From assembly GCA_019787685.1 (NCBI GenBank), contig JAHNUO010000031.1, forward strand, positions 248,001-312,000: 64,000 bases of DNA. Reading direction: 5' to 3'. Each line of letters starts with the position of its first letter. The stretch's first letter is position 1. This DNA comes from Chiua virens. Taxonomy: Eukaryota > Basidiomycota > Agaricomycetes > Boletales > Boletaceae. The notes under the pieces are model-generated. The model did not search any database, was not told the origin of the DNA, and was given only the letters and a program-made list of their open reading frames with translations. This document shows, piece by piece, positions 1-64,000 of the stretch. The position numbers and the translations under genes were made by a program.

Positions 1-470
1 TACCCGCACCCGCTAAGGTCCATCGTACGTCTGCAGCATCATTTCAGTTTACTGACCAAAGTCTCATCTCCCTAGACCGAATTCATCACTAACCTATGAG
101 ACCTTCTTTGGCAAGTCGTTTCTCTCTCATGTCTATCTTTCGCTCTGTTCAGATGTGTTATCCCCCATATGAATCTATCGTGCTCTACATTTGTGTTATT
201 CGTCGAGTCAACTCAGGCCCTCGACAAATTGAGGCCGATCTGAAGTACATAGTTCCCGCAGATGTGATCGCTATTGCCAGTATTTTCTTTTACATTTTGT
301 CACGAATTTATCCGTTTTGCAAGCAGTGATTTGTTCCCCAAGACTGTACTGTTATCTCTGCTGAGGTTCTCATTGTTACAATAGATACAAACATGTATAG
401 TAGTATATGAACCAAGAGATGACTCCAGAGAATCTCAGTTATGTAAATCCCACCATCATTATAAAACCTG
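1..470. other. Window start, no gene recognised
   Basis: Only short open frames without family resemblance are seen. The stretch lies just upstream of a dead Tc1-like transposase and may hold the end of that element, but no terminal inverted repeat could be made out by eye. Confidence 0.4.
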
Positions 471-1486
471 ATGATCTCTAGCTCTCAAAGGCACAACATT
501 ATCTTTCATCTTTCTCTTGGTCTGTCCTCTAGGAAAATAGCCTCTCAAACTAGTCTAGGAAAGTCCACAGTATCTAGGGTTCTTCAGGAAATCCAGTCAG
601 ACAAGACTAGATATGTATTTTGGTGGTCACCCTTCAAAGCTTTCATCCACCAACAAGAGGGCTATTGTACAACAGATCATTACTAGTAAGGTCAAGAATG
701 CTGTTCAGACCACTAAATCTATCAATACCGTTATTAACACTCCTGTCTACCCTCAGACAGTCAGGAATACCCTCAAGGAAGCCTCCTTAAAAGTTGTAGT
801 AAAGAAGAAAAATCCTCTTCTGTTCAAGCCATAAGCACAGAAGGTTGGCCTTTGCTCTTGAGTACTACTGACATGGGATTGTAGAGGATTGGAAGAGAGT
901 TATCTGGTCAGATGAGACCAAGATTAATAGGATTGGGTCAGATGGGCAAGAGTATGTATGGAAAAAGACAGTGGAAGGGTTGATTTCTAGAGAAGTCAAA
1001 AATACAGTTAAGCATAGAAGAGGTTCATTGATGTTATGGGAACATATAGGATGGAATGAGGTGGGAGTTTTGAGTGAGATGGAGGGAAGAATGGATGCTG
1101 AATAGTATGTGACAATCTTGGAGCATGGGTTGTTGAAAAGGATGGAGGAATTTGGAATTCCAGAAGATGACACTATTACTCAACAAGATAATGATCCCAA
1201 GCTTAGCTCTAAAAGAACTTAGATTTGGTTTGAAGATAAAGGGATTAGGTTTCTGGATTGGCCTACACAGTCTCCAGACCTTAGTCCCATTGAACATACC
1301 TGAAATCACCTCAAGAGATGCCTTTCACCTTATAAAAGTGCTCCTAAAGGAGTTCATCAACTATAGGAGAGGTTAGTAGAGGAGTAGGAGAATATTTCTG
1401 CAGAAGAGTATCAGAATTGGATTAAAAGCATGCCTAGAAGGCTTGAAGCAGTTATCAAGGCCAAACAGGGTCATACCAAGCACTAA
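471..1486 (+). pseudogene. Tc1/mariner-type transposase relic
   Basis: An N-terminal helix-turn-helix (SSRKIASQTSLGKSTVSRVL) is followed, across frame breaks, by transposase landmarks: WSDETKINRIGSDG around 900-940, QQDNDPKLSSKRT around 1180-1220 and DWPTQSPDLSPIEHT around 1257-1300, ending KAKQGHTKH-stop at 1486. These match the DDE/D domain of Tc1-like elements. The reading frame shifts at least twice and carries several stops. Three stops sit where the family has tryptophan (after SPIEHT, and in the C-terminal stretch before ERLVEE and EN), as expected from TGG to TGA or TAG. It cannot encode a working transposase. The flanks are AT-rich and no terminal repeats or TA duplication were identified. 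Confidence 0.85.
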
Positions 1487-1917
1487 ATATTTAGATTAGT
1501 ATAAAGTCAAAAAACTGTCTTGATAAGTGATCATTTTGAAATGATTGCCATTTCATCAAATCTTACTTAAATCCTTTGACCCTTGATCTAATAGAAAGCC
1601 AAGAGTAAGTACTATATTTCATACACACCCACAGGTTTGGGTAACATTTAGTGGTTACCACATTTTGTTGCATTCAGTGAAAAACATGCAAACATTGGGA
1701 CAGTTATTTGAGCCACAGTCTGTACATTTCAATAAGTCATGAACATACTTTGTTTTCCCACAATTTGTAATATTTTATTTAGCCTGGTTCTTTGCACTTG
1801 TGACCTTTGGTCTTCAACTACTAGTACATGGGGTGGCTCCAAAATAACTCAACACACTATATTTCTGCCAAAGCATATATGTACAAGCATATTGTAAGCC
1901 TTGTAAGAGTGACTATT
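1487..1917. other. AT-rich intergenic
   Basis: No coding feature is seen. It lies downstream of the dead transposase and beyond the 3' end of the minus-strand GTPase-like gene, so it probably includes that gene's 3' untranslated region and terminator. Confidence 0.4.
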
Positions 1918-4900
1918 TCACTTGGTGATATTTGAAGCTAATATACATAATTTAAAAAGTTGTTCATGATGACCAAAATGGCAAATGACTTACAAATAAG
2001 ATTCTTGGAAATCATATCCAAAAGGAGTTCTGTCATTTTCTCACTATCCTGAAAGTCATATTGAGAAATAAGCTCAGAGACTGCTTTCTTGACTTTGAGG
2101 ATTGTTTCAGATGATTCATAAAGCTGGGTTGCTACCATGATTGGGTCTTGAACAGCTTTCTGGTGTAAGAAGAATGAATGCTCCAGGATAATGGCAATGG
2201 CTACAAATATTAATGGAGATAGTTACTGAATTTGGCACTCAGAAAACTGACCAATGCCTAAATGAAGTGCCATGTGCCATGTAGTACTATCTTGCAAAGA
2301 AGACTGGATTATGGAATAAATAGTAGGTAGACTGGCATGATAAAATCATACTCACAATGGATATGCACTTTCTTGCTAGTGCACTGTAATCAACAGGAAT
2401 ATAGGGCTGAGGATATTGTATATTAATTGATTGAAAAAAAAATCAGAAGACTAAACAGAAGACTAAAATGGATAAACATACATCAGAGGCTTGCAAAATC
2501 TATGAAGTTGATATCATTATTTATACTGCAAAAAGTCCAACACATGACAAACCTCCTATAAAACATAAGGCATATAAAGCAAAATGAAAATTTGCTCATA
2601 CCTCCTAATGAATTGAAATAAATAGGGATTAAAATATTTGAAAATTAAGGGGCATATAAATGCTTACATCCTATAGAATGTCAAAATAATCAATAAAGTT
2701 GAATGGAGTGAAATACATACCAGCTATTATAGACATTATAAAGGAAGTTATGATAAACAGTACAGATCAGCATCCTGCTAGAAGCCCATTCACAATCAGA
2801 GCACTTACTTCCTATGAATGGCAGGACAGGGGGAAGGACAGAGGGGCATGGATCAGCATCCTTCTGGAAGCCCATTCACAATCAGAGCACTTACAAACTA
2901 TGAATGGCAGGACAGGGGCAAGGACAGAGGGGCATGGATCAGCATCCTTCTGGAAGCCCATTCACAATCAGAGCACTTACTCCCTATGAATGGCAGGACA
3001 GGGGCAAGGACAGAGGGGCATGGATCAGCATCCTTCTGGAAGCCCATTCACAATCAGAGCACTTACTCCCTATGAATGGCAGGACAGGGGCAAGGACAGA
3101 GGGGCATGGATCAGCATCCTTCTGGAAGCCCATTCACAATCAGAGCACTTACAAGCTATGAATGGCAGGACAGGGGCAAGGACAGAGGGGCATGGATCAG
3201 CATCCTTCTGGAAGCCCATTCACAATCAGAGCACTTACTCCCTATGAATGGCAGGACAGGGGCAAGGACAGAGGGGCATGGATCAGCATCCTTCTGGAAG
3301 CCCATTCACAATCAGAGCACTTACTCCCTATGAATGGCAGGACAGGGGCAAGGACAGAGGGGCATGGATCAGCATCCTTCTGGAAGCCCATTCACAATCA
3401 GAGCACTTACTCGCTATGAATGGCAGGACAGGGGCAAGGACAGAGGGGCATGGATCAGCATCCCTCTGGAAGCCCATTCACAATCAGAGCACTTACAAGC
3501 TATGAATGGCAGGACAGGGGCAAGGACAGAGGGGCATGGATCAGCATCCTTCTGGAAGCCCATTCACAATCAGAGCACTTACAAACTATGAATGGCAGGA
3601 CAGGGGCAAGGACAGAGGGGCATGGATCAGCATCCTTCTGGAAGCCCATTCACAATCAGAGCACTTACAAACTATGAATGGCAGGACAGGGGCAAGGACA
3701 GAGGGGCATGGATCAGCATCCTTCTGGAAGCCCATTTATAATCAGAGCACTTACTCGCTATGAATGGCAGGACAGTGGCAAGGACAGAGGGGCATGGATC
3801 AGCATCCCTCTGGAAGCCCATTCACAATCAGAGCACTTACAAACTATGAATGGCAGGACAGGGGCAAGGACAGGAGGGCATGGATCAGCATCCTTCTGGA
3901 AGCCCATTCACAATCAGAGCACTTACAAGCTATGAATGGCAGGACAGGGGCAAGGACAGAGGGGCATGGATCAGCATCCTTCTGGAAGCCCATTCACAAT
4001 CAGAGCACTTACAATCTATGAATGGCAGGACAGGGGCAAGGACAGAGGGGCATGGATCAGCATCCCTCTGGAAGCCCATTCACAATCAGAGCACTTACTC
4101 CCTATGAATGGCAGGACAGGGGCAAGGACAGAGGGGCATGGATCAGCATCCCTCTGGAAGCCCATTCACAATCAGAGCACTTACTCCCTATGAATGGCAG
4201 GACAGGGGCAAGGACAGAGGGGCATGGATCAGCATCCTTCTGGAAGCCCATTCACAATCAGAGCACTTACTCGCTATGAATGGCAGGACAGGGGCAAGGA
4301 CAGAGGGGCATGGATCAGCATCCTTCTGGAAGCCCATTCACAATCAGAGCACTTACAAACTATGAATGGCAGGACAGGGGGAAGGACAGAGGGGCATGGA
4401 TCAGCATCCTTCTGGAAGCCCATTCACAATCAGAACACTTACTCCCTATGAATGGCAGGACAGGGGCAAGGACAGAGGGGCATGGATCAGCATCCTTCTG
4501 GAAGCCCATTCACAACCAGAACACTTACTCCCTATGAATGGCAGGACAGGGGCAAGGACAGAGGGGCATGGATCAGCATCCTTCTGGAAGCCCATTCACA
4601 ACCAGAGCACTTACTGGCTATGAATGGCAGGACAGGGGCAAGGACAGAGGGGCATGGATCAGCATCCTTCTGGAAGCCCATTCACAATCAGAGCACTTAC
4701 AAGCTATGAATGGCAGGACAGGGGCAAGGACAGAGGGGCATGGATCAGCATTCCTCTGGAAGCCCATTCACAATCAGAGCACTTACGAACTATGAATGGC
4801 AGGACAGGGGCAAGGACAGAGGGGCATGGATCAGCATCCCTCTGGAAGCCCATTCACAATCAGAGCACTTACTCGCTATGAATGGCAGGACAGGGGCAAG

Positions 4901-7900
4901 GACAGAGGGGCATGGATCAGCATTCCTCTGGAAGCCCATTCACAATCAGAGCACTTACAAACTATGAATGGCAGGACAGGGGCAAGGACAGAGGGGCATG
5001 GATCAGCATCCTTCTGGAAGCCCATTCACAATCAGAGCACTTACAATCTATGAATGGCAGGACAGGGGCAAGGACAGAGGGGCATGGATCAGCATCCTTC
5101 TGGAAGCCCATTCACAATCAGAGCACTTACTCGCTATGAATGGCAGGACAGGGGCAAGGACAGAGGGGCATGGATCAGCATCCTTCTGGAAGCCCATTCA
5201 CAATCAGAGCACTTACTCCCTATGAATGGCAGGACAGGGGCAAGGACAGGAGGGCATGGATCAGCATCCCTCTGGAAGCCCATTCACAATCAGAGCACTT
5301 ACTCGCTATGAATGGCAGGACAGGGGCAAGGACAGAGGGGCATGGATCAGCATCCCTCTGGAAGCCCATTCACAATCAGAGCACTTACTTGCTATGAATG
5401 GCAGGACAGGGGCAAGGACAGAGGGGCATGGATCAGCATCCTTCTGGAAGCCCATTCACAATCAGAGCACTTACAAACTATGAATGGCAGGACAGGGGGA
5501 AGGACAGAGGGGCATGGATCAGCATCCCTCTGGAAGCCCATTCACAATCAGAGCACTTACAAACTATGAATGGCAGGACAGGGGCAAGGACAGAGGGGCA
5601 TGGATCAGCATCCCTCTGGAAGCCCATTCACAATCAGAGCACTTACAAACTATGAATGGCAGGACAGGGGCAAGGACAGAGGGGCATGGATCAGCATCCT
5701 TCTGGAAGCCCATTCACAATCAGAGCACTTACTCGCTATGAATGGCAGGACAGGGGCAAGGACAGAGGGGCATGGATCAGCATCCCTCTGGAAGCCCATT
5801 CACAATCAGAGCACTTACTCCCTATGAATGGCAGGACAGGGGCAAGGACAGAGGGGCATGGATCAGCATCCTTCTGGAAGCCCATTCACAATCAGAGCAC
5901 TTACTCCCTATGAATGGCAGGACAGGGGCAAGGACAGAGGGGCATGGATCAGCATCCTTCTGGAAGCCCATTCACAATCAGAGCACTTACTTGCTATGAA
6001 TGGCAGGACAGGGGCAAGGACAGGAGGGCATGGATCAGCATCCCTCTGGAAGCCCATTCACAATCAGAGCACTTACTCGCTATGAATGGCAGGACAGGGG
6101 CAAGGACAGAGGGGCATGGATCAGCATCCCTCTGGAAGCCCATTCACAATCAGAGCACTTACTCGCTATGAATGGCAGGACAGGGGCAAGGACAGAGGGG
6201 CATGGATCAGCATCCTTCTGGAAGCCCATTCACAATCAGAGCACTTACTCCCTATGAATGGCAGGACAGGGGGAAGGACAGAGGGGCATGGATCAGCATC
6301 CTTCTGGAAGCCCATTCACAATCAGAGCACTTACAAACTATGAATGGCAGGACAGGGGCAAGGACAGAGGGGCATGGATCAGCATCCTTCTGGAAGCCCA
6401 TTCACAATCAGAGCACTTACTCCCTATGAATGGCAGGACAGGGGGAAGGACAGAGGGGCATGGATCAGCATCCTTCTGGAAGCCCATTCACAATCAGAGC
6501 ACTTACAAACTATGAATGGCAGGACAGGGGCAAGGACAGAGGGGCATGGATCAGCATCCTTCTGGAAGCCCATTCACAATCAGAGCACTTACTCCCTATG
6601 AATGGCAGGACAGGGGCAAGGACAGAGGGGCATGGATCAGCATCCCTCTGGAAGCCCATTCACAATCAGAGCACTTACTCGCTATGAATGGCAGGACAGG
6701 GGCAAGGACAGAGGGGCATGGATCAGCATCCTTCTGGAAGCCCATTCACAATCAGAGCACTTACTCCCTATGAATGGCAGGACAGAGGGGCAAGGACAGA
6801 GGGGCATGGATCAGCATCCTTCTGGAAGCCCATTCATAATCAGAGCACTTACTTGCTATGAATGGCAGGACAGGGGCAAGGACAGGAGGGCATGGATCAG
6901 CATCCCTCTGGAAGCCCATTCACAATCAGAGCACTTACTCGCTATGAATGGCAGGACAGGGGCAAGGACAGAGGGGCATGGATCAGCATCCCTCTGGAAG
7001 CCCATTCACAATCAGAGCACTTACTCGCTATGAATGGCAGGACAGGGGCAAGGACAGAGGGGCATGGATCAGCATCCTTCTGGAAGCCCATTCACAATCA
7101 GAGCACTTACAAACTATGAATGGCAGGACAGGGGCAAGGACAGAGGGGCATGGATCAGCATCCTTCTGGAAGCCCATTCACAATCAGAGCACTTACAATC
7201 TATGAATGGCAGGACAGGGGCAAGGACAGAGGGGCATGGATCAGCATTCTTCTGGAAGCCCATTCACAATCAGAGCACTTACTCCCTATGAATGGCAGGA
7301 CAGGGGGAAGGACAGAGGGGCATGGATCAGCATCCCTCTGGAAGCCCATTCACAATCAGAGCACTTACTTCCTATGAATGGCAGGACAGGGGCAAGGACA
7401 GTGGGGCATAGATGATCCAGCATCCTCATTTACAATCACAAGGATGTCTCACCTTTTATGAATAGGACAAGAATTTCTTTCACTACAGATCTCATTCACT
7501 GCATAGAAATTCACACACCTTAACATGTGGAAACCATGATCCAATTCCTTCCACCAATATCTGCTGTGCAGAATCTGTCAATGGTTCCATGTTCTCATGT
7601 ATATCCTTAATGACAGGTATCAGGACCCTGTAAAATGATTTAATAGATATAACCCATAATCCAGAAAATCCATATAAATTACCTCCTAAAACCATACTCA
7701 ATGCAAAGCAGGATGTTTGTGTGTTGTGTAGTCACAAGCAGCATTTGCAATGCTTCTTCATCCAAGGCCCCCACAGTCCTTTTCAAGAGAAGTTTACACC
7801 CCTCATTTGATTTGTGCAGTTCTATGTACATTAAAATCAGTTTGACCATGAGACATGTATATTATACATACCTCTTAACTCCACATATGCATTTGGTGGA

Positions 7901-9075
7901 TGCCTCATCTTTTGTACCCTCTCCCATGTAGGATTCCCTTTCAGCATTCTCTCAGCATTCTGCTGTCCAATTGCAACCCTTCTCTCATGAGAAAGCTCTT
8001 GTTCCTCAGGTGTCAAGGCTGCCATCCCTTGTATCAGCAGTGCATCACATTTTGTGAATACAAGTACTACAGGCACTGCAAATAGTATGAGAAAAACAAC
8101 TCCATACATCCATCAGGAACACTTACCACTCCCTGTGTCACATTCATTGAAAAACATTTCCTCAGCAGCCAAGACAGCTCGGTGGTACTGGTCCATTGGA
8201 ATACAGTACCTATTCAGTCACAATGTTGTCATTGTCAGTGTGGCATAAATGCTACTATCTCTCCTTACCAGATAGCATGGACTCGCTTCTTGAGGTGTGC
8301 TGTCTTTGCACGCGATGCAACAAACTCCTTCATCTGTTTAAATTCTCCGATGCTACCAGCTTCGAAGCCCTGTGAGTCATGAAAGATAAAATTTGGGTTG
8401 CTTCGAAAGACCAATTCGTTCTCGATGTCATGCATTCCGCGCTTGAGACGTGTTAGAAAAATGTTACTGATCAGGACTCCACGGTAGCCATTTAACTCAC
8501 GTCCCGGGATTCCTGGATCTGTGCTAGATCGACCTGATCGCAGACTATCAGTGCGCCCGCATCGTCACGGACATCTCATTTAAGCATACCTCATTCCCAT
8601 CTCCATCAAGGATCACTGGATCTTCCGTGGAGTTGCAGATTTGCTTGAGTATCGTGGTCTTCCCAGCATTGGCTCGGCCAATGATAAGGATTCTGAACCG
8701 CCCGAATTTATTTCTGATGCCATCCATCTGCATGATAGGTTCTGCGGATGATTCCTCAGGAAATTCGGCGGAAGTTCCTGCGAGAGGTTCTGCAGGTGGC
8801 TCTGTGAGAGGTTCTGCGGGTGGCGCTGCGAGAAATTCTGTGGATGGTTCTGCGAGAGGTTCTGTAGGTGGCTCTGCGAGAGGTTCTGTGGGTGGCTCTG
8901 CGAGAGATTCTGTGGATGGTTCTGCGAGAGGTTCTGTGGGTGGCTCTGCGAGAGGTTCTGTGGATGGTTCTGCGAGAGGTTCTGTGGGTGACTCTGCGAG
9001 ATATTCTGTGGAAGGTCTCGTGGGGGCCTTGGAGCGAAAGAACGGGAAGCGAGCGCGAGCCATAAGCCTTTTCAT
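1918..9075 (-). CDS. P-loop GTPase-like protein with a one-codon micro-exon array
   Basis: The coding exons by splice signal and phase are 9075-8590, 8533-8501, 8441-8269, 8209-8127, 8075-7872, 7821-7683 and 7627-7519. Then come 54 three-base exons (7371 to 2809) and one-codon exons at 2723-2721, 2670-2668, 2604-2602 and 2555-2553. Exons 2499-2482, 2383-2356, 2200-1994 and 1937-1918 complete it. The sum is 1674 nt, about 557 residues. Residues 21-113 are octapeptide repeats. Walker A GRANAGKT is at 133-140, DSQG at about 195-198 and TKCD (G4 position) at 266-269, as in Era/AIG1-like G domains common in Agaricomycetes. Residues 410-467 come from one-codon exons. The C-terminal part contains IAIILEHSFFLHQ. 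An alternative end reads on to 1938 without the last intron. The G domain is secure; the micro-exon model rests on splice motifs and phase only. Function unknown. Confidence 0.75.
2482..2808 (-). other. Non-repetitive micro-exon cluster beyond the array
   Basis: The last array codon (2811-2809) is followed by an 85-nt intron whose first half is array sequence and second half unique, ending ATAATAG. Then come CTG, a 50-nt intron (GTATGT to CTATAG), GAT, a 63-nt intron (GTAAGC to CATTAG), GAG, a 46-nt intron (GTATGA to TATAG), GAG, a 53-nt intron (GTTTGT to CATAG) and an 18-nt exon at 2499-2482 encoding ILQASD with a GTATGT donor. These introns do not resemble the 86-bp unit, yet keep the exon-of-one-codon layout and phase 0. 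Confidence 0.65.
2764..7440 (-). repeat. 86-bp tandem array of introns plus one-codon exons
   Basis: There are about 53 full 86-bp copies plus degenerate ends. On the minus strand each copy reads three variable bases, then GTAAGTGCTCTGATTG, a second CTGAT about 40 nt before the acceptor, a long C/T tract and CCATTCATAG. That is an 83-nt intron with a canonical donor and acceptor. The variable triplets on the gene strand are GGA 16 times, CGA 12, TTT 12, CTT 4, ATT 3, CAA 3, GAA 2, CCA 1 and TTC 1 (54 in all). The intron body has only about ten recurrent variants, such as CTT/CCT, GGGGC/GGGGA and AGAGGG/AGGAGG on the + strand. One copy near 6780 carries a 2-bp insertion inside the intron. A last decayed unit at 7378-7440 has AA in place of the acceptor AG. 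Confidence 0.9.
8737..9015 (-). repeat. 24-bp coding minisatellite (octapeptide repeat)
   Basis: Eleven units and a partial one encode an eight-residue motif close to PPTEPLAE or PSTEPLAE in exon 1 of the GTPase-like gene. Because the unit is a multiple of three, several other frames on both strands are also open here; those are shadows. The N-terminal four units are the most regular and those nearest the G domain (such as TSAEFPEE) the most diverged. Confidence 0.9.
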
Positions 9076-9229
9076 TGTACTTAGCTGCTGTGAACTCGGT
9101 GTCGACTATGAGAAAGATTCTGAGGAGCCGTGTCAACAACCCACAACACTATTCAGCCACGTCGTTCTGAATTGCATTACTACTCGGCTTACTACTTATG
9201 GCTAAGACTTTGGCAATACCATTCTCTCG

Positions 9230-11300
9230 AGAGACCCGACGGTGATCAACCACCTTGACCCCACTTTGACATATCCATACTCAATCAGTATCAGATACCA
9301 CCGCACCCGCTCCTCGCTTCTCAGTAACACCAACGACAGCCGTCCGCTTCGCACTCCAGCCAGTACGAACCCGTCCAATGGTTGAAGGTCTATCGGCACA
9401 CTAGTCCTCACCACCGCCGACTGACTCGCGTCCTGGTTCCGTCATCGGTACACCGTCGAGCAGTGCGATGGCCGTGTGTCGACGAAAGGTCCGTTCCGTC
9501 TGCGAGACCAATAGGACCGCTGGGACAGTGATGGTCCAGCCAGGGCTTGGAACATGGATGAACGATGGGCCGTGTATGAGAAATAGGTATAGTAAGTTGT
9601 GCATCTGAGTGGTTAGCAGGCATGGGTCACGCCTCGCTCTGTCACCGAGATAAATTCGATCATCAATTCCGAAGCCTCGGTAACTTGAACAGTACATATT
9701 ATGGGCTAGCTGTCACGAATGCGTATCAGCACCAAACTCGTTCCCCAAATAACGATGAAGAGACCTACCGGAGGATGGGTACTCCCGTCAGCGTTCTACC
9801 AGATCAGCAACCTCACCTATCTAAACTTCAACACGTCTTTGATCATACCCTTGTAGGCCTCACCCGCTCGGGGCGGTTCGCGTCGACGTGCGTATGTGCT
9901 CGAAAGAACGGTGAGAATAACACCAATCCCGTAACGCCTCGCAAGCATCCCGGATTTGGAGTTACTACGGGGGATTCAGAATACGCGTTAGAAATGCCAG
10001 CTGTAGCAAAGAAAACAATGGGACGTTCACCCTGCAAATACTCCAGCGAGCCCATTTGAAAGAACCATCTTCGCTCTTCCTGCCATTTGCCAAGGTTGTC
10101 ACCAGTCCACATTGCCGCGAAGTGTTGGATAGTGACATAGTAGGCACGTGTGAATACAGGTGGGAGTTTGGGAGAGTCTGAATAGTGATAGACGATGTAG
10201 ATTTAATTGGCCTGATGAAGACGAGTGCAGCAGTGAGTAAAATCCAGAGGACCGTGACCGGTGAGGACACTTACATTGATGCTATGCACATCTCGGTGCT
10301 CCCGACTTCACTATACTCAATGGACGTTATCCCTTGACATCGAGATCTCGGGACCGTTGATCGCCGAAGTGAAAGGCCTTAAAATTTTGACCTTTCAATC
10401 GGAAAGAAAAAGGTAGAAAGGCGACAAATCACATTCGTGTTGTTGATACACACATTCTCCGAACTCTGCGTCCATGCTCCAGAGCCATCTGTACTCTTGG
10501 TCTTAGATGATTCGGTCCACAAATCCCAGTTGTTTGGGTTGAAAAAGTCGATCCACGAGGAATATCCGGGCCAATCCTATCTAAGACACGCGTATCGGTT
10601 GTCGCGACGAGTCAGAGCGAAACCATCACTTACCCTGAGTTCACCTTCACCCGACTTGGGACTCACAAGCACACCGATACCAGACGCAATCAGGATCGTC
10701 GGACTCGCCTTCGAAACTGGGTTCGATGATAATGACTGTCTGTGTCTAATTGAGACCCATCAACACTCCGATCACTAAAACGCACCTTTCGCTGCTCGCC
10801 CTCGATGTCTACAACCATCTCGACCGAGTCAGGGAACGCATTCTCGTCCCACATAAAGTACTGTGTCCGCCGGAATACTCGATATCGAGCCAAAAGACGT
10901 CTATATTCGCTTCATCGAACCGCCTCAATACACCCCGCACATCGACTGTTGACATTATTCCAGCGACATTGGTGGTACGTGATGGAGAACAACGGGAGGT
11001 ATGGGTGTCTCCGTAAGGCGCGCGTAGAGAAAAGACAGACAGGGTCAGGACCAGGAGAATGAACATGTCAAGATGTCAGATTCATCGATCCAGTGAGCCT
11101 CCGTGTCGTTTTGCTTTCTGATCTTGATCTACAGATCGTTTCCAATCACTGGCATTGAACACGGCGACGGGAGAATCTCCGAGGTATTTGAGCCGTCAGA
11201 GGTGTACAGTTGATAAGGGTCCGAATAAGCAATGTCAGGACCAGTCGTGGGGGGGATGGACATTGTTGGAGATCGAGCATCGAACATTAGTATAAACACG
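9230..11300 (-). pseudogene. GH31 alpha-glucosidase (glucosidase II alpha-like) relic
   Basis: Ordered fragments of a family 31 glycosidase are spread over different frames: YSDPYQLYTSD near 11230, HPYLPLFSITYHQCRW near 10970-11010, FDEANIDVFWLDIEYSGGH near 10890, QYFMWDENAFPDSVEM near 10840, GVLVSPKSGEGEL near 10660, SWIDFFNPNNWDLWT near 10530, NGPEISMSRDNVH near 10330, MWTGDNLGKW near 10100 and LFSPFFRAHTHVD near 9880, then FGIDDRIYLGDRA near 9650. The order is that of glucosidase II alpha subunits, which trim glucose from N-glycans in the ER. Frame changes and in-frame stops occur throughout, and the N-terminal third is absent. It is a decayed copy; an intact gene presumably lies elsewhere. 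Confidence 0.85.
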
Positions 11301-12468
11301 AGCAAACCAAGCTCGGCTTCGAGTCACTGCGAGTCGTCCGGAGACAATAGCAGTAGGATATATAAAATGTCGACCTGTATCAGGGGATCCTAATTAATAG
11401 TCGTCGTCCCCGGCCCTCACAAGGGCTCACCTCGTCTGATCCGAGTCAGTCGCCACCTCGCGTACTCCTGCTGCGAAAGGTTACGAGCCCTGTGCTCTGA
11501 CCCGGAACAGACTAAAAGCCATCTACCATGAATCCACCAGCACCAGCACCATCAGCTCCACAGGCCGCGCCGCATCAAGATGGCCTGCTTATCCAGGTTT
11601 GGGAATGTCTGCTTTGTCTTGGGTACGTTCTGATGCTTCCGAGTGACACTGGGAGTCTCCAGTTGCTTCTGCTTGGTTGTCTTCCCAGCCGTTGCTGCTG
11701 TTGCCGCTACCGATTCATAACTTGCTGTATGACTTCTCTCGGGCATTCCTTGGTTCGCGTTCTTTCCAAGTTTGATCCATTGAATACTTTCAAAACATGG
11801 AATACCTGGTTTATGACCCGATTCAAGGTTGCTCTCTCCTAGTCCAAGCTCGGACAGTTACTCAGAGTTTTGGAGACGAACTTGAACATCGCAGGACAAC
11901 TCGAGTGCTACGGAAGAAAAAATCTGTACGCTCAAAAAAAGGTGTATCTTTATCTACTTGCTCTCATCAGAATTTGACCATCGCCCCAGAGACAGGTTAT
12001 GCTCTCCCTGACGCATTTGCGATCTCAGCCAAGCCATGTTCTTCAGCGGCTTCATGAATCGCCTCGTTTTTAGTTTCCCTCAGTTCGAAACGTGCACGGC
12101 CATTTGTGAGGAGCGCGTACGTCGTGGACAAACCCAACGATGGAAACGATAGCAAAGCACTCGAGCTTGTCCCGACGCGTCATCACATGCCCAATACTGC
12201 TATTTCCTCGCTCTGTAGCCTCACGTTCGCACCAGCATTCGTTTCAAATTGTTTACTCGCTCACTGTTCTTGCGCCTCGCTTTGTAGCTTTATACTACTA
12301 GCATTATACCATCCTTGTATTCTCTAGTATTAATACCGTAGGTCATCATCTAAAGTTGTAACTCCATCGAATAGGCATCACATGTTAGTCACATGACTGA
12401 ATAACATAATCACATGATGCGTGATCTCGCGCTCAAATTCCCTACGGTTTCTTACAATTGACGCGACA
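11301..12468. other. Unassigned region
   Basis: An open frame starts at 11528 (MNPPAPAPSAPQ) and other short frames cover 11797-12057, with possible splice signals, but no family is recognised. It may hold a small gene or decayed coding sequence. Confidence 0.3.
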
Positions 12469-13545
12469 ATGCTCCCCTCTGCTGTGGCCAAGCAACAAGC
12501 CAAGCTCGGCGTCTCCACAGAGGAAAGCAAGGCTCAGCGTCTAAAGCGACAACAATCTCGTTTTCGTGATCGTGGAGGGTTGGTGTTCTGCTTTGTTCAT
12601 TGTAACCTATATTGACCCGAGTACAACTTGAACAGCGCGTTCGTACAGTCCGACTCAAACCCACTTGTTGATATCCTCCTTGCGCGTACTGTCTCCGGAG
12701 AATCGCCCTCAAAAGCCCGTCCAAAGGCTGTGGCCGCAAAGCGTTCTTCGCCCCGTAAGAGTCGACAGACATCCACGCGAAAAACGGCCGCAACAACCGT
12801 TGCTGAGAAAAGTCAAACTTTACCTAGTCTGTCACTGCATTTCTGATCTATTTTCGGATTCTGAGAGTGCATATAGGGAGCTCCAAACCAAAGGCTCGGG
12901 CATCACGAAAGCGGAAAGCAAATGTTTCTCAACCTGAAGGTAAGTTCACGCGTTCTTGCGCTGAATCGAATCACGACTTGATTGATATGTTATTCATTAG
13001 ATCCGGCCACGAAGCCTGCTCCAAAGCGCCGTGGCAGGCCACCCAAGGTTCAAAAGAAAACGCCAGGTCTGTTCCTCTTTCTCACTGTCTAGTCCAAGTA
13101 AGAACAGAGTTCTACTCAACTATCGTCGAACATGCAGTGGGAGATGATAAACAGCCCCCGGTGCCAAAACCAAATAAACGCAAGAAGGAGGATAACTACG
13201 ACGATCGGCCTCGGAAAACTGTCAAAATTTCCGACACAGGGTACGTATTTCGGTATTCCTCGGAGAGCGATTCGCATTACACACGCCGGATTATTTAGTC
13301 CTCCCCACTTTTCATCCCAGAAGTTGAAGGAGAACCAATCCGACACGAAGCACAAGCGTGCGGCCAAGGCCAGCGTTCAGGACGAGCCAGATGCAACACG
13401 CCCAAAGTTGACGATAAAGCCGCCATCGCGCTCATTGGCGTCGAAAGGTCCCCCACTTGAAGTATTGGAGCGAATCAAGGCGAGTGCTGCACGACATTTG
13501 AATCGTGCTGACAGCGAACCGGACGAGTTGGACTGTCTTTCGTGA
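12469..13545 (+). CDS. Lysine-rich AT-hook protein
   Basis: Six exons are read from splice signals: 12469-12578, 12636-12811, 12877-12939, 13001-13066, 13138-13240 and 13299-13545. They give 765 nt in frame, a 254-residue protein. Exon 4 encodes KRRGRPPK, a canonical AT-hook that binds the minor groove of AT-rich DNA. The rest is rich in Lys, Arg, Ser and Pro with several basic nuclear-signal-like clusters, such as RKRKANV and NKRKKED, and an acidic C-terminal end. No enzymatic domain is seen. The donor of exon 2 (GTCAAA) is weak, but the downstream phase supports it. It converges on SET2. A nuclear chromatin-associated role is inferred from the AT-hook only. Confidence 0.75.
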
Positions 13546-14006
13546 GCAAGGACGCACACGGTGTCTCCCGCACCTCGAATCACGTCTTGAATGTCCGATG
13601 GGTTTGCTGCGTCCTTTGTTTCGCATGATCATTTCCTGCCTACCCCCGCAGTCGTGACATCCTAGCCCTTTACTCTGCCTACAATGTTCTGGAATTGCTC
13701 AACGGGATTTGACATCCCTGGACAACGTCTCCGAGTCAACACTGGCCGCGAAGATTTGAACTTGTTCCTGCATTTTGTGATGCTATCTATTGCTTTATTT
13801 TAATCTTGTGCTATATTGTACTCGGCAAGTGACTTGATCCGATTGCCAGTAATGCATAACATAGGTTGCGTACACCATAAACGAAACTCCTCGCAATGGG
13901 AGGAAAATGTTAAAATTTACAGAACAAAAGTAACAAAGGTACTATGTAGCGATAGCCTTACAATAAATAGCAACACGAACAGTCCATGAACACGAGTATA
14001 AACAAG
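13546..14006. other. Convergent 3' intergenic
   Basis: This lies between the stops of the AT-hook gene (+) and SET2 (-). It contains AT-rich stretches suited to polyadenylation on both sides. No gene is seen. Confidence 0.5.
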
Positions 14007-17000
14007 CTAAGTAGGCACCCCGTCCAGTCCAGGATCCACCACCCTAATCGTATCTGGATCCCACCCTGACTCCTCGCTCCGATGCTTCAATCGCGGGTCC
14101 ACCGTCTGCTGGTGTTGTGGCGGCGTGATCGGCGTCACGCTCACCGACGCAGGTGGGTGGACGTGTGAAGACACACCTTCCATCGGGGACGGATCGTGAT
14201 CGGGTTCGTCGGACGAATGCCGTAGGTCCATGTCCGCATCCGCATCATCGCCGTCATGACCGTGATCGCCGTCCTCGCTGTCGGATCCGAGATCCATCGC
14301 CTGTTCGACGGACATGACCATCTCCACGTCTTCTTCCCTCTCCCCATCCGACCCGTCCCGGTGTGCAACCGGCGACGGCAGGGACCCCGAGGGTGCATGC
14401 TCACGTTTCCGCCGATCTCGGTCCTTGTGGGGGTGTGATGATGACGCGCTGCCGTGTTTGGACGTTGATTTCTCAAGTTTGCGGAGGACTTTGGCGATGT
14501 ATTCCTTGGCAAACTTTTTTATCTTGGCCGCTTTCTCGTCCGAGAGGGAGTCCAGACGACCCTCTTTATAAGAAGTCGACTTTTTCTCTTTTTCGGCAAT
14601 CACGTGGGTCAACTGGGCAACCCGCCAAGGGTTCATACACGTAAGAAAGAGGCGAGGTAAAGGAACAAGGAAGCAACGTACCTCCTTGGCATACTTCTTG
14701 AACGAGTCCGTCTCCAGCTTCCCTGCGTACTTGCTCATACACTTGACCACCACCGCACCCACGAGCTTGAGCAATCTCTTCTCCTTATTAGCCTCTTTCT
14801 CTTCCTTGGACTGTGTCTTTTTCGGTGCCTTGGGTTTCCTCTTCACTACTTCAGGTGGTGGTTGGATTGTGGCGGTGGTGGCAGCGGCGGCAGCGGCAGC
14901 AACAGCAGCGAGTCGCGCAGCCTCGGCCTCGGCTGCAGCGTTCGCGGCAGCGATAATATCGGCAACCTCACTCTTCCTGGCTCGGTGGCCGTCAAGTACG
15001 TTGCGCGCGGACAGAGGTACTTGCAGCTGTGGTTGCTGCGGAATGAACCCCAGTTGTATCACAGACCTTGGTACAGGCTTGTATAGGACATCGTCTCCTT
15101 CCCGGCGCGATTTCTTCAGGGGTCGGTTGTCATCGTGTGGCGGGAGGAGCAAGGTGGGCGACTCTGCCGTCTCTTCCTCGCCATTCTAGGGATAATGAAC
15201 ATATCAAGGTGAGTATTCGACTACAGCATCAAGAGAACACGACATACGGCCTTAAGACGCTTTGGTATACGGTAAGCCACTTCGAGGGAATCCCAGTATT
15301 CAAGAAGCTGTCTAACGTTAGTATATATAACTCCTTCATGGACGACTGAACAGACCTTGAGTGCCAGGGATCTCATTCCCTCGTGCTCCGACTGGGCACA
15401 GATCTGGACTGGATCCCTGATCTTCGAATCGTCGACCTTGTTACGTTGAATGAGGGGCCACTTAACCATGGCTTCTAGGGCCTTTGGAGAAAGTCATGAA
15501 TAAATGAGATGAAACCAGAAAAGACGAAAGACACACCAGAATGGTAACTTCTACATCCTTTGCATGATCTTGGAGTATGTTGTTCATCAGACTAAACCCA
15601 CGTAGCCGCATGATTTGACGCAGCGCAGCATCGTTCTCAGTGATCTGTTTGTCACCCAATCAGTTGATCGGCTCAAATTGAATACTGATGAGGCAGCGCA
15701 CCTTTATTCGAGTGAGGAGTTTGGAAAGGACCTTCTTGCTCTGCGTCTGTCGGATCGCCTGCACGACCTTTGGAATATCTTTCTCGACAAGAGGCTTGAG
15801 TTCAGGCTGTGAAAAGGTGTTGAAAATGAGACATAAATCAAAGATCAAAACGTGGGAATGTACCGTATAATCCTCGTCGAGCTTCTTGCCTTTTCTTTTC
15901 TTGCTGCCCTTGAGGCCGAGTTGCTCCACCTCGTCGATGATTCCAAGAGCTAAGCAAAAAAGATGTGGTTTGGGTGGCTGATCTGATAAAAGAGACATAC
16001 CATCAAGAAACAGGTCAGCCATGCCGTCGATGTCTGTCTGAGTCTTGCCACCGAGGAAGCCCACGCAATTCGGTTCTCCACAGTAACAAGGTTGTGCATC
16101 GTGTCTGTAGTCATTCGGCCTCAGAATAAAGAATGTCGACAAGGAATTATGGACGTACCCGTATCGGTCCACGTTATAATTGAAGGTCAATTCTTCATCC
16201 TTCTTAATAGCCCGGCTTGCGAAGATTCCCATCCGAACACGTTCGCCTACTTGCCATTTGGCAACGTAACAGTTTGGGCTGCAGCTGTGATTTGCGAACC
16301 GACCGATGCCACCTCTTTTAGTCGCATCGATATACTAAACAAGGAAGCAGATAAGGTGGACGACCTGCAAAGAAAGGAAATAGGAACTCGCCTCGTCCTT
16401 CTGCAACATCATGAAGTAGAAGTGTTTGATTCCTTCTTCGGCATACTCTCGCATGCGTTTCATAAACGATGGATGTGAGACCACATCGCCGATGTACTCG
16501 TAGATGAATGTATCACTGTTATGTTCGGTAAACGATGTCTGGAGAGCTGACTACGATGGGGACATACTTTGGAATATCAGAGGCAGCTCGTAACCCAAAT
16601 CCCTTCTTCTCCGTCAACACGATTTCGATGTCGGCATATTCCTTGCGCTGAAACCTGAATATACAGAATGTTGTGGAAAGAGGTCGTGATGAGCACCATA
16701 TCAGTGGCCAAGAGGCACAAAGGATGAACCCACCGTTGGTTCTGGCAGTGGGATCGACAGCGACAGTCGTCTGGTAGACACTCCACCTGTGTGAGCCGAT
16801 TGATACAATCCGAGCCCTGCCCGCACGCATCCGATGGGTCATCCACACCTGCGACGGCAGAAAGGCGCCCACGTCACCAAAAAGCGAAAAAGTTACTACG
16901 TATTCGAGACTACGACTAAGAGGAGACCACGAAACTGACCATGCTCGTAAACGCAGTCACAGGTCATGCTCTCCAGAGCCTCTCGTGAGCGTCCGAGTGT

Positions 17001-17333
17001 GTTGTACTGATAGTGATTTTGGGGGAGCTCGATAAAGATGGCCCGGGCCTGCTCCTCTGCGCGGGGAAGGTCGCCGATGAGCTGTGGACCTGTGCGTTTG
17101 GGCTTGCCATTTACTGGTGCTGGCGTGCTTGATTCCGACTTTTCTCGCTTGAGTAGAGGGGGTGGTGAAGGCTCTGTCTTGACGGAGGGGGTCTCGGGTG
17201 GGGGTTTGACGTCGTCGACGTCTTCTGGTTTCGGTAGACGGTCTTCTAAGCCATGTTCGTCTTCTTGTTTGATATGGTGGGTTAGTACTGGGGTGAGAGA
17301 TGGACTCTGACGCTTCGAGGGGGGTTCGGACAT
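14007..17333 (-). CDS. SET2: Histone H3K36 methyltransferase Set2
   Basis: A spliced gene of about 860 residues. A charged, Pro-rich N-terminus is followed by the AWS Cys cluster (CDCVYEHG ... CQNQ, about residues 125-170), the SET domain with YIDATKRGGIGRFANHSCSP (about 241-260) and FNYNVDRYG (291-299), and post-SET CYCGEPNCVGF (about 305-315). Next come a TFIIS-N-like helical region (about 370-490), a coiled Lys-rich segment and an SRI-type domain (KCMSKYAGKLETDSFKKYAKE across an intron, then LTHVIAEKEKK). An acidic tail ends the protein. This order defines Set2, which binds phosphorylated RNA polymerase II through SRI and methylates H3K36 during elongation. Early exons are 17333-16940, 16848-16734, 16654-16568, 16515-16392 and 16334 onwards. 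The fourth intron has a GC donor (16391-16390). The gene appears intact. Confidence 0.95.
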
Positions 17334-17548
17334 GGTGGCAAAGGAAGGAGTGCACCGTGCTGGTCAGTGTGCGGGGTCAACGACAAAATGAGTAACTCGA
17401 CGGCGACGCTGTCGACGACGGTGTCAGCATTGACGAGGACGTGTAAGTGGAGTGGTGAAAGACAGACCTTGTTCTTGTGAGACCACTACGTCCGAGTTGT
17501 ACAAGTCGGGTCTGGCGACTCAACGTCAAACCAAACCTTGCTAGCGCA
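17334..17548. promoter_or_regulatory. Divergent SET2/RPA49 promoter region
   Basis: Only 215 bp separate the SET2 start (minus) and the RPA49 start (plus), so both promoters must share it. No obvious TATA box is visible. Confidence 0.6.
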
Positions 17549-19156
17549 ATGGCGCCCGCGTCGACTTCAAAAAAGCGAAAGCGCGACGACGACCAACAAA
17601 AAATCTCGTTGGCGCTGTCTGACCAGCCAAAATCGCAGCTGGGTCCTGTCCTGGGTGAGTACAATTTATACACTTGCTCGTGGTCGTGCACAATTAAAAG
17701 TAGTCCGTCGCCACCACAGTCAATTTTCCTGCCATCAAAGCACCCAAGTCCACCTCCTTTGACTGTTACCAGACCGAAAAGGTCCCTGTCAATGAGGACA
17801 CCCACTTCGCGGACCTGCCCACCTTGATCGCTGGAGAGACCGATGTGGTCGACTTTTTCTCCTCTACAGAAAGTCGTCGTACATCCTTCGGGTCCCGGTG
17901 CGTCCCCAACGGATTCACACTACTTTGTTCACCGGTGTGCGCTTAGATATCTCGTTGCGGTGCATAACAAGCGCACCAAGACCACGACGCTTCGTGAGGC
18001 TCCCCTCCACATCCTCTCACACCAAGTCAAGGCCCTCAAGTCTCTCAAGCCCGCCCCCGTCTCCACATTCCAACGCCTCGAAGGCCGTGCTGCCCTGGGC
18101 GATACTTTCGGTACCAAAAAGGCCAAGCAAGCCATCAGGGCCCAAGAACGAAACAAGGTGGATGTATCCGCCATGGAGGCGGTTGCAGATCACTTGCAGG
18201 ATATCATCCAACGGAATACGCAAGCTTTGCCTTCCAAAGGTACATTCCTGTCTCTTGCATTGCGAGGATGACGGTGATCGTGACATATCTGACAGAGGAA
18301 GCGCGAGCAATGGCTGACGGTGCACGCTTGGTACCTCCATACAACTCGGATGCAGAGACGCCATCGGAAATCTACCCATTGCACAACGTCATTCCAGAAG
18401 CAGAATGGAAGACCCTGTCACCCTCGGCGATCATCCAGGCTAGCACGAGTAAGGAGCGAACCGCTCTCCTTACATATCAGCGGTCAAAGTGGATCAATCA
18501 ACACCTAGATCTCGTTTGTGCTTCCCCTTCTCCCAGTAAGACGCACGCGTAAGTTATCGAGTTCCTTGTCCCTATTTCGGAGACTAACACTTGCACCGTG
18601 ACCAGCAAAATTCTGATGTACATCTCAATCATGATGTCCTTCCGAAACTTGACCATTCGTGAATTCAAAAAGCCAGACGTTTACGAGAAACTCTCCGCTG
18701 CTCCATCTATCATTATCGATGGTCTCATGTCGAGGTTCACGGAGACGCCGAGAGGGTCGACAAAGTGAGTCTTCCCCACTGAGGGTTCACTCGTTAGACC
18801 TTGCTCACCCTCACCATTTAGACCGCAATCGACATCTCAAACTGAGACGCTATTACTCACGCACATGTTTTCACTATGTCTTCGTGTCGACGACTACGCG
18901 ACAGACACGACCCTTGTTGCGAGCGATCTGAGTCAAAAACTCGCCTTGTTCGTCCCTCTTTTCTTCTCGTAGAAATTAAACTTATTCTTCCGTTAGAATC
19001 AACACGCTATTCAAGTTAATGGGTTGTAAGATCAACAAGTTGACCGTGCATGACCTTAAGCGACTCGGTCTTCCTGATAGTGCTGGAGAGGCGAAGAGAG
19101 CTGTGCTCAAGACCCCGCTGGAATTCCCGAAGCCGCGGGTGAAACGAAATCGCTAG
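17549..19156 (+). CDS. RPA49: RNA polymerase I subunit A49
   Basis: The N-terminus MAPASTSKKRKRDDD is basic and nuclear-signal-like. After an intron, VNFPAIKAPKSTSFDCYQ and then YLVAVHNKRTKTTTLREAP with HILSHQVKALKSLKP match the A49 dimerisation module that pairs with A34.5. The C-terminal part (AKILMYISIMMSFRNLTIRE, then LFKLMGCKINKLTVHDLKRL) matches the A49 tandem winged helix. A49 promotes initiation and elongation of rRNA transcription in the nucleolus. At least five short introns are needed and keep the frame. It ends LEFPKPRVKRNR-stop at 19156. No damage is seen. Confidence 0.9.
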
Positions 19157-19645
19157 GAATGGTGGGTATCTTTGTCCAGAGGAGACGGGTGACTACATGT
19201 ATGAATACATACTATTATCGCCTTCAACTATCACTGTTGATCATGTGAATGACTTCATGGACAATAATATATGGCTGAGAACGATCAGATCCGAGGCCTT
19301 TATTTCCTCCAATCAGCCATTGGCGGATCGTCAAAAGCCACGAGACACTTCCCCACCAGGAGCTCATATGACTGATCATCGATCGTCGATGAACACGAGG
19401 CGACGCGTATAAATATCTGAGCCTTTTCACCTCCAGGATACCCTGCAACCATCACGCAGGAGAGTTTGTTAGGAGAGAAACGGACACCGTTACACGAGTC
19501 GGATTCTCCCCGATAAACTTATCCCGCAAATGTCTTCTTACATGTTATCGATTTGCTGCTTTCCAGATGCCGATTCGTAAAGCATTTCTCGGTATATAGA
19601 GGTGCTATCACTACATTGCTTCACTCGTCTAACGACGCCAATCGC
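19157..19645. other. Intergenic
   Basis: About 490 bp between RPA49 and the HET relic. Only short open frames without resemblance are present. Confidence 0.5.
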
Positions 19646-21400
19646 TCAGACGAGCTCGATATCCACCAACTCAAGTTTCAACGGTTCCGCTCCCAGAAAT
19701 TGAGAATAGTGAACATCGTTCAACACGAGCGGGTGGCCCACGCCGGGCGGGAGTAACCCCCGCCACGTCCTCACCACCTGCCCAGCCATGATCCCATGCA
19801 CATAACACTCCCCCACGAGCGTATACCGCCCATCTTCCTTCGGGCGCACCACCATCGGCACATCCGCGCCAAACAACACGACGATCCGATCGTCCATCTG
19901 AGCAGCACCAGGACCGACCCCAAAATACCCCTCGTCATGAAAATAAACTTGCGCCCGTTGCACACGTCCGAGACCAGATCCTGAAAGCGCATCCACGACC
20001 CCCCCGCGGCGGAACGACAGAGCGCGCGATGGTACTGCGCGTCGAACGCGGTGCAGTTGTCCGGATCGAAACCCGATTCGAATATCCGGAACCAATACGA
20101 CGCGAAGTCGGCGTCGAAGGTGCCGAGGGAACTGGCCCCTGCCGTGAGTGCGGCGATGAAAGCCTTCTTCATCGGGTCACCGCTCGGATAGGACGCGTCC
20201 GTGGTATCCAGTTTCCCTGCGCTCCATATCAGACGGACAGGATTGTCATCCAGGCGGTCGCTCTCCGTGAGGTCAAACTCGGGGGCGTGGAGGGGGAGCG
20301 TGTGAGAGCAGATGCTGTCGAAAAAGATGCCACGAACGGTGAGGCTGTTCGACGCGCTGTCCATAGGCACGGGTTCGGGGGGAAAGTCGTTATTCCCACT
20401 GGCCGAATGATCGCTCGTAAAACGACCAAGTACGCGGCTGCCGTAGTACTTGTCGAACCTCGGCACCCACGAGGGGAAGTCGGGGTCTATCGTAGCAGCA
20501 TTTGAGTCATGTTGAACCGCGCACAAAATATCGATGCTTTGGCCCTTTTGGATCAGCTTGACTGCGGCTTCTCGGTAGACATCCAGGGTGGATTTTCTGT
20601 AATCTGGTTCGATGAAGGATTTGCCAGAATTAGAACGAGCGAGCGAGTGCTCGAGAAAGGCGTAGATTTTGTCGCGTGGGTCTGTTGCTTGGAAAAGCCG
20701 CGCGTTATCGATAAGATGAGTAAAGTTGCGAAAGCGAACCTCGGGTGAGAACATCGTGTACAGATGGTGGACCATGTCAACCATTTGCTTCACTTGAAGG
20801 GGCACGAGATGCTCTCGGAAAAACCGCAATAAGATGAGAGCCGCTTTGCCAATGTAATGAACTTGGACCTTTTGGTCTCCGAACATGGCGATGGCCGTGC
20901 TCGCTAGACCGAATTCCTGAATGACCCACGTGCGTGAAAACCATGGCTTTCCGAAAAGTCGCAAGAGGCTTTTGAAAGGGTTCCGTTCCTTTCGAGATGG
21001 AGAGTCCCTGAGGATAAACACCTGTCCTTCCCACCTTGACATGTCTCCCACCCCGCCGAAGTGGTCCACCATATCACGCACAAAGGACAATATTTCCTTC
21101 TCATCGCCCTCTTCATCGTCACCGAGTGATATCATCGCCGTAGCCTCGCGGAAAATGTCATCAGCGTCACCTGATTGCTCCGTTCTTCGACGTCTTGTTG
21201 GTTGATGCAGATTCTATCTGCCCAGAGCAACAGAGAGCCTTGGTCGCCACGTATTTTAACGAGCGCTTCGTGGGCCCGCACATGTGATGGTTTTGCCCTG
21301 GAGCAAGAGATCACCCCAGACGTAAGAGATGGCGACGTACTCTGGAGCATTGTCTAAGCCATATTCCTCCAGCGAAGACTATTGGGTCATGTGGGTGCCC
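19646..21400 (-). pseudogene. Heterokaryon-incompatibility (HET) domain gene, broken
   Basis: HET landmarks appear in order: EYVAISYVWGD near 21330, HEALVKIRGDQGSLLLWAD with ICINQQDVEERSNQ near 21180-21270, DIFREATAMISLGDD near 21130, WFSRTWVIQEFGLAS near 20900, then NARLFQATDPRDKIYAFL near 20650, and a C-terminal stretch with DEGYFGVGPGAAQMDDRIV near 19910. They do not share one frame. About ten residues normally between YVWGD and HEALV are missing, the frame shifts at about 21150, and again at about 19940. HET proteins trigger cell death after fusion of unlike hyphae. With several independent lesions this copy is probably inactive unless the assembly is faulty here. Confidence 0.8.
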
Positions 21401-21643
21401 GGCTGAAGCGGAATGAGCGAAAGTTGGTGAGTGGCCTGTAAACAGACGAAGTGATGTTCCAATCGGAAGTAGGATAAAATCACAACAGGTAATGTGAATG
21501 ATACTGTGATCGTCAGTTGACTTCCATGGTATTATTCCAGTAGTTGTTATCATCCTTAGTACTTGGTTCGGATGAATACGGAATTGGACGCGTCGTGTCA
21601 ACTCCGCTCTTGCCGCAAAACTTAAACCTGAACAACTCAAGCC

Positions 21644-23112
21644 ATGCTAGCAGCTCGAGCGTCGACCGCCAAACGTTTGGCACGTTCATTTGCTACCGTC
21701 GTCGACTCTAAGGCCTCTGGTATCAAAGTCGCAGCCATCGACAATGGTCAGCCAACAACCGCTGTCACCTTCCTCGTTAAAGCCGGCAGCCGCTACGAAC
21801 CAGGTCCAGGTGTTGCTCATGCCTTGAAAAACTTTGCTTTCAAGGTTTGTTTAGTTTTTACTTCGTTAACCTCAGGAGGTTTACCAATAACCTTCCATAA
21901 TAGAGTACGGCGAACCGGTCGACGCTTGGTACTGTACGTGAAAGCGATCTCTACGGCGGTGTTCTCTCCACCAGCCTATCACGCGAGTATCTTGCATTCA
22001 CCTCCGAGTTCCTTCGCGGGGACGAGTTCGTGCTTTGCTAGTCCCACAAGAATGTTTGGCGCTCACCCATTTTTAGGTCCTTCTTCACGTCTATGTTGAC
22101 CTCGGTGCTTACCACTCCTAAATTCCTTCCTCACGAGTACACGGAATATGTCCTCCCTGTTGTCCACGATGAGGCTGCCGTTGCTTCTCGGTCACCGGGT
22201 ACCATTGCCGTCGAGGCTGCACATGCCCTCGCCTTCCGCACGGGTCTTGGTGCATCCCTGTTCGCTGGTCCTCATACCCCTGTTTCCCTCGAATCCGTCA
22301 AGTCCTTCGCGAAAGAGGCTTTCACTTCGGGCAACGTCGCCGTCGTCGGCACCGGTATCGACTCGACGCGTCTTGCGGAACTTGTAGACAAGGCCCTCGC
22401 AGATGCCGCCCTCCCTACAAGCTCTCCCATCACTGCCGCGCCTTCGAAATACTTTGGCGGCTCCACACGAATCGATTCGCACGAGGGTCCCCAAACCATA
22501 TTCATTGGCTTCGGTACCACGACACCTTCACCAGTGTTCCCTGTTCTCTGTGCACACATTGCACCGACCCAGTCCCTTAAGTGGCCTTCTGCTCCACGGC
22601 CATCAGCAGCGGTCACCTCGGTCCATCTTCCTTATTCCGATGCCCTCTTAACTGGTGTTCTGGTTCAAGGTGCTGACGCGAGGAGTGTCACGGAAGCTGC
22701 CAAAGCTGTCGTTGAAAAACTGAAAAAGCCGCTGAACCCAGATGAACTCAAGACCGCTGTTGCCCGTGCCAAATTCGCTGTGGCCGCAGCTACTGAGGGT
22801 CGGGATGGTCTCGTGGAGGCCATCGGCGGCAAGGTGGGTTACCCGGGGTCGGCTGTCAGAATACACGGTCTGACGATTTTGTGTTAGATTTTCTCGAATG
22901 CGAATGCCTCAATCGAGAGCACATTGGCTGCGCTGGACAAGGTAGATGGAACTGCCATCTCGAAGGTGAGTGCCTTCCTAGATACCTGTGTCCACTTTTC
23001 TCAATCTCTTTTCGTAACTTAGGCCGTCTCCGAGCTCGCGGCGGCTACACCGACTTATGTCGTTGTTGGCGATGTCAAGACATTGCCCTACGCCGATGAG
23101 ATTGGGCTTTGA
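21644..23112 (+). CDS. QCR2: Ubiquinol-cytochrome c reductase core protein 2
   Basis: Five exons (21644-21844, 21904-22025, 22077-22833, 22888-22965, 23023-23112) give 1248 nt and 415 residues. The N-terminus MLAARASTAKRLARSFATV is a mitochondrial presequence: basic, Ser/Ala-rich, no acidic residue. VTFLVKAGSRYEPGPGVAHA with LKNFAF and LSREYLAFTSEFLRGDE are typical of M16-family peptidase-like core 2; the zinc-binding HxxEH motif is absent, as expected for this non-catalytic subunit. It forms part of the matrix side of respiratory complex III. The frame is intact through all introns. The length fits the family. Confidence 0.93.
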
Positions 23113-23612
23113 TTTTCGTATTTGTCACTGATCAGGGTATACCTATCGGGTCGATGTAATGACAATAGATAGAGTCATCGAAAAAGCCGGCTTCCCCTGT
23201 TTTCTGAAGGTCAACCATCTCTACTATAATGCACCGGGAAATTATTCGCCATGAAGATGTGACCATAGTTCAGTCGGCAAGAACAAGCCTCGTTATGAGT
23301 CTGAGTTGTTCTACGACAAGAAATGAACATCGCGGGGCTAAATTCAACCGGCGCTGGATGAGCATGAACAATTGCCAGTGACCAGAGTCTTCTACACTTT
23401 GTTTGCCACAACCACATTTATCCTTCTCGTCCCACTTTCCTTGCTAGTGAGATTACCGCCGTGTTCAGTGGCACAAACCCAGCTTGTATAGATTCCTGTA
23501 TGCAACCCCAAGCTTCCAGAGAGATTGTTTCTTACGTTTGTGAACTGTTCAGACTAGCCTCCATATCTCATCCACCGGAAGACAAGAGCTCTCCTTCACT
23601 GCACGAAAAATC
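23113..23612. other. Intergenic
   Basis: A 500-bp gap between QCR2 and the F-box/LRR-like gene, both on the plus strand. No gene is recognised; the 3' untranslated region of QCR2 and the downstream promoter are expected here. Confidence 0.5.
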
Positions 23613-25377
23613 ATGCATAATGCCTTGTTGATACCCGAAGTGCGCAGCACTATCCTGGATTGTCTGGCGGCAGATACTGGCAAAGGAGGCCAGCCAAAAA
23701 TTTCGACATCACCGAATTACACCCAGCCTGGAGCTGGACAAAAGGCATTGGCGGCGCTTGCGAGAACGTGCCGTACTCTTTCTGAGTCTGCACTCGATGC
23801 ACTTTGGTGTTTGTTACCCAGTCTAGAGCCCTTGTTGCAATGTTCGCGCGACAAGGATTCGTATGTCGACTATGATGAATCAGTGGTAAGATAGTTTCAA
23901 TCGAGGACGTGTGTAGCGCTGATTCGCTGAACATCGGAAACAGCCTCCATTCGATGAAAAAGAATGGAATGTCGTGTTACGCCATGCCCCTCGCGTCCGG
24001 GAATTGATCGTCATGAAATCCGATGAACTCTCGATCAAGATCTTGGAGTCTTTGTGGTTCCATACTACAGTGTTACTGCCTAACCTCCGCAAGCTCCATT
24101 GGAACCCTCACGAATATACAAATTTCCTCTTGATTCGTTTGCTTCTCAGCCCTTCACTTGTTCATCTTGATGTGCATCTTCCCATAGACGAGGATGGTAT
24201 CGAAGGCTTCGTTCTTGGGTTTCTCAGATGCTACCACACCTTCTGTCCCAAGCTCAAGTCACTCCACTTCCGCCATCGTGATCTAAATCGGAACTCTTCG
24301 TCGCCAGTAGCTGCAATTTCGCGTGCCGTCTGTTGCCTCCCAACCTTGGAAGCTCTGACTTGTCATGCCCTCAGTGAAGAGGCCTTTCTCCACGTTGCTA
24401 AATCACGCGATATCAAAAAGTTCTCTGCTCGCTTGCTCCACCACCATCCAGACGATTTGCGGAGGTTCGCCGAGTCTATCACTCTAGATTACCCTCTTTT
24501 TGAAAACTTGCGCGTCCTTCACCTTCGTGTCTGCGATGTTTCCACCGTCATCCCGTACTTGAAGTCTTACCACCAACCATTTGAAGAAATATCTATCGAA
24601 TTCTCGGAGGATCCCTCACCTGAAATTCTTCATGAATTCTTCACAGCCCTCAGTTCACCTACGCGTCAGCAATCTCTGCGAAGGGTTAAACTTGGTAGCT
24701 GTCAGCTGAGTTCTGGTAGTGGCGACCGCCGGCGGTCTCGTGTGGCCACGAAAACTGCGCCATCGTCATGGGGTGCACTTTATAGTAACTATCAGGTTTC
24801 CGTTGGCAGAGGCAATACGTCTCCGGTCCACTTTGAGGTTCTGGCCCCATTGGCGGGCTTCAGCCTTCACGATTTCGAGGTCCATCTGAACAACCCGATT
24901 CTTTTGAACGATAATGACCTTGGACGCTTGGTTCAAGGATGGCCCGACCTGGAGACGTTCAGCGTAACCACTGGGAAGGAGGAGTCTTCTCGCTTCGTCA
25001 CCCTGATGGGTATGTTACTTCTGCTTGCACGGTGCCCAAAGCTGTGTCGTCTCAAGCTGTGCGTCGACGCGAGGACGGTTCCAGTGTTGACACCAGAGGA
25101 ATCAAGGATGTGTAACATGGTTATCGAACATCTGGAGGTCGCGTCGGAATCACCCATCAAAAAGGCAAATGTGGCAGGAGTTGCGCAATTCCTACACGAA
25201 CATTTTCCGTCACTAACTGGTGTAACTTGTCCGAGGAACTACGGATCCAACTACCCAGGCCTTTGGGAAACAGTCAACAGTCGGATCAAAAAGATCAGAG
25301 GTCTGGTTAACTCGAAAGATAGTGAAAATTACTATGTCGACTCGAATTCAGACTCGGACTCAGATTACTACCACTAG
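23613..25377 (+). CDS. F-box/LRR-like protein
   Basis: Two exons (23613-23885 and 23944-25377) encode 568 residues. The N-terminus MHNALLIPEVRSTILDCL ... ALAALARTCRTLSESALDAL has the form of the F-box-like region found in many Agaricomycete proteins. The remainder contains leucine-rich stretches such as LLPNLRKLHWNP, SLVHLDVHLPI, CPKLKSLHFRH and LFENLRVLHLRVCDV, then a Ser/Asp/Tyr tail. F-box proteins recruit substrates to SCF ubiquitin ligases; this family is very large in Agaricomycetes and individual substrates are unknown. The gene is intact. A decayed piece of its 3' part recurs at about 26010-26210. Confidence 0.8.
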
Positions 25378-26489
25378 TAGAATTTGCGTTATATTCTTCC
25401 TTGATGTCAATTCAACGAGAACTGTCGCAATTGCATGAGATCGGCGTTTGTTACACAGTAATGTGATGTTTGTTTCGACTTCATTTCCTGACGCCACAGG
25501 AGGGTGAGATACCCGCGTACAAAATCAGCGAGAGCATTTACATAAATTATGTAGAGAGGAGGTGCCAATGTTATTTGGATCAGAACACCGAGGAGGGTGC
25601 CACGGCGGATGGTGGGTCCTGACGGCGACGACGAGGGTGGTATGATATAGGGACGGGCTGATCAGCTGACTGTCCTACATTGTTTGATTTCTGGGTTTTG
25701 ACCGCCTGGAACGGTCGTCAACGTGTGTATTCATCTTTTGGTGAAGTCTACAGCGTTCAATCAAGACAGCATGAGAGTCATGCCTTTGGTTTTTTCTCGT
25801 CGTTTTAATTCGCATTCCTCCCTGTGTAATCGGCAGGTTTGTTTCGACGTTTGCGTTTATCTCGCCTTCCGATGCTCTCTGCTAGTGGCAGCCTGGTGAC
25901 CTTTTAGTACGTGCGTTTTGCCGTCGGTTGTACGCCGATCGCCATCGTTCGCCTGGGTAACGCATTTTGGGGGGGCGCCTCCCCTCCGTTTCTCTCGTGA
26001 TCTCTTCAGTGCACGATGCTCCAAGCTGTTTCATCTTGGACTGCCTCGACGCAAGGACAATCCATCGTTGACAGCAGACAAACTTGAAGTAAGGATCCGT
26101 ACCAGACATCACCTAGGTCACCCTGACGTTCGAGTTGGGGTTATCGAACAGTCCGAGTCAAACATAAGGGACTTGCGCGATTCCTGCCACGAACACTTTT
26201 CATTATTTCTCATGTTTTCTCTCGGGATTGACGTGAGCGCTGCAGTTAAATTAGTAGTTTACAATCAGCCTTGTTCATTTGAAACCTTGTTTGATCAAAT
26301 TTCAGTGGGTAGCGAGTCTACTCAAGTGCCACTACAGCTCTACCATCACACTACAACTTGAAGGTCACCGCGGTGGCGTCATATTCAACGATCTTGCCTT
26401 CAAGTTTAAATAAGAAGCGCGCCGTTAATTTTGACCGCGTCTGTGAACGACGAGCGTCTAACGGGTCGCAAGCAATTACGAATTAGAAG
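25378..26489 (+). repeat. Decayed tandem duplication of LRR 3' end and NEO1 5' end
   Basis: At 25575-25770 the sequence resembles NEO1 exon 1 and its first intron (26785-26980), sharing GACGGCGACGACGAGGGTG, TTTGATTTCTGGGTTTTG and ACGGTCGTCAACGTGTGTAT. At about 26010-26210 it resembles the LRR gene 3' part (25020-25210), sharing GGTTATCGAACA and CCACGAACA-type segments. The order LRR, NEO1', LRR', NEO1 is what one tandem duplication across the junction would give. Offsets are about 1020 and 1220 bp, so indels followed. Both extra pieces are non-coding now. Confidence 0.75.
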
Positions 26490-29400
26490 GTGCCAAACCG
26501 TTACATGTCCAACCCTGGTATACCGCTTCACGCCATCGCACCCAAGTCAGCATCGCGCGCAGCCTACGCTCCTCTCACAGACCAGCACCATTCTAATTCA
26601 CAAGGAGACGACGACCGAACGCCGGGAAGAGCAAGTATGCATAGCGGTGCACTCAGCAGGAGCGCTGCGGCGGTACGCAGCACGACTCGTGGATTCGGAG
26701 GTGGACGTTCTGCCAAGGGCAAGGGAAAGCAGCGAGAGCAGTATGCAGACGAGTCGGACGAAGAGGCGACGTTGTTGTTAGGACACGTCGAGGAGGGTGC
26801 GGACGGTGATCCTGACGGCGACGACGAGGGTGATATTGGCGGTGAGGGACAGGGCTCGACGAGGCTGAAGCGTTTGGAGGGATCGCAACTGTCCGGGGTG
26901 CGTTGTTTGATTTCTGGGTTTTGCAGAACGGTCGTCAACGTGTGTATTCACCCTCTGGCTTCTTACAGCGTTCATCAACACTCACCAGAGCAGGGAGCAA
27001 GGGCAGGCAAGACAAATCCCGAACCATCCCGTTCAGGCCCCCAGGTGGGCAGTTGGTTTATCCCCTTCATTCAATTGGCTGATGACCGTGCGTGACTGTT
27101 CTGTTGCCTTTGACAGAGAAATTTCAGTCCCGCTTTCCTCCCAACATCGTTCGCAACCAGAAGTACAACATATTCACCTTCTTCCCGGTTGTTCTATACG
27201 AACAGTTCAAATTCTTCTTCAACCTGTACTTCCTGCTCGTTGCACTATCGCAGTTCATTCCTGCACTCAAGATTGGTACGCCTACCATCCATCTCCTTCA
27301 TGTGTCCTTCATGTTCTGATATCATCTAGGCTTCATAATCACGTACGTTGCACCACTGGCATTCGTGCTATGTGTCACAATGGGAAAAGAAGCATACGAC
27401 GACTACAAACGCAATCTTCGAGACCGCGAAGCCAATTCCCAGAAATACCTGATACTGGTACCCCCTTCGGCCTCCCACCCACACATGGGACTCCGTTCAC
27501 ACGAGTCTCTAGCGCTATTCGATGTCGCTGATCCCGAACTTCAGGAACACTCGCAAGCTGAACCCGATTCAGGCCCACACACGCGTTCTGTACCCTCGTC
27601 GTCGCTCAAAATCGGCGATCTCGTACTCCTGGAGAAGAACGATCGTGTACCTGCTGATATGGTTCTACTCCGAACTTCCGATCCTTCTGGCACATGTTTC
27701 ATACGTACGGATCAACTCGACGGTGAAACAGACTGGAAGGCCCGGGTCGCCGTCAGCGCAACGCAAAACTTGAAAGGGGGTGAACGGGAGATTATGCTGC
27801 TTGACGGAGAGGTCTACGCTGATTCACCGATCAAGGATATTCACAACTTTGTTGGTACCATCACAGTTCACCCGAGGAGTGTTTCAGGACATACGGATGA
27901 AAGCTCATCGCCGACTATGGAAGCCCTTTCGGCGGAGAATATGCTTTGGGCAAACACTGTACTGGCGGCGGGGTCTGCCGTTGGGTTCGTGGTGTACTCG
28001 GGAGGCGAGACGAGGGCAGTTATGAATACAAGCCATCCAGTGACAAAGGTCGGACTGCTAGATTTGGAGATTAACAGACTTGCCAAGGTGAGTTTCATTT
28101 TGACGCGCCACCTATCATCCTTTTCTGTCCAGCCTTTCCTTACTGCGCTACTTGAGAAAGGTGCGCTAACGACGTGCTTTTTTAGATCCTTTGCGCGGTC
28201 ACGTTTGCACTCTCTGTGGTGCTTGTAGCGTTGAATGGGTTTCGCGGGCTCTGGTACATTTATGTGTTTAGGTTCTTGATTCTCTTCTCGTCCATCATTC
28301 CTATCAGGTGCGTTTACCACCCCGTTGATCATACCCTTTCGCGTCTTCCTTCACTTGCCCCTCGTTCTCAACCAACGCTAATTTTTTCCAAAAAGTCTTC
28401 GTGTAAATCTTGACATGGGTAAAACGGTGTATGCACAACAAATCATGTCGGACAGCGAGATTCCAGGCACGATCGTCCGCACCAGTACGCTTCCAGAAGA
28501 ACTTGGAAGGATCGAATATCTTTTGAGTGACAAGACTGGAACGCTCACGCAAAATGGTTGGTATTCCTATTATTGCCCGTCTGTGAACATACTCAATTAG
28601 GATTGGACTAGAAATGGAGATGAAGAAACTACACATGGGTACGATATCTTATGGGTTTGACTCGATGGACGAAGTTGCGCATCAGCTTGCTATGGCTTTT
28701 GGAGCCGAACAAGGTATCTAGTATTCTTATCGTTTGGAATATATCCTGATATTTGTGGACTCGCAAGGTGCGAAATCTGCGTCGATTGCAACGGGAGCAC
28801 AACTTGCTACTCGTGGTCGCAGAGATATGTCTTCTAGACTTCGAGATGTCGTTCTTAGTCTTGCCCTGTGTCATAATGTATGTATTCTTCCTCACTCACC
28901 CACAGCTTCATTGATTGTTCTGCTGCTCAGGTAACCCCCGTAACGAATGACGACGGTACCATAACTTACCAAGCATCTTCCCCTGATGAAGTTGCCATTG
29001 TGAAGTGGACAGAATCGGTCGGTTTGACACTCATTGCACGGGACCGTTCTTCGATCACCCTACAAACCCCCACCGGCTCTTCACTCAACTACGACATCCT
29101 TGAACTTTTCCCGTTCACCTCCGAGTCAAAACGTATGAGCATCGTCGTGCGCGAGACCCATACTGGCGACATTCTGTTTTTGCAGAAGGGCGCGGACGTG
29201 GTCATGGCAAGGATCGTGCAAAAGAATGATTGGCTTGAGGAAGAGACAGGAAATATGGCAAGAGAAGGCCTAAGGACGTTGGTCGTTGGCCGGAAGCGGT
29301 TGACCTCACTACACTACGCAGCGTTCAAACAACGACATCACGAAGCGAGCGTCAAGACCGATGGAAGGAATGAAGCAATGGCGGCTGTCGTGTCGGAATA

Positions 29401-31020
29401 TCTGGAGAGAGATCTCGAACTGCTGGGTCTGACGGGCGTCGAGGATAAACTCCAAGATGAAGTCAAGTCGTCACTGGAGTTGTTGAGGAATGCTGGGATT
29501 AAGATTTGGATGCTGACAGGCGACAAGATTGAGACGGCGAGGTGTATTGCCATTTCGACTAAGCTTGTTGCAAGGAATCAGTACATCCATGAAGTTGCGA
29601 AGCGTGAGTCGATTTTTTTCCCTACTGAGCTTGTTGATGTTGAACAGGCCTTCTTAGTGAAAACATCGGAACAGGTTCGCGACCAGCTCGAGTTCCTGCA
29701 ATCAAAACTCGACTGTTGTCTCGTCATCGATGGAGACTCCCTACAAGTACGATCAAATCTCTCGTGCCTTTGATTCATCTGACATTGGCCCCAATAGCTT
29801 TGTCTGAACTTGTACAAGAACGAATTCATTGAAATAACTACGAAGCTGTCCGCCGTCGTCGCCTGCCGGTGTTCCCCCACGCAAAAGGCAGACGTAGCAC
29901 GTCTCATTCGTCAGTACACGAAGAAACGAGTGTGCTGCATAGGTGATGGTGGAAATGACGTGAGCATGATACAGGCTGCGGACGTTGGTGAGTCCACCGT
30001 GCTAATTCTCCCTTTTCGAAACTCACCTGCTCCTGTATTTGTCTAGGCGTCGGAATCGTGGGCAAGGAAGGAAAACAGGCCTCTCTCGCGGCCGACTTTT
30101 CCGTTACACAATTCAGCCACCTCACCAAGCTCCTCATGTGGCACGGTCGCAATTCGTACCGTCGTTCTGCCAAACTCGCCCAATTTGTCATCCACCGTGG
30201 TCTCATCATCTCGGTGATGCAAGCCGTGTTCTCGGCCATCTTTTACTTTGCGCCGATCGCGCTATATCAGGGGTGGCTTATGATTGGTTATGCCACCATT
30301 TATACAATGGCGCCCGTGTTTTCGTTGGTGTTGGATAGGGACGTGAACGAAGATTTGGCATTGATATACCCCGAGTTGTACAAGGAACTCACAAAGGTAC
30401 GTGATGTAACCTCTGAGTCAGAGACAATGAATCCTCACCTGTCCTCCAAAAGGGTCGCGCTCTTTCTTACAAGACATTCTTCCAATGGTTGATGATCAGC
30501 GTATATCAAGGTTTGTCTCCCTCAATCCCTCCTGCCACTTCACTCACGCTGTTATGATGCATACAGGCGCGGCCATTATGATCATGTCCCTCCTGCTCTT
30601 TGAGAACGAATTTTTGAACATTGTCTCTATCTCGTTCACCTCGCTCATTATGAACGAGCTAATTATGGTTGCCTTGGAGATCACGACTTGGTACGCGTCT
30701 TACTTTTCATTTTCATTCTGTACACATGGCGGTCGCTCATCACTGCCAGGCACACATACATGGTCATTTCCGAAGTGGCCACACTCTTTATGTACGTCAC
30801 TAGTATCGCTTTCTTACCAGAATATTTTGGTACGTCGTTTTCTCTCAGGGCTCTGCCTCGCATATTCAACCTGCTCGCTCCGCTAGACCTCGAATTCGTG
30901 GTGTCCACTCGTTTTGCATGGAAAGTGGCCCTCATCGTGGCGATCAGTGCACTCCCCCTGTACGTCATCAAGCTGATACGTAGTCGGATTGCACCCGCTG
31001 CGTCGAGCAAGTTGCTCTAG
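26490..31020 (+). CDS. NEO1: P4-type phospholipid flippase, Neo1 type
   Basis: An acidic, Ser-rich cytosolic N-terminus precedes [20 protein letters not shown] and [20 protein letters not shown], the first membrane hairpin of P4-ATPases. [16 protein letters not shown] carries the actuator DGET; the DW after DGET is the Neo1/ATP9 form rather than DGETNLK. The phosphorylation motif [20 protein letters not shown] spans an intron at 28555. Nucleotide and hinge motifs are [23 protein letters not shown] and [16 protein letters not shown], followed by C-terminal membrane helices to a TAG at 31018-31020. Neo1 flips aminophospholipids in Golgi and endosomal membranes and needs no Cdc50 partner in yeast. 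Many small introns are required; no lesion was found. Confidence 0.92.
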
Positions 31021-31393
31021 CCTCCTTGTATATAGATGTGTTTCCCCGTTCCTATCTGCCTCTTTCATGGCGGACATCTTTCGGAAAAAGGAAAAGCGTA
31101 ACTTATCATCTCGGACCCAATACTATGCGATTTATGATGCATTTGTGCTTTGTTTTGAAAGCGAGCAAACCTCCGAACCAGGCAAAACACTTTTTTGCTG
31201 GGGGCTTCTGGGGCTTCTGGGGCTTCTGTGGATATAAGGAGCAGTCTGGGGACTCAATTTGTACAGCCTCGATTGGGTTTTGCTGATCTGAGTCAGTCTC
31301 AAGTGACGAATGTAAATCTACGTGTGGCTGTGTGATTAAGTAATCGTAGTATCTTGTCGTGTAACTATTAGTGTTCCAACATGTTTACAGCAG
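31021..31393. other. NEO1 3' flank
   Basis: No gene is seen. It contains three copies of a 9-bp GGGCTTCTG repeat at about 31202-31228. The large inverted repeat starts at its right edge. Confidence 0.5.
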
Positions 31394-31981
31394 GGAGTGG
31401 TTCAGCCCCAGCGTACCCTGTTCCGAGTCGGTCTAATATTATATATGCATTGCTAAGATCGTAATCTGATTAAATAGGCAGCGATTTGTATAAATACTAT
31501 CATCTTGAGAATATGTACATGCAAGTGACCAGTAAATCTGCACGACTCGGGACGATAGCGCCTCACAAAGTATTTGGCAAGAGTGCATGGCTCGGAGTAA
31601 ACAGACCATCCGTCACTGACAAATATTTGATCCAATCTTGACTCTTCAATGATTTGGTGGTGCTGTCTCTTTCTGTCGTGACGATGAAATTTACCAATCT
31701 GCCCAGAATGTTGACCCAGGATACCGAAGTAACACTAGACTAGAACAAACCTGTCCTCATTATGTTCTTTTCATCCAAACTCGACAACGTCGTGATTAGG
31801 GTCCAAGCCAGAGCATATTTCTCCATACGCAACCAAAGTCCGGCAAGTCGAGTTTCGTCCAAATCAGAACAAGCAATCTTCATACACCATTCTTCGTACG
31901 TTTATGTACATGCTAGTATTACACTCTGTTCAGCTGGCGTACACGATGCATATTCACCGTGACCTGAGCATGGTATGACAA

Positions 31982-32760
31982 TCAGGAACCTTTGGTCAAA
32001 GTGACACTATAAAGGTTGTCCTCGTCGGCGAGCGAGTACAACTGCCGGAGCGCAGCAGCCACTTCTGGCTTCGAAGCAGTCTGCTTCTGAGCCTATGTAC
32101 AGTTCATGGAATGAGCCCATCCCGAAGTCACTTCAAATCCGGAGTCTATCACATACCTCAACCGTGGGCCACCCAGATACGATGATATACTTGTTCTCGT
32201 CCTCGCGAGTTTGTCCATACACGAGCATGTTTCCGCTCGCCTCTGAACGCTTGGACAAGATATCGACGACTGCCCCATGATTTCCAGGGTCCTTGAGGGT
32301 GATGATCACCATTTCGGTGACGGGTTGGTCGAACGCAACGGCCGGACCCGAAAACTGGACGTGGTATATTTTATGCTCGGTCGCGCCAGTCGGATTCTGG
32401 CCTGATAAGACCGGCTTCAAATCGTTGACGACGTCTGTATAAGACGGGCTTTTAACGACCTTCTGGTGCTGCTCATAACTGTCCCACTCTACAAGACATG
32501 AGGAATTAAAAATCAGTGGCAATAGGGGGGACGGAGGACTCACGGACGATGATGAAGCCGCCTTTGGGGTTCTCAGCCTCCACGCCCGTATAAAATGACC
32601 TGTCTGATGTCTGGCTTTGTTGGACATGTGGCTAGACGAGCGTCACTCACGGGTTCACTCCCAATGTTTTAATCTGCTTGAAAGTGGACAGCAGAGGTTC
32701 AGGAGTGGGAAACGAGTCATTGGAGTTGATGATAACAATTTCGGTGGTTGGGACAGGCAT
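31982..32760 (-). CDS. Dimeric alpha/beta-barrel (ABM/EthD-like) protein, left copy
   Basis: It mirrors the right-arm gene with the same 779-bp length and four-exon structure. It encodes about 202 residues with two similar ferredoxin-like halves: MPVPTTEIVIINSNDSF ... WDSYEQHQKVVKSPSYTDV and VTEMVIITLKDPGNHGAVVD ... DENKYIIVSGWPTVE. The only amino-acid difference noticed from the right copy is Ala for Thr in NPTGATEHK. Proteins of this fold include monooxygenase-like and dehydratase-like enzymes of secondary metabolism as well as non-catalytic members; no catalytic residue can be assigned here. A TATAAAG box lies at 32824-32818, about 60 bp before the start. Confidence 0.8.
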
Positions 32761-32817
32761 TTCGTTGAGTGGGTTAATGAGAAAACCTAAGGATACATCT
32801 CTGCGTTTGCGGGCTGC

Positions 32818-32824
32818 CTTTATA
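32818..32824 (-). promoter_or_regulatory. TATA box of left barrel gene
   Basis: TATAAAG on the minus strand about 60 bp upstream of the start codon, mirrored exactly in the right arm. Confidence 0.6.
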
Positions 32825-35088
32825 CGCGTTCAATGAGGTAAAGTCCCACGTCAGCTGCAATTGAGAAGTCCCTGTCACCCTAAAAGATTTCTGAGAAGTT
32901 CTGGGAGTAATCCGTCGGTTTACTGGTGCACGAGATCGGGCCTAAGTCCGCCACCATCATGAATCTGGGCGATGGGTTTGACATTGGGTTATCATCCCCG
33001 GGCCGCAATTGGCCGAACGACGTCGAGTCGTGCAATGGATTTCGTAGCAGACAGCGATCCCTGTGTCTCTGTGTCGATGTCAGATTCGGATAGCTATAGG
33101 ATGTATAGTATCGGTACATAACTGTACCTTGTATAAGCCAGTGGCACGTAGTCACGGATTGAGCGAATCTTGATACCACTGGCGTTTGCTTCAAATTCGA
33201 AATCTGAGACGGCTGCGGAGGAGAGATACGAAAGCACTCCTCGATGGAGATAGTTCAGACCTGTCTGAAATTGTCAATCCGCTTCGACTCCAGTTTTGCC
33301 CACCTCCGCGATCAGTGAGACCTGTGTTTGAGGCCGAGGATCGCAAGACAGCAGACTTGGCATTCAGTCGAGAGGAGAGACAACAACGCTCGACTGATTC
33401 GTTTGTATTGGAGGAATGTAGTCGCTTGCCAGGTAGATGTCGTAGTGGATACCTCGCGAATGAACTCACTGCACTGGTACTGTATACCTCTCACCAGAGA
33501 ATATATTATACGTGGATCGAGTCGTGTCTTGGCCAGCGGTGAATTTTTGTGGAAGTCGTGTCAGTGTCAATCGCGCGTTGTTCGCTGGGGTCTAAACTGT
33601 CCACTTTTTATGAAAGAACCGGACCTTTTCTCATCCATTCAATTGTCCACGTACGCCTGCCCTAAATTTCGAAATGGGCTCAGCTGCCGGCTCACGCTTG
33701 ATTAAATCAGAACCTTGCAACCAGGTAAGACTTCAATTAGAATTATTTTTTATTCCCTCTGGACGCCGAATCCAAGGATGAGACTTTATTTTGTTCAGTT
33801 ATCCCTGTCTTAACGTTCATGTCGAGACGCATGTTGTTCAACTCTGACCCTTATTTTATTGTCTCTTGGTCAACGTGACTCGTGTGCTCACATTTCGTAC
33901 CACCCTTCGCAGGAACTCCGTTTGAGGGTGGGACTCGTCTCAACTACGAGCAATCCTTTTGTCATGCGGAACATTTTTCAACTCGTCGTGCGATTCATCT
34001 GAATGTGACACATTCCTTGAATCAAGCCCAAATTTGATGGTCAGAAGGTAGTCGGTATTCCGCTAGTATTTCGTAGACTGTTGATGACCTCGTGGTGCCG
34101 GCACCTCAAAGGGGCGGTTGGCCGATCTTGCGTGCGCGTGTTGCGCCAAATCGGTGACTCACAATCTGTTCAAGCTATTCACCATGATTGCGTCGAAATA
34201 TCCAAAACCAGGAAGCGGATGAACGGGATCCCGTTTAACCTATGTGTCAGGCTGAACATTTTGGCCGTCGCTACTTGAGGATGCATTCGTGCATTCCGAG
34301 GCTCCACCGGATGCCGATGGGCAGTCGTCAATGCTGTGGTTGGTAAGTCCATTCGATCCGATCCGCGAAGTGATACTGGCGACTGAATTGCAGGTCGCCA
34401 AAGAGGAGAGAGGCTGCCCAGCAGCGGGGGGCTGGAAGGCACGGGTTTCAAGTAGTCCTCATCCGTTAGTATATGATTTTTCCCTTGGCGCAACTTGAAT
34501 GTCATGATGACAGGTGGAACTTTGGGAAGATCAGACATGGTGCGGGAGGCGGTGTGCGCTAGCGAATTTTTGAGTACTTGCATTTTCCGTGTGGAAACGA
34601 GTGCAGCGCCCACAAGCAACGCCGCCGCCGCGACGGCAAGTTACTCCCACTGTGGGCATGAGTCCAAATATTGGGACGAGTGAGTTGGAGTTTGTGGGGT
34701 AGGTGAAAGTGTGTTCATGGTTGAGAACGTTGTTTGGAGACATCGATGTCATGACTTGGAAATTTGGCACTGTTTCTTGAACAGTGATCTCGCAATTCGT
34801 TTCAGTCTAGAACTGGTAGGGAAAACATGCCAAAGATGCCATGCTGGCAAAACCTCGTTGTAAACATGACTTGGAGTCTTGGATGGTTGCTGCAGCCACG
34901 TTGACTATGCTGGGAGTAACAGAAAGCATCTGTGGTGACCCGTATGCTTCAGGTTAGGACATGTATCGTTGGGATACATGTCCTACGTTGTTGAACACCT
35001 TCGAATATTCTACCCCCTGTATAAACTCCCTTTCGTGGTGTTTTCATTTAGGTTACTTTAAACGCTATGCATCCACCACAAATGCTAC

Positions 35089-35995
35089 ATTTGTACATGT
35101 ATACTTAAGTTCTAAATTTTCACGGTGGATCACTTTTCTGGCGACAAGCCTTATTTTTTTGTTTGCGGCAGACCTTTTTTGCGATGAGCCTTACTTTTTT
35201 TATCATGCAGACCCCTTTTTCTAATTAAATGTGCAGACGTTACGCCATAAGTTATGTTTCAACTTTTCTAATTCCGCTCGATACTTCGTTGATCCATCGT
35301 ATCTCGTACATCAAAGAATCCTGCGCCCTACTCGGGAATACATAACGGAGAGGGGGGTAATCTATTAGGAGCATTGTGACTGGTCAGCGAATTCTTCATG
35401 GGGGCTGATCGGTCGCAGTAGTCGACCCGACCATCGAAAAAAGTTTTGGAGCATGGGGACATCGTGTCATCAAATGAGATAACGGCGCCCGCAAGATGCT
35501 CATCACATGTCAGCACCTGATGCTATTAATTGATTAAGCTGATAAACCATCCGTGAAGACACAGTAAGAGTCCGGACTCTGGGAGTTAGTACACGAAGGG
35601 TGCGCAATTGCAGTCCATGAGGTGACAAGGTTGGGGTAAATTGTTGTCGCGACGAGTGTGGTTGGTTGTAGTACCTTCCTTTTTCACCATGACAAAGTCG
35701 ATCTCGAAGTACCAGTGGCCACTCAATCCAACTTCCCCCAACAACAAAGAGTGCAAGTCCAGCGGCGTAGGCGACCACGACGGAGCTTCCAGCCATCCGC
35801 CGAAACAACCCAAGATCAATGCCTTTTTCTCGCGCGCGTCTCCCTCAGTAAGACGGCGACACAAACGCTGGTGCTAGCGGCGAACGCAAATTATGTTAAA
35901 GAAGGATATTGGTCTTGAGGGGACTGGTGCGATGACGGTCTATATGAGCGGCATAGAGTGACGGGCGGGTTCACGTTGGGCCCTGTAGGTTCCGT
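35089..35995. other. Unique spacer between the inverted arms
   Basis: About 900 bp not shared between the arms. An open frame at 35641-35877 (MTKSISKYQWPLNPTSPNNK in one frame) has no recognised relatives. The first part is T-rich with repeated GCCTTA-T(n) stretches. No terminal repeats or transposase are seen. Confidence 0.45.
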
Positions 35996-37939
35996 GGCAT
36001 TTGTGGTGGATGCATAACATTTTATGTAACCTAGACGACACTACGAAAGAGGTTTTGCACGAGGATATTCAACAACGTAGGGTGTACAACGATACGCGTC
36101 CTAACCTGAAGCATACGGGTCACCACAGATTCTTTCTGTTACTCCCAGCCATAGCCAGCGTGGCAGCAGCAGCCATCGATCTGTCCCCAAGCAACGTTCT
36201 TCATCATAAACACACTTGCACCCACCCCACGAACTCCAACTCACTCCCCGATATTTGAACTCATGCCCACAGGGGTAACTTGTCGTCGCGGCGGCGGGGT
36301 TGGTTGTACTCACAAGTTTGCTAGCACACACCGCCTCCCGCGTGTCTAATCGTCCCATTCAAGTTGCCCCAAGGAACAAACCATGTACTAACGGATGAGG
36401 ACTACCTGAAACACGTACCTTCTAGCCCTCCCGCTGCTGGGCAGCCTCACTCCTCTTTGGAGACCTGTAATTCAGTCGTCAGTATCACCTCGCGGATCGG
36501 ATCGAATGGAATGGACTTACCAACCACAGCCTCGACAACTGTCCATTTGGCATTTGGTGAGCCTCGGAATGCACGAATCCCTCCCCAATAGCGACGGACA
36601 AAAAAAGGTTACACGGGATCCCACTCATCCGCTTCCTCGTTTGGGGGTATTTCGACGCAACCGCACGCAAGATCGGCCAACCGCCCCTTTGAGGTGCCGG
36701 CACCACGAGGTCATCAACAGTCTACGAAATACTAGCGGAATGCCGACTACCTTCTGACTACCAAATTTGGGCTTGATTCAAGGAATATGTCACATTCAGA
36801 TGAATCGCACGACGAGTTGAAAAATGCTCCGCATGACAAAAGGATTGCTCGTAGTTGAGACGAGTCCCACCCTCAAACGGAGTTCCTGCGAAGGGTGGTA
36901 CGAAATGTGAGCACACGAGTCACGTTGACCAAGAGACAATAAAATAAGGGTCAGAGTTGAACAACATGCGTCTCGACATGAGCGTTAAGACAGGGATAAC
37001 TGAACAAAATAAAGTCTCATCCTTGGATTCGGCGTCCAGAGGGAATAAAAAATAATTTCTAATTGAAGTCTTACCTGGTTGCAAGGTTCTGATTTAATCA
37101 AGTGTGAGCCGGCAGCTGAGCCCATTTCGAAATTTAGGGCAGGCGTACGTGGACAATTGAATGGATGAGAAAAGGTCCGGTTCTTTCATGAAAAGTGGAC
37201 AGTTTAGACCCCAGCGAACAACGCGCGATTGACACTGACACGACTTCCACAAAAATTCACCGCTGGCCAAGACACGACTCGATGCACGTATAATATATTC
37301 TCTGGTAAGAGGTATACAGTACCAGTGCAGTGAGTTCATTCGCGAGGTACCCACTACTGCATCTTCCTGGCAAGCGACTACATTCATCCAATACAAACGA
37401 ATCAGTCGAGCGTCGTCTGAATGCCAAGTCTGCTGTCTCGCGATCCTCGGCCTCAAACACAGGTCTCACTGATCGCGGAGGTGGGCAAAACTGGAGTCGA
37501 AGCGGATCGACAATTTCAGACAGGTCTGAACTATCTCCATCGAGGAGTGCTTTCGTATCTCTCCTCCGCAGCCGTCTCAGATTTCGAATTTGAAGCAAAC
37601 GCCAGTGGTATCAAGATTCGCTCAATCCGTGGCTACGTGCCACTGCTATACATCCTATAGCTATCCGAATCTGACATCGACACAGAGACACAGGGATCGC
37701 TGTCTGCTACGAAATTCATTGCATGACTCGACGTCGTTCGGCCAATTGCGGCCCGGGGATGATAACCCAATGTCAAATCCATCGCCCAGATTCATGATGG
37801 TGGCGGACTTAGGCCCGATCTCGTGCACCAGTAAACCAACGGATTACTCCCAGAACTTCTCAGAAATCTTTTAGGGTGACAGCGACTTTTCAATTGCAGC
37901 TGACGTGGGACTCGAAGCACCTTTACCTCATTGAACGAG

Positions 37940-37946
37940 TATAAAG
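37940..37946 (+). promoter_or_regulatory. TATA box of right barrel gene
   Basis: TATAAAG 58 bp upstream of the start codon at 38004, matching the mirrored site in the left arm. Confidence 0.6.
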
Positions 37947-38003
37947 GCAGCCCGCAAACGCAGAGATGTATCCTTAGATTTTCTCATTAACCCACTCAAC
38001 GAA

Positions 38004-38782
38004 ATGCCTGTCCCAACCACCGAAATTGTTATCATCAACTCCAATGACTCGTTTCCCACTCCTGAACCTCTGCTGTCCACTTTCAAGCAGATTAAAACAT
38101 TGGGAGTGAACCCGTGAGTGACGCTCGTCTAGCCACATGCCCAACAAAGCCAGACATTCGACAGGTCATTTTATACGGGCGTGGAGGCTGAGAACCCCAA
38201 AGGCGGCTTCATCATCGTCCGTGAGTCCTCCGTCCCCCCTATTGCCACTGATTTTTAATTCCTCATGTCTTGTAGAGTGGGACAGTTATGAGCAGCACCA
38301 GAAGGTCGTTAAAAGCCCGTCTTATACGGACGTCGTCAACGATTTGAAGCCGGTCTTATCAGGCCAGAACCCGACTGGCACTACCGAGCATAAAATATAC
38401 CATGTCCAGTTTTCGGGTCCGGCCGTTGCGTTCGACCAACCCGTCACCGAAATGGTGATCATCACCCTCAAGGACCCTGGAAATCATGGGGCAGTCGTCG
38501 ATATCTTATCCAAGCGTTCAGAGGCGAGCGGAAACATGCTCGTGTATGGACAAACTCGCGAGGACGAGAACAAGTATATCATCGTGTCTGGGTGGCCCAC
38601 GGTGGAGGTATGTGATAGACTCCGGATTTGAAGTGACTTCGAGATGGGCTCATTCCATGAACTGTACATAGGCTCAGAAGCAGACTGCTTCGAAGCCAGA
38701 AGTGGCTGCTGCGCTCCGGCAGTTGTACTCGCTCGCCGACGAGGACAACCTTTATAGTGTCACTTTGACCAAAGGTTCCTGA
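38004..38782 (+). CDS. Dimeric alpha/beta-barrel (ABM/EthD-like) protein, right copy
   Basis: Four exons (38004-38113, 38165-38220, 38276-38607, 38672-38782) total 609 nt, 202 residues, with clean GT-AG introns. The product has two ferredoxin-like halves, as in duplicated dimeric alpha/beta-barrel proteins, and no signal peptide. It points away from the centre of the palindrome, as does its twin on the minus strand, so each gene has its own TATA-bearing promoter on the inner side. The enzymatic role, if any, is unknown. Conservation of frame and splice sites in both copies suggests recent duplication or ongoing gene conversion. Confidence 0.82.
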
Positions 38783-39386
38783 TTGTCGTACCATGCTCGG
38801 GTCACGGTGAATATGCATCGTGTACGCCGGCTGAACAGAGTGTAATACTAGCATGTACATAAACGTACGAAGAATGGTCTATGAAGATTGCTTGTTCTGA
38901 TCTGGACGAAACTCGACTTGCCAGACTTTGGTTACGTATGGAGAAATATGTGCTCTGGCTTGGATCCCAAATCACGACGTTGTCGAGTTTGGATGAAAAG
39001 AACATAATGAGGACAGGTTTGTTCTAGTCTAGTGTTACCTCGGTATCCTGGGTCAACACTCTGGGCAGATTGATAAATTTCATCGTCACGTTTCATCGTC
39101 ACGACAGAAAGAGACAGCACCACCAAATCATTGAAGAGTCAAAATTGGATCAAATATTTGTCAGTGACAGATGGTCTGTGTACTCCGAGCCATGCACTCT
39201 TGCCAAATGCTTTGTAAGGCGCTATCGTCCCGAGTCGTGCAGATTTACTGGTCACTTGCATGTACATATTCTCAAGATGATAGTATTTATATAAATCGCT
39301 GCCTATTTAATCAGATTGCGATCTTAGAAATGCATATATAATATTGGACCGACTCGGAACAGGGTACGGTGGGGCTGAACCACTCC

Positions 39387-41176
39387 GTGAACAATTGTAC
39401 GAACTTCACATATTGAAGCATATATTGGTCATTTCAAAGCATAGTAAATAAAGACCTTCGCATCGTTGTCTAATCTAATCTGGGAATGGGAACCATGTTA
39501 GACTTCCACATTTGCTCGCCCTGTGGGGATTAGCAACCTCTTTCAAAATGATCTACGTACCATGATGGGCGAAAGACAATTGTCGACAAAACGAGATCTT
39601 GCAACACGTATAAAAGGATGCGTGCACTCACCGGAGTTCCCTCGGATCCAAGGGATCCGAAAGGGTCCATGCAAGAGGGTGTCGTCGAAAAGAATCCAAA
39701 ATGCACCGTGATGCACAGAAACCGTCATCAACAAGCTGAATGGGAAGTGGGAGAAAGCATGCTTACACATATTGGTCTTGCACCTCAGTCGGGGCAATAG
39801 TCCACACTCCCGCTCGAATGGGGTTTCCTGACACCAAGAGATTCTGTAAAGATCCCGGATCAATATGTTCAGGACTATGAAGAAACATGAGACGGAGAGA
39901 CTGACGGTATCCCTCTGGATAGCTTGTGCGAATGTTGTGATTTCTTGATTGGTCAAGGTGATCTGGTTCCGAGATTCAAAGGTTTGAATTGTAAGTACAA
40001 AATCCTCCCAAGTGTATCATTGAGAACATATGGGTTAGAGAGGCAAAAGTGGTTCATTGGAGCCTCGAGTAAACGTAGCCTGCCGCTTGGGACCGACCCT
40101 GTAATATTTTCAAGGATCTTCATACATATCTCGGAAAGATGGCTAGGTAATCCAATACCAGATTACAGCCTCAGAATTGCAGCGGAGCTAAACTTGAAGG
40201 GGCGGCACTGGCAACTTTGATTCTTCATCCTCTACGCCGGCTTAGATCTTGACCAGGCTTCGGAGTACACAGGAGCGAAGCTTTTGATACTACGGCTTGT
40301 TGTCAGATCGAAGTTTCATCATTCAGTGTTAGGATGGAAAGGAAACTGACAGATGGTAAAAGTCTGAGTGTCAGGCTTGTTCTAGCGATCGTGACATGGA
40401 CACGACAACGCTAGTCGAGGGACTCGGATCGACCACATGTATGTACTACTGAGCTCGGGCCTCGCAATCCGTCACGACTTGAACTTCGAACCTGTTCGGC
40501 CAATTCTACGTAAGTCCGAGACTATGACGAAAACCTGCTAACCCGTCACAGGGAACAGTTTGGTTGTGGGCCTGCCATTAATTTGTGGTCGTGAGTTACC
40601 GCTCAACGTGCTACACTACGGCGACGCAACCCTAGGGACTCTGATCGGACGACTCGGATCCTCTGCCACACGGAATACACGCTTCTGCCATGGCTGTCAT
40701 CACCCCTCTTGCCATAGATCCCTATACACCCGCTGCGACAACGACGGGGAGCGAATCGCCGCCGCGACCCAATACATGCCTTGCCATTTGTTCTGCGTGA
40801 GCTCATACGATACGGGTTCAAGCCACCTGTCCTCAGCATGGGTACCTGCCCGCTCGCTTTGCGCGCCTGTGGGTTCATCGCCCTTACGTGCCTGGATCAG
40901 CTTAATCATGCGCCCGACGGATGAGTATACCTCAGCTGTCCAAGGCGTCAGTCCAAGGCACGAGAATGGGGAGAAGAGACGCACCCTTGTGTGGGCCCCT
41001 GCCCTTGTTGTCGTATTCCAGCCTCGACAGCCCATCATAATAATCATAACTCAGGTTCCAGAGCGCGTCCTCCGTCAGGACCTTTTCGCGAATTGTTTCT
41101 GTGCAACGGACCAAGTACTGGTCACCATCGCACCGCGGAGATTCACTGTGTGGAAGCATGAATATCAAGTTTCGCG
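39387..41176. other. Unassigned region
   Basis: Several open frames occur (39956-39543 minus, 137 residues; 40560-41186 plus, 208 residues), but none shows a recognisable motif. The right part may contain a further 3' exon of the DUF2235 gene: a GTTCGT donor near 41195 and a CACAG acceptor near 41150 could add about 20 residues. Confidence 0.35.
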
Positions 41177-44100
41177 TCAAAAATAAAGTGACGAACCCCG
41201 TGCAAAGAGGAGCCGCAATGTTTCCACGGCGATCCTCTGGACCCTCCTACGCGGAACTCGCAACGCGTTCACCACGCGCCGAACTAATTCCTCCATGTCA
41301 CTACTCGGTTGCGCACGTTCGGCCCCATCCTCATCTTTCGAGGATACTGAAAGCGGCAAGAAAGGGGGCCCGCCAAAGCTTGCAATGACTCGAAGATAAT
41401 GCAGAGCTGCATAAGTCCTTCCGTAGCGTGTAGGGTCGATCATGCCACGCAGCACATCGATAGCATCCGCTTTCAGGACGGCAGACCGCAACTGCTCTGT
41501 GAACGCAATCGGTTCAAAGAGCTGGACAAACGCTGTAGATAAAACTGACCGCATTCAAGCAATTTAGATAGAACCTGAGGGCCATCTTCTCCCCGCAAGC
41601 CGTCAAACCATTGGTCCTGAAGCATGCCTACGATAGCGACGTTCGCACCGGACTCTTCGCTAGACACTATCACAGCAACATCGTCTGTCCAGGCGGTATG
41701 AGAAAACTTCCTCATTGCCGTTCACCGAGTTGTTAGCCCTACCGAGTTCCACGAGGCGCGCCGGTGTCGAAGCAGCTGACAATGCAGTCGCTTTCTGCTT
41801 AAGCCGACCAACGAGGACTTGTATCGTTTTCGCTCTATTGATGGCACCCATCACGTCGGTCTTCATTACATACCGAGTGAGACATTAAATTTCCAGCCAG
41901 AATGAAACACCAAACTGCACACCTTCGGTATCTCCGAGGGTCACCAAGGCAATAATAGCACCGTCGCGTTTGCTTGGAACATGACTATGTGCCTGTTTCG
42001 CGAGCCTCTGCAAGTGCCCTTCGGACAACGTGACTCGGACAACCTCTTTCGTCGACGCGCACTACTTGCTTGGTTTCCTCAGAGCACGAATCGAGCATAT
42101 CAAGGAATATGGAAAGCACTCCAAATTGAAGCATTGCCGTCCGCAGCTCGTCTGCAAAATTGAGATCAACGGCACGATCCTTGTCTTGGCCATCAATATG
42201 GACGAACCTTCCGAAAGGAGGGAACAAAGAACGCGAATGGCTGCCGGTGCCACGAAATCGTCGAATTGCTTGACCAGCTTCAAAAGCGTGGCGACAATGG
42301 GCCCTGCTTTCATGGTCGTCCTTCCATTTTCTGGGGCATGTCAGCGAGCCATTTAGGAGCCGCAAGGACCTACTCACTGTGTTGTGCCAACCCGTCCACA
42401 ATGTTCAATACGGCAACCCTCACAGGCTTGCCTGATCAGATCGACGTAAGCCCAGTGCATCATCACTCGAACCACATCACTTACAATTTGAATGCAACGC
42501 CTGGGTAATATCAGTCACCCTACCCATTTTGATGAGCCTCTCGGCGATGTCGGGGTCCACTGTCAATGGTGCGGAGACATCCTCAAGACAGACTTCACAA
42601 AAGGGTGAAAGCCGTCAACGTATACTTCATCAACATACCCAAAGCTTGTGCGCCATGGAAAGCAATCATCGAAGTTCCTTCTTCATTTCTGACGATGCGT
42701 GTGTTGTCGCAGAATTGGACGAGCATCTTTAGGTTATCTTCACTGATCAGTCCTGCCTTCCAGTCCTCCCGCTTGCAGAGGGATGGCAAGTATATGCAAG
42801 CCCGACGCCGATGTTGCTCGCTTTTCAGAAGCTCAGAAACGTCGTCAATAACTTGCTGAACCAGGTCGCCCCAGAGGCCAGTTCAATTCACAATGTATGG
42901 CTGCAGTGCTGAGGCGTATCACTCTGTCTTTGTTCTTTAAGAAGTCGGCCAAAACTTCCTTTGCATTCGGACGGGCAAGAATAGCATATTTGCCGACATC
43001 TGGACAAGCATCATCAGTAGAATTTGAGAAAGATGAGAAATAGGAAGCCACCGAAGTTCGCCATGAACGCCAGCTGGTCCAGCGCGGCGTCCGGGTTCGA
43101 CTTGCCTCCTTCGAGATCGTCGAGTAACGTTCGAATGGAGGTTTCGTCGAAAATGTCCTTCTCCCACACGTCTGATAGTTTTCTAAGTCGCCGATGACTA
43201 GCCGGATCATTCCAAAACATAGACTCTGGCCATCCTACGGGGTTGTCGAGGAATTGTGCATAAGGCTTGTAATTGTTCTTGAATGACACGGACACGTGCA
43301 CCTTTTTTCCTGGCAGGATCTTTCGGGGTTCCCCAAGGTGGGGCCTATGGAACAGTGAGATAGCGTTTAAATGACATCGATCTACTTCACCTGCTAGTAT
43401 GCCGATCTGAATTGTAGCAGAGCAGACGTTTGAGAGGCAACACTTCTAGCGGCCACCACCACACCGTCAAGGAAGACGTAATTAGCTTTCAGAACGTCGA
43501 TCTTCCACATCACGTCAGGGGGCCTCACCTCGAGTCCCGCAGCAATGGCTTGACTCCGCATCCACAACAAAGGTATGTCCCCTGACTGTAACTTCTCGTT
43601 ACGTCGATTTCCGCCACCGCTAATGACCCACGGGTTAGAATGGCAACCACGCTCAGCTGATGGTCGACGCACACGTCCGAATGACATCCCGCAAACCAAA
43701 CCTCCTTGATACGCCCGTCGCCACAAGCACTGGATCGTCCACCATACATGTACTCGGGCAAAAACTTGACACGTCTTTCGTCCAAGGCTAATGCATGCCG
43801 GAAATAGCAGATATGGTCGCAGGAACTCGTCGTGCAAGGTAATGTCTTGTTCCTGCCGAGACCAACAACTGATACAGTGTCCCTGAAATAGTCGCGGTGC
43901 TAAATACGCAATCAGACAACGCACACGAAAAAACCCACCATACCCCAACGAAATGGACATGAACGTCCTTTCGACAGAACGTTTCCTGGAAGGTCTCAGC
44001 CAGGACACCGTAATCGGCTTTTTTCGAGTACAAATCGAAAGCACTGCAATCATATCAGAGGCGTCAAGACCTGAGGCCTGAGTGATGAGAGATCTTACAA

Positions 44101-44746
44101 CGGTATCTGTTCATCATTGCCGGGGAGACGTAGTCCAACCTATCATGTTTCAGTCGCTGCAGCGGTAGCCGGTACTCGTGGGGAGAAGGCTTACTCGAGC
44201 AATCATACCTGCCAGTGCTCGAACTTGGTAAGCACCGGGTGAGTAACCTGATACATACACAAAGCGTCAGCGTTCGTACTATACTGCTAGTAAATATCTT
44301 ACCCAACAAAAAGATCTTATCCCCGTCTTGATAGTTGTCGGAAAGCCAGGGGTAAGAGGCCATGATGACCTGCTGTAGTTTCCTGTTCTGAAGGTGAATC
44401 ATCTCCCACTAGGTTATTTGTCTGACGGCATACCGGCCAAAAAGCATATCTAGGCTATTGGACGCACGATGGCCAAAGGATGCACCAGCAGCCTTGGCGA
44501 TCGTGCCAAGCCCACTGCTGTAATATGTTAGTTGTCTATCATCCTTCTTGATGTGACTGTAGAGCTCGACAATGTTCATATTCTGCCAACGAACGTCCAT
44601 AACGTAAGTTGAACAGTTGTTACCTTGATACCAAACTGATTCGATGTGCCGTCAATGCACACCACAAGGTTTCTGGAGCTCGGAGTTACAGGTTCTGAAC
44701 ACTTCCATACTCGAGGGGTCCGAGTCGAACACTTCTGCATCGTCAT
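41177..44746 (-). CDS. DUF2235 alpha/beta hydrolase fused to ARM-like repeats
   Basis: The start MTMQKCSTRTPRVWKC leads to NLVVCIDGTSNQFG, NMNIVELYSHIKKDDRQLTY, WLSDNYQDGDKIFLLG with the spliced nucleophile elbow GYSPGAYQVRALAG, DLYSKKADYGVLAETFQETF, then DVHVHFVGVWDTV, YFRHALALDERRVKFLPEYM and HSDVGGGNRRNEKLQSGDIP. These are the blocks of the DUF2235 domain (related to Tle1-type phospholipase effectors), with Ser in GxSxG and the HSDVGGG block present. Short introns (one only 41 nt) all restore the frame. The C-terminal half (about 43000-41177) is helical and ARM/HEAT-like, for example ADFLKNKDRVIRLSTAAI, PAAIRVLCSLLSEGS and DAIDVLRGMIDPTRYGRTYA. Predicted lipase-type hydrolase with a protein-binding solenoid; substrate unknown. 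Confidence 0.75.
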
Positions 44747-45420
44747 TGCAAACGAAAATTAGGAAAGCTGCCCAAAGTGAGCTGATGTTCTTCGAATATC
44801 TTGAAGGTCGGAGAACTGAGCCAAGATTGGGTGAAGCGTCAGTAGGAATGTACTGCATTTATGCACGGAGGAAACCACGCGTTGCAGCGCTTGAACGCAG
44901 CGTGCAAAACTGAGTGGATGTGGGGCAACGGAACGATCCGGGCGCTGGCTAGAATTATGAATGAAATGAGCGCTGGCCACTTACAATGCGGATGCCGCAT
45001 CTGTTGGTTTTGTGCCGGCTAGGTAGGTCCTGACTGGACTTCCGTGTGGATCGTACAGTAGTCCAAGACCTCAACCGGCGGGCAGTGTAAAGGTGTGCCC
45101 GCCGCGGCAAGTTCCTCTTGCCTCATTTCTGTAATATAGTTGGGCACTTCTGGTGGTCTTACACTTATCTTTCGGGGGAAGGAAAAACCATAACTTTTTC
45201 AGACTTGGGTCAGGAAACTTTTTCAAATCTTTATGATGAATTTGTGCGTTGTGTAACTTCGGAAACCTACTACCAACCGACCGGACGGGATATTGTAGAT
45301 GAAGCAAAGCGTGAGGGGGGAAACGTCTGCGCGTGGTTGGTGGATGCCGAAAAACGTCTGAAGGGTAAAAAACACAATAAGGGGCTACTAGGGAGGTAAA
45401 TACGACTGAATGTTACAGCT
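44747..45420. other. Intergenic
   Basis: It lies between the DUF2235 gene start and the NST1 3' end, both on the minus strand. A 93-residue open frame at 45118-45399 (+) opposes the NST1 3' flank and has no recognisable motif. Confidence 0.45.
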
Positions 45421-47593
45421 TCAATTGCCAGCGTGGGGGGGTGAAGAGGGATTGATGGGATTGACAAAGGTGTTTGGGAAAAAGCCTGCGGGGGATTGCC
45501 AGGATGGATCAGGACCCATGTTCCCCCACAGCGAGCCACCCATTGGGGGAGGTCGTGGTGAGCCGAAGGCAGGTAAAGGTGCGGGAGGGCCCCAGGGCGG
45601 TCGTGATTCAGCACCTGATCGGGAGTTGGTCGTCGTAGCCCAAGACTGACCGACAACACCAGGCACCGTACCACGCCTGCCGGGAGGTGGGACAACCTCG
45701 TCATCGTCCGCCGCGAGCGCAGACGATCCTAGCACGCCCTTTGGACTGGGAGACCGACGGACGGGGGATCCAGATCCAGATCCCGATGCCTCACCAGTCG
45801 TGGGTCGCGCGATGGGGGCTATAGGGGCTGGTGGCGCGATCGGAGCTATCGAGACCGGCCTCGCAACAGGACCGGGCTCCGGCAATGAGGCCTTTCTGGA
45901 AGGACCGGCAGGGATTAATGTCGGGGAAGCGAGAGGGTTCGGGACCGCTTTCGAAGGAGGTCCGATTGGCGCGGGTTGAGGAAGGCCACGGCTAAAAGGT
46001 GGGTCGAACGGCGAGGGCGATCCAAAGCCTCTCGGGAGAGCAGAGGGGGCCAGTGAGGGAGGAGGCCCTTGAGACATTGAAGGGCCAGGTCCAAAGACTC
46101 CGAATGGCGGAGGCGGCGCAAACGGAGGGAGCGTTGTCGATGGTGGAACCATCCCCGGGGCTGGAGGATACAAGGGGGCCACGGGAAGTGAGAAGGCACT
46201 CGGAGTAGACGGAACAACAGGAGTAGCAGGCTGAGACGTAGAAACCGAGGGTCGTTGAGGCGTGGCGCGACTGGGAGTGGAAGAAGCGGCGGGTGTAGCG
46301 ACGGGCTTGTTCAGTATCTTCTTCGTCGAGCCATTAGTGCTCTGCGAACGTTGAGCGGAACCCGAGGCGCGAGGAGATGTAGGTTGGCGAGCGCTTTTGG
46401 CTGTGGCGCGTTGTTGTTGTGCAACACGTTCCTTTTCAGCCTTCTCCTCTCGTTCCTTGGTCAGCTTCTTCTCTCGCTCCTCCTTCTCCTGCTGTTCCTT
46501 CTTGGCAGCCTCGCGCGCTGCCTTCTCAGCAGCCGCTTTGGCCTCTCGTTCTTCCCTGGCTTTACGCTCCTTCTCCTCCCTTTCACGTCTTTCCTGTCTC
46601 AATTTTTCCTCCTTCTCTTTGCGCCTGCGTTCCCGCTCAGCCTCCCGCTCTCTCTCCTCAGTGAGGCGCTTGCGACGCTCTTCGTCCTTGCGCTGCTTCT
46701 CCTCTTCAGCAGCCTTGCGAGCAGCTTCGCGTTTAGCTTTATCTTCCTCCTTTTTCTTGCGCAACTCCTCCTCGTGGGCTTGTTGCTTGGCCTTCAAAGC
46801 CGCTTCCTCAACCGCTTTCTCTACAGCCTTAGCTGCTCGCTCTTCATCCTTGGCTTGTTTCTGTAGCCTGAACCAGGGTTGGGTCACACTTGCAAAACAA
46901 AGTAGACGTTCAGCATACCTTTTCTTGTCCTTCTTCTTCTGGTTCTGCGTCTGTTTCTTGGCCTCGCGTTCTTTCGTGAGCTTGTCTTCGTCCTCAAGCT
47001 CACGGAGCAACTGTTGTTGACGCTCCTGGGCAACTTTTTCGCGGTATGCTTGAAGAACGCGTTGCTCGAACATGCGGGCCGCAAATATAGAGAACATCCG
47101 TTTTCCCTCCTCCATCTTCTGCTCCTCGGTCATGACCTTCAGGTTGTAAAGATTGCTGAGTATGAGGAGGGAAGGCCACCATTGAGATCTTACCTCTTCG
47201 TCATCATCCTCGTCATCCTCGTCATCCTCTTCTTCATCTTCGTCATCACCCTCGTCATCGTCATCGATATCACTATCATCCTCCACATCGGCCGCTGCTT
47301 CCTCTTCGCGCTGCATTCGACGCTCGGCAAGCTGCTCCATCATCTCCAAAAACTTTTGTCCATCGTTTTTCAATAAATCATCGGCGACGGTCAGGATATT
47401 GTTGGGGCCTGTGGCAACTATGAGAAAAGTGAGGGCGCAGATAAGGGTGACGAACCTGTTACGGTGAGGCTACTGCCCAAATTAAATAACCCATCTCGGC
47501 CGTTCGCTTTGTTGCCGTTCACCGGCCTACGCCCACGTGAACCGGTATTTCTTCGATCTCGGGGCTTCACGTCATCCTCCTCCTCCTCCGCAC

Positions 47594-47624
<31 letters not shown>

Positions 47625-49915
47625 GTCGTCGTCGTCGTACTCGTCCTCTTCCTCATAGTCATCGTCATCACCTTCGTCATCATCAAACTCGCTCTCGTGT
47701 TTCGGGGGCTTTCGGCCGTTTGTGAGAGCGGGCGTTCTGTTTGACCGTGGAGGATGATGTGTGGGTTTAGTGTGAGGATGGCCAATGACAGCGCCGTTCT
47801 TATCGAGCTCGACGCTGCCAGGAAAAGGACCTGGACCAGGTGGTGGTGGTATGGTGCCGCCGGAATTGACATAGCGCTGCTGATAGTTCGCGTACTGTTC
47901 TAGCTCCTCGTAATAAGCATCGTACAGTACCTCAAGCTCTTCCTCGATCGCATGTCTGCAAGTCCATTGATCAAGCGACCAGAGGGATGGGAGGTGTGCA
48001 GAAATTTTTTCGCGATGCGATCGACCAGGGGAGGGCACGGAGCAAAGGCAAAAGCCAGGACACGTCAGCTGTTCGTTCAGCCTGTCCAACAAAACATGTG
48101 AAAAGGGTACGAACCGCTTCCGCCCACAGACGGCACAGCTGCAACTGTGCTTCTGCTGCTCCTTCATCTTCTTCAAAACGGTATCCTTCTCGATCTTGAC
48201 CAAATTGTGACGCTCATCCTCACCGAGGCCGAGCCAAAACTCTTTGATCCGTTCACGCTCCTCGGTTGTGCTCGTGCTCCAGATCTTGTTGTTATTTTGG
48301 GGAGGCTTGGTGGACGGAGTGGCAGCGGGTGGACGAGGTTTGTGGGGAGTAGATGCGTTCGAAGACGGGGGCGATGGGTGGTGATGGGTGTGATTATGCG
48401 AATATGGGTTGGTTGATATCGGTGCCTTTGATTGAGCCCGTGCGGTCCTGGCGGGCTGTTGGGCATTGGCGGGGAGGGCAGTGGTGGCACTATTAGTAGT
48501 GGTGGTAGTGGTAGCGGTAGCTGCGGTGGGTGGGTAGGCCATTGGTTGTTTTCCCTGTGCACGAGAGCTTGGGGGAGGGTTCGAAGTCAAGTTTTCTTTT
48601 CTTGTCGGTGGCATGGCGTTGGCGGCGGTGAGAGGAGGACGCTTTGTCAAATCCACCGCTCCCGTGGGACGTATCCCGCCCTTTTCCGGTCCAGTCTCCG
48701 GTGCCGAGCTTGCCGGCCGAAACTCTCCCGCGGTTGCCGTGTTCGGCACGGAACGAGCCACCGGAGCTTCAGCCGGACTCTTAGCAGTCTTTGTCTGCTT
48801 GTTCTGCTTAGTAGTAATGCTAGTCTTAGTGCTAACTCCGGTCTTGCGCGCCGGTCTTCCACCAGCCGTCTCTCCGTAACTCAGAACAACGTGTGCGACT
48901 GCATCCGGATTCGTCGCTGTCGGTCCAGTCCGAGGCCGTGCCGGGTGAGGCTCCAAGTCAAACTCGTCTTCCAGATCTTCATCCTCAATGTTGCCGTCCA
49001 CCTCATCTTCACTGTAGTAGTCCTCCTCCGCAAACTCGTGCTCCCCTCCTTCAAATTCGTTGAGAAGCACAACGTTTGTCTGTGGCAACGGGCCACGAGG
49101 AGGTTGGCCAGGTGACGGTGACACCGCACCTAGTGCTGCCGCTGCCGCCTGCTCCACAGATAGTGTAAAGGCGGGATCGGAAAATATGGATGGATCAAAA
49201 GGAAGTGACGGGTATGCGCCAGGCGGATAACCCGGCACACCCTTGGTAGCCATTGTCGCCGTAGCCGTCGCAGTTCCGTTTTTTAGGTACGTGTCTGACT
49301 GCACCATCTGCTGGGCGATATTGTACATCGTTTGTGCCTTGACGACCTCGATCAGAACTCGGTACCGAACAACATCGCTATCTGACTCACGAAGTTTTTG
49401 ATGTGCGGTGGAAAAGACGACCAATACTCATCGTCTGCCAACACTGGTCCATTAGCTCCGTTGGCCTTCGGTAAGGGAGGATGCGAGTTCAGTGGGGCCG
49501 TTCTTGCTCCAGTTCGGCCATTTGCTTGCACCTCGATATTGCGCCAATGAATATCGCCAGGAGTAGCCAATATTTCGCCGTGCACTTGAGTGGTCACTCC
49601 AGCGCTGGTCTGAGAGAGCGTCGTATATCCGGTAGTGGTGATATGAAGGGACTCGAGCTGCGGAGAGAGTCCACTTATGGGCGGTAAATGCATGTCGGGA
49701 TCTCCAAGGTTCGACACGTCATCGTAGAGTTCACCATCCTGGAGGGTAGCACTCTGAGTCTCCTTGCCCTTTCCCTTCTTCTTTTTGGCTTTCTTCCCAT
49801 TCACAGCAGACAGAGTGGGTTGCATAGAGGCGGCAGGCACTGGGGTGCGGGAGGTTGGAGCCAAAGAAGGAACGGCCGAAGATTGTTTGTCCTTTTGCGA
49901 CTTTCCTGCAGCCAT
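45421..49915 (-). CDS. NST1: Stress response protein Nst1
   Basis: A very large, low-complexity protein of roughly 1.4 thousand residues with a few short introns. The N-terminus is Lys-rich ([12 protein letters not shown]). The conserved central part has [20 protein letters not shown] with [20 protein letters not shown] and [10 protein letters not shown], then [20 protein letters not shown]. Acidic runs follow, then a long Glu/Lys/Arg coiled coil (about 47000-46400) and a Pro/Ser/Ala-rich C-terminus ending [12 protein letters not shown]. This is the architecture of fungal Nst1, which in yeast affects salt tolerance and associates with mRNA-processing factors. The coding strand is highly charged, which opens long shadow frames on the other strand. 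It appears intact. Confidence 0.9.
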
Positions 49916-51329
49916 TCTAAGCGATCTCGTGCTTGATTAATACCCCATACTGCAAGGACCCAAAGTGCGCTTACCAAAAGTATGCAAGGACCGGAAAGTG
50001 AGAGAACAGGAGTAAGAGGATGATATGTCCTGTAGAAGAGCGAAGAACGAGAAGCAAGGATGTACGATGTTGAGTGCGATTATCAGGGATTAGTGCGATG
50101 GGAGGAGGATGCTCACAGACAGCAAGTCGAGTGTCGCCCTGATCACTTTAACACGCCCAAATACGGCCTATCGGCAAGCGCCGCATCACGTGACATTAAC
50201 ACATTTGGACAACGGAACGACCTTCGACAACGATCCGTCCCGTCCCCGATGTCAGCCTAGATGAATTAGCAGTATCATAGTAATACTCTCGTTAGATGAT
50301 CTGTAGGCTGTCGTCTCATCCAGCTCAGTTCACTAAATGATCTCATGTGGCTAGCGCCAATACACATGGTCCAACTTAGAATAGTGTAAACAATGACTAT
50401 GTAGGCTAAATCCATGCATCTACAAACCCTTCCGACAGCGAAAAAAAAGCAGCACTCGGACGAAGCGTGTGGCGAGGGCGCCCGTGTGGGCATTTGTACA
50501 CACATAATCAGGCATAGTACATCAGAGAGGACGTGCATTCGCAGCGTCTCAAGGCTCGTTCGATGCCAATGCGCACACGATCGACCACAGCTAACAACGG
50601 AGATAATTACTACGGTAATCCAATCAATAAAAACTCACTTGAAGCGCCCTAGAGGACAATTCCACCATCCTACAAGCCTCTAGGTCCAGCGCAAGTCGAA
50701 ACGGGCAAACACGACGAAGTGCCCGCACCAACGCGAGCCAGACACGGTGAGACGCCACAAACGGGCTAATACAACAACAAGCACATCAGAACGTCACCCA
50801 GAGCATGTACTAGTAGAACAAAGGGTGGAGAACTCACCCAGAACACTCCTCAGGTGCACCAAACGGAAAAACGGCTGCAGAAAATGATGGCTAATCATTT
50901 CGTGGATGATAGTTGATTCAACTGACTATCGAATCCAGGTAACAAAAGGCAGCCTTGTGAGTAACATATTTTAGTGGGTCACTCAATCAGTCAACGGCGA
51001 CAGCGACAAGGATTTCTCCGCCGAGTCAGTGGTTCCTTACTATTCCAGTCACAAATTAACCAAGATACTCACCAGGATTTGGACAGCCCAAGTGGTTGAA
51101 GCTTCAAAAATAGATTGACTTTCATGCCTGAGATATTCTGGACGAGAGAGACGAGATACTTCATCCCCATTTCCAATTGATCTATACAATGGGCTTCAAG
51201 TTCAGCAACTTGTGAAAGAGTGCGCTCCTGTCCTTTCAAAGAATTACACCAGCTCCATAGAGTATGTATGCGGACCACCTGGATCATTCCAACACGTTCA
51301 CATCGTGCCAGCCTCTGATGCCGGTCGAC
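49916..51329. other. Intergenic
   Basis: About 1.4 kb upstream of NST1 with only short open frames and no recognised RNA gene or repeat. The left part should contain the NST1 promoter. Confidence 0.45.
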
Positions 51330-52238
51330 GGTTAGTAGCATTTATTGCGGACGAGGTGATGCTGGATGGCTCTCTGATCTCGACTTTCGTTGTCTTCCCG
51401 GCGGCCAGGCATTGCAGGACGCTATCCTTCGTTTCATATTTGATGAAAATGTCCTTCAAGTCCCTGATACAGTCAAGAAGGTGGAGGTGGAGGAATACGC
51501 CAAAGGATCAGACCAGAATCATTTATGGAGCGGTCTGGCCTCCTAGCCTCGAACATTCTCATGTTCGCTCTTTCAGAGTGGAAATGGTGAGTCGATTATG
51601 GACTGGTTTCCACGCACTACCCACAATGCTTGCCGTTCCTTTCCGGGCTAAAGATGTATCAGCACCCAACATCCAGTTTGGCCATCCGGACATCACTATC
51701 ATTCTCACATGTCGATCTTACTATTACACCGGCCTCACCGCGAAGCAGCTGAGAAATGCCTGCGGGAACTCAATGATGTAAATCTCAGACCATCAGAAAG
51801 TGGGATAAAGTCACATTCCCGCTCCTCACCCGGAATCAAGCGGTCATAGATTTCTATCTTTCGCGAGTTGTCTTCCCGAAGGAAGCAAAAAAATATCCCT
51901 GGAAACTTTCAGGACCTGGTTGGTATATAGCAGAGAAGCGAGAAAAACTCATCAAAGGTGATTAAATTGTGCTGTCACGGTGCCATCAGATCTTGTTGCT
52001 CAACCAAGTGTTAGGATTTTCGGGTACGAACGATAGCCGATGGTTGTTACCCATGTCCATTACTCAGCGCGATTTCGAGAATCAGAAGGGAAGGGATGCC
52101 AAAGTTCTTGGATGTCTTCTTTGGTCCGAGAATGATTATTACATTGTCACTCATGAGAGTGGGAAACGACGAAGCATACCCGAATTTCTCCAATTGGTAG
52201 CCGAACAGGAGCCCAGATTTTGCTTGGTGTTGGCGCAC

Positions 52239-55200
52239 TAGTGTTCCGGGGATTAGGGCGGGTTATTTAACATTAGCTAATCCACCCTGGTGGATCCGCG
52301 TTAATTAGCAGTGGCGGGCAGAAGATACATATTGGTTGGGTGGATTTGGGTGGATTTGCTACTAGTACTGCCTGCCTTTTGTAGTAACCGTATGTCAAAA
52401 TATGAACTACAGAAAAACATAACGAACCATCCAACATCACGATGGATGCTAAATTGACCCGAAAGCTCGATATCCTAAAACACTACCTCTCACACCTTCC
52501 TGACACCTCACCCCTCTCTGAGCCTGGACAATCTACCTACAATTTCGAGTCGCTTGAGGCTTCCCCAGAAGATATTGAAGATTACGGCGAAACTGGTGCT
52601 ATCAATCGCCAGCTCGAGATCATTTTCGGAAGTCGACACAATGGTCCAATTGTCTTTGTCGAGTGTGGCCCTAGACTAGTTGGTGTTGTAAAGGTTTTAC
52701 ACACCTATCTGCTCAAAGACCCGGGATCAGCTATTCTCCAGAAGTGGGTAGAAGACCTTACCACATCTGCTACACTCCACTTTGTGTGCAGTGGTATTCC
52801 AGTATGTGACCATGTCGACTTGATCCTCGAACTCCTATTGATGTGTTACAGCTTCCGGACTCTCCAGTCCAAGCCACCGTAACCAGCACTATTTCAACCA
52901 ATGTCGCTACTGGCAAGAAAGCTATGCAAAAATTGGACAGCAAAAAGATGAGCTCCAGCCATGACCCTGATTATGTGGACATACCAGAGCCCGAAGATAA
53001 TCGGAAAGGTGGTGCCAAGACCCTCCCATTGTTGCGGGAAATTGCTATCTACTGCCACCCAAAGGATAATCCTGGAACCAAGCGTGTGCGATGCCTTGCA
53101 AGCAGCTGTTGTCATACCACCTGGAATTGGCCATGCTATCGCCAGCGCATTCTGGATCATGGATCAAAGTGTACCTACCTTGATCACAAGCTTCGTGATG
53201 CAGCCATTGAAGTGATGGCAGATAAGGCACCTGGACCAAAGGCCATCATCCCCGGCGCAGAGGTATCCAGTACTTTATTGTCCCCTGCAATTGCAATGGC
53301 ATCTGCTTCAAGTTCAACAGTGATAGGATCTGTGGCTACGGAGAAGATGATGATGAAGTTCGTCAGTGAAGGGAAAAAGGCATCAAAGGAGCGGGGAGAT
53401 TATGCCCTGATGAAGTTCTTTGTCTGTTGTGGTATTCCTCCATCAATTGCTGACACGGTTGAGTTCAAGGACATGGTATCGACACTCAGCTCCACTTACT
53501 CACCACCAAGTGCAACAACGCTTGAAGATAAACTTATTGCAAACGAGGGTGCAAAGATTACACTCGCAGTTGCAACCTACCTTAAAACTTGTCATAATCT
53601 CACGATAACATTTGATGGTGGGAAGATATGCAGGCCAAAGTCCTTATACACAATCCATGTCACAACTGCTGGGCGACGGTCCTTTTGTATGGAGCTTGAT
53701 GATGCTTCCCTTCTTAGTCATACTGCTGACTATATTCTCGAGGCGCTAGAGCAGGTAAATGTCAACATTACCAACATGGAGCTTGACATTGACACAACTA
53801 TATACTAGGTTATCTCTAAAATTGGACCTTGGAGATTTACGGCTGCATCCTCTGACAATACAGGAAATACAAAGAAGGCTTGCAGACTCTTGTGTGAGCG
53901 GTATCCCCACATCCTCAATTTTCAGGATCCTTGCCATCTCCTTAACCTCGCCATCAAAGCAATATGCTTACTGCCCAAGTTCCAGGATGTTATTAGTCAG
54001 CTCCGCCGTGTTCTTGCTTATATGTCGAAGTCCACATACACCATGGAACACTTTGACTACGAGCGATCCAGACTTGGTATCAAACAAGGCCTGGAAGGAA
54101 TTGGTGAAACACGTTTCGGGACAGTATATTGGGCTGGGAAATCAGTTCAATGAGGCTTACCAGCCTTTCAAGCCATCGTGCAAAATAGTGCCCTAGGCAT
54201 TAATATTGCGGTGAGTGTACATTACTTTCTAGGACTCCAATCTAAGTTGAACCATTGTAGTCACTCAATGATCTTTTTCTCGTGGGAGGAGTGAGACTTA
54301 ACTTCAAAATTGAGCTATCTCGTCTCCTGTCTGTGATTGGGCCATTTGCTAAAGTGGTCCAATGTCTCGAGGACAGCCACGTAACTGTGGATTAAATTTA
54401 CTATTACTGGCTAGGAATAATCGCCCAGCTCGAGTCAGTTTTCAAGACAAATGAATACCGCATGAAACCAAGCACAATCGAAGATATACGAGCAATTACT
54501 AACTCACGTTTTGATGAGTTGGTAACTGACGCTCCCAATGATATCTATGTTACTGCATTTTTTCTAAATCCTGGTAGGTCATTCTATTCGTTCTACTGTA
54601 CTGGACACTAAATCTAATTTGGAAATATGTAGAATACCGGAAAGCGCCTATATACAACACAATCAACCCGCTTGCAATTCCTGCCATTGTGATTCGACAA
54701 ACAGATGGCACTGCAACAAGTGCTACCATGAAGCCTGCCACAGACATTGTGAAGCAAGTCGGTCTTGCTTTATTGGACATGCTCAGGAGGGAATACGGTG
54801 ACCTCTATTCGAATACAGCCACCATGACCCATGCACAGTCGCTGATGGAAAAGTGCAACCCATCGCTTGCAAAATTCCACCCATCCGATGCGCTCAATTT
54901 GCTCAAGGATCAAATAAAGTCTTACGCTCAAGGCTATCCTCCTTTCGATTGCCCTTTTGATTCTTGTATTGTTTTGTCGCTCACTTGGTGGGAGCAAGTT
55001 TACAAACATGACCATACGAACATCCTTGCAGTGTGTTCTCACTTAGACAGTATGACTCGGAGTACTAATGCTGTGTTCTGCTAGGTTCTCGCAGTCAAAA
55101 TTTTTTCTGCCATGCCTACGTCTATGACTGATGAATGGACAATGTCAATGATCACCTGGCTCAACAGCCCACGGTGGAGTTGACAGGAATTGGGAACACT

Positions 55201-55914
55201 ACAAGACCACATCAAAATTCAACAGTGGCATCGTAGCACTGCACATAAGGTAAAGTAATATCACATTTAGGGTAAGGAAATTCATGAATCCAGCCTATCA
55301 TAGGAGGAGGATGCCAAACCGAAGCCGTTGATGAAATGGCGTGATGTGGAGGTGAAGCTCGGAAAGCGCGCGGCAGAGCACACAAGTGAAGACAACCACT
55401 CTTTCGGGAGAGCAGCTCCAAGACCACATACTATGCCGACGGTGTCTGTGACCTGCCCTGGTTCTGATGCCGTCGATGATGGGAACACCTGGCTTGACGA
55501 GCCACATCAATTGGATCTAGGCACTGCTGGAGCCGAGCGACAGATGTTCACGCTCACCGGCCGTTCGGATATCAATATTCATTCACATTTTCTGCAGGAT
55601 ATCCTCAACGACACTAACAACATACAGTCTCTGGCTCAGGGCAATTCGGGGAGAGCAAACCAAGCTTCCAACAGCGCTTCTGTATCCAACAAGACAGTTC
55701 CTAGAAGTGAGGACTGGGAAAACTGGGACTAGGGTGAGATTGACTCTGATTCGCCGGGGAAGCTGGGTGGATTTGGGCTTTTTCACGGGTTAATTAGCGT
55801 GTATTTCGACTGTTGTTAATAAGCGTTAATGTACATGCATGGATTTGGGGCCCGAAGGGTGCTGGGTGGATTAGCTGGGTGAATTTGGCTGAATGTGAAA
55901 TCCCCAGAACACTA
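52239..55914 (+). mobile_element. hAT DNA transposon
   Basis: Terminal inverted repeats begin TAGTGTTCCGGGGATT at 52239 and end with the complement (one mismatch) at 55914. Flanks carry a perfect 8-bp target duplication, TGGCGCAC, at 52231-52238 and 55915-55922, the hallmark of hAT elements. Subterminal zones on both sides contain several GGGTGGATT motifs. The 3676-bp element interrupts the DUF3645 relic: joining the flanks at one TGGCGCAC restores LLGVGAQILDLSN in frame. Confidence 0.95.
52442..55732 (+). pseudogene. hAT transposase, nonsense-mutated
   Basis: After an N-terminal fungal extension and an intron (GTATGT ... TACAG, about 52803-52853), a Cys/His region (RCLASSCCHTTWNW ... CTYLDHKL) resembles a BED-type finger. 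The catalytic part includes NLTITFDGGKI, an intron at 53756-53807, then TAASSDNTGNTKKACRLLCE and FQDPCHLLNLAIKAICLLPK. C-terminal PFDSCIVLSLTWWEQVYKHD and ILAVLAVKIFSAMPTS correspond to the hAT dimerisation region. Two stops interrupt otherwise good sequence: TAA after DSHVTVD (about 54394) and TGA after NSPRWS (about 55182), the latter fitting CGA to TGA. It ends SEDWENWD-stop at 55732. Probably non-autonomous now. Confidence 0.8.
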
Positions 55915-56562
55915 TGGCGCACAGATCCTCGATCTTTCCAATCATCAAGTGGCTCAATCATGGCTCAATATCGCCCAAGATATGAGTGATGCTGTTATTT
56001 CAACGAGAATCATGAATTGATGCACGGGACGGTACCTCTCTACCCATTCAATCCTCGGTACTTTCACAAGCATTAGAGTGTTGTGCGGTCTATCTGGATC
56101 ATGCGCATACAAGGGGCACTGACCTCAAATTTCAAGTTCCTATCGGGTCACGAGCAGCCATCACAGTACAGTTGACATACTCATAATGCATACAGTAGTG
56201 ATGCATAAAATTACTAATGCATAGGGTTTGGGCTGGTCCCATTGTAGGGCCAGCCAAAATTATCAAAAATTGCATAATGCATATTGCATTGACACTCAGA
56301 AGCGAATATGTATCATAAGATAGTAATTCAGTAGGCTCAGACTTGACAATGCATGGTACTGCTCCATTACATTAAGGCCCTGATAAAATGCTGTAAACTT
56401 TGTCATCATAATGGACTGGTTGTTGACCGGCTACTGGATTTTTTCGCTGTCTTTGCACCAGTGCTGCACCACATGGGACACTCTGAGTTGATGAAGTGGG
56501 TACAGTATGTAAAGACCTGACTTGGATGAATATGAGTGACTCGAAACCACTCTTATCCCTCC

Positions 56563-59013
56563 ATGCCACCTGAATTGAAGCGAAAACCACGAGCAAAGCT
56601 TGCTGTTGCCAATGGTACCAGATCCACCGAGCATGCAAAGGAAGTTGCACACTCGCATGATGCACCAAGGACATCCACACAGTCTCCAACCACAGTGGCA
56701 CGCCAGAACTTCACCCTTGCAGACTGGCTCACAGTCTATGCCTATGTCAATGCCCATCCATCTGCTACACAGTCCATGATTGTTGAGCACTTCCGCACCC
56801 TTCAGAGTGGTGCTCTGATCTTCAATCAGTCCACACTGTCATGCAAACTTCGTGAACAGTCAGAGATACAAGCCCATACAAATGACAATCCAAATGCTTT
56901 GTCATCAAAGCGACCCCGGGTTGTCACACAGCCTGATGTCGAGTGTGCACTGATCATCTGGGTCAGGCACATGGAAAACAAGGGTGAAACAGTTTCAGGG
57001 CCAATGCTGCAGGAGAAGAGGAGAAGGTTTGAAGATCAGTTTCAGGTTCCAGAAGATGAACGGCTTCAGAGTGAAGGCTGGGTCCAGTCATTTTGTCAAG
57101 CTTACAAGATTCATGAAGTCCGGCGTCATGGCATCAGCAAACCAACCATTATCTGGACAGTGCTGGACAGCTCTGGACAGTTTTCGACAGAAAGGTTCCC
57201 AACTGTCTAGAACTGGACAGATTTTCGAAAAAAAATCCTGCCTCTAAACTTCTTCTCAAAATTTCACAAGGTAAAATTTCCATCAAATGAAGCCAATTGA
57301 GATAGTTTTTGTGAGCCTAGACATTGATTTACTTGTGTGGCAAGCCCAAACTTTCAACAGTGTGAAGGCTGTTCCACTGATGGGTGAGGCAGCTTCAGTT
57401 GATCAAGAGGCTGTTATGGCAGAACGAATACAATGTCGTCAACTTCTTGCTGAGTTTGCACCACAGGACAGGTTTAATGTTGATGAGACAGTCTTCAACC
57501 CTTAGTGAGTGAGGTTGATGATCGTGATGAAGCATTGCTGACTTTCTGATCACCTAGTTCTCCTCCTGACCGGGGTCTTGCTACAAAGCAAATGAGTGGC
57601 AAGAAGAAGGAGCAATTTCACATTTCCCTTGCTTTGGCTTGCAATGCAGACGGAAGTGAAAAGCTTGACCCTTTCTTTATCGGGAAGGCTGCAAAGCCAC
57701 ATTGTTTCAAGGATCATGGCCCAGGACAGCGTGGATTCTATTATAGAAACAACCAGAATGCCTGGATGACATCAGACTTGTTTGAAGGGTGCGCATATCA
57801 ACAATTTCGTGCCAGAAACATCTTCTGACCTTACATGACTGGTTAGGTGGATCAAGCAACTTGATTTGAAGATGTGGTGTGCAAATCACCACATTTTATT
57901 GCTCATGGACAATTTCTCTGGGCATACGATCTCATATCAGCCATCTCATATTCAGATGGAGTACTTCGAGCCCCATATGACACCATTTGTCCAGCCTTGT
58001 GACGCAGGAATAATTAGGTGCTTTAAGAAAATTTACCGTCGTCTTTTCAATGCTCATGCAATCAAGCTCGATGAAGCCGGCAAGAGTGAACTTTACAAAA
58101 TCAATCTCCTCGAAGCAATGTTGATGGCGAAGGAAGCCTGGGATAAAGTGACATCTGAAACAATAAGCAAGTGTTGGAATCACACACAGATCCAACCGTA
58201 AGGCATTGTCACTGATTCATTCCGCAATCCGAGATCACTAACTATGGTAACAGTGAAAGATTTACGGACACAGGACTGGGTCCATCAAATGATCTCCCAT
58301 CTTCCTCCCAATCTATGACACCCCACCACGATCCAAGCGCATGGAAAATTATTCATGAGTTTGCCACAACAGAACTTTCCCTGCCGAATGCAGAGATTCG
58401 ACTCCAAACCCATCTCAGAAATCGATACATCGACTCTGACTGGCAACCAGCTCTCAAGGCTGTTATGGATGCTGAGGGATTGGAGGAGGATGCAATAAAT
58501 GCCATTGACTGTCTTGAACATGATGCGAAGGCTTGGGCAGGACTCAAGATCCAAATCACACTGCGTCCTCACATTCCACAGTTACAGGAAGAGGAAGCAC
58601 AGCTAATGGAAACGGTCAACACTCTCAAATCACGCAATCGGATTTTTGATCCACCCACCCTTGAAGATCTCATGGACCCTCCTGAGGAAAAGGAGATTAG
58701 GCAGGGCCTGATGACAGAGCTGAACCGGAGCGATGAAGTGATTGTGGCCAAAGTGCAGCATGAGATGGCAGTTGCAAAGGGCAAGGTGATTGAGGTTGAG
58801 AGTGACAACGACAACGATGAGACTCCCGAGCCATTGATATCGTGTGTGGAAACAATGTTGATGTGTCTGATGTTCGAGCACGCTGTTAAGGAGCATGGGG
58901 ACATTGAAGATATGCTCGAGCTGCCTCATATTCTTTATTGTTTTCATGCCAAGCTTCAGCGCAAGGAGTTCTTTGAAGCTAAACAGACTACATTAGATAG
59001 GTACATGAAGTAG
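56563..59013 (+). pseudogene. pogo/Tigger-type transposase (CENP-B HTH and DDE_1), interrupted
   Basis: MPPELKRKPRAKLAVANGTR opens the reading frame, followed by a CENP-B-like helix-turn-helix (LADWLTVYAYVNAHPSATQS) and a Tc5-type HTH region to WVQSFCQAYKIHEVRRHG (about 57130). The frame is then broken by about 250 bp, resuming at GEAASVDQEAVMAERIQCRQ. The DDE_1 nuclease has FNVDETVFNP (first Asp, about 57480), HILLLMDNFSGH (second, about 57905) and FVQPCDAGIIRCFKKIYRRL (third, about 58000). A charged C-terminal part runs from MTPHHDPSAWK (58315) to QTTLDRYMK-stop at 59013. Apart from the insertion the sequence is well kept; small introns near 57505-57557 and 57788-57845 are needed. Confidence 0.8.
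57131..57385. other. Insertion within pogo transposase
   Basis: About 250 bp separate VRRHG from GEAASV where relatives run on directly. It contains four copies of CTGGACAG (57160-57225) and an A-rich tract, but no clear terminal repeats or target duplication were seen. It could be a small non-autonomous element or an unspliced intron; donor and acceptor matches are poor. Confidence 0.5.
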
Positions 59014-61362
59014 AGAGTGCTCACCTATGGATAGCTGTTGTTTTTGTTGCTCACTGGCAGGTTGTCGTCGGGTACCGTGGGAAAATATGCACTTGCATAT
59101 TCCTCATACTATCACTGCACCGGAGTTGCAAACAATTTCAATGTAAAATCTATAGTTCATGAGATTGAGTAGATTGAGACTAAAAAAGTATATGGAGACG
59201 CAGGAAAATCCCTTGCCTTGAGCCCACAAGAAGAATTATGAGGGTCCATCAAAAGCCTCGTGTGCCAGAGAGATGTTGGTGTAAAAAGTACAACTTGACA
59301 CAGAGATGCAAAATTTCTCCGAGTGACTTGAGAGGAATGTCACACATTGTCACACCACTTTTTGGATCTCCACTGAGTGCTGCCAATGAGCCGTGATCGC
59401 AGATTAATTTTTACCAACAAGCTGGTGTAAGATTTCATGCTTCGACTGGTCCTGTCACACTGGTGCTCTCATCATGCCTCTGAAGTCATCTCATTGATTC
59501 CAATAGATCCATAACCTGTAGGGCCTCGGAAAAATGCTCCACATAGTCCAAAGTATCTCTAGTACACCCCAAATGAAAAGCAAAATTTTAAACCCAATAC
59601 TTGTCTTTCCCGAGTACCTACAATGCTCAGATTTGGCTGTCCAGCCTATTAGATTGCTAACAGACTCTTCACTCGTAGATTTTTCATCAAACAAAATAGA
59701 TCAGCATCTTAATTACACTTATACCATCCTAGAAGTAACATAAGAAGGCTTCTGTGTGATTGTTGCATGCACTACGATGCCGTTTGCATCTCTGTGTCAA
59801 TTTGCAACTCCGGTGCAGTGATAGTAATGCCTAAGGCGTCACTGGTCCCGACGGTATGCATTATGAGTGTGTCGACTGTAGATCCCGAACTCACCAAAGA
59901 TAGTCTGGCACAAGGTTCGTTTGTCCGGCCAATCACGATCCAAAAATCCTTATGATGTTCAGCCTGCATGTGCATCCGCAAGCTGGGCCATAGTCCCTCA
60001 GTCATGTTTTTTGCGCCACCTGATGTTGACTGGACCATCCGCGCTGTGGTTGGAACACACAATAGGTTGTACACCTCAGTCACGACGGTCGATATCTTAC
60101 GCTGGGCAATACACGAGACCTAATGACGTTCAGAGATGGGCCCCTTACTGGGCGCAACAAGGCATGAACCATAAATCGAGATGCGAGGCCTGTTCCCGTT
60201 TTGCGCGGGCGATGTTGTATCAGAGCAGCTGTCTGGCGAGTGGCTCCAACTAGAACAAATATCACTAGAAGATCTGTACGCACCCTGCGATGCGAAAGGC
60301 GTCCATACTCTGTCGGCTCTGGATCCGGAGATCCGTCAACGTGGCAAAGATCTTGGGGTCTTTTCACTTCCCAGTACTCAAATGGATGAGGAGCAAGCAC
60401 GGGAAGTCAATCATGAGCGGGAGCGTGAACGAGAGCTAGAGATATCTCCAGAAGCAGAACCAGTGGAACATATTCTTCATCCAGGCGTCCTTGACTTCGT
60501 GAAGAAGGGTGTTCTCCCTCCACTTCACACTGACAGCGCCTTTCACTACGCTCGAAAAGAGCACGGCAGAAACTCGAGACGCGGACGTCTGGAGCCCATT
60601 CACTTTGGCGACGGTAGACTTTTCCAAAACGATCTGGCCTGAGTCCACTCGAGGGACCCTGGACTCCTGCACAGTGGATTCTCGCGCCAAATTAGTCCGG
60701 GTCGCGAGCAGCTGAGCCCATTTGAAGCCAACATCTTGCTCCCGGAGATCAGGGCGAGAAAACACATCCACCTCCACCTATATGCTCCCCGCACTTCAGA
60801 GCGAATGAGACCCCCTGATGCTCTTAAACTTTATGTCATTCCTCCCCTGCCATCACACTGGACCCCATCATGGGATCTGATTGATCAGCTCGACGTGTGC
60901 ACTGGACAACTCTATCTCAGAGAACATCCCTCGTACCTTCGGCTTTGTAACTTTCTCGGTATCCCAACAGGGACGTCTTCTAGCGACTCAAGGATCAGGC
61001 GGAATCTGTTTAACCTCCCTGACAGTTTCGAGGAGAACGACGTAAGGTTCTGGGGCTTGCCGCTGTCCCCCGTGATGGCGCTACTTGCCATTCGGAGCAG
61101 AGGGCGACCATTAGCACACACGCACACGGGCAAGATTCTTCAGAGGAAGCCACTCAAGGAAAAATACGTCAAGGAGTGGGACACGAAGTCACGTCAGGAT
61201 CGATTCCCCCCTCACCTTCGGATATGGAATGTTATGCACAAGACGGTCCTGGGTCATCGGTTTCACTTTGATCACCTGAAAAATGAAGGTTGTACACAGC
61301 TGACATATCCAACCCAGATGCAGAGCCACCGCGAAAGCGTCTGCGTGCGGACTGACACATAA

Positions 61363-63016
61363 GGAGTGTTTGTCACCCGGCCGGTGAGAATTCTGATGGT
61401 CGAATAGATATTAACAGAACACTCACGAGCTATGGCATTTGTAGCCTTACCCTTTTTTTTCCTTCCGTTTTCAAGCAGTATTTTGTTTATGTGAAAGTGA
61501 GGCTTCATGTTTTCGTTGTCACTGTCGGTTGGCGCATCTCGGAATCTTGCATATACACTTACGATTATACGAGTCCAGCCCCTATATGTCGCACATCTTG
61601 AACTTGCGAACCTATCTGATAACCACCCCTTGGACGTTGCCGATGGTGTGACCCGAAAGTGTTTCCTCGACTCGGACAGTATCCAAATGACAAAGAAAGC
61701 ATGACAAATAGTCTGATAGGCTTCCGCAGCAGAAGAAGGTAGGTCAATATCACCACAGGATCCTGCTTCCTCAAATGAGCATCTATTCAGCCACAGGAAC
61801 GCCGACTTACGACCTGAATGTTCTTGATTTTCCTGTGCTGGAACTCTGTACGATGAAAAAAAAAAACTCGGCGTGATACTTGGGGTGTTCGGCCTCCTTG
61901 AATAACTTCTCGCCTTGCGTTATGTGCATACTCGAAGAGGTCCGGGGCCATCGACGCGCGGAACGTGGCCGTTCGCCTGCAAAGAGCCTGATTTCGTTTC
62001 ATGTACTAGATCTGGTCAAGGTCAGTGGTACGGGATAGACAACGATGCGGGGTGAACATCATGTCGTCGACGTTAGCTGTTACATTGCGGCCCCGGAGGC
62101 CTGGAGGATGCAGCTGGTGGAAGGACCAATGACTGAACAAACGTCGATGAATATGTATGGGGGTTCAAGCTTCGAATATTGCGACAGGACTCTTCACGCT
62201 TCCAAGCGGGAAGCAAGTGGGATAAACCGTAACTCTGAATCTTTGAGTAAGTATTAGAGTGGCAGATTCGAACCGGTTCGGGGAGGCTCTCGAGGACCGG
62301 CTCGCCAGCCTGGAGCATGTTCAGATTCGGGTACTTAGGCTATTTGTTGAACTTCGTTATTTGAAGGCATTTGGCGCGGCGACTTTATACTATTGGTGAA
62401 CTTGAAGGTGCCCAGGTGCCCCTCCATCGGCTGCATCTGGTACACGAAAGGAACAGCATATCAGAGTCCGTGCGACGAGTCGGACGTATCCGGAAAGGTG
62501 ATCGACGCAGCGAACTCAGGTGGCGGCGTGACCGTGACGTGACGCGTGACATTTAGTCTCAACTTGACACTTGACACTTGTTGGACGATACTGACGTTAC
62601 AATTGAGTAAGCTCTCGAGCTCAGATACTAAGGCCGTATGATCATGGAGACACGCCGAGCAGAATCAGACGCAAGGCTATCGCAAGTCCGGTAGTCACCC
62701 TACTTCCAATGGACTAACGAAAGTTCTCAAGCTCAAGTGAGGACGAGCTGAATCAGACGCTGGAACGTCGCATAATTCCCGCAGTTACTAGTATCCTACC
62801 TCGATTGCTGAGGCGAGTGGTGGGATCTCTCCTTTTACCTTTCCGTTCTTGCAGGCTCTTGCAGTCGCGATTGGATCTGCGTCCTGAGTTCAACTGATAA
62901 CTTTGGCTTGTTGCTAGTGGTCATGGCAGTCTGATTCACGGTATAACTTGAAGTGAGGAAATCATGCATCCTGGCGAATTATAAATACGTACGTCTCCCC
63001 TCCATGCATCGCACCC
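61363..63016. other. Unassigned region
   Basis: Short open frames only. Minus-strand 62002-61787 contains KEAEHPKYHAEFFFSSYRVP in one frame, which looks coding-like but is not recognised. The stretch 62560-62930 shows nothing. Confidence 0.35.
62980..62987 (+). promoter_or_regulatory. TATA box upstream of possible secreted-protein gene
   Basis: TATAAATA about 30 bp upstream of the ATG at 63017, a position suited to a core promoter. Confidence 0.45.
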
Positions 63017-63490
63017 ATGATTCCCAAGTGTTTTATTTCCTTGCTTGCACTCGTGGCTACCGGGACACTTTCTTACGCTGCTCCTATTGTCAATGACACC
63101 TCTACCCTACAAAAGACATCCAGCTCAAAGCAGGGCAGATCCGCTATGTTACGTTGATTCGTTCTTGTACGATACACCTCCTCGTATTGCCTTCTCCTCA
63201 GGAACGCCAACATCAACAAGACCAAAAGCAATCTATACCTCACCTGGGCAATGGGAGAAATTTCGTTTTGTACGTTTCTTACCTGTTCACTGGCATCCAG
63301 TACCGTTACTCAACGAACTTGCAGTGTACAGTACCTGTTGGCTAGAAATGACACGCTTGCAGCTGGCCGAGGCCGAGTGAAGGTCGAAATCCCAAAAGAT
63401 GTCATAGCTGGTGAATATGAACTTTTTTGTGAGCCTATTTGTCTTTCCAAGTTAACGCTAGCTCTGGAAATCACAGCGACCCATTCATGA
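63017..63490 (+). CDS. Possible small secreted protein, uncertain model
   Basis: MIPKCFISLLALVATGTLSY followed by AAPIVND is a good signal peptide with a cleavage-like Ala-Ala. Downstream exons are less clear. A GTTACG donor near 63147 with a CTCAG acceptor near 63201, and a GTACGT donor near 63269 with a GCAG acceptor near 63325, are candidates, but the tested combinations do not keep one frame through all blocks. The end carries LAAGRGRVKVEIPKDVIAGE with YELF, which resembles the last strands of Kre9/Knh1-like extracellular domains. It may be a real gene with a different exon set or a decayed one. Confidence 0.35.
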
Positions 63491-64000
63491 TTGTTCAATG
63501 ATTCACCGAGCTGCTCAACTTGAACAGTATCTTGTACTAGCCTTCAAGTTATTGGAATATCTGAAAAACATCTCGCGACCATCGGTGTCAATGATGAAAT
63601 GGACTACATCCACAAGTCAGTGATATCGAGCGACACTTTTCACTCTTTGACTTTGTACCTATCTTCGCTAGCTGATATACTTTGCGACTCACGTTCGTCG
63701 AATCAGAAGCAAACCTCCTTGAGCCAACAAGGCCTGAGAAGCACTTCCGACCCAAAGATCCACTTCGTTCGCCAGTAAACTTATCAACACAAAAGGGTAC
63801 ATTACAATTAGTGATGGTATACCATTGAACCACACGGAAAAGTGCCTCAAGTCAAGGAAGGGAAAAGAGTCACGTTTAGGACACCAAGAGTTGCTTCGAC
63901 ACCAAAATCCGGTTTGCCAACCGCGTCAAATTGGCGTCCGCCACGACCACCTCGGGCACATATTCCACGTTGAATGCCTGTTCGACCGCAGTGCAAATAC
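63491..64000. other. Window end, no gene recognised
   Basis: A minus-strand open frame (63833-63588, 81 residues) has no recognised motif. No other feature is seen before the window edge. Confidence 0.4.

Follow-up and report, generated by a model that had tools for sequence, protein, structure and literature searches.

A tandem array of predicted one-codon exons in a GTP-binding protein gene family of the bolete Chiua virens

The window analysed here is a stretch of 64,000 nucleotides (G000:C31:248001-312000) of the Chiua virens (Boletaceae) genome, which comprises 48.3 Mb in 136 contigs. It contains a tandem repeat located by TRF at 2765-7413, with a unit of 86 bp, 54.0 copies and 96% matches. 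Read on the minus strand, positions 2764-7375 correspond to 54 units, each of 86 bases except one of 88, which are composed of an 83-base intron-like part (GTAAGT...ATAG, with the end CATTCATAG) and of three further bases. The minus strand of the array displays 54 ATAG-NNN-GTAAGT sites, spaced by 86 bases in 52 of 53 cases and by 88 in the other. The TRF result and these sites bear out the 54-copy, 86-bp minus-strand array of a preliminary description of this DNA, which had also proposed that every unit is an intron of 83 nt plus three bases; this holds for the 86-base units but not at the 88-base spacing, where the intron has 85 nt. The triplets occur in nine forms over all 54 units (GGA 16, TTT 12, CGA 12, CTT 4, ATT 3, CAA 3, GAA 2, TTC 1 and CCA 1), none of which is a stop, and 73 of the 83 non-triplet positions are invariant in the 52 window units of equal length.

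The gene model built around the array has the following features, given in the direction of transcription.

8590..9075, minus strand: exon 1, with N-terminal 8-residue repeats and the P-loop GRANAGKT (model)
8501..8533, minus strand: exon 2 (model)
8269..8441, minus strand: exon 3, with DSQG (model)
8127..8209, minus strand: exon 4 (model)
7872..8075, minus strand: exon 5, with TKCD (model)
7683..7821, minus strand: exon 6 (model)
7519..7627, minus strand: exon 7, ending ...SWFPHVK in phase 0 (model)
7372..7518, minus strand: intron 7, 147 nt, containing a degenerate unit (sequence reading)
2809..7371, minus strand: array of 54 predicted one-codon exons separated by 53 introns, of which 52 have 83 nt and one has 85 nt (TRF, site pattern and gene model)
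2721..2723, minus strand: one-codon exon CTG (model and paralog comparison)
2668..2670, minus strand: one-codon exon GAT (model and paralog comparison)
2602..2604, minus strand: one-codon exon GAG (model and paralog comparison)
2553..2555, minus strand: one-codon exon GAG (model and paralog comparison)
2482..2499, minus strand: 18-nt exon (model and paralog comparison)
2356..2383, minus strand: 28-nt exon, tentative also with regard to distant paralogs (model)
1994..2200, minus strand: C-terminal exon, 207 nt, encoding ...AIAIILEHSFFLHQ... (model)
1918..1937, minus strand: last exon, 20 nt, with the stop (model)

Splicing in this way yields a conceptual mRNA of 1,674 nt with a single open frame of 558 codons including the stop, for a protein of 557 residues. 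The start codon proposed for exon 1 agrees with that of P0001, the protein of a paralog. The seven exons upstream of the array encode a protein with GRANAGKT, DSQG and TKCD, and the one-codon exons of the model number 58, namely the 54 of the array and the four that follow it (CTG, GAT, GAG, GAG), the latter flanked by introns that are not of the array type. The model places the array between the G-domain exons and the C-terminal exons of one gene, as had been proposed from the sequence. It also agrees with the preliminary description in the end of the upstream exon at 7519 in phase 0, in the open frame of the exon at 2200-1994 and in the in-frame stop met when exon 7 is read through (7494-7492). 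In some other subfamilies the frame looks open, by eye, from exon 7 into the degenerate first unit. Annotated models for 12 Chiua genes were found among the matches listed for the spliced model; their coverage of the query does not exceed 67%, which means that no model extends past exon 7.

The spacing between introns was examined beyond the window. In the array stretches examined, an AG was found exactly 3 nt upstream of all 542 GTAAGT donors (534 recognised by a strict acceptor pattern and 8 by eye, with the odd-unit stretch of locus L033 outside the set). Genome-wide, the units had a length of 3 nt in 983 cases, of 0-2 nt in one and of 4-12 nt in one, the two that are not of 3 nt (5 nt and 2 nt) both being in L033. 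Exact matches to the unit pattern number 1,045 in the genome, against none for the reversed pattern, which rules out chance periodicity. For the counts per locus, chains were built from AG-NNN-GT sites, a procedure that fixes the length of the exon but not its codon, and only the best chain of each locus was retained, so that units beyond breaks (L015, L024 and L033) do not enter the counts.

Stop triplets are absent from the 551 triplets of 28 such loci, where ca. 50 were expected (52 from position frequencies; a mean of 50.0 and a minimum of 32 in 5,000 within-locus shuffles). This set omits L028, whose codon rows are the same as those of L027, L031, which duplicates the rows of L030, and L037, whose array is broken; the longer L039-L041 replaced L010, L011 and L034, and L043-L046, read later, are not included. 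Triplets of the form TAN occur only as TAT (53, with no TAA) and those of the form TGN only as TGG or TGT (27, with no TGA), though triplets with other first bases mostly end in A (65 versus 32 with any other last base for a middle A, and 184 versus 6 for a middle G). When a codon is allowed to count only once in each locus, Fisher's p is 2e-6 for TAN and 6e-6 for TGN. When these 551 triplets are read on the opposite strand, 13 stops appear. Among the 1,045 genome-wide matches, TAY or TGY occurs 152 times, TAA and TAG never and TGA five times; one of these five is located in the array of L045, where the donor of two units is GTCAGT. The five TGA triplets count against a coding reading.

Sequence variation is concentrated in the triplets. 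In 24 loci, the mean diversity per codon site is 0.597 (range 0.413-0.674) and that per intron site 0.036 (range 0-0.165). L013, L040 and L042 have 0, 1 and 1 intron changes, respectively, over 83 sites and use 7, 8 and 6 codons; in L013, 15 identical introns accompany the 7 codons. Introns range from 49 to 108 nt, with 83 nt in 422 of 523. A branch-like CTRAY motif was detected 12-60 nt before the intron end in 441 of 523, at 45 nt in 399 of these, and in all 441 no AG lies between the acceptor and the motif closest to it; the pattern used found no branch-like motif in the other 82. A special RNA structure of the intron was considered and rejected (z-score -0.32).

The upstream exons retrieved 40 scored candidates in the genome. 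Of the 30 family members read (L009-L038), 29 have one-codon chains immediately after their final G-domain exon, and arrays are also present in all four members read later (L042-L045). L037 passes into unrelated DNA after a small number of units. A further stretch, L046, belongs to the L035 gene. Predicted array residues differ from gene to gene (EGIFRRQGRGFGFGRRQGG... in the window, SDDLYLDGLLYDRPLR in L013, QYQKKKKGYGKKFKEK in L026 and GGGRFWWWGWWERRWER in L032), and the array ends in L-D-E or M-D-E in the window, L039, L041, L042 and L044 and in L-D-M in L040. Of the 23 unit clusters listed, 21 immediately follow a family G domain and share its strand (20 placed by coordinates and one by reading L044), the other two, at C3:645378-645577 and C10:1121554, being unassigned. 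The window gene and its paralog L039 are 96% identical upstream but have 54 and 36 array units, respectively; the ordered runs of at least three codons that they share are the first three codons, one run of four, one of five and three post-array codons. After the array, the one-codon exons of the window agree with those of L041 or L042 in 11 of their 12 bases, where the introns are 56-77% identical. Conservation is uneven: compared with L040, which has ATG for GAG, 10 of 12 bases are kept and the introns are 88-93% identical, 9 of 12 are kept between L040 and L041 or L042, and the 18-nt exon of the window has only 8 of 18 bases in common with that of L041 or L042.

With the spliced model as query, 776 protein matches were obtained and the best 120 of the 776 were examined. 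At least ten proteins from jgi/lgn contigs of other boletes (1.1-2.3 kb; P0004, P0016, P0017, P0080, P0102, P0106, P0113, P0121, P0124 and P0126, with P0121, P0124 and P0126 devoid of the N-terminal part) read without interruption into the C-terminal part. Their uninterrupted frames suggest that these contigs are most simply cDNA. In each of the ten, a variable stretch was recognised by eye between WFP and the C-terminal helix. P0102 and P0126 have 61 of 76 residues in common before the junction and 139 of 173 after it, with differences in sequence and length in between; likewise, P0004 and P0121 share 87 of 120 residues before and 50 of 69 after the stretch and are different within it, both returning by eye to NLD, like the LDE that follows the Chiua array. 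The two Suillus proteins P0118 and P0123, from annotated models, show just a short stretch at this junction; the models may be in error here, or the difference may be real. Two queries made with the C-terminal region found 2 and 9 proteins.

The motifs GxxxxGK[ST], DxxG and TKxD are characteristic of TRAFAC-type GTPases, and all three are present in the model as GRANAGKT, DSQG and TKCD. Scores against PF01926 (MMR_HSR1, cut-off 21.9 bits) were 28.0 for P0008, 26.8 for P0016, 23.7 for P0102, 22.4 for P0106, 21.9 for P0104, 21.8 for P0004 and 20.9 for P0001, with no match for P0121, a protein without the N-terminal part. Neither NACHT nor ankyrin was listed when 8 proteins of the family were scanned against Pfam (5 at E<=0.1 and 3 at E<=0.01); P0001 and P0008 have a sub-threshold match to nSTAND_NTPase5 (15 bits versus a cut-off of 34). 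An AlphaFold model of P0004, based on 13 sequences, reached a mean pLDDT of 71 and a pTM of 0.56. In it, the variable stretch after WFPH is located at the end of helix 292-309, with confidence dropping from 65 to 47; for residues 305-341, its end and the following linker, confidence is below 50. The G domain gave only generic matches in Foldseek and VIA-align, with EngB, IRG, G-alpha, septin and others differing by about one Z unit at most. In these model-based comparisons immunity-related GTPases are tied with other folds, and no assignment to the IRG or to any other family is claimed.

Overall, the array very probably represents 54 one-codon exons between near-identical 83-base introns, predicted from sequence to encode a hypervariable stretch of 54 residues in a GTP-binding protein. 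This coding reading, already put forward in the preliminary description, is supported by stop avoidance, by the near-constant 3-nt length, by hypervariability confined to the triplet and by the open frame, and further by the post-array one-codon exons in diverged paralogs and by the uninterrupted relatives with a variable segment.

Alternatively, the array could be spliced but the segment be a mere linker in which any residues suffice, with no selection for diversity beyond the avoidance of stops. The low complexity of the residues and the low confidence of the structural model around the corresponding stretch are in line with such a spacer, which we nevertheless regard as unlikely, since neutral units should vary alike whereas codon sites are ca. 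17-fold more different than intron sites, and since high-frequency codons differ from gene to gene. It is very improbable that the repeats are a minisatellite lying in a single long intron, spliced out in one piece, with untranslated triplets: they are tandem, near-identical and fast-changing, and the annotated Chiua models among the matches listed end before the array, but the avoidance of stops is confined to the coding strand, changes are concentrated in triplets set at a three-base spacing, and every counted unit has splice-like borders. A non-coding minisatellite whose units are free of coding constraint was rejected on the basis of stop avoidance and three-base spacing. Least probable of all, introner-like elements recently inserted between the codons of an ordinary segment would account for identical introns alongside diverse, older codons (up to 15 introns with 7 codons) but could hardly have been dispersed to every single codon boundary, nor do they fit with 21 of the 23 listed clusters being at one junction of one family or with paralogs that differ in unit number and order. 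Dispersed introners, with near-identical introns over many unrelated genes, were rejected because these 21 clusters adjoin the family G domain.

Under the coding reading, each intron would be removed by intron definition, using its GTAAGT donor, the branch-like CTGAT 45 nt before its end and an AG-free pyrimidine tract, and the triplet would be kept. With introns this short, pairing of splice sites across each intron would account for the handling of 3-nt exons, and each removal would leave a normal exon ahead of the next GTAAGT. Since the exons are whole codons in phase 0, gain, loss or skipping of a unit would preserve the frame. The near-identical introns may serve as recombination handles, through which unequal crossing-over and conversion would add, drop or permute single residues, and selection may keep the array codons diverse. 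The combination of homogeneous introns and diverse codons would suggest concerted evolution together with selection for codon diversity.

The preliminary description knew of no gene with such an array. However, the nank genes of Tuber melanosporum are reported, in citing passages that go back to Iotti et al. 2012, to owe their diversification to alternative splicing of codon-sized (3-bp) microexons, of which there are multiple or tens (PMC4986451, PMC10197012, PMC3689799). As far as these passages allow comparison, both systems have tens of 3-bp exons per gene, with 54 in the array and 4 further ones predicted from sequence in the window gene, and both concern an expanded fungal gene family in which the exons are thought to diversify a protein segment; nank genes belong to an ascomycete and are of the NLR type with NACHT and ankyrin, whereas those of Chiua form a bolete GTPase family. 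By analogy with the truffle genes, skipping of units may add splice variants. In the literature covered, from which subscription papers and preprints were mostly absent, no such array was recognised in a basidiomycete or in a GTPase family. The kind of system is therefore already known; new, as far as searched, are its occurrence in another phylum and in a GTPase family and tandem introns that are nearly identical.

In the WD, TPR and ANK repeats of fungal NLRs only few positions vary. Such repeats are described in the text consulted as internally conserved (PMC4986451) and resemble the Chiua array in being highly similar tandem repeats of a conflict-gene family, but they are wholly protein, whereas one codon per 86-base unit is predicted here. 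With fungal introner-like elements, as presented in the portion of PMC4457414 available to us, the array shares many near-identical spliceosomal introns, which in Chiua occur, among the clusters listed, at one junction of one family.

The segment would be located where the G-domain part meets the C-terminal helices. By analogy with fungal NLRs, it might constitute the recognition surface of a GTPase involved in nonself recognition or in another conflict, a proposal that is the weakest of our interpretation and for which we put the chances somewhat below even. A broader and rather more doubtful scenario is that of residue-by-residue cassettes, with one exon per amino acid of a recognition segment and introns kept nearly identical, acting both as recombination handles and as splice modules; a great number of variants would arise by germline reshuffling of single codons and by in-frame skipping, and dozens of GTPase genes would together serve boletes as a nonself-recognition repertoire that is not of the NLR type and is convergent with the truffle NLRs. 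Provided that the arrays are spliced as predicted, this unstudied GTPase family would be a candidate recognition repertoire and would give a second fungal case of codon-by-codon protein diversification, in another phylum and another protein family.

If spliced as predicted, ca. 1,000 tandem one-codon exons exist in a single mushroom genome and were missed by the Chiua models examined, which would bear on how short exons the spliceosome handles in series. Single tiny exons are mentioned, in the excerpts consulted, for Trichoderma Xlr2 (PMC11121469), for Fusarium CYP621A, with an exon of one nucleotide (PMC12940212), and for human RPS24, with a 3-bp microexon (PMC12686416). According to these excerpts, exons of a few bases are spliced there as predicted here, but they are single or few and form no tandem array.

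Among the 551 one-codon units counted over 28 loci of the GTPase family, 93% of the triplets have A or T at the third base and most amino acids are served by one or two codons; donor-site context is perhaps behind both the third-base composition and the narrow codon choice.

With the unit patterns used, the sole off-length units found genome-wide are two that belong to another family locus of Chiua virens, L033 (G000:C2:2027655-2027767), with spacers of 5 nt and 2 nt; the two units lie at a distance of 88 bases. At a further family locus, L037 (G000:C10 near 1135645), the array comprises just a few units before unrelated DNA interrupts it, and one more unit occurs on the same strand ca. 14 kb beyond this break. 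Two pairs of family loci, L027/L028 and L030/L031, have identical codon rows over the stretch read, with the members of each pair located on different contigs; these correspond either to recent duplicates or to two haplotypes in the assembly.

In the window, exon 1 of the array-bearing GTPase-family gene contains a 24-bp tandem repeat (8778-9011) encoding 8-residue repeats such as TEPLAEPS. Finally, degraded transposase-like remains, presumably of the Tc1/mariner type and interrupted by stops and frame changes, were detected at 500-1500 of the window on the plus strand.
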